DNA of 64,000 nucleotides from Neoarius graeffei (taxonomy: Eukaryota; Chordata; Actinopteri; Siluriformes; Ariidae). Shown here in pieces: positions 1 to 64,000 of this stretch. The stretch is from positions 68,582,871 to 68,646,870 of the forward strand of contig NC_083579.1 in NCBI RefSeq assembly GCF_027579695.1. The letters are read 5' to 3'. A model generated the notes under the pieces. That model was not told the DNA's origin and did no database searches. It worked only from the letters and a program-made list of their open reading frames with translations. A program made the translations under genes and the position numbers. The stretch's first letter is position 1, and every line of letters starts with the position of its first letter.

Positions 1-3000
1 AAGTTATGCGTCAATCAATTTTCGATGCAAAATTTTACATGCTTAAAAATTCATAACAAATCTTCTAGTTGCTCAAAACTGCTCATACTTCACACGCACA
101 TCACTCATTGGGCTTCTGACATGTTACCCAATTTCTGTGATATTTCGCCACTGGGGGCGCTATTTTTGGGCAAAAAATCCAATCTTTCCTCAAATTTGGT
201 CAAACTTCACGGCCACCCTCTTACTACCTCCCATGTCATGTCTACCACATTTGGGGTATTTTCGTCCATGGGGGCGCTGTTCTTGGCCGACGCAATTGCT
301 CCAAACCGGGTTTTTGGTAAATTATTCCATAATGCTTTCCCTTCACACCACTACCTTGTGATAGTACGTTGCTGTTGTAGACACTTATTTTACCAACTCA
401 TAATCGCTCATGTACAGCATAGCGCCACCTACTGACATGGGAAAAACCAAAAAATTTATTCTTCAAAAATCTATATCTCATCTTCTATTTACTCAATTGT
501 CATCAAACTTCATACGCAAACTCTTCATAGCTCACCTGACATATACGCCAAATTTTGTGCACTTTCGCCCCTGGGGGTGCTGGTTATGGCAAAAATGATA
601 TTGCAGCTTCTGATTTGTCAAACTTGGCAAACAAACTCTTTACAAGACCCTTTTTGGGGCGCTTGCCATGGTCGACAACGCACGAAATTTGGCTCCTTTT
701 TCTTAGACTGCCACCGCTACTGAGAACCAGAAGCCCAGATCCAGGCGGGCCTCAGGGCCTCTATAGAGCCCCCTAAGTCGTTGTGATTTTGGCCTCCCGC
801 ATAAAGGTGCCTGGTTGCCATGTCGTTTGTAGTAGTGGCATGCCATTTGGTACGCATATGTATCTCACTGAGCCGGACAAAAATGTAATGCCAATGCATT
901 AGCCACGCCCAACAGGAAGTGAGGTAATTTCACTTTTGTGCGAAATGCATGGCCACGAAGACGGCGCAACTCCTCCTAGGCCGTTCATAGGAATGTCACC
1001 AAAATTGATAGACATCATCTACAGAGATGGCTGACAAAAGTTCCTAAATACGTTTCACGTAGGATAAGCCGTTCAGAAGTTATACGTCAATCAATTTTCA
1101 ATGCAAAATTTTACATGCTTAAAAATTCATAACAAATCTTCTAATTGCTCAAAACTGCTCATACTTCACACGCAAATCACTCATTGGGATTCTGACATGC
1201 TACCCAAATTCTGTGATATTTCGCCACTGGGGGCGCTATTTTTGGGCAAAAAATCCAATCTTTCCTCAAATTTGGTCAAACTTCACGGCCACCCTCTTAC
1301 TACCTCCCATGTCATGTATACCCCATTTTGGGAATTTTCGTCCATGGGGGGCGCTGTTTTTGGCCGACGCAATTGCTCCAAAATGGGTTTTTGGTAAATA
1401 ACTCCATAATGCTTTTCCTTCACACCACTACCTTGTGATAGTACGTTGCTGTTGTAGACACTTATTGTTCCAACTCATAATCGCTCATGTACAGCATAGC
1501 GCCACCTACTGACATGGGAAAAACCAAAACATTTTTTCTTCAAAAATCAATATCTCATCTTCTATTTACTCAATCTTGATCAAACTTGATACGCTCACTC
1601 TTAACAGGTCACCTGACATATCTCCCAAATTTTGTAAACTTTTGCCACTGGGGGCGCTGTTTTCAGGCAACATTTTATATCTCGGCTTGTGATTGGTCAA
1701 ACTTGATCAAACTTGACACAACAACTCTTCATAGGTCCCTTGACATGTATACCAAATTTGGTGAACTTTCACCACTGGGGGCGCTCATTGCACTGTATCA
1801 GTTGCAGGAGAGGTGTTTACAATCATGAGGCACCAGTAGTATGTTGTTTTGGTTGCCTTAAACACACATGACTTGTGGGGAATGGGTAGGCAGTCGGGAG
1901 CAAGTGTTGTAGCGTTACATACAGACTAATAGATGTCTAACAGAAGACAATCCTATGTAGCTATAGCTTGGTGACTGATGAGGTAAATACATTAATTTGG
2001 TTGGGAAGCCATGGCATAAAATTTTCTGTCCATGACAACATCTCAGCGCACCGTGTACTCTGTGTCCGATTCTGTGCTTTGTCGCCATTGTGGGAGTAAT
2101 GTCTCTTGCCGAAGAAGCTGTGGAAGGTATTTCGCGGGGACGCATGCCCCCGCCCCCCTTGGCCGCTGGCGCGAGGGCCCGTCGAGGCCGCTTGCGGCTT
2201 TAATTAGGGCCCGAGCCCTATGGGCGAAGGCCCTATTGTTCTTGTAAGAGTTCACTATTATTATTCTTCTTCCGTCTTCTTCTTCTTCTTCTTCTTCCGT
2301 CTTCTTCTTCTTTATTTTTCTCCGCTGTTGGGCCATTTTCGGGGCGCTTGCCATGAGCGAAAACGCACGAAATTTGGCGCCAGTTCCGAGAATTGCCACC
2401 GCTACTCAGAACCAGAAGCCCAAACTTGGCCGGGGCTCCGGGCCTCTATAGCGCCCCCTAAGTCGTTGTGATTTTGGCCTCCCGCATTAAGGTGCCTGGG
2501 TGCCATGTAGTTTGTAGTAGTGGCATGCCATTTGGTAGACATATGTATCTCACTAAGCCGGACAGAAATGTAATGCCAATGCATTAGCCACGCCCAACAG
2601 GAAGTGAGGTACTTTCACTTTTGTGCGAAATGCATGGCCACGAAGACGGCGCAACTCCTCCTAGACCGTTCATAGGAATGTCACCAAAATTGATACACAT
2701 CATCTACAAGACATGGCTGACAAAAGTTACTAAATACGTTTCACGTAGGATAAACCGTTCAGAAGTTATACGTCAATAAATTTTCGATGCAAAATTTTAC
2801 ATGCTTAAAAATTCATAACAAATCTTATGATTGGTCAAAACTGCTCATACTTCACACGCAAATCACGCATTGGGCTTCTGACATGTTACCCAATTTCTGT
2901 GATATTTCGCCACTGGGGGCGCTATTTTTGGGCAAAAATTCCAATCTTTCCTCAAATTTGGTCAAACTTCACGGCCACCCTCTTACTACCTCCCATGTCA

Positions 3001-5938
3001 TGTATACCACATTTTGGGAATTTTCGTCCATGGGGGGCGCTGTTTTTGGCCGACGCAATTGCTCCAAAACGGGTTTTTGGTAAATAATTCCATAATGCTT
3101 TTCCTTCACACCACTACCTTGTGGTAATGTCTCTTGCCGAAGAAGCTGTGGAAGGTATTTCGCAGGGACGCATGCCCCCGCCCCCCTTGGCCGCTGGCGC
3201 GAGGGCCCGTCGAGGCCGCTTGCGGCTTTAATTATTCTTCTTCCTTCTTCTTCTTCTTCTTCTTCTTCCGTCTTCTTCTTCTTCTTTATTTTTCTCCGCT
3301 GTTGGGCCATTTTCGGGGCACTTGCCATGGGCGAAAACGCGCGAAATTTGGCGCCACTTCCGAGAATTGCCACCGCTACTCAGAACCAAAAGCCCACACT
3401 TGGCCGGGGCTCAGGGCCTCTATAGCGCCCCCTAAGTCGTTGTGATTTTGGCATCCCGCATTAAGGTGCCTGGTTGCCATATAGTTTGTAGTAGTGGCAT
3501 GCCATTTGGTATGCATATGTATCTCACTAAGCCGGACAAAAATGCAATGCCAATGCATTAGCCACGCCCAACAGGAAGTGAGGTAATTTCACTTTTGTGC
3601 GAAATGCATGGCCACGAAGACGGCGCAACTCCTCCTAGACCGTTCATAGGAATGTCACCAAAATTGATACACATCATCTACAGACATGGCTGACAAAAGT
3701 TACTAAATACGTTTCACGTAGGATAAACCGTTCAGAAGTTATACGTCAATCAATTTTCACTTCAAAATTTTACATGCTTAAAAATTCATAAATCTTCTAA
3801 TTGCTCAACACTGCTCATACTTCACACGCTAATCACTCATTGGGCTTCTGACATGTTACCCAATTTCTGTGATATTTCGCCACTGGGGGCGCTATTTTTG
3901 GGCAAAAATTCCAATCTTTCCTCAAATTTGGTCAAACTTCATGGCCACCCTCTTTCTACCTCCCATGTCATGTATACCACATTTTGGGAATTTTCGTCCA
4001 TGGGGGGCGCTGTTTTTGGCCGACGCAATTTCTCCAAAACGGGTTTTTGGTAAATAATTCCATAATGCTTTTCGTTCACACCACTACCTTGTGATAGTGC
4101 GTTGCTGTTGTGGACACTTATTTTTCCATCTCATAATCACTCATGTACAGCATAGCGCCACCTACTGACATGGGAAAAACCAAAAAAATTATTCTTCAAA
4201 AATCTATATCTCATCTTCTGTTTACTCAATTGTCATCAAACTTCATACGCGAACTCTTCATAGCTCACCTGACATGTACGCCAAATTTTGTGCACTTTCG
4301 CCCCTGGGGGTGCTGGTTATGGCAGAAATGATATTGCAGCTTCTGATTTGTCAATCTTGGCAAGCAAACTCTTTACAAGACCCTTTTTGGGGCGCTTGCC
4401 ATGGTCGACATCGCACTAAATTTGGCTCCTTTTTCTTAGACTCCCACCGCTATTGAGAACCAGAAGCCCAGATCCAGGCGGGCCTCAGGGCCTCTATAGC
4501 GCCCCCTAACTCATTGTGATTTTGGCCTCCCGCATTAAGGTGCCTGGTTGCCATGTAGTTTGTAGTAGTGGCATGCCATTTGGTACGCATATGTATCTCA
4601 CTAAGCCGGACAAAAATGTAATGCCAATGCATTAGCCACGCCCAACAGGAAGTGAGGTAATTTCACTTTTGTGCGAAATGCATGGCGACGAAGACGGCGC
4701 AACTCCTCCTAGACCGTTCATAGGAATGTCACCAAAATTGATACACATCATCTACAGACACGGCTGACAAAAGTTCCTAAATACGTTTCACGTAGAATAA
4801 ACCGTTCAGAAGTTATACGTCAATCAATTTTCAATGCAAAATTTTACATGCTTAAAAATTCATAACATATCTTCAAATTGCTCAAAACTGCTCATACTTC
4901 ACACGCAAATCACTCATTGGGCTTCTGACATGTTACCCAATTTCTGTGATATTTCGCCACTGGGGGCGCTATTTTTGGGCAAAAAATCCAATCTTTCCTC
5001 AAGTTTGGTCAAACTTCACGGCCACCCTCTTACTACCTCCCATGTCATGTTCACCACATTTTGGGAATTTTCGTCCATGGGGGGCGCTGTTTTTGGCCAA
5101 CGCAATTGCTCCGAAACAGGTTTTTGGTAAATAATTCCATAATGCTTCTCCTTCACACCACTACCTTCTGATAGTACTTTGCTGTTGTAGACACTTATTT
5201 TTCCAACTCATAATCGCTCATGTGCAGCATTGCGCCACCTTCTGACATGGGAAAAACCAAAACATTTATTCTTCAAAAATCAATATCTCATCTTCTATTT
5301 TCTCAATCTTGATCAAACTTGATAGGCACACTCTTAACAGGTCACCTGACATATGTGCCAAATTTTGTGAACTTTTGCCACTGGGGGCGCTGTTTTCAGG
5401 CAACAATTTATATCTCGGCTTCTGATTGGTCAAACTTGATCAAACTTTACAAAACAACTCTTCATAGGTCCCTTGACATGTATACCAAATTTGGTGAACT
5501 TTCTCCACTGGGGGCGCTCATTGCGCTGTAGCAGTTGCAGGAGAGGTGTTTACAATCATGAGGCACCAGGAGTATGTTGTTTTGGTTGCCTTAAAAACAC
5601 ATGACTTGTGGGGAATGGGTAGGCAGTCGGGAGCAAGTGTTGTAGCGTTACATACAGACTAATAGATGTCTAACAGAAGACAATCCTATGTAGCTTTAGC
5701 TTGGTGACTGATGAGGTAAATACATTAATTTGGTTGGGAGGCCATGGCATAAAATGTTCTGTCCATGACAACATCTCAGCGCACCGTGTACTCTGTGTCC
5801 AATTCTGTGCTTTGTCACCATTGTGGGAGTAATGTCTCTTGCCAAAGAAGCTGTGGAAGGTATTTCGCGGGGACGCATGCCCCCGCCCCCCTTGGCCGCT
5901 GGCGCGAGGGCCCGTCGAGGCCGCTTGCGGCTTTAATT
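1..5938. repeat. Tandem array of 1.0-1.7 kb satellite-like units
   Basis: A shared unit start (gttatacgtcaatcaatttt and variants) recurs near 3, 1,078, 2,764, 3,737 and 4,812, so spacing is about 1,075, 1,686, 973 and 1,075 bp. Each unit contains several sub-monomers of roughly 110-160 bp marked by 'ctgggggcgct', plus one in the opposite orientation ('agcgccccctaa'). Units 2, 3 and 5 contain a G+C-rich block with the hairpin gccgcttgcggc (2,187, 3,215, 5,920); in units 2 and 3 it is followed by a TTC-rich microsatellite. Unit 3 looks like a deletion derivative of unit 2. The array is open at the left edge. ORFs here are short and repeat-derived, and no gene is supported. Confidence 0.85.
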
Positions 5939-6287
5939 ATTATTATAACTCTTTAAACAACATATTTACCTTCTTTCATACTTTCCAAGTGGTGACTGAA
6001 GATGCGAGCTCTGAGCTGGAAGTTTTCTAGAAAGAAAGGAGGAAACTTTACCGCTCGGTAAATTTGATAAGGACACAGAAAAGTTACTGTGGATCAGAAA
6101 ACTGTGGGCGTCAACAGATTTTGAGTGACAGCACAGGACAAATCTTCTCTCTCTGTCTCTCTATCTGGCATATCACCGCAGTGATGTGGCTGCTCTGACA
6201 GCTCCAGCCATCAAAGTTTCTAGAGAAGGATTACAGTAGTGGTTTCCCGTTGCCTTCTACTGGATTATTATAGAGGTTTTCTCCTTT
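5939..6287. other. Unclassified stretch, no gene seen
   Basis: AT-rich non-coding sequence between the satellite array and a SINE fragment. It holds a short CT-rich tract near 6,145-6,170. No ORF, splice signal or recognised repeat was found. Confidence 0.4.
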
Positions 6288-6497
6288 CAGTCATTCACAC
6301 TCACACTTATGAACAATTTAGAGTAGCCAGTTAACCTAACCTGCATGTCTTTGGACTGTGGAGGAAACCTGAGCACCCCGAGGAAACCCATGCAGACACA
6401 GGGAGAACATGCAAACTCCACAAAGAAGGGCCTCGAACCCAGAACCTTCTTGCTGTGAGGTGACCATGCGAACCACTACACCACCGTGCTGCCTGGA
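6288..6497 (-). mobile_element. V-SINE (Mermaid/DANA-like) fragment
   Basis: Reverse-strand copy of the conserved SINE body: 'catgtctttggactgtgg', 'gaacatgcaaactccac' and the tRNA-like head read as 'accactacaccaccgtgct'. The 3' tail region is shortened. It is the same family as the full copies at 10,788, 13,739 and 25,859. Confidence 0.8.
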
Positions 6498-6559
6498 TGA
6501 ATCTTACGGAGCCCTAAAAGTATCAAAAGGTAATGATTTTTGTTATCTTGTACGCATAA

Positions 6560-6605
6560 GTAGGTAGATAGATAGGTAACCAACCAACCAACCAACCAAC
6601 CAACC
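6560..6605. repeat. Tetranucleotide microsatellite (GGTA/GATA then AACC)
   Basis: A run of gtag/gata units passes directly into eight or so 'aacc' units. Confidence 0.85.
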
Positions 6606-6707
6606 TTTTAGGGCTTTGGGGACTCTGTAGAATCTCAAGTGTTTCTCTGTAGGATACTGGATATGAAACATTAGTTAAGGTATAGAAGCCATCATTTTCC
6701 TCCACAT

Positions 6708-7228
6708 TGTCAAGTGAAGTTTATTTGTATAGCGCTTTTAACAACAGACATTGTCACGATGCAGCTTTACAGAATTTGAATGACTTTAAACATGAGCTAA
6801 TTTTATCCCTAATCTATCCCCAATGAGCACGCCTGTGGCGACGATGGCAAGGAAAAACTCCCTCAGACGACATGAGGAAGAAACCTCGAGAGGAACCAGA
6901 CTCAAAAGGGAACCCATCCTCATTTGGGCAACAACAGACAACATGACTATAACATTAACAGTTTTAACACGAAGTCTGTTTCGTTGATGTTATAAACTCT
7001 TCAACTGATGGAAACTTGAGTGCAAAACTGTTCATGACGATTGCAGTCCTAAAGTTAGCAAGTCAACTGTAGTCTTCAGCCATAAAAGCATTACTGTAAG
7101 TGTCCAGAGCGTCTTCCAAGTGTGACTTTCAACTGTCCATATAGGGCCATCCTCCACAGGAGCGATGTGATGAGACTCCAGCCAGATGTAGGGCATCAGA
7201 ATAGATCAGGCAGGTCCGAGGAGCCAGT
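6708..7228 (+). repeat. Dispersed fish repeat ('tttatttgtatagcgctttt' family), copy 1
   Basis: It shares its start (tttatttgtatagcgctttt), the middle 'ctccctcagacgacatgagg' and the end 'gcaggtccgaggagc' with the copy at 35,650-36,019; a reverse, shortened copy is at 12,595-12,783. It has no ORF. It looks like a retroposed 3' end or an old SINE, but the parent family is not identified. Confidence 0.7.
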
Positions 7229-7249
7229 TAGCCTAACCTGCATGTCTTT

Positions 7250-7950
7250 GGAGTTGATATACGTCACAAGCAAGATGGCAAGCTGTTCAATCTACGCCGT
7301 CTGAAGACCAAGTCAGCCACAACAACCCAGCTAAGTGACTTTCTCTATGCTGATGACGCTGCATTGACAACTAAGACTCAGGAGTCACTCCAAAATGGTG
7401 CAACTGTACTAAATGACACATGCAGAGACCGGGGTCTCACCGTTAACCAACCCAAGACTGAAGTTATGCATGTTCAGTGCCAGGACCCTGCTGACACCAC
7501 CATAGATAACTTCACTCTGAAGAAATCCCACAAGTTCACCTACCTGGGAGGAGACCTGACTGACAACAGTGACCTAGAGCCTGAGATAAAGTAAAGGATA
7601 AGCAGAGAAGCCAGTACCTTTCGCTCTCTTGCTACCAGATGTTTTGACAGAAAAGGACCATCAATCAACACCAAGCTGGCAGTCTACAAAGCCATCATAT
7701 TGCCAACACTCCTCTACGGCAGCGAAACATGGCCCACCCTAGCCTGCCACTTACATATGCTGGAAATGTACCACCAAAGATCACTACAGTGCATACTCAA
7801 AATCAGTTAGTGGCAACATATCACAAACATGGGGAGGTTCTAAGAAGAGCTAGTTGCACCACCATAGAGACCACCATCAGAACCAACAGCCTACGTTAGC
7901 TTGGCCATGTCTGTCCCATGGATGACAACCGAATTCCCAAACAGCGGTGA
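7250..7950 (+). pseudogene. Non-LTR retrotransposon reverse transcriptase fragment (5' part)
   Basis: Across frames this reads as the C-terminal half of a LINE reverse transcriptase: the catalytic-type box FLYADDAAL near 7,340, then 'FTYLGGDLTDN' near 7,540 and 'LLYGSETW' near 7,710. Stop codons and frameshifts break it (for example a stop at 7,592). The 3' end of the same ORF continues beyond an insertion, at about 9,771-9,960. Dead element; the clade (RTE- or L2-like) is uncertain. Confidence 0.7.
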
Positions 7951-7953
7951 ATT

Positions 7954-8178
7954 GGGCGGCACAGTGGTATAAGTAGTTAGCACGGTCGCCTCACAGCAAG
8001 AAGGTTCCGGATTCGAACCCAGCGGCTGGCAAGGGCCTTTCTGTGTGGAGTTTGCATGTTCTCCCCATGTCTGCATGGGTTTCCTCCACAGTCCAAAGAC
8101 ATGCAGTTAGGTTAATATGGGATGACCTTGAGTGAGGCACCCAACTGCTCCCCGGGCACTGTTAGCATGGCTGCCCAC
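7954..8178 (+). mobile_element. SINE subfamily 2, left part, split by a hAT element
   Basis: It starts with the tRNA-like head 'ggcggcacagtgg' and carries the shared core (ttgcatgttctcccc, catgcagttaggtt). It stops at 'ctgcccac', where the hAT element begins; the rest resumes at 9,699. The tail differs from subfamily 1 (it runs towards 'cttcagatgggttcaatgca'). Confidence 0.75.
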
Positions 8179-8373
8179 TAGGGTGCATCAGTTGCCCCCT
8201 AAAAATGAAAAGTTCCTCCGATCATGATGCATTTTTGTTTATATGTTCCTTTTGGTAAGAAAACACACTGGGTGAAATATTTTGACAAAATTCAAAAGTT
8301 TAATGTAATGGGGGCACCAGGAGCTCAAAGTTATGGAAAAAGCTGCTATTTTATGACTTTTATGACAATTTCG

Positions 8374-9264
8374 TAGCCTAGTAAACTAGACCCACCCGCC
8401 TAGCGGCCAAAAATATTTTTTGCCTGCGAGTGGGTCTAGCCACGCACCATATCAACAAAACACCCCGGGCATCAAATCGTGCCCGCCAATCACAACACAA
8501 GGTTTTTGTTTGGATTCTTTGGGCGGGCTTTTGCAGGAGTGGCGACAAAGCTGCGCGACACTGGAGAAAGCACAACAGGAAAGATGGCTACGGCTAGTGA
8601 ACAGCGCGCGTTTGACTCCGCTTTGGAATCAGTTTTAGAAGAATTAGACTTGGAGTTTTCGTTGAAACATGAGCAGGAAGAGGCTCTCCGCTCATTCCTT
8701 TTCAAGAAGGACGTTTTCGCTGTTTTGCCGACCGGCTATGGCAAAAGTCTGATCTACCAGCTGGCTCCGCTCGTAGCCAAAAGGATGGGGCTAGTTTGTG
8801 CAGTACGAAGAATTAATAAACAGCTTTGAAACATTACTTTTTGATTGTTTCTTATTTTCCCGTTATTTTAAATTTAAGGGAAATTATTTCACCAAACACC
8901 ACTAAATAAAAACTCTCAAAAACAGTTTAAGCAAACCCTTGAAAAACACTTGAAAAAAATAAGTGTATGTTAAGTATGTGGTACAGACTCCAAACTTGTG
9001 GTCATTATCTCCAAACTTCTTAATACCTAGAACCTGTTTATTAATTAATACGCATTTTGAAAAATTATTTATTTCAAGGCCTCCCCCACTGCTTTCTGTC
9101 GCTCTGACTACGTCACAGTCACTGTTGCGCTGATTGGTCAGAGCGTTGGCCTATACGCACAGAGACAGTTTGAAAGACAGCGGGTTGTTCCACCCCCACC
9201 CGTCGGAAATGTCTACGAGCGAGGCCAGACTAAATATTCACATTTAGTCTGGCTTGCCAGGCTA
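8374..9264 (+). mobile_element. TIR element carrying a RecQ-like helicase N-terminus
   Basis: Ends are tagcctagtaaactagac and the reverse complement of tagcctggcaagccagac, an imperfect TIR of about 18 bp with its own small palindromes. Flanks ACAATTTCG (8,365) and ACAATTTTG (9,265) look like a 9 bp target duplication with one change. The 0.89 kb element holds one coding piece, a RecQ-type helicase start, and no recognisable transposase. The superfamily is undecided; 9 bp duplications are typical of Mutator-like elements, but this is inference. Confidence 0.65.
8584..8829 (+). pseudogene. RecQ-family helicase N-terminal fragment
   Basis: From the ATG at 8,584 the reading frame gives an acidic, serine-poor start, then 'LKHEQEEALRSFLFKKDVFA', 'LPTGYGKSLIYQL' and 'APLVAKRMG'. 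The second stretch is a Walker A / helicase motif I of the RecQ type (GYGKS with following IYQL), and the preceding QEEAL matches the Q-motif region (motif 0). Homology ends near 8,793; motifs Ia-VI are absent, so no active helicase can be made. It lies wholly within the TIR element, so it was carried or captured by the element and is not a host locus in this place. Confidence 0.75.
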
Positions 9265-9698
9265 ACAATTTTGATCACTTTTCATGAAACATTATGGCAC
9301 CTTATAGAGTAGACCAAATATCTTAGATACACATTTTTAGTACATATTCTAAATATATTATCAAGCACAGTTTGAGTTTTAGCTGTTCATTGAATCATTG
9401 TTCAACTACTTTTAAACAATACAAATGTATTATGAATCACATTAATGCTTCTCAATCCCTTGCAAAGGTTCTTAACATGATCTCTGGCTCACAAGAAATG
9501 GAGTCCAACATTGTGATTCAAACCTTACGCGAAAACATAAAATAAGCGGTTTTTGGCAAAAAAATGAACCTCATGGTGCCACCATTAGACTTTTGAATAT
9601 GGTCAAAAAATTTTACAGGATGTCTTTATTGGTGAAAAGGAACACCCAAACAAAAATGCATCAGATTTTATGAAAGTGAGGGCAACTGATGCACCCTA

Positions 9699-9765
9699 CT
9701 GCCCACTGCTCTGGGTATATGTGTGTTCACTGCTTCAGATGGGTTCAATGCAGAGAGGAACTTGT
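9699..9765 (+). mobile_element. SINE subfamily 2, right part
   Basis: It resumes after the hAT insertion with the duplicated 'ctgcccac', then 'tgctctgggtatatgtgtgt' and 'cttcagatgggttcaatg', the tail of subfamily 2. It joins logically to 7,954-8,178. Confidence 0.7.
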
Positions 9766-9770
9766 GCTTT

Positions 9771-9960
9771 CTTTAAATTAGCCAGTGGAACCAGATCCAG
9801 AGGGCGCCCAAGAAAAAGCTGGAAAGACTGTGCCAAAGAGGATCTGAACATCTGTGGTTTTGGCGAAAACATCAAACGGTGATGCATGGCGAAACTAACT
9901 AAGACGAAGCTTGTGGAAAGAGTTGAGGCCAGACGCTACAACCAACAAGGTTACCAATTG
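9771..9960 (+). pseudogene. LINE reverse transcriptase, C-terminal end
   Basis: The reading frame gives 'GTRSRGRPRKSWKDCAKEDL', a common C-terminal signature of non-LTR retrotransposon ORF2 proteins. It continues the fragment at 7,250-7,950, from which it is separated by the SINE and hAT insertions. Confidence 0.7.
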
Positions 9961-10011
9961 TCACCGGTGACCAGGACAGCAGTGAGTGAGTGCATGTCTT
10001 TGGACTGTGAA

Positions 10012-11319
10012 GGGTTGTTTTACAATCAGGGTACGCAAGCTAAAAATCACATTTAACACTTATTATCTTCAATATCAAAAGGCTTGACTAAATAAACTTG
10101 GTTGTTTATTGTAGCCCTGCAATCGCTCTATTTACCATGCAAAAAAAATTTGGTGATAACGTTATTTTTGGTGAATGTATGGCAATATATGTCATATTTA
10201 GCAAAATTACTCGTGTCATTTAGAAAAAGTGCTTTTTTGACCACAGGTAGCTCCAAAAGGGATGCACTTAAATCATTCTTTATACCATAAAACAAATATT
10301 TGGTTCCATATCATTGGAAACACATAGCCTAGTTAAAGTTTTAATGTTGAATGCCAGTAAGTTTTCAGACTATTTTGATCAAATTACTATGTAATTGTGT
10401 CCAAAAAAATGTCCTCTCCGAGACAGCTAATTTTTCAATATAAAATAACATATCCAAAATTATTATTTTCATCCTAAAATGTGGTCAAGATATTGGGACA
10501 TAAATATTAGAGACAACTAACACAAAGCTTACAGCCTTATATTTAAAAGCACTATGGAAGTAGTGGATTCGGAATTGTAAAAAAAAAACGTCCTCTCCAA
10601 GAATCACTTCATTTGTTTCTCCCAGCCCTGCTTAAAGCTACACTTAATTTACTTATAAAAAAAAAAAAAAACCTAAATAGTTCATGAACATGCTATAACA
10701 TTAGGTGAATGTTATGGACTACTAACAATTTCTTAACTGTTGGAATTTTATTTCTATCAGCTATTTTTTGACAAGGAGTCTTTGATAGGGCAGCACGGTG
10801 GTGTAGTGGTTAGCGCTGTTGCCTCACAGCAAGAAGATCCGGGTTCGAGCCCCGTGGCCAGCGAGGGCCTTTCTGTGCGGAGTTTGCATGTTCTCCTCGT
10901 GGGTTTCCTCCGGGTGCTCCGGTTTCCCCCACAGTCCAAAGACATGCAGGTTAGGTTAACTGGTGACTCTAAATTGACCGTGAATGTGAATGGTTGTCTG
11001 TGTCTGTCAGCCCTGTGATGACCTGGCGACTTGTCCAGGGTGTACCCCGCCTTTCACCCATAGTCAGCTGGGATAGGCTCCAGCTTGCCTGCGACCCTGT
11101 AGAACAGGATAAAGCGGCTGGAGATGAGATGAGTCTTTGATAACATTTTTGCTATTTTTCTTTATCTTATAGCAGATTACACAAAACTACCATACACATA
11201 TGTCAAATCTGTTCTTTAACTTGTCCTTCACTTAAAAACTGGTACAAGAACCAGTTTGAATCAATTTGAATTTTGGACCCCTGCGACACAAACTTTGTAC
11301 CCTGATTGTAAAACAAGCC
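10012..11319. mobile_element. Non-autonomous TIR element inside a SINE
   Basis: A 20 bp inverted repeat is perfect: ttgttttacaatcagggtac at 10,015 and its complement at 11,297-11,316. The flanks give a 4 bp duplication TGAA (10,008 and 11,320). The two outer flanks are the two halves of one reverse-strand SINE (9,989-10,007 and 11,320-11,427). A later SINE sits inside at 10,788. No transposase ORF is seen. The superfamily is not assigned; a 4 bp duplication would suit Chapaev-like or related groups. Confidence 0.65.
10788..11130 (+). mobile_element. V-SINE subfamily 1, near full length
   Basis: tRNA-like head (cacggtggtgtagtggtta), conserved core and GATGA-type tail, flanked by a 12 bp duplication gagtctttgata (10,776 and 11,131). 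Confidence 0.9.
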
Positions 11320-11427
11320 TGAAGGAAACCCACACAGATATGGCGAGAACATGCAAACTCCACACATATGGGGGGAGGGCCTCGAACCCAGAACCTTCTT
11401 GCTGTGAGGTGACCGTGCTAACCAGTG
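11320..11427 (-). mobile_element. SINE fragment, head half
   Basis: Reverse-strand head and core of a SINE ('gaacatgcaaactccacaca', 'cagaaccttcttgctgtgag'). Its other part (9,989-10,007) is on the far side of the TIR element. Confidence 0.75.
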
Positions 11428-12043
11428 CCTATAATAAGGAACAGTGTAGTATAAAAAGCACAAAGGGGAGAAGAAACGGCGTTGTGGAAGGTTATGAGTG
11501 TGTCAGAGCACAGAGAGGATGGGAACTGGGAAAGGGAGGGACCGCAATGCAGCTTCAAAGCCCAATAACACTGTCCACACACACACACACGTCAGCAATC
11601 ACATTCTGCAAAAACACCTCGCACTCACAGAATTATTGAACAGAAGAAAACCGAGTGTTTACTTTTTTTTTGAACCCAAAGCACGTTGATTGCCAGCCCC
11701 AGTGAAGCCCTGATGGAGAACACCGCAGATGAAGAGAAGTGAGAATGCACTGCATTGCGCTTTTACCTAACGGGAAGGGGTTCCTGCCGTGCGCGCGCCT
11801 CCGCAGTGTCGCTCAGGCCCGTGTGTAGCCGAGGCTCGCGCACAGCACCGACAGCACCGGAGGAGGGGAGGGGAGGAAGGAAGCGCGCGCGCAAAGCTTC
11901 CTATTGGCTGTTAATGATGTCACGAAAACCTCTGTCATTCATTTGTTACAGCGCCCCCACCCTGACTACAGTTCACATTCTGTACAAAGCACTCACCGGC
12001 CACTTTATTAGGAACACCTCTCCTGTAACTCCTGCCAGTCAGT
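11428..12043. other. Unclassified stretch with a CpG-rich patch
   Basis: There is no supported gene. Between about 11,755 and 11,925 the sequence is much richer in G+C and CpG (cgtgcgcgcgcctccgc, gcgcgcgcgc) than its surroundings and ends in a CCAAT-box-like attggctg followed by tgatgtcacg, which resembles a CRE/ATF site. From 11,985 a 'ccggccactttattaggaac' repeat end begins. The patch could be an orphan promoter or a piece of an older element. Confidence 0.4.
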
Positions 12044-12594
12044 CAGTGCGTTTACATGCACATAGAGAAAATCGAATTTCTGCCGTTGCTCGACTGAAAT
12101 CGAAGCTCTAAATGGCATGGAAATATGAAAGCAATTTTGTGCCAAAATGTTCATACAATACTTTTGAAATATCAAACGAAAACGACAAATCAAAATACGA
12201 ACAAAAAGTCAATTTTTTTTAGACCGGCAAACAAATTATTCGTTGTAATCGTGCAAAATATCAGTCTATTACTCTTCAGAAACCTTTTATTTTTGTTCCG
12301 CGTCTTTCTCAGTTTTGTTTGACGTAATTTATTTGGGTTGCGATTCCAGCTTTCTCGTTTGCGCTCCCTGACTTTTTGCTCGCAGTTTTGGCACAAACTT
12401 GACGTGTGGGTGGGCTGTCCAGGAATGCATTCCCATTGGCTAACTTGTGTTTGACTGACAGCTACGCTCAGCCATTCCCTACTCAGATTCTGGCGGACTG
12501 TTTGACGAGTGACCGATCCATTGACGGTAAACAAGGATGGAGTGGACTTCAGTGGCGACTATGATATTTAATTAATTCAACAAAGTGTAATGAG

Positions 12595-12783
12595 CCTGGT
12601 TCCTCTCGAGGTTTCTTCCTCATGTCGTCTGAGGGAGTTTTTCCTTGCCACCGTCGCCACAGGCTTCATCATTGCGGATAAATCAGGGATAAAAATTAGC
12701 TCATGTTTAAAGTCACTAAAATTCTGTAAAGCTGCTTTTGACAATGTCTGTTGTTCACTATAAAAATAAACTTGGCTTAATAC
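12595..12783 (-). repeat. Dispersed 'tttatttgtatagcgctttt'-family repeat, short reverse copy
   Basis: The complement shares 'gaaaaactccctcagacgac' and 'ctttacagaattt' with the copies at 6,708 and 35,650. Confidence 0.7.
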
Positions 12784-12922
12784 GATGTAACATAAAAGCA
12801 ATTAAAAATGTAAAATAAAAGACATATGATGATAAATGAGTGAGAAGATTTTGCGAGTGTAGAAATAAATCTATCAGGAGTCTCGTATCTCACCAATATA
12901 TCACTCCACTTTAATTATCACA

Positions 12923-14391
12923 TTAACCCTTTGATGCAAAACATGGGTCAAAAGTGACCCGGCTGAGTTTTTATCTTCTCTATCTTTGCAATAAATTAAT
13001 TCCATCATTCAGTATTCAAGGTATTCCTCAATTAACTTGTTTTTGATCATCATACATCCTTATTTTATTTTTTCCTTTCTTACTTTTTGAATAAAAACCC
13101 TTTTTGTATCACTACCCTTCTAATGCACAACATGGGTCAAAAACGACCTGCATTCATTTTCCAGGTTATTTCATGTATGGCTGAGTGTTTCTATGATCTA
13201 CTTTTGAAATAAATTCATTTTGTCATTTACTTTTCCAAATATGCAGTAAATATCTTGTTTTTGTTTAGCACAAATCATTTTTATTTTTCCTTTCTTAAGT
13301 TATGAACAGGCACAGCTTTTGTAATTCTACATCAAGTTTACACACATGGGTCAGAACTGACCCGCATGCATTTACTCCAGCGTTTGGTGGGAACTGTGAA
13401 TTGTGCTTGTGTCAGACATTTCACGGCTCAGCACAGTGCCCTTTGCCCATCTAATACATGGAAGTAATGTTTTTCAGTTGTTCTAACATTACCTTAGAAA
13501 AAAATTGACTATGTTTAGGTTACCTTGAGAGTGAGTAGAGCATTACTTGTCAGAAAGTTACAAGTAATTACTATTAGCTACCGAGCTGTCGACATATTCT
13601 ACTTTAGTTAGCTAATTTTATTGTAGTTGGCTTAGCTAACTACATAGTTAATAAATAAATAACTGGCCCCATTCACTGCTAAAGTAACTACTTGAAACAA
13701 ATTATTATTATAGTATTAAGACATTTAATTTTAAATCAGGGTGGCACAGTGGTGTAGTGGTTAGCGCTGTCGCCTCACAGCAAGAAGGTCCTGGGTTCGA
13801 GCCCCGTGGCCGGCGAGGGCCTTTCTGTGCGGAGTTTGCATGTTCTCCCCGTGTCCGCGTGGGTTTCCTCCGGGTGCTCCGGTTTCCCCCACAGTCCAAA
13901 GACATGCAGGTTAGGTTAACTGGTGACTCTAAATTGACCGTAGGTGTGAATGTGAGTGTGAATGGTTGTCTGTGTCTATGTGTCGCCCTGTGATGACCTG
14001 GCGACTTGTCCAGGGTGTACCCCGCCTTTCGCCCGTAGTCAGCTGGGATAGGCTCCAGCTTGCCTGCGACCCTGTAGAACAGGATAAAGCGGCTACAGAT
14101 AATGAGATGAGATGAATTTTAAATCACACTTGGATGACCCATGTGTAGTAATATAAAAAGTATTTTTGTTCATAAAGTAGGAAAAAAAATTAAATTAATG
14201 ATTTGTGGTAATTAACAACAAGATATTTAAAGAATACTTGGAATATTCAATCATAAAATAAATTGATTTCAAAAGATAGAGCAAAGAAAAACTCAGTCAG
14301 CATGAAATAACCTGGAAAATGAATGCGGGTCATTTTTGACCCATGTTGTGCATTAGAAGGGGTGCGCATATGTTTTGCATCAAAGGGTTAA
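12923..14391. mobile_element. piggyBac-like non-autonomous element with SINE inside
   Basis: TTAA flanks both ends, followed by ccctttgatgcaaaacat at the left and its complement at the right. Short palindromic blocks built from gggtca and tgaccc (12,953; 13,134; 13,349; 14,329) are spread through the body. The TTAA target and CCC-start TIR fit piggyBac-type MITEs. No transposase is present. A SINE interrupts it at 13,739. Confidence 0.75.
13739..14114 (+). mobile_element. V-SINE subfamily 1, full length
   Basis: Complete head, core and GATGA tail, flanked by the 12 bp duplication aattttaaatca (13,727 and 14,115). It is the innermost level of the nest. Confidence 0.92.
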
Positions 14392-15657
14392 TCACTCATT
14401 AATCATTAAGTCCACTCGATCCTTGTTTACCGTCAATGGATCGGTCACTCGTCAAACAGTCCGCCAGAATCTGAGTAGGGAATGGCTGAGCGTAGCTGTT
14501 AGTCAAACACAAGTTAGCCAATGGGAATGCATTCCTGGACAGCCCACCCACACGTGAAGTTTGTGCCAAAACTGCAAGCAAAAAGTCAGGGAGCGCAAAC
14601 GAGAAAGCTGGAATCGCAACCAAAATAAATTACGTCAAACAAAACTGAGAAAGACGCGGAACAAAAATAGAAGGTTTCTGAAGAGTAATAGACTGATATT
14701 TTGCACGATTACACGAATAATTTGTTTGCCAGTCTAAAAAAAATTGACTTTTTGTTCTTTTTTTGTATTTTGATTTGTCGTTTTTGTTTGATATTTCAAA
14801 AGTACTGTATGAACATTTTGGCACAAAATTGATTCCATATGGAAACACCTTAGCTCGGCTGAAATTGAACCGAACTGGATTTCTCGTAATCGAGCTACAC
14901 GACCTAGATTATGCGATTGTAGCCGAGCTACTTAGTGCATGTATATCCTATCGAGCTACGTAGTCGAGCTACTTACTTCAGCACTGCCCCTTCCGGAAGT
15001 GACGAGTGACGAGACCACAAGCGGGAAACACAACAGCCTCGGTCGAAAAAAAAAAAAAGCAGCCTCGGTCGGCATGACACTTCATCTTAGCTGCCCACTT
15101 TATTAGGAACACTTCTGTTCGTACATACAAACTACAAACACTCTTCTTAGAGTTTATTTTATTTTTAAAAGGGACAGTGTACAAATTAAACATTATCCTT
15201 GTGGTGAGGACAGATGTCTGTACCAGGTTATAGCAGTACATGCTAATTTCCGCCTGTAGTCCCTTGGCAGGTGGATGTAATAAAAAGATAAATAACATGT
15301 ACAGGAAATGTCATCAAATCTGTCATTAGAGCAATTTGTAGTGATTTAGACCAGTAAAATTTCTTGTGAACACGGAACTGATAACTTTGTTTATACTCTT
15401 GAATAGCTCTTCTTCATGACGACAACCGGAAGTGTACCAACACGATGGGGCGTGTAGCGCCACCTGTGGCTCGGGTGCACAATGTACCTCACACAATAGC
15501 TCGATTCCCTTGTGTGCATGTAGGATTGGATTTCTCTGGCACCCCTGCTGGGACCCTTTGCTCGATTACCGACAATAGCTCGATTTGGATGTGCATGTAA
15601 ACGCACTGAGTGTAGAAGTAGAAATTGCCTCTACAAAATGAACATTGTTCTTATATA

Positions 15658-16185
15658 CACTACTGTTCAAAAGTTTGGGGTCACCCAGACAATTTTGTGT
15701 TTTCCATGAAAAGTCACACTTTTATTTACCACCATAAGTTGTAAAATGAATAGAAAATATAGTCAAGACATTTTTCTGGCCATTTTGAGCATTTAATCGA
15801 CCCCACAAATGTGATGCTCCAGAAACTCAATCTGCTCAAAGGAAGGTCAGTTTTATAGCTTCTCTAAAGAGCTCAACTGTTTTCAGCTGTGCTAACATGA
15901 TTGTACAAGGGTTTTCTAATCATCCATTAGCCTTCTGAGGCAATGAGCAAACACATTGTACCATTAGAACACTGGAGTGATAGTTGCTGGAAATGGGCCT
16001 CTATACACCTATGGAGATATTGCACCAAAAACCAGACATTTGCAGCTAGAATAGTCATTTACCACATTAGCAATGTATAGAGTGCATTTCTGATTAGTTT
16101 AAAGCGATCTTCATTGAAAAGAACAGTGCTTTTCTTTCAAAAATAAGGACATTTCAAAGTGACCCCAAACTTTTGAACGGTAGTG
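15658..16185. mobile_element. Tc1-like MITE (about 0.53 kb)
   Basis: Inverted ends cactactgttcaaaagtttg and complement (caaacttttgaacggtagtg), each bounded by TA. No transposase ORF. A typical deletion derivative of fish Tc1 elements. Confidence 0.88.
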
Positions 16186-16465
16186 TATATACTAGTGCAT
16201 CTCAAAAAATTAGAATACCATGAAAAAGTTCCTTTTTTTCATAATTTAATTCAAAAAGGTAAACTTTCATATATTCTATATTCATTACATGTAAAGTGAA
16301 ATATTTAAAGCCTTTTTTGTTTTAATTTTGATGATTATGGCTTATAGCTCATGAAAATCAGAAATCCAGTATCTCAAATTATTAGAATATTCCCTAAGAT
16401 CAATCAAAAAAAGGATTTACAATACAGAAATGTCCAACTTCTGAAAAGTATATTCATTTATACAC

Positions 16466-17778
16466 TCAATACTTGGTTGGGGCTCCTTTACCATGAATTA
16501 CTGTATCAGTGCGGTGTGGCATGGAGGAGATCAGTCTGTGGCACTGCTGAGGTGTTATTGAAGCCCAGGTTGCTTTGATAGTGGCCTTCAGCGTATATGT
16601 ATTTTTGGGTTGGGTGTTTCTCATCTTCCTCTTGACAATACCCCATAGATTCTCTCTGGGGTTCAGGTCAGGCAAGTTGGCTGGCCAATCAAACACAGTG
16701 ATATCATGGTCAGCAAACCATTTGGTAGTAGTTTTGGCACTGTGGGTAGGTGCTAAGTCCTGCTGGAAAAGGAAATCAGCATCTCCAAAAATCTCATCAG
16801 CAGATGGAAGCATGACGTGCTCTAAAATCTCCTGGTAGATGGCTGTGTTGACTTTGGACTTGATAAAATACAGTGGACCAACACCAGCAGATGACATGGC
16901 ACCCCAAATCATCACGGACTGTGGAAACTTCACACTGGGCTTCAAACACCTTGGATTCTATGCCTCTCCACTCTTCCTCCAGACTCTAGAACCATCTCAT
17001 CTCATTATCTCTAGCCGCTTTATCCTTCTACAGGGTCGCAGGCAAGCTGGAGCCTATCCCAGCTGACTATGGGCGAAAGGCGGGGTACACCCTGGACAAG
17101 TCGCCAGGTCATCACAGGGCTGACACATAGACACAGACAACCATTCACACTCACATTCACACCTACGCTCAATTTAGAGTCACCAGTTAACCTAACCTGC
17201 ACAGTCTTTGGACTGTGGGGGAAACCGGAGCACCCGGAGGAAACCCACGCGGACACGGGGAGAACATGCAAACTCCACACAGAAAGGCCCTCGCCGGCCC
17301 CGGGGCTCGAACCCAGGACCTTCTTGCTGTGAGGCGACAGCGCTAACCACTACACCACCGTGCCGCCACTCTAGAACCATGATTTCCAAATTAAATGCAA
17401 AATGTACTTTCATCTGAAAAGAGGACTTTGGACCACTGAGCAACAGTCCATTTCTTTCTCTCCTTAGCCCAGATAAGACACTTCTGACATTGTCTCTGGC
17501 TCAGGAGTAGCTTTATATTAGGAATGCAAAAGTTGTATCCCCTTTCTTGAAGATGTCTGTTCGTGATGGGTCTTGATACACTGGCACCAGCCTCAGTCCA
17601 CTCCTTGTGAAGCTCTCCCAGGTTCTTGAATCAACTTTTCTTGACAATCCTCTCAAGACTGCGGCCATCCCTGTTGCTTGTGCACCTTTTCAGCAATGAC
17701 CTTTTGTGGCTTACCCTCCTTGTGGAGGGCATCAGTGATCATCTTCTGGACAACAGTCAAGTCAGCAGTTTTCCCCAT
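16466..17778 (-). pseudogene. Tc1-family transposase pseudogene
   Basis: The start reads MGKTADLTVVQKM from 17,778. The first catalytic aspartate is visible in 'WSKVLFSDESTF' near 17,420, the second in 'FQQDLAPTHSAK' and the glutamate in 'LNPRENLWGIVK', the DD34E pattern of Tc1/mariner. Several stop codons in the N-terminal half and the SINE at 16,996-17,367 make it inactive. Only the last 159 residues (16,466-16,945) remain open. Confidence 0.85.
16996..17367 (-). mobile_element. V-SINE subfamily 1, full length, inside the Tc1 transposase
   Basis: Flanked by the 13 bp duplication actctagaaccat (16,983 and 17,368). Confidence 0.92.
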
Positions 17779-18040
17779 GATTGTGGTTGTGTGTACTGAA
17801 CTAGACCGAGAGATACACTGTGTTCATACTGTTTTACTCAAACTCGAAATGAAATATTCTAATATTTTGAGATGGGTTTTTTTTGTTTTTGTACTGTATG
17901 CCATACTGATTAAAATAGAAAAATGCTTGAAACATTTTAGTTTGTGTACTGAGTCTATAATGTATAACATTTTCACTTTCTTAAATAACTGATGGAAAAT
18001 ATTGAACTTTTTCACAATATTCTAATTTTTTGAGATGCAC

Positions 18041-18051
<11 letters not shown>

Positions 18052-18105
<54 letters not shown>
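18052..18105. repeat. (TA)n microsatellite
   Basis: About 26 uninterrupted TA units directly after the Tc1 end. Confidence 0.95.
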
Positions 18106-18109
<4 letters not shown>

Positions 18110-18396
18110 TGAACACAAGTGTTTTACGAGGAAATACACCACTCATATTGTTCATATGCACTCCATCCGGGACATGGAGAACCAAAACCATGACCTAAAG
18201 CTCTATATGTCACTCATGGGGAAATTGACGAATTGTTTGGATAAATTTGCGTACTTTTTGTTTGTGGATGTGTCGATATAATAAAAAGAAAACCATACGT
18301 TGGCTTGAAGATATGAAGTTTATCTTCTCGTGTTGAAAAACTCACATTTTCCATACACAGCTCTGAGTGACGTGCTTAAATAATATTGTCTGGCTT
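18106..18396. other. Unclassified AT-rich repeat-like stretch
   Basis: No gene. The block 'aagatatgaagtttatcttctc' and its surroundings recur near 19,970-20,000, so this is part of a dispersed repeat with related copies on both sides. Confidence 0.4.
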
Positions 18397-18925
18397 TTTT
18401 CATGGTACATCAGATATATTACATTCTTCTAGCACAACACTGAACAAGTCGAAGATGACATCAGTATCGTGCTGTGAGACCTGCGTGTTTTGGCGTGCGC
18501 ACCAGAAGGACTCTCGGGCGTGCTCCGGACTGCGCACGCACCATGCAGACTCTCGCACGCGTGCTGTTAACGAGGCACACCTGCACAGGATTAAGGTGCA
18601 TCAGCGTGCCTAAATAAAGACACTGTCAATGCACACTCAGTGCGAAGTATTGCATCACATTTGCACACATTACTGAGCTTTATTTTCCTGTGTATATTTC
18701 CTGGTTTCCTGATTCTCGTTCCTGTTCCGTGTTTCCATTTTTGTGCCTTTGATACTGTTTGTGTCTCACCCAATCCTTTGCTTGTTCCACGTTTATGATT
18801 ATCTGCTGATTTGGATTATTTGCCTGTTGTCTCTTTTCTTAATAAAACTTCTTCTGCACTTACATCCGTACAACCCATCCCTGACACATGCTAGCTGAAT
18901 GGAATATATCTGATATACCATGAAA
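18397..18925. mobile_element. Inverted-repeat element holding an LTR-like insert
   Basis: Arms 'ttcatggtacatcagatata' (18,407) and its imperfect complement (18,900) face each other. Between them, from about 18,441 to 18,887, lies sequence ending in an AATAAA-type signal and 'catccctgacaca', like the 3' part of fish LTR retrotransposon LTRs. The LTR reading is weak: no clean target duplication was found. Confidence 0.4.
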
Positions 18926-18939
18926 AAAAGCCATTATTA

Positions 18940-18998
18940 TTATTACCTCACCCGGGACGGAGTCCACCAGGGGACAAGATATTGTTTTTGGTGGGGTT

Positions 18999-19046
<48 letters not shown>

Positions 19047-19420
19047 TTTTGTTAATGATATTACGGGAAAATGGCTGGACCAATCTTCATGAAACTTTCA
19101 GGATAGATGGGCATTGGTCTCAAATAGAACCTCCAACATTTTGAACTTCATCCAGTCAAGGTCACCAAAAAGGTCAGAATCATTTTTCCGCTATATCTTC
19201 CTTCATATTCATTCAGATGTGTTCTGATTGGCTGAGAGCAGTACGGTGTGCGAATCAGAATCAGAACCATGTTTATTGGCCAAGTATGTTCACACAAGGC
19301 CAAAATCAAGGTCACCAAAAAGGTCAAAATCGTTTTTTCGCAATATCTTCCTTCATATTCATCATAAGTGCTACCGGGCGAGGTTTGTTTTGCCTGGCAA
19401 CACTTATTATACATACACAT
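18940..19420 (+). repeat. Dispersed repeat with (TTTC)n and 'ggtcaccaaaaaggtcaaaa' motif
   Basis: It starts 'cacccgggacggagtccacc' and has a tttc microsatellite at about 18,999-19,047. The segment 'tcaaggtcaccaaaaaggtc' plus the following 40 bp occurs twice (19,157 and 19,308). The opening resembles the 22.6-25.3 kb array in style. No ORF. Confidence 0.5.
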
Positions 19421-20104
19421 TCAATGGAACAATTATACGTAGATTCTACAAAAAGGTAAGAACAAGGGGGGTAACGTCCCAATATCCAGTGCTGATTCTG
19501 AGCCAATGTAATTCAATGTTCTGTCAATTCAACCAAGAAATGCTTCTGCGTATGCACAGCAGAAAACTTTCTCATTAAATATTCACATCAGCTCTGACAT
19601 GTGACGTCATGTTGTCTTGACAACCGTGCAATATTGTAAACCATATTCAACGCTCATTCTCCATTGGGTAGAGTGACGTAATACACATAGGATAAGCGAT
19701 ATGCTAACAATATTGCATGCTATCAAACCAAATGAATGAAGCCTGCTAGAAGAGAAGAGAACACGTTTTTATTCCATCAAAAAGTGTCCTGTGTGTATAA
19801 TAATTCCTGATATTTCAATCAGATGATATCATTCCCAATGTTTTCCCACTGACTAGACATGCGTTGTCAAAATGGCGAACTGGTTCAAAATTAAAATTCT
19901 TCCGATTAACTTGCTTTTTTTGTGTGTGCGGGTGTGTCTATATAATCTCAAGAACACTACATGGTAGCGTGAAGATATGAAGTTTATCTTCTCATGGTGA
20001 ATGGATAGATCATGAGTGAGCAAAGCAAACAAGTGATATATTTTTCAACAAGAAAAATATATTTGCACATATATAATGCACCCTATTAGCATTATATTAA
20101 CCAG
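19421..20104. other. Unclassified AT-rich stretch
   Basis: No gene and no clear element ends. It contains the second copy of the 'gatatgaagtttatcttctc' repeat (near 19,974) and a palindrome 'atatatttttcaacaagaaaaatatat' near 20,036. Confidence 0.35.
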
Positions 20105-20413
20105 CTTCATGAGGGCGTCATCAGGAATGCTTTTCATTTAACAGGTGCCTCTCAAAAGTTAATTAGCACAATTTCTTGCCTTCTTAATGTGTTTGAGATC
20201 AAATAGTAAACAGTAAATAATAAAAATTCAGTAAATGGCCCTATTCAACACCACAACTGTAGTAGTCCATATTATGCCAAGAACCGCTCAACTAAGTAAA
20301 GAGAAACGACAACCGTCATTACTTTATGACATGAAGAAGTGTCTTTTAATTAATAAAAATAAAGAAAAAACACTGAATTATAAGGTGTGTCCAAACTTTT
20401 CACTGGTATTGTA
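20105..20413 (-). mobile_element. Tc1-family fragment (same family as 52,027-53,822)
   Basis: Its right end 'gtgtccaaacttttcactgg' and the block 'gtgtttgagatcaaatagta' match, in opposite orientation, the Tc1 element at 52,027. The left end is truncated. Confidence 0.75.
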
Positions 20414-21958
20414 TATGGGTCTGTCTCAGAAACTGGGTACTGTGGGGGTACCCCACTAAATATACTCACAGTCAATAAACTATATGGTTTTGAATGGTGA
20501 TGTTGGTTTTAATTTGAAATAAAATGATGAAAGAAATAATAGAGATAAAACTAAATCTTTGATGTGAATACTCTATTCAGAATTTGGCAAAAATTCTACA
20601 AATTTGTGGAAAAATGGCGGCTTGATCTGGGAAATGATAAATGGGTTGACTACATTGCGTTCCCTTAAAAAGGTTGTAGTCCACTGAAAAGTCTACAGTT
20701 ATCACTAATTGTATTTTAAGTTGTAACTTTATACACCTAAGGGTTGGTGCGCTCACAGAATAATCATAACCGTAATAAAACATCATGCAAAATATTTGAT
20801 CACCATTGTAACTCCATTTTCCGCAGACCCAAAACCAATACGATCGTGTGTTTTGATCTAAACGGAAAGCCTCAGGGTCAAGGTCACTACCTCACCAAAA
20901 GTAGTAACTTAAAATCACTACGCCATATAAAAATTTAGTTATAAATCTGCGATTTTGTTTTTTAAAACGAAAGCTGAAAGTTAGGTATAGAATATGTTTC
21001 TTACAGAATGTGTTACGATGGTAGCTGGTCTTGTATGAATTTCTGAGCTATAAAATGAGTTGTGGTCTATTTTTTACCGTAGCGTGTTATTTGTGTGCGG
21101 GGAAGGACACACATTAACAATTTGCATGTGTAGAATGGAATTTTCCACTCCAGCAGTTAGAAGTTGATCGTGCTTCCATTTGCGGTCTTTCTGTTACACG
21201 AGTGATCTGTTCGGACGTTATCACTGAAAAGGTGAGTTTTGACAGTTTTATTTTGTTTTAGTCTTGCAGTATAAGGCAATAGAATGTTTGTTTCTTTTTC
21301 ATCTTACTTTCATATTTCGTAGTGTTTGCGTATTTTTGGCCAATATTTTGCAACCATGGTCAATTTAGATCGAACTTTTGATGGAATCTACGGCCAGTCA
21401 TTTTGCCCCGCTCCTGCCTCGCGCTCCGTCTGGTGCGGTAGTGATATCCCGTTGCTCGCGCACCGCAGAGACCCGCACGACCTTCAGCCGGTACAGTCGC
21501 TGTTCTTTTACCACCGCCGTTATTCTCATCTTTCCGGTGTGTTCTTGATTTTTCCATTATGTCCTATTTCGCCATATCAAATACCCAAAATGTATCATAT
21601 TATTCATATTTAAGTGAATAATCAGTTCAGTCATCATAACTTGGCATTTTTAACCCAAGCAATCAAAAAGAGGAAATTTATTCAATATTTTCACTCATCT
21701 GTGAAGGAGGGGCTTTAATTCTTCATGATGGAGTTATTTTATATGTAAATCAATTTTACAAAAGCATTTGAATTGTAATTTAAAAAAATGTTCCACAGTG
21801 GAGGCCAGATAAAGCAAGATGCTATCTTTATTCTTATTAAACATGACAAAAGAAACATTGAGTGTTAGGTAAATGCAAAAAAAAAAAGTAAAATTAGAAA
21901 ATTTATTTTTTGACCATAATGTCCCGAATGAGAGACCAGTTTCTGAGACAGACCCATA
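20414..21958. mobile_element. Unclassified 1.5 kb TIR element with TA duplication
   Basis: The ends tatgggtctgtctcagaaac and complement form a perfect 23 bp inverted repeat, flanked by TA. The interior contains GC-richer sequence near 21,400-21,500 and a plausible splice donor (gaaaaggtgagttt at 21,226). Short ORFs show no recognisable transposase. Non-autonomous; the TA target suggests an IS630-Tc1-mariner relative, unproven. Confidence 0.65.
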
Positions 21959-22599
21959 TATTTAATAGTGCCACCAGATATGTCCCCTTTGCCATCCCCG
22001 TTATGAAAAAAAAAAACCAGACAAACCACACCTTGTACCTGTATGAGCCTTTGTCTCACATGACAATAAAATAAGGCAGTGCCAGAGTGACGTAATTTTA
22101 TTTGTCTGTGAGGGAGGTGCAGGAGCTCATGGGTGATGATTGTATTTGCAGAGACCAGATGGGTCCAGAAGCTCGAGAGCGGAGGAGAGGTGATGTAGGC
22201 ACAGAGGGGCTCAGGGGGATCGGGTTACACAAAATGGAACCTAGTTTGTAAGGGTATCACATCACTATCCATGATCCACAGCCATTTTATCTTCAAGGAG
22301 GCATACACAAAATATAAAGCATTACTTCAAGAGAAATTATTAGGCTTTTTAAAAGATTTAATTTGTGTGACCATGTAAAAATGTTAGTTTGCTAAATGTA
22401 TGTGTGTAATATTATGTAGGAACCTTCACAGACGTTAATGACCACACCAGTTCTGAAAAACATTTGTCTGCTTATTTACAATCTTATTATTATGTTTTGT
22501 ATGGTTTGCAATGTTGGATTGGATTCTCTCTTTGATGTGAAATATGTGAGCGAATAGCCAGTGGGCTCTTTACAAATTAATCATTCATTTATTCATTTT
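21959..22599. other. Unclassified stretch, no gene seen
   Basis: AT-rich sequence with an A-run near 22,005 and no ORF above background. Confidence 0.35.
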
Positions 22600-25310
22600 T
22601 AAGCCCCGCTGGCCAAAAGGCCCGAAGGAGGATTATGTCGTGGCAATGTCGGTCCCAGGAAGGGTGCTCACCTTCTGAAATCAGCTCCTCTCACAATTTT
22701 TGGAGGAATTTCACAAAACTTGGCAGGATTCTTTGTTATATGTCGGTACTACGCATATTGTAATTTTGTTAAATTCAGTCTCATTTTACCAGAGTTACAG
22801 CCCTTGATTAACAAAATTATAATTTGACAATTTCATGAGTGTGTTTTCCTTCTGAAATCAACTCCTCTCACAATTTTTGGAGGAATTTCACCAAACTTGG
22901 CAAAAGGTCTTGTTGTATGTCGGTAGTACACGTTGTTATTTTGTTCAATTCGGTCACATTTTACCAGAGTTACAGCCCTTGATTAACAACCTTGTACTTT
23001 CACAATTTCATGAAGGTGTGCTCGGTTTCTGACATCAACTCCTCTCACAATTTTTGGATGAATTTCTCGAAGCTTGGCAAAAGGCCTTGTTATATGACAG
23101 TAATATGCATATTGCGATTTAATTTCATTTGTGAAAATTTTCCCCAGAGTTTTGACCCTTGATTAAATAACTTGTACTTTGACAATTTCATGAGGGTGTA
23201 CGTTCTTCTGAAATCAACTCCTCTCACAATTTGTGGAGGAATTTCACCAAACTTGGCAACCGGCTTTGTTATATGACAGTTATACGCATATTGAAATTTC
23301 GTTTAATTTGGGGAAATTTTACCAGAGTTATGCCCTTGATTATTAACAAACTTGTACTTTGGCAGTTTCATCAAGATGCGCTTGCTTTTTGAAATCAACT
23401 CCCCTCATAATTTTTACCCCCCGCTGGCCGAAAGGCCCGAAGGGGGATTATGTCTTGGTGATGTCCGTCCGTCCGTCCGTCCGTCCATCCCAGGAAGGGT
23501 ACTCACCTTCTGAAATCAACTCCTTTCACAATTTTTGGAGGAACTTCACAAAACTTGGCAGGATTCTTTGTTATATATGTCAGTGATACACAATGTAATT
23601 TTGTTAAATTCAGTCTCATTTTACCAGAGTTGCAGCCCTTGTTTAACAAAATTATAATTTGACAATATCATGAGTGTGTTTTCCTTCTGAAATCAACTCC
23701 TCTCACAATATTTGGAGGAATTTCACCAAGCTTGGCAAAAGGTCTTGTTGTATGTCGGTAGTACACATAGTGTTTTGTTCAATTCGGTTGCATTTTACCA
23801 GAGTTCAAGCCCTTGATTAACAACCTTGTACTTTCACAATTTCATGAAGGTGTGCTCGGCTTCTGACATCAACTCCTCTCTCAATTTTTGGATGAATTTC
23901 TCGAAGCTTGGCAAAAGGCCTTGTTATATGACGGTAATACGCATAATTGCGATTTAATTTCATTTGTGAAAATTTTCCCAGAGTTTTGACCCTTGATTAA
24001 ATAACTTGTACTTTGACAATTTCATGAGGGTGTACGCTCTTCTGAAATCAACTCCTCTCACAATTTGTGGAGGAATTTCACCAAACTTGGCAAAAGGCTT
24101 TGTTATATGACAGTTATACGCATATTGAAATTTCGTTTAATTTGGGGAAATTTTACCAGAGTTATGCCCTTGATTATTAACAAACTTTGGCAGTTTCATC
24201 AAGATGCGCTTGCTTTTTGAAATCAACTCCCCTCATCATTTTTACCCCCCGCTGGCCGAAAGGCCCGAAGGGGGATTATGTCTTGGTGATGTCCGTCCGT
24301 CCGTCCATCCCAGGAAGGGTACTCACCTTCTGAAATCAACTCCTTTCACAATTTTTGGAGGAACTTCACAAAACTTGGCAGGATTCTTTGTTATATATGT
24401 CAGTGATACACAATGTAATTTTGTTAAATTCAGTCTCATTTTACCAGAGTTGCAGCCCTTGTTTAACAAAATTATAATTTGACAATATCATGAGTGTGTT
24501 TTCCTTCTGAAATCAACTCCTCTCACAATATTTGGAGGAATTTCACCAAGCTTGGCAAAAGGTCTTGTTGTATGTCGGTAGTACACAGTGTTTTGTTCAA
24601 TTCGGTTGCATTTTACCAGAGTTCCAGCCCTTGATTAACAACCTTGTACTTTCACAATTTCATGAAGGTGTGCTCGGCTTCTGACATCAACTCCTCTCAC
24701 AATTTTTGGATGAATTTCTCGAAGCTTGGCAAAAGGCCTTGTTATATGACGGTAATACGCATACTGCGATTTAATTTCATTTGTGAAAATTTTCCCAGAG
24801 TTTTGACCCTTGATTAAATAACTTGTACTTTGACAATTTCATGAGGGTGTACGTTCTTCTGAAATCAACTCCTCTCACAATTTGTGGAGGAATTTCACCA
24901 AACTTGGCAAAAGGCTTTGTTATATGACAGTTATACGCATATTGAAATTTCGTTTAATTTGGGGAAATTTTACCAGAGTTATGCCCTTGATTATTAACAA
25001 ACTTGTACTTTGGCAGTTTCATCAAGATGCGCTTGCTTTTGGAAATCAACTCCCCTCATAATTTTTACCCCCCGCTGGCCGAAAGGCCCGAAGGGGGATT
25101 ATGTCTTGGTGATGTCCGTCCGTCCATCCGTCCGTCCATCCCAGAAAGGGTGCTCACCTTCTGAAATCAGCTCCTCACAATTTTTGGAGGAATTTCACAA
25201 AACTTGACAGGATTCTTTGTCATATGTCGGTAATACGCATATTGTAATTTCATTAAATTCTGTCACATTTTCCCAGAGTTATGGCAGAGTTGCCAGCGGG
25301 GGATATTGTG
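22600..25310 (+). repeat. Higher-order tandem repeat: about 176 bp monomers in about 820 bp units
   Basis: The unit marker 'gctggccgaaaggcccgaag' (or a variant) occurs at about 22,608, 23,421, 24,250 and 25,074, giving unit lengths near 813, 829 and 824 bp. In each unit the phrase 'gaaatcaactcctctcacaa' and variants recur about every 176 bp, with 'accagagttacagcccttga' closing each monomer. A short gtcc microsatellite follows the marker in units 2-4. Neighbouring units are more alike at equal positions than neighbouring monomers are, which defines a higher-order repeat. No coding capacity. Confidence 0.85.
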
Positions 25311-25439
25311 CTCTGAGTACTCGTTATCTTGGTCAGGGTCACAGGCATTCGTTCACACACCCTTTCACACATTCATGCATTTACCACAACCAAACATAGC
25401 AATGTAATTAAAGAAACATCTGAATAATGCTTTAGTTCA

Positions 25440-25652
25440 TTTTTATTCATTCCCAAAACAGATAATTGTACTTGTCCATATAATTAAACAGGGAATTATA
25501 TGAAGAGTGTCTAGGTACTCTTAAACGTCACATTATAAGAGGCATGTAGAGTTTCTGATCTTTTGAGTTATAGTCCAAGTTAACATACTAATCCTGGAAC
25601 TTCTCAAAACAGATGCTAACAAAGTTATCCTGTTTTGTGTGTGCATGTGATG
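25440..25652 (-). pseudogene. Olfactomedin-domain C-terminal fragment (copy B)
   Basis: On the minus strand this reads 'FVSICFEKFQD', a stop, 'YVNLDYNSKDQKLYM', then after a frameshift 'YNVTFKST' and a stop. That is the typical end of an olfactomedin domain (pFEK...LdYNPkDqkLY...vYnV.F). An AATAAA lies downstream near 25,445. The in-frame stop and frameshift show it is dead. It overlaps in content with the fragment at 26,564-26,866. Confidence 0.65.
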
Positions 25653-25654
25653 TA

Positions 25655-26561
25655 CAGTGCTGTGCAAAAGTCTTAGGCACGTGTAAAGAAATGCTGTGAC
25701 AAAAAATGGCTTAAAAATAATGAAATGAAATGTTTCGAAATTAAAAAAATACTATAAACAGTAATCAGTAAGCCATAATAAATGAAACAAAGTCAATATT
25801 TGGTGTGAGATGATGCTTTGCTTTAAAATAAAATTAGTAGTCTCAGGTCCAATGAGTGGGCGGCACGGTGGTGTAGTGGTTAGCGCTGTCGCCTCACAGC
25901 AAGAAGGTCCGGGTTCGAGCCCCGGGGCCGGCGAGGGCCTTTCTGTGTGGAGTTTGCATGTTCTCCCCGTGTCCGCGTGGGTTTCCTCCGGGTGCTCCGG
26001 TTTCCCCCACAGTCCAAAGACATGCAGGTTAGGTTAACTGGTGACTCTAAATTGAGCGTAGGTGTGAATGTGAGTGTGAATGGTTGTCTGTGTCTATGTG
26101 TCAGCCCTGTGATGACCTGGCGACTTGTCCAGGGTGTACCCCGCCTTTCGCCCGTAGTCAGCTGGGATAGGCTCCAGCTTGCCTGCGACCCTGTAGAAGG
26201 ATAAAGCGGCTAGAGATAATGAGATGAGATGAGATGAGGTCCAATGAGTGCAGTTTTATGCGGAAATGAGCTGTAGGTTTTACTGAGCATCTTCCAGAAC
26301 CAGCCACAGTGACCCAGTTCTTCTGGACACTTTGTCACACTCACTTCTTAATTTTGCACCAAAACCCAGTAGCCTTCATTATGTTTATTTTTATAATCTG
26401 AAAAGTGGTCTTTTATGTAATATGCTGTTCAGATACAAACTTTTTTGTTTTCTGTAGCATTTAAATTTGTGCTGGAAAACAGACGTTTGCTTCTAAAATA
26501 GAAATCTATAACAAAATCTGTGTGAAAAAAATAGGGTGTCAAAGATTTTTGCACAGTACTG
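25655..26561. mobile_element. Tc1-like MITE ('gtgcaaaagtcttaggcac' family), copy 1, with SINE
   Basis: Inverted ends cagtgctgtgcaaaagtctt and complement (gatttttgcacagtactg) with TA on both sides. It matches the 35,094-35,634 copy along its length, except that a SINE interrupts it at 25,859. It separates two olfactomedin fragments. Confidence 0.88.
25859..26236 (+). mobile_element. V-SINE subfamily 1, full length
   Basis: Complete SINE with 14 bp duplication aggtccaatgagtg (25,845 and 26,237). The sister MITE at 35,286 shows the site without the SINE. Confidence 0.95.
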
Positions 26562-26563
26562 TA

Positions 26564-26866
26564 TATTTTTTGCAACTTTTCAAAAGGAATGCTAGCATAG
26601 ATATCCTGTCTTGTGTGTGGTGTTATAAGTGTAAAAGATCTCCTCCGGCTTAATATCTACAGATCTCGTAGTATAAGGGACTCCACAAACCAGGAAGGTG
26701 TTACTTACTGTTGGTTTGTAGATATTCATCTGATGAACTTCCTTTAAACTAAATGCCGCCTCATCTATCATACCCAGCATCAGTTTGCCCTTCGATTCTT
26801 GTGTAGCAGATGTCCCCTACAATCCAGTCTCATCAGCTGCAAAATCTAGGTTTTGATTTCCTGAAT
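26564..26866 (-). pseudogene. Olfactomedin-domain fragment (copy A)
   Basis: A splice-acceptor-like tttattcag precedes 'GNQNLDFAADETGL', a stop, then 'QESKGKLMLGMIDEAAFSLK', 'NTFLVCGVPYTTR' and 'EEIFYTYNTT'; after a one-base shift 'YASIPFEKLQ' follows. The series D-x-DE-x-GL, ESKGKL, NtFlvCGvlY and eeI.Y.Yd is diagnostic for olfactomedin domains (secreted glycoproteins such as the OLFM4 group). The in-frame stop in place of tryptophan after GL and the frameshift mark a pseudogene or an isolated dead exon. It is cut at 26,562 by the MITE. Confidence 0.75.
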
Positions 26867-26899
26867 AAAAGTATGAGAATTTTTCTATTATTATTAACC

Positions 26900-27085
26900 G
26901 TTCACACCTACAGTCAATTTAGAGCCACCAATTAGCCTAACCTGCATGTCTTTTGGGGGAAACCCACGCAGACACGAGGAGAGCATGCAAACTCCACACA
27001 GAAAGGCCCCCGTCGGCCGCTGGGCTCGAACCCAGAACCTTCTTGCTGTGAGGCGACAGTGCTAACCACTACACCACTGTGTCAT
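26900..27085 (-). mobile_element. V-SINE fragment
   Basis: Head and core on the reverse strand ('gcatgcaaactccacacaga', 'gaccttcttgctgtgagg'-type); the 3' half is missing. Confidence 0.8.
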
Positions 27086-27086
27086 C

Positions 27087-27123
<37 letters not shown>

Positions 27124-27130
27124 GTTGTTG
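27086..27130. repeat. (ATT)n microsatellite
   Basis: About 12 ATT units, then attgttgttg. Confidence 0.95.
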
Positions 27131-27169
27131 TTTGGAGACAATGAATATAAGATGTGTAACGAACCAAGG

Positions 27170-27360
27170 GAAGAAGTAGATTTTTAAAGTGCAAATTCAA
27201 TCCTTAAGTGATTTATAGTATAAATATGCGCCCGCATATGTGCACTTCCGGTCCCGCCCGCGCCCTCAATGAGCTTTCAAAATTTGTCCCACGCCGCACT
27301 GCTTTGCGGCGGGTCCCGCGAGTCCCGCGGGACTCCCGCGGGAGTGCAGGGCTCTAATTT
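27170..27360. mobile_element. GC-rich palindromic end, probably hAT-type MITE fragment
   Basis: The tract around 27,295-27,345 is built from alternating gtcccgcg / cgcgggac words and ends 'gagtgcagggctct', an end form seen in fish hAT MITEs (agagccctgcac...). A matching second end was not found, so it is probably truncated. Confidence 0.4.
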
Positions 27361-27374
27361 ATACAATATCAGTG

Positions 27375-27990
27375 ATTTTGTAGTATGTCATATCAGTTGA
27401 AAGTTAATACACCCCTACTCATTCATAGGTTTTCCTGTATTTTGACAATTTTCTACACTGCAGAATAATACTGAAGACACCAAAACTCTGAAACAACATA
27501 TGGAACACACACAGAACTATGTGACAAACAAAAAGTGTTTAATATATATATATCTCAGATTTTTCAAAGTGGCGGCACGGTGGTATAGTGGTTAGTGGTT
27601 GTAGTGGTTTGAGCCCAGCAGCCGACGAAGGCCTTTCTGTGTGTAGTTTGCATGTTCTCCCCATGTCCGCGTGGGTTTCCTCCGGGTGCTCCGGTTTCCC
27701 CCACAGTCCAAAGACATGCAGGTTAAGCTAATTGGTGGCTCTAAATTGACCGTAGGTGTGAATGTGAGTGTGAATGGTTGTTTGTCTCTATGTGTCAGCC
27801 CTGCAATGACCTGGCGACTTGTCCAGGGTGCACCCCACCTCTCACCCATAGTCAGCTGGGATAGGCTCCAGCTTGCCTGTGACCCTATACAGGATAAGCG
27901 GTTATGGATAATGGATAGATAGATGGACGGATTCTTCAAAGTAGCCACTGTTTACCCTTCTTTTTTGCTGAGAATTTTTCGCTGGCCTTT
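27375..27990. mobile_element. Truncated Tc1-like element with SINE insertion
   Basis: The left end 'gttgaaagttaatacacccc' and the following 'ctgaagacaccaaaactctg' match Tc1-type sub-terminal sequence. It is interrupted by a SINE, resumes at 'cttcaaagtagccactgttt', and stops without a right end. Confidence 0.55.
27571..27928 (+). mobile_element. V-SINE subfamily 1
   Basis: Head through 'ggataagcggttatggataa' tail, flanked by an imperfect duplication around 'ttcaaagt' (27,563 and 27,934). It is slightly diverged, with an internal deletion after the head. Confidence 0.85.
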
Positions 27991-28264
27991 GGCACCCCCC
28001 TGTATCCTGTGGTCTGACTGGTCATGGTGTATTTACCCTACTTTTATTTGTATTTGCGGACTGACCGGTCATGTTGTGCTAGGTGGGAATGCATCCTGGA
28101 TTCAGACCTGGGGCAGTTGAGTGTAGCCAAATGTTTTAGGGAGGTGGGAGGAACCAAGAGAACATGTCAAACTAAACACAGACAGTAATCCATGTTCAGG
28201 ATTGAACTGGGGACCCTGAAGCTGTGAGGTGGCAACACTCCCCACTGCACCACTGTTCTGCCCC
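27991..28264 (-). mobile_element. Diverged SINE-like repeat
   Basis: The reverse strand begins with 'ggcagaacagtggtgcagtg' and carries 'cctcacagcttcagggtccc', the same tRNA-head layout as the V-SINEs, but the rest differs. Probably an older or separate subfamily. Confidence 0.5.
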
Positions 28265-28282
28265 AAGTCTATTACTGTGTCA

Positions 28283-28630
28283 TAAAAATAAATAATAATA
28301 AGCCTTTATTTGTCACATGCATACTCAAGCACACAGTGAAATTCATCCTCTGCATTTAACCCATCTGAAGCAGTGAACACACACACGCACCCAGAGCAGT
28401 GGGCAGTCATACTACAGCGCCCGAGGAGCAGTTGGGGGTTAGGTACCTTGCTCAAAGGGCACTTCAGCCCAAGGCCTCCCTACGTTAACCTAACCACATG
28501 TCTTTGGAGGAAACCAGAGCACCCGGAGAACATGCAAACTCCACACAGAAAGGCCCTGTCGACCACTGGGCTCGAACCCAGAACCTTCTTGCTGTTAGGC
28601 GACAGCGCTAACCACTACACCACCGTAGCA
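28283..28630 (-). mobile_element. SINE subfamily 2, near complete
   Basis: Its tail reads on the reverse strand as 'cttcagatgggttaaatgca' and 'gtgacaaataaaggctt', and its head as 'ctacggtggtgtagtggtta'. It lacks the subfamily 1 tail. Confidence 0.8.
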
Positions 28631-28740
28631 TACTCAGTGAAGCTTATGTAATGCCATAGTTTATACTTGTACAGCATAATGGTGATGCTTACAATTACAC
28701 GTATATCCATATACCACTGGACATTTGTGTCAATCATTAT

Positions 28741-28969
28741 TTATTCTGTCCACATTCACTGGATATGAGCAATTGTGTGCTCTGATTGGCTACTAGGATA
28801 TCGGCTCATATACCCTGAGTAGAGAAAAACAAAATGGCGGATCAAGTTGCTGAACCAACTGAGGATGAAATAAAAACTACTCAAAAACAAAACCTCAAAT
28901 ACAAAAAAAAAGCAACAAAATATGGAATGAAAGTATTTGATGGTAAAAACGGATCTTTATTTTTCAAGC

Positions 28970-29011
<42 letters not shown>

Positions 29012-29170
29012 GCATTTTTCACAGATTGTTCCTGCCATTTTGCTGGGTTGTTTACATTCTTCATCTTTCAGCATTAAAATTTGTTGAATTTTTAAAATGT
29101 TATTATTTATCGAATTTGCAAAAAATAAAAGTGCTCTGTTTCTCAAAATCCAGTGAATGTGGACAGAATA
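28741..29170 (+). mobile_element. MITE with a short captured ORF
   Basis: The ends ttattctgtccacattcact and complement (agtgaatgtggacagaataa) face each other. Inside are an ATG at 28,834 (MADQVAEPTEDEIKTTQ, then KYKKKATKYGMKVFDG) and an ATT microsatellite (28,972-29,010). The short frame resembles the N-terminus of fish Crypton/DUF3504-type proteins (a lysine-rich 'TKKATKxAVKVF' pattern); this is a weak match by eye. Confidence 0.5.
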
Positions 29171-29255
29171 AAACAGTTATTCCGCCCAATCTCGTCGTAC
29201 TACGCACCTCATCAGCTCATGTACAACTCAATTTCAGAGAATAACTGTTAAATAT

Positions 29256-29635
29256 CTCATCTCATTCATCTCATTATCTCTAGCCGCTTTATCTTCTACA
29301 GGGTCGCAGGCAAGCTGGAGCCTATCCCAGCTGACTACGAGCGAAAGGCGGGGTACACCCTGGACAAGTCGCCAGGTCATCACAGGGCTGATACATAGAC
29401 ACAGACAACCATTCACACTCACATTCACACCTACGCTCAATTTAGAGTCACCAGTTAACCTAACCTGCATGTCTTTGGACTGTGGGGGAAACCGGAGCAC
29501 CCGGAGGAAACCCACGCGGACACGGGGAGAACATGCAAACTCCGCACAGAAAGGCCCTCGCCGGCCACGGGGCTCGAACCCAGGACCTTCTTGCTGTGAG
29601 GCGACAGCGCTAACCACTACACCACCGTGCCGCCC
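29256..29635 (-). mobile_element. V-SINE subfamily 1, full length, beside the 3' end of the host gene
   Basis: Flanked by the 12 bp duplication actgttaaatat (29,244 and 29,636). It starts 46 bp downstream of the lrrc74a-like stop codon, so it is probably in its 3' UTR. Confidence 0.92.
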
Positions 29636-29681
29636 ACTGTTAAATATATCTATAAAAATACTCTGTATTTGTGCATTAATA

Positions 29682-51710
<22,029 letters not shown>

Positions 51711-52026
51711 ATTACAGTCCTCCAACCAAACACTCAGATAGTGAACTAAATGTGGCTCAAATACTGCCGTAATTCATCCAAAGCTTGATATGTTTTCTCA
51801 CAGCACAATGCTCCATCTGATGATGTGTTTACTTCAGGATACGTTCAGAGCCTGTCTTAGCAACAGGAATACATGTGATACCCATCGCGCTTGTGGAATA
51901 CCTTTCAGTGCTAAGCGTATTGGCCCATGCAGTCATGAAATATTCATTATCTAAGTACGATGCAATCAGTCATCATTAGTCATGCAGTATTTCAAAACAA
52001 ATTCTATCCACAAGTCTGTTAATATA
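51711..52026 (-). promoter_or_regulatory. Upstream region of the lrrc74a-like gene
   Basis: 316 bp lie between the start codon and the next transposon. No TATA box is convincing. 'cctgtcttagcaacagg' at 51,851 contains tagcaac, an RFX X-box-like half site, inside a small inverted repeat. The transcription start is not determined. Confidence 0.3.
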
Positions 52027-52237
52027 CAGTATCGGTCAAAACTTTGGACACACCTCCTAATTCAATGTTTTTCCTTTATTTTTATTAATTAAAAGACACT
52101 TCTTCATGTCTTAGAGTAATGATGGATGTTGTTTCTTTTTACTTAGTTGAGCAGTTCTTGACATAATATATATGGATTACTACAGTTGTGGAATAGGGCT
52201 ATTTATTTTTACTGTATTTGCTTTATGCAACAGTACA

Positions 52238-53514
52238 AGTAGTGCTGTCCTTCTAAACAATGAAATGGGGGAATTCTTCAGGACCACAGTATCGCGAGTT
52301 GGCCTAGTGGTTAGCGTGTCCGCCTCTCGATTGGGAGACTGCGAGTTTTACTCACAGTCAGGTCATACCATCATAAAAATGGTACCTAAGGCATGCTGCA
52401 ATACAGATGTGAGTGGGGAGTCAAATTCTCGTGGTTAGAGGACTAGCCCCCCACTGTAACCCTAGCTACGTACCTGATAGGCGAGAGGCCGAGGGCTACA
52501 GAAACGGAGATCGACGCCACCCTATGCGCCACATGGCGTGGGAAGGACTTTGATTTGATTTTCAGGACCACAGTAGGTGTCAGACAAGGATGCCCGCTGT
52601 CCCCAGTGCTCTTCAGTCTCTACCTAGAGAATATTATAAGAGAGACACTTGAGGAACACCAACCATCCATCTCAATTGGTGGGCGCCCACTATGCAATCT
52701 ATGCTTTGTAGATGACGTTGATCTTATAAGGGGCAGCAACCGTGAGCTCCAGACATTGACAGACAAACTGACAGAGAGAGCAGGAGTTTATGGCATGGAG
52801 GTGAGCACAGAGAAGAGCAAAGTAATGGTGAACAGTATCAACAACACCAGAGCTCACATCACCATGAATGGCCAGCAACTAGAAGAAGTGGATGCCTTCA
52901 AGTATCTGGGATCCACCCTCACCAAAGATGGCAGATGCATAACTGAGATTAAAACCAGGATTTCAGCTGCAACGTCAGCCATGGCAGACCTCAGCAAAAC
53001 ATGGAAAAGCAGAGAGGTCAGCTTCGCCACTAAACTACAGCTCTTCAAGTCTCTCATCTTGTCCATCTTCCTTTATGGGTGTGAGAGCTGGACTCTGACA
53101 GCTGAAGCAGAAAAGCGCATCCAAGCATTTGAAATGAAGCGTTACCGTATGCTCCTTTCCAGGTCCTGCACGGAACACAGGACAAATGAATATGTCAGGC
53201 AACAAGTCACTGCCTTAGCAGGACCCCAGGAACCATTGCTGGCAATAGTAAAAAGGTGGAAACTCCAGTGGTTTGGACATGTCACCAGGCACAACACCCT
53301 GTCGAAAACGATACTCTTGGGCACTGTTGAAGGAGGAAGGCAACATAGCAGGCCATGTAAGAACTGGAGCAAAGACTTTAAGGCTTGGACAGGTTGTGAC
53401 TTGCATAGTCTTCTCTCAGATGCAAATAACCGGCCAGAGTAGAGAATGATGTCTGTGGCAGCATCTCTCATGTCCCCCAACGACTACACACAGTCAAGGG
53501 CCTGATTGACTGCA
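52238..53514 (+). pseudogene. Non-LTR retrotransposon RT, C-terminal part, interrupted by a SINE
   Basis: After the SINE the frame is open from 52,561 to 53,442: 'GVRQGCPLSPVLFSLYLENI', the catalytic box CFVDDVDLI (FVDD in place of YADD), 'FKYLGSTLTKDGRC', 'LYGCESWTL' and 'KRIQAFEMKRYRML'. This order is that of RTE/L2-like ORF2 proteins. The upstream part (52,238-52,276) joins once the SINE is left out. It is 5'-truncated, with no endonuclease. The long open frame suggests a fairly young insertion. Confidence 0.8.
52292..52560 (+). mobile_element. tRNA-derived SINE of a different family
   Basis: Head 'gcgagttggcctagtggtta' with an A-box-like element, body unrelated to the V-SINEs, tail tttgatttgatt. 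15 bp duplication ttcaggaccacagta (52,277 and 52,561). Confidence 0.85.
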
Positions 53515-53835
53515 TTTTTATGATTTACTGTTTGATCTCAAACACATTAAAAAGGCAAGAAATTGCACTAATTAACTTTTGACGAGGCACCTGTTAATTG
53601 AAAAGCATGCCAGGTGACTACATCATGAAGCTGGTGAAGATAATGCCGATAGTGTGCAAGGTCTCGTCAAAGTAAATGGTGACTACTTTGAAGAATCTAA
53701 AATGTGAAACATAATTTGTTTTAACACTTTTTTGTTTACGACCTAATTTCATATATGTAGGAAATAATCAAATACAGTAAAACCTATGAATGAGTAGATG
53801 TGTCCAAACTTTTGACTGGTCCTACAGATCTAAAT

Positions 53836-53977
53836 CATTCCCTGTGTCCAAAATCGCTCACTTGTTCACTACTCCCTATTCACTATATAGGGAATTACTA
53901 TATAGAGGACTGTATAGTGAGCTCGCTGGTAAAATGAAAAAACACTTTCAGACATGAGTCCGTCATGCTGGTATTTC
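53836..53977. mobile_element. Left flank of a repeat related to the 36.4 kb TTAA element
   Basis: 'gagtccgtcatgctggtatt' matches 36,815-36,834; the matching sequence resumes at 54,835 ('cattactgtcgcacgattaa') after the retroposon. Its outer ends are not clear. Confidence 0.5.
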
Positions 53978-54086
53978 TCTCTCATTTCTCAGCCTCTCCC
54001 TTCCTGACAAGCCTCTCTCCTGCTTTGCTTCTGCGGACTCGTCTTGTCTGAGAGACCCTTCCTGCACTGTTCTCCGAATCGAAATT

Positions 54087-54529
54087 ATGGATTTGATCAA
54101 CTGGTCACTTCACGCAATTGACACAATCTTCTTGACGAGAAGTCTGGGTTCGGGGGAACCTGCCTGTCCTGCCGGAACGGTTGCAGCCGGATACACCATG
54201 GATGCCTGGGAGAAGTGGCATGTGGTGTGCTTGGCGATTCTTTCCGTGGAGGACATTGAGGATATTACCTATTCGGAACCATGATCACAGGATTTTTGCT
54301 GATTGGACTTGGCATTGCCCTGGTGTATCGAGGAAATCAGTTAACGGTGGCAGCTGTTCAAAGCCCCACGAAGCTGCCCGACATGATTGAGGCGGTGGGC
54401 AGAGCTGTCGGCACTCAGACTGTGGCTGTTCAGAACTTGAGTCACAACATTGATAACATCATGGAGAAGTTGATGGCTTTGCAAAGAGAAATGGATAATT
54501 TTGGTGGCCAGAATGGACAAGCGGGTTAA
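54087..54529 (+). pseudogene. Small membrane-protein-like ORF of the retroposon, one frameshift
   Basis: Frame 1 (54,087-54,284) reads MDLINWSLHAIDTIFLTRSL, 'PACPAGTVAAGYTMDAWEKW' and 'HVVCLAILSVEDIED'. A one-base loss near 54,265 moves the frame; the rest (from 54,281) reads 'MITGFLLIGLGIALVYRGNQ', a good membrane helix, then an amphipathic, probably coiled-coil stretch 'VQNLSHNIDNIMEKLMALQR' to a stop at 54,529. Apart from the shift the frame is open for about 147 residues. I do not recognise a named family; similar unnamed predicted proteins may exist in other fish. Confidence 0.6.
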
Positions 54530-54661
54530 GCGAAAAAGGACAGGTCTACCCATCATAAGTCTAAACAAATTCCAATCTTATCTTGGCTCTCCCAGCCAGC
54601 ACTGCCTTCAAGGCCGTCACTGTAGAAACGCGATTCTCCCCCTGGAGTTCACTGCAGTGAG

Positions 54662-54667
<6 letters not shown>

Positions 54668-54731
<64 letters not shown>
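54668..54731. repeat. (TG)n microsatellite
   Basis: About 31 TG units within the retroposon's 3' region. Confidence 0.95.
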
Positions 54732-54733
<2 letters not shown>

Positions 54734-54950
54734 TCCTATACTTTCTTTCTGTCTGTACTATGAAAGTTAAGTCGAATCGGAGTCAAATTCCTCGTGTGTG
54801 TAACATACCTGGCAATAAAGTGCTTCTGATTCTGATTTCCATCATTACTGTCGCACGATTAAAACGGGCCAGATCAGTCGGCTGGTGGGTTTTCAAAATA
54901 ATAAATTCATATTATACTGAGCGTATTTCCCACATTAATCAATACAAAGT

Positions 54951-55189
54951 ACCTGCATCTTTCAGTTCTTTTAAATCAAGGTTGAATACTTTCTTCTTTG
55001 CTGCTGCCTTTTATTAAATCAAATTTGAGACTTTTAATTTGATTTCTTAGATAATGTTAGCTACCCAGTAGGATTTCGGGTTTGAAAAGAGTTTGTTAGA
55101 ATGTCAGGTGGAGCTTCAGCTCTACAGGTTCTACAAGCTCGTGAGAAAATCCAGTAAGTTGCTTCAGAGGCATTCGGTATTTGAAGTGT
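54951..55189. other. Unclassified stretch
   Basis: AT-rich, no ORF, lies before the truncated hAT copy. Confidence 0.35.
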
Positions 55190-55353
55190 TGTGGCAATAA
55201 TACAACAGTGTGTTGACAGAAAATGTACTTTTAATACTTAAGTATTTTTAAAAGCAAGCACTTCAGTACTTTAACTGAAGTAAAAATTTGACTGGACAAC
55301 TTTCACTTGTATTGGAGTCACATTTAACCAGTGGGATCTGTACTTTGACTTAA
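55190..55353 (-). mobile_element. Truncated hAT copy (family of 30,871), left part
   Basis: 'cttttaatacttaagtattt' and 'actttaactgaagtaaaaat' match the sub-terminal region of 30,871. It is cut at TTAA (55,350); the terminus 'ggtactttgtccaactctg' follows at 59,235-59,267. Confidence 0.7.
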
Positions 55354-55542
55354 GCCCAGCACACACCTTCCCGATTTCATTGGGGCTTCGTGTGTCGGGC
55401 GATCGGTTACGAGTATACGGGCCCGATTTGATCGGTTCAAAATTCCCCGCACACATTTGCGAGACATCGTACATGTTCAGCCCGAATAGATGGTCACGTG
55501 TTCAAGATATCATGTGATAATACAAAAGAAAAAAAATATATA

Positions 55543-57163
55543 CAGTGGTATGCAAAAGTTTGGGCACCCATGGTCAAAATTGCTGTTACTGTGAACAGTT
55601 AAGCAAGTTGAAGATGAAATGATCTCCAAAAGGCATAAAGTTAAAGATGACTCATTCCCTTAATATTTTAAGCAAAAACAATGTTTTAATTTTCATCTTT
55701 TACATTTTCTAAATGACAAAAAAGGAAAAGGGCCCAAAGCAAAAGTTTGGACACCCTGCATGGTTAGTACCTAGTAACACCCCCTTTGGCAAGTATCACA
55801 GCTTGTAAACACTTTTTGTAGCCAGCTAATAATCTTTCAGTTCTTACCTGGGGGATTTTCGTGCATTTGTCCTTGCAAAAGGCTTCTAGTTCTACAAGTT
55901 CCTTGGGCTGTCTTGCATGCACTGCTCTTTTGAGATCTATCCACAGATTTTCAATGATGTTTAGGTCAGGAGACTGTGAGGGCCAGGGCAAAACCTTCAG
56001 CTTGTGCCTCTTGAGGTATTCCATTGTAGATTTTGAGGTGTGTTTTGGATCATCATCTTATTGTAGGACCCATCCTCTTTTTAACTTCAACTTTTTTACA
56101 GATGGTATGATGTTTGCTTCCAGAATTTGCTGGTATTTATTTGAATCCATGCTTCCCTCAACCAATGAAATGTGCCCTGTGGCACTGGCTGCAACACAAC
56201 CCCAAAGCATGATTGATCCACACCCATGCTTCAGAGTTGGAGAGGTGTTCTTTTCCTGGAATTTGACACCCTTTTTTCTCCAAACATACCTTTGCACATT
56301 GTGACCAAAAAGTTCTATTTTGATTTCATCAGTCCACAGGACTTGTTTCCAAAATGCATCAGGCTTATTTAGATGTTCATTTGCAAACTTCAGACGCTGA
56401 ATTTTGTGGCTAGGACATAGGAAAGGTTTTCTTCTGATGACTCTTCCATGAGGGTCATATTTGTTCAGGTGTTGCTGCATAGTAGAACAGTGCACCACCA
56501 CTCCAGGGTCTGCTAAATCTTTCTAAAAGTCTTTTGTAGTCCAACAGGGGTTTTTATTTGCCTTTCCAGCAATCTAACAAGCAGTTCTTTCAGAAAGTTT
56601 TCTTCATCTTCCAGACCTCACCTTGATCTCCACTGTTTCTGTTAACTGCCATTTCTTAATAAATTACAATCTGAGGAAACAGCTACCTGAAAACACTTTG
56701 CTACATTCTTGTAGCCTTCTCCTGCATTGTGAGCATCAATTATTTTATTATTCAGAATGCGAGGGAGTTGCTTAGAGGAGCCCATGGCTGTTGATTTTAG
56801 GGACAAGTTTGAGGAGTCAGAGAATTTATACAGCTTTGAAATCTGCATCATCTGACCTTTCCTAATGAAGAATTTGAACAAGCCACAGCTCAATAAGCTA
56901 ATTAAGGTCTAGAACCTTGGTAAAAGTTACCTGAGAACTCAAATGTATTGGGGTGCCCAAACTTTCGCATGGTGTTCCTTTTCTTTTTTCACTCTCCAAT
57001 TGTACAAAACAAAAATAATACACAAATCTTGCAGAAAACACTGAAAAGAAATGTGTCGTCTTTACCTTTATGCCTTTTGGCGATCAGTTCATCTTCTGCT
57101 CACTTAACTATTCACAGTAACAGACATTTTCAGTAAGGGTGCCCAAACTTTTGCATGCCACTG
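55543..57163 (-). mobile_element. Tc1 element, family T1, copy B
   Basis: Same ends as copy A with TA flanks; about the same length (1.62 kb) and highly similar throughout. Confidence 0.93.
55764..56785 (-). pseudogene. Tc1 transposase pseudogene, copy B
   Basis: Same layout as copy A. It keeps the third catalytic residue (NIIENLW) and 'VLWTDEIKIELFG', but has a stop before DDDPKH (near 56,057), a stop near 56,520 and a frame change near 56,660. Confidence 0.87.
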
Positions 57164-57616
57164 TACATACATAGAGAAGTATTAAATTTTGAATATTCGA
57201 ATCAAAAAGGGATAATCCCAACTAGACAAATCAATAATAAGAATTGATTCTAATTTGTTCAATCGTTCTTAAAATTCAACGGCATTTTCAAAGCTGGCAC
57301 GATCGTTCCTCTTTTCCCGTTTGCTGTAATCAGGTGAACTAATGTCATAAAGACAGGTGGACGCTTCCCAAAGTGACACAAATTGTGCTTCCCGGTCTGC
57401 AGTCCACGTGTGATCAATCCTGGCACTCCAATTGGCTGTTTAAAATTATCGTAACTGATGAGATCGTAGTAACAATGCACACACTACTGATTGTGTTGTG
57501 TACGAGGAGATCACGTCTGAAAATATCAAGACCAGTTTGATCTGAACCGAGCAGCCGAGAACTGATGAAATCGGCTACGAGGTGGCCCCGCACACATTTA
57601 TGATTCGCAAGCGATT

Positions 57617-57922
57617 TAAGAAGGTTCTGGGTTCGAACCCAGCGGCCAGCGAGGACCTTTCTGTGCGGACTTTGCATGTTCTGCCCGTGTCCGCGTGGGT
57701 TTCCTCTGGGTGCTCCAGTTTCCCCTACAATCCAAAGACATGCGGTTAGGTTAACGTGGGGTGGCGTTGGGCTGAAGTGCCTTTGAGCACGGTACCGAAC
57801 CCCTGGGTGCTGTAGTGTGTACGCGTGTGCGTTCACTGCTTCAGATGGGTTAAATCCAGAGGATGAATTTCACTGTGCTTGAAGTGTGCATGTGACAAAT
57901 AAAGGCTTCTTCTTCTGCTAAA
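57617..57922 (+). mobile_element. SINE subfamily 2, head-truncated
   Basis: Starts 'gaaggttctgggttcgaacc' and ends 'gtgacaaataaaggcttctt'. It gives the clearest tail of subfamily 2. Confidence 0.8.
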
Positions 57923-57961
57923 ATCGTAAGCGAATCGGGAAGGTGTGCGGTGGGATTTAAA

Positions 57962-59230
57962 GGTCCCATGGCATGGTGGTTTGTTGATGCTTTAAACGGG
58001 CTCATGGAGGCTTCCGGATGTTATATCCGCAGCCTTTCTCGAAATGAACCCTCGGCACGTAAATATAGCCTCCTGGGAGAAAGCCCCATTTCAGCGCTTT
58101 TCCCAGTGCGTCGTTTTGCTAATGAGAAGCAGGAGGCGGGGAAGGGTAGAGGGTGGGGGCGGGCCATGGGGGGAGGGAGAGGGGCTTGACCAAGCTGCGC
58201 ACACACATACTCGCTGCTATCAGCGCCTGTAGCCACGCTGCTAAGACAAAACCCCGTTCTCCCTCGGACTCCTTTCGTAAACTCAACATGACACAGAGAA
58301 CAGAGAGTGAGAGTGTTCGGAGTGGTAGTTTACAAACGTATAATACCCTAGGCTTGAACACGCACTCCATAACCAAAGAGGATAGAAGCAGCAACTACAG
58401 CATCATATCGCTTATCCAACAGAAGACATGCATTGCGGAGCAACAGTCAAACATAAGCTCATAAGTTACAGTCAATTTCCAGACTAAACTCAGTTTAACA
58501 GAGCATGCTGCATGCTCTTTAGTTTTGTAGCGCAGAGTACCTGGCTAACTGCAGGAAGCGGTTAGCTGCACAGCTAATGTAGCCATTGCTAGGCTAACGC
58601 ACCGATTTTAAAACACGGCAAAACGACTTAACAGTTATACACTTACTTGTTCGGTGTTTGTTGCTGATGCGGCAGGGATTTTTGGTACGGACCCAGGCTT
58701 CAGTGACAGTTGATGTGCAAAACCTGCCCTGTACTGTCCCAAGTTGTGGAAACATTCATCAGGAAAATGCTTCCGACAAACATACACCGTCTTAGGTAGA
58801 CTCGACGGCGTATTATTGAAGTAAATAAAATTAAGCCACTGCGTCTTCAGGGGCTCTCCCGTTGGCAGTAAAAACAGACTCTTTTCTGTGTTGTCACATC
58901 CATGTACAGCGCAATTTCCATGTTTCGCTCACTTAGGTGATGCCATGTTGTTGTGTCCTCCCTCTATGGTCTCCTCACTACAACTGGGCGGGGCAATCCA
59001 TACAGTGGGTGGGAATCCAGAGGGGGGGCGTGGGGATCATCTCCCTTGCTGACGTAGTAAAGGGAAGAGCTTATCAACGCGCCGTTTTGACGTGCCATTC
59101 TCAAATGTTGGACATAGTTTGGTTTACACATTATGAAATTTCTAGCCACTGGGGTGACTTAAGAAGGTCAGAGGAACTCATTTTAACATTAAAAAACCTC
59201 AGAAAGTGAAAATTTCATGCCATGGGACCT
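57962..59230 (+). mobile_element. Kolobok-like element, TTAA flanks
   Basis: aggtcccatggcatg and complement within TTAA at 57,958 and 59,231. The interior has a G-rich block (58,130-58,190) and the frame LPCTVPSCGN near 58,724, a C-x4-C pattern like a THAP start. No transposase core. Confidence 0.65.
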
Positions 59231-59234
59231 TTAA

Positions 59235-59267
59235 GTAATAAACTTCGGTACTTTGTCCAACTCTGTC
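59235..59267 (-). mobile_element. hAT copy, terminal part
   Basis: 'cggtactttgtccaactctg' is the terminus belonging to 55,190-55,353. Confidence 0.65.
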
Positions 59268-59274
59268 ACAATGA

Positions 59275-59340
59275 CAACATTTCAGACGGAACTAAATTCC
59301 AGTGATTTTATGAAATCGAAAGGCGGGCTAGCTTTCATCA
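59275..59340. mobile_element. TTAA family K1, end fragment (copy 3)
   Basis: 'gattttatgaaatcgaaagg' and 'ggctagcttt' match the end of copies 1 and 2. Confidence 0.6.
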
Positions 59341-60176
59341 AAACATGAACATGAACGAAGAGGCGGGGTTTTCTCGATCAACAGGCAGAATGATTGGTCA
59401 GCAAGTAGACACGCCTTCTTAATCTGAATTGCTGAATGTTGTTGTTAACAGGGGCGCCGCTAGAAATCTTGGGCCCTATGAAAGATTACAATTTAGGGCC
59501 CCCCCGGTAAAATTTTCAAGCTGAAGCAACTGAATTTGAAGTCTGTTTTTGGCTGGCACTTCTACTTTACTATGCATGTGATCAGCTACCTAGCAAGTTT
59601 AGCTGATACAATTATTTGGTATATGAACATTTTAAATGCAGAACTGTCAGAATTAGACTGAATAGACTGTTGCCTTAAAATGAAAATTCCATGATATATA
59701 TGGAATATATATATGGAATATATATAATTTTTTTTCTTTTATGAGCCACTATTATTAGGCCACTCAGTAGCCTATGGAGTTCATTCAATCCAAATGTTTG
59801 TGTTGAGAGAAATTGCATGCATCACTGTATCAGTATGGATTTATAACATTCTGTATGCGCATTATGGATACGCCAGAGCCCTCCAGCAAACATCATCAAT
59901 AATCAGGATTACAAAATGTATTCCTTTGTTTCCTCCATTTATTGACTTATTGTATGTGATCAAATGTATGCCTTGATGAATAACTACACTAGTTTTTTGA
60001 TACAATTACAGAGTGCACTGCAAGAAATCCACTAAGTGTTTTTGGTTTCTTTTAGGCATCGCACATTTATTAGAAAACACAGCAAATGTTCAAATATTCA
60101 AGTTAAATACTTAGCAGCAGTATCAATAAATCCACACATGAACACTAGCAATGATATCTGACTCTGACCACAGCTA

Positions 60177-60807
60177 TCTCTCATCATTCATTCATTATCT
60201 CTAGCCGCTTTATCCTTCTACAGCAGGGGTGTCAAACCTGATCCATAAAGGGCCATGTGGCTGCAGGTTTTCATTCCAGCCATGCAGCAGCACCCTGATT
60301 TGGCTTATTCAATCAACTGACACACCCACCCTTTAATCAAGGGTGGGTGTGGCTGCAAGTATTTGACTGTGTGAAGACAGTTCAGTTGATTGAATGAGCC
60401 AAGTCAGGTGTGCTGCTGCATGGCTGGAATGAAAACCTGCAGCCACAAGGCCCTTTATGGATCAGGTTTGACACCCCTGTTCTACAGGGTCGCAGGCAAG
60501 CTGGAGCCTATCCCAGCTGACTACGGGCGAAAGGCGGGGTACACCCTGGACAAGTCGCCAGGTCATCACAGGGCTGACACGTAGACACAGACAACCATTC
60601 ACACCTACGGTCAATTTAGAGTCACCAGTTAACCTAACCTGCATGTCTTTGGACTGTGGGGGAAACCGGAGCACCCGGAGGAAACCCACGCGGACACGGG
60701 GAGAACATGCAAACTCCGCACAGAAAGGCCCTCGCCGGCCCCGGGGCTCGAACCCAGGACCTTCTTGCTGTGAGGCGACAGCGCTAACCACTACACCACC
60801 GTGCCAC
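60177..60807 (-). mobile_element. V-SINE subfamily 1 split by a hAT MITE
   Basis: 13 bp duplication ctgaccacagcta (60,164 and 60,808). Full length when the 60,224-60,479 insert is left out. Confidence 0.93.
60224..60479. mobile_element. 256 bp palindromic hAT MITE
   Basis: Arms of roughly 100 bp from caggggtgtcaaacctgatc inward are almost exact inverted copies. 8 bp duplication ttctacag (60,216 and 60,480). Charlie-like hAT ends. Confidence 0.93.
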
Positions 60808-61050
60808 CTGACCACAGCTAATGTGCAAAATATTAAAGTTAAATACTTAACAATATCAACAAATCCACACATGAACAATGGCAAAACATCTAGACTTAAT
60901 TACACAATAAAGATACCTATGAAAAAAGGTGATTTTTTTTTTCACACACAGTGTGATATCCGGACTTCATAATTCATCACACCTGCTCCTGCTTAGCAAC
61001 TTCTAGAATGCACACTTCTGTTGCGCACATAGAAAAACTGCAGCTGCTCT

Positions 61051-61646
61051 AAGGCTGCTGGGCCATAGAAGGTTCACGCTGCACGCTGCACGCTACACGC
61101 GTGTAAAGAAAAGTGGACAAACGTAGCATGACTTGCTCTGGGCCATAGAACGGCGTTCATGTTGCACGCTGCACACTTCACGCGTGAAGCGTGAAATGAA
61201 CATGCACACTTTTTTCTAGGCGTGAAGATGGAAATTCCAGTCAATGCATGCGGTCACCGCCGCGCCAGCCAATCAGAACGGGTCTAGGGAGATAACGCTA
61301 TGCTTTCAGGGGAAAACTTCAGAAAAAATATAATTGAATGGTATAATTGAAAAATAGTTCTTCATCGGGATTGTCAAGCAGATTATAGAATGTTCGGTGA
61401 AATTCACCACGGGTTTCTCTCAGAAGGAAGTGTTCTCGGCTCCAAATTCTGTTCCTTTTTCTCTTCCTCTGTCTCAGTAAAAGCAGAATGAGGCAATCGT
61501 CGTCATCCGAAGAGTCCATATTGTTGGTTACTCGGTCAAAGTAGAACAGACGCAACACGTGAACATCCAAGCATGAAGTTTAATGGCCCAGGGTCCGGTT
61601 CTTCACGTGAACGTGCAGCGTGAACCTTCTATGGCCCAGCAGCCTT
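61051..61646 (-). mobile_element. Harbinger-like non-autonomous element
   Basis: Perfect inverted ends of over 30 bp starting aaggctgctgggccatagaa. Sub-terminal 'cacgctgcacgct' and 'cacgcgtgaagcgtg' words repeat. Encodes part of a Harbinger-type transposase on the minus strand. Flanks are discussed in the findings. Confidence 0.75.
61319..61570 (-). pseudogene. PIF/Harbinger transposase N-terminal fragment
   Basis: From about 61,519: MDSSDDDDCLILLLLRQRKR, KRNRIWSREHFLLRETRGEF and HRTFYNLLDNPDEELFFNYT. An acidic start, leucine run, arginine run and 'GEFH..' then 'FF.Y' is the N-terminal pattern of fish HARBI1-like transposases. It ends before the DDE core. Confidence 0.7.
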
Positions 61647-61966
61647 AGCTGCGCTAATAGCGGCTCTGCGCACACACGGAGCTACACATTTCACTGTCCC
61701 GCCCCCAGAATCAGACTGTACCATTAGTAAAAAGGGTGGAGGGGTGAAATGACAATATCATAAATAATTCAAGGAAAATGTTATAGCAAATCATAACCAT
61801 GTATAATTTGCATATTTTCACAGATGAAATGAAATATTTTATTTCAAAAACTTACACAAGGCAATAATATTAAAATAATATTAATATCCCTCACAGGCCC
61901 CCCTGTCAGTGCCAGGCCCTTAGAATCGTCCTAACTTCCCCCCCTAGCGGCGCCCCTGGTTGTTGA

Positions 61967-62915
61967 ACCTCTGTTTACAGAGCCTGGTGTGATACACAGC
62001 ACAACACTGAACATCTGGATGCAGCGTGCATTCAATTTCCTCAGATGTTCCAAGAAGAGTGCACACTTCACCGAGTTCACTACGCCTTTAATGGTGTCCA
62101 GGCTGTTACCCATAATTCCGTGCTTTGTTTCCAGCTGCCTGTCTAATGGCCTGTTTGGAGAGACAGACAGACAGTGGTGTGGGACTGCTGTGAGACACTT
62201 TTATTCGCATTCTCATGACACACACATGCTGAACAGTGAGCGAGATAAATAAAGATGTGTTTTTGTTCTTGAAATGCTTATAACGCTGATAGTTAAGCGA
62301 TGATTGGGAGCCTTATTTATTATGGGCTGTATCCTCTAACCCAACTCTTCATTAGGCTCTCAGGTAAGCTTTACGTGTGTACATGTTCCAGTCTCACACT
62401 CCTCTCTCAGCTAGCTAACTTTTATGAGCTTAGCAACACTGCTAACTGCTTTGCTTTGCTTTACTTTACATTCTTCTCATTACATTTACTCTCACGCAAT
62501 ATCAGTTATTAAATTCGTACGGAATTAAATAACCACGTGTAAAAATATCAGCTTTACTGGTGTCTTTTCACACGCTTTTGTTTGACAAGAAAACAAGCGA
62601 TGAGCTAATAAAAGCTAGCTACATGGCCAAACACTAGGGTTGTGTTCCAAACGGCGTCCTATTTCCTGTACGAGTGCACTTGATAGTGTATGAAATAATG
62701 ACTTGTACACACTCGTTATAGCACTACATGGCCAATAGAGGGAGTATTTGTGATTCGTCCTGGTTGTGGTGTTTTTACTCAGAAAATGGAGATAAATTGC
62801 TTTTATTATTCTTTCTGCAGCTGCCTGTGGTTGTTTTTAATAAACATGGGTGTTTTTAAAGTCAACAATGCGATGAAAAATAAAGATCTGAATTAAATTT
62901 AACCTGTTGAAAGTA
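61967..62915. other. Mostly unclassified; one possible coding start on the minus strand
   Basis: A minus-strand frame from 62,113 reads MGNSLDTIKGVVNSVKCALF and LEHLRKLNARCIQMFSVVLC before running into the hAT end. MGNS could be a myristoylation start and the composition is protein-like, but I do not recognise the protein and no splice sites are decisive. The rest (62,300-62,900) shows no gene. Confidence 0.25.
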
Positions 62916-62919
62916 CACA

Positions 62920-63754
62920 CAGTGGTATGCAAAAGTTTGGGCACCCCTGGTCAAAACTGCTCTTACTGTGAACAGTTAAGCAAGTTGAAGATGAAATGAT
63001 CTCCAAAAGGCATAAAGTTAAAGATGACTCATTCCATTTATATTTTAAGCAAAAACTTTTTTCATCTTTTACGTTTTCAAAATGGAAAAGGGTCCGAAGC
63101 AAAAGTTTGGGCACCCTGCATGGTCAGTACCTAGTAACACCCTCTTTGGCAAGTATCACAGCTTGTAAACACTTTTTGTCGCCAGATAATAATCTTTCAG
63201 TTCTTACCTGGGGGATTTTCACACATTCGTCCTTGCAAAAGGCTTCCAGTTCTACAAGTTTCTTGGGCCGTCTTGCATGCACTGCTCTTTTTTAAACAGA
63301 TTTTCAATGATGTTTAGGTCAGGGGACTGTGAGGGCCCGGGCAAAACCTTCAGCTTGTGCCTCGAGGTATTCCATTGTAGATTTTGAGGTGTGTTTTGGA
63401 TCATCGTCTTATTGTAGGACCCGTCCTCTTTTTAACTTCAACTTTTTTACAGATGGTGTGATGTTTGCTTCCAGAGTTTGCTGGTATTTATTCGAATCCA
63501 TGCTTCCCTCGACCGATGAAATGTGCCCTGTGCCACTGGCTGCAACACAACCCCAAAGCATGATCGATCCACACCCATGCTTCAGAGTTGGACAGGTGTT
63601 CTTTGTGGCCAAAAAGTTCTATTTTGATTTCATCAGTCCACAGGACTTGTTTCCAGAATGCATCAGGTTTATTTAGATGTTCATTTGCAAACTTCAGACG
63701 CTGAATTTTGTAGCTAGGACGCAGGAAAGGTTTTCTTCTGGTGACTCTTCCATG
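62920..63754 (-). mobile_element. Tc1 element, family T1, copy C, truncated
   Basis: Same left end as copies A and B, ending abruptly at 'gactcttccatgaa', about half way. The transposase part has several small deletions (for example near 63,290 and 63,605). Confidence 0.9.
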
Positions 63755-64000
63755 AAGAAGAAACCTTTATTCGTCACATGCACATTTCAAGCACAGTGAG
63801 ATTCATCCTCTGCATTTAACCCGTCTGAAGCAGTGAACACACACGTGCGCACACACTCAGAGCAGTGGGCAGCCGCACTACAGCGCCCGGGGAGCAGTCA
63901 GGGGTCAGGTATCTTGCACAAGGGCACTTCGGCCCAAGGCCGCCCCAGGTTAACCTAACTTTGGACTGTGGGGGAAACCCACGCAGACACAGTGAGAACA
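63755..64000 (-). mobile_element. SINE subfamily 2, reaching the window edge
   Basis: Reverse-strand tail ('acctttattcgtcacatgca', 'ctgcatttaacccgtctgaa') and part of the core. It truncates Tc1 copy C and continues past the right edge. Confidence 0.8.

Follow-up and report, generated by a model that had tools for sequence, protein, structure and literature searches.

A defective RecQ-bearing DNA transposon in Neoarius graeffei, probably related to AcademH

A short element with inverted ends in the genome of Neoarius graeffei was found to enclose the first part of a RecQ-type helicase gene, which raises the question of whether this coding piece comes from a parent transposon or from a host gene, and of which kind of transposon such a parent might have been. 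Within the whole 64,000-nucleotide stretch of DNA analyzed here (the window), the following features were assigned to the element:

8374..9264, defective element of 0.89 kb with terminal inverted repeats (TIRs) and a 9-bp target-site duplication (TSD)
8365..8373, unstranded, left TSD ACAATTTCG, matching 9265-9273 at 8/9 positions
8374..8391, plus strand, left TIR TAGCCTAGTAAACTAGAC, 14/18 against the right end
8584..8796, plus strand, opening 71 codons of a RecQ-type helicase gene, comprising the ATG, motif 0 and the motif I region (LPTGYGKSLIYQL)
8797..8829, plus strand, end of the frame, reading CAVRRINKQL followed by a stop, past the RecQ homology
9247..9264, minus strand, right TIR TAGCCTGGCAAGCCAGAC, read inwards
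9265..9273, unstranded, right TSD ACAATTTTG

The two 18-bp TIRs are imperfect, and all four mismatches between them are transitions. The termini read TAGCC..GGCTA, so that both the first and the last letters are TA. In this single copy the flanking duplication can be written as ACAATTT[C/T]G, and among the lengths of 3–12 tried, 9 bp alone fits. A preliminary description of the locus had placed matched inverted ends and a likely 9-bp duplication at 8374-9264, and these coordinates proved to be right. It had also regarded the motif 0/motif I region of a RecQ helicase as the only coding piece of the element. One coding piece, 8584-8796, was recognized here: recQ_fam was the best of the four NCBIfam models listed for 8584-8796 (E 1.1e-10, residues 26–72), the remaining ones being two RecQ models and DpdF. 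When a longer frame of 116 amino acids was searched, Pfam DEAD scored 25.5 bits (E 1.3e-5), just below its 26-bit cut-off. Matches to Q5, BLM, Q1, and WRN were also obtained in PDB (E 1e-4 to 6e-3), and those to RAD25/XPB were weaker, below about 18 bits. The ATG at 8584 lies 210 bases inward of the left end. No transposase was recognized within the element.

In GTDB genome contigs, 298 of the 488 stretches that fit the peptide pattern encode relatives, and the best 80 of these 298 are, by their titles, bacterial records; this supports the RecQ homology and does not show a parent transposon. The best relative (28/46, i.e., 61% over 46 residues) comes from a metagenome-assembled genome labeled Planctomycetota, where its contig measures 3.6 kb and has long reading frames in both orientations. 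RecQ-like frames from nine bacterial loci (9 of the 80 fetched) were used as comparison queries, and all nine matched the helicase piece with E < 1e-6. With the same nine frames, no further RecQ piece was detected in the window below E 0.2, the next match having E 0.22. Among viral contigs, 30 stretches fit the peptide pattern and none of them was a relative, and the exact 18-base end had no match there; plasmids gave no match either. A second copy of the element was not seen in the window.

In most comparisons, the RecQ homology ends at about residue 71–73, where the next RecQ motif is expected. Eight of the nine bacterial frames stop matching at 8775-8805, and the ninth (L063) stops at 8835, past the proposed breakpoint. 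After GLV (aligned residue 71), the nine bacterial frames read (I/V)(S/D/A)PL, and the element reads CAVRRINKQL followed by a stop. Apart from the L063 match to 8835, no later RecQ motif was detected in the remaining 468 bases of the element; a deletion is therefore preferred, and an intron after residue 71 is disfavored. On the sequence evidence, the most likely interpretation is an internally deleted copy with a breakpoint near 8796-8802. Since the helicase is broken off after the motif I region, the copy is unable to make a working enzyme. Its layout consists of a short leader, the ATG, the first helicase motifs, an abrupt loss of homology, and the far end, as in a transposon that has become non-autonomous through internal deletion.

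Considering these features together, the element is probably non-autonomous and derived by internal deletion from a cut-and-paste transposon whose left-hand gene encoded a RecQ-type helicase, and this parent most likely belonged to the AcademH lineage of the Academ superfamily. AcademH is reportedly present in animals and fungi, judging by the title of a 2020 article by Kojima (Mob DNA 11:15) as it appears in reference lists. “RecQ Helicase in Academ” is named in an excerpt of PMC3627910. According to a section of PMC10045372, AcademH has TSDs of 9 or 10 bp and AcademX has TSDs of 3 or 4 bp, and it is suggested there that these lengths stem from the helicase of AcademH and the nuclease of AcademX. 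Academ transposons have also been reported in Xiphophorus fish (southern platyfish), with the lineage unspecified in the relevant passage (PMC4705583). The element has both a RecQ-type (SF2) helicase, represented by its first 71 residues only, and a TSD of 9 bp, seen in one copy with 8/9 agreement. Because no transposase is present in the element and no second copy in the window, its membership in AcademH is something that we infer; we regard the relationship as probable on the two features that agree, the helicase and the 9-bp duplication. The preliminary description had offered two options, a parent encoding a RecQ-like helicase or captured host sequence, and had suggested that the parent could be of a new kind. 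The first option is the likelier one. The idea of an undescribed kind found no support, as RecQ helicases in Academ/AcademH and in KolobokH are already in print and the 9-bp TSD agrees with the length given for AcademH. Most probably, then, the element is an ordinary relic left by a kind of transposon that has already been described.

It is also conceivable, but unlikely, that the autonomous parent belonged to another superfamily with 9-bp TSDs, such as a MULE-like one, and had its own ends and an acquired accessory RecQ gene. Duplications of 9 bp are usual for MULEs, and the element has a TSD of this length. Accessory genes are known to cross superfamily borders, as described for TET/JBP genes moving between transposon superfamilies in fungi (excerpt of PMC12730594); on the other hand, a described lineage, AcademH, already joins a helicase with a 9–10 bp TSD (PMC10045372, in part), and the literature on RecQ together with MULE/Mutator transposons yielded a DNA repair review and a survey of the RNase H-like superfamily.

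Quite unlikely, too, is a capture event, in which an unrelated short TIR element picked up the start of a host RecQ gene in the manner of Pack-MULEs. TIR elements do capture gene pieces, and here the 71-codon piece alone is present. Several observations argue mildly against such an origin. The PDB bit scores are spread over Q5 (25.6), BLM (23.9), 1oyw (22.5; we take this to be E. coli RecQ), Q1 and WRN (both about 21), and Q4 (18.3), without a clear winner among them; the solved Q5 helicase is identical to the piece at 18/31 residues, compared with 28/46 for the best bacterial match; and the piece opens at an ATG and continues to the breakpoint in an unbroken frame. Moreover, the helicase domain is located far from the start codon in BLM, WRN, and RECQL4, which was counted against capture. 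Judged against the PDB entries and the bacterial frames, an origin of the piece by recent capture from a single host RecQ gene appears less likely.

A further and rather speculative possibility is a vertebrate lineage with 9-bp TSDs that acquired RecQ independently of AcademH and KolobokH, in which the helicase would be the first gene at the left and hairpin-forming, self-complementary termini would be processed with the help of the helicase. Two subterminal stem-loops were predicted, both of which overlap the TIR with their outer arm:

8386..8439, plus strand, left subterminal stem-loop, arms 8386-8399 and 8426-8439, z -3.80
9224..9253, plus strand, right subterminal stem-loop, arms 9224-9235 and 9242-9253, z -4.21

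In single-stranded DNA folding, none of 200 shuffles folded as well as the left stem-loop, and one of 200 folded as well as the right one. CCAAT boxes pointing inward were also observed near both ends (8486, plus strand; 9133, minus strand), with approximately 1.7 estimated by chance.

The inverted ends were then compared with those of random sequence. Under loose criteria (TIR at least 7/8, TSD at least 8/9, length 600–1300), the window contained seven TIR and TSD pairs, and the five first-order Markov controls contained 1, 4, 4, 2, and 1, respectively. Under strict criteria (TIR at least 14/18, length 300–3000), there were ten pairs in the window, nine of them besides the element, versus three in 17 Markov controls, only 2 of which contained any pair. 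The window is transposon-rich and full of other repeats, and TIR and TSD pairs of similar quality are present elsewhere in it. As comparable pairs arise in both the window and the controls, a TIR with a TSD is by itself weak evidence and no proof of an element. These counts would suit the view that the locus is unrelated sequence with accidental inverted ends; nevertheless, the ends, two stem-loops, a 9-bp TSD, and an enclosed helicase start all coincide here, which leaves chance very improbable.

The RecQ-bearing element was found to be part of a nested arrangement, in which two more features were recognized:

8179..9698, unstranded, hAT-like host element with ends TAGGGTGCATCAG..CTGATGCACCCTA and a perfect 8-bp duplication CTGCCCAC
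8817..9040, unstranded, AT-rich segment whose ends (TAAACAG[C/G]TT) match at 9/10 positions, with TTAA at 8813-8816 and 9041-9044

We named the outer element hAT-like on the basis of its ends and TSD length, and its target looks to us like a SINE. Its arms align, with gaps, across about 200 columns, and the RecQ-bearing element is located between its ends. As further support for the RecQ-bearing element, the GC content is 50% in its left part (8374-8812), compared with 36% and 34% in the surrounding hAT-like arms, although it is 29% in the middle (8817-9040). A post hoc test covered 1244 TTAA pairs located 100–600 bp apart in the window, and none but the pair bounding 8817-9040 enclosed matching ends of this kind. 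This segment is probably a small nested element, i.e., a third and younger insertion; if so, the RecQ-bearing derivative would be approximately 0.66 kb long.

Several other repeats were observed in the window. Positions 1-5939 form a tandem-like block with copies about 91–96% identical at offsets of about 1.0–1.1, 2.7, and 3.7 kb, and positions 22593-25280 form a block of internal repeats (about 93–95% identical, offsets of 0.8 and 1.6 kb). Three related copies, 91–96% identical, are located at 36980-38609, 55541-57169, and 62910-63757; their partial frames look to us like Tc1-type transposase, as does a further frame of 319 amino acids at 40198-41157. Such SINE and Tc1-like content fits fish DNA.

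A possible history of the locus may be proposed. The parent would have had a short 5' leader, a start codon, and the helicase gene inside its left end. A full-length relative may have supplied transposase in trans, with the helicase as an accessory, and this transposase might have bound the short copy at its inverted motifs, both terminal and subterminal. The copy would then have been excised and, through a cut staggered by 9 bp, inserted into the hAT-like element, which was already in place; later, the copy itself probably received a TTAA-type insertion. No sign of present activity was observed in the element. Although the copy itself is a short relic, it points toward an Academ relative with a helicase, probably in a fish, of which autonomous copies might still be recoverable. 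Such a vertebrate example could help test the enzyme-based suggestion about TSD length made in the cited section of PMC10045372.

Comparison with known systems was made through the parts of the sources cited. The subtelomeric RecQ helicases of fungi, multi-copy core genes outside the standard set, resemble the element in their RecQ helicase; they are fungal and are described, in the excerpt of PMC7473861, without a TIR/TSD element. Fungal IS3EU has a 6-bp duplication and TAYGG..CCRTA ends (PMC12730594, in part), and was ruled out by the 9-bp TSD and TAGCC..GGCTA ends found here. A KolobokH-type origin (Kolobok with RecQ helicase) is extremely improbable: according to the excerpt of PMC9587614, KolobokH and one red-alga Kolobok do encode a RecQ helicase, a feature shared by the element, but Kolobok duplicates TTAA and has RR..YY termini, and KolobokH has been reported from fungi only, whereas the 9-bp TSD and the TA ends of the element exclude it if the boundaries are right. 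With MULE/MuDR elements, the element shares a TSD of about 9 bp. AcademX, which belongs to the same Academ superfamily, differs by encoding a nuclease and by its TSD of 3–4 bp in the description cited above. The present copy differs from AcademH, known here through the descriptions in citing papers, in having no transposase and lacking nearly all of the helicase; it resembles this lineage in the combination of an encoded helicase with a TSD within the 9–10 bp range.
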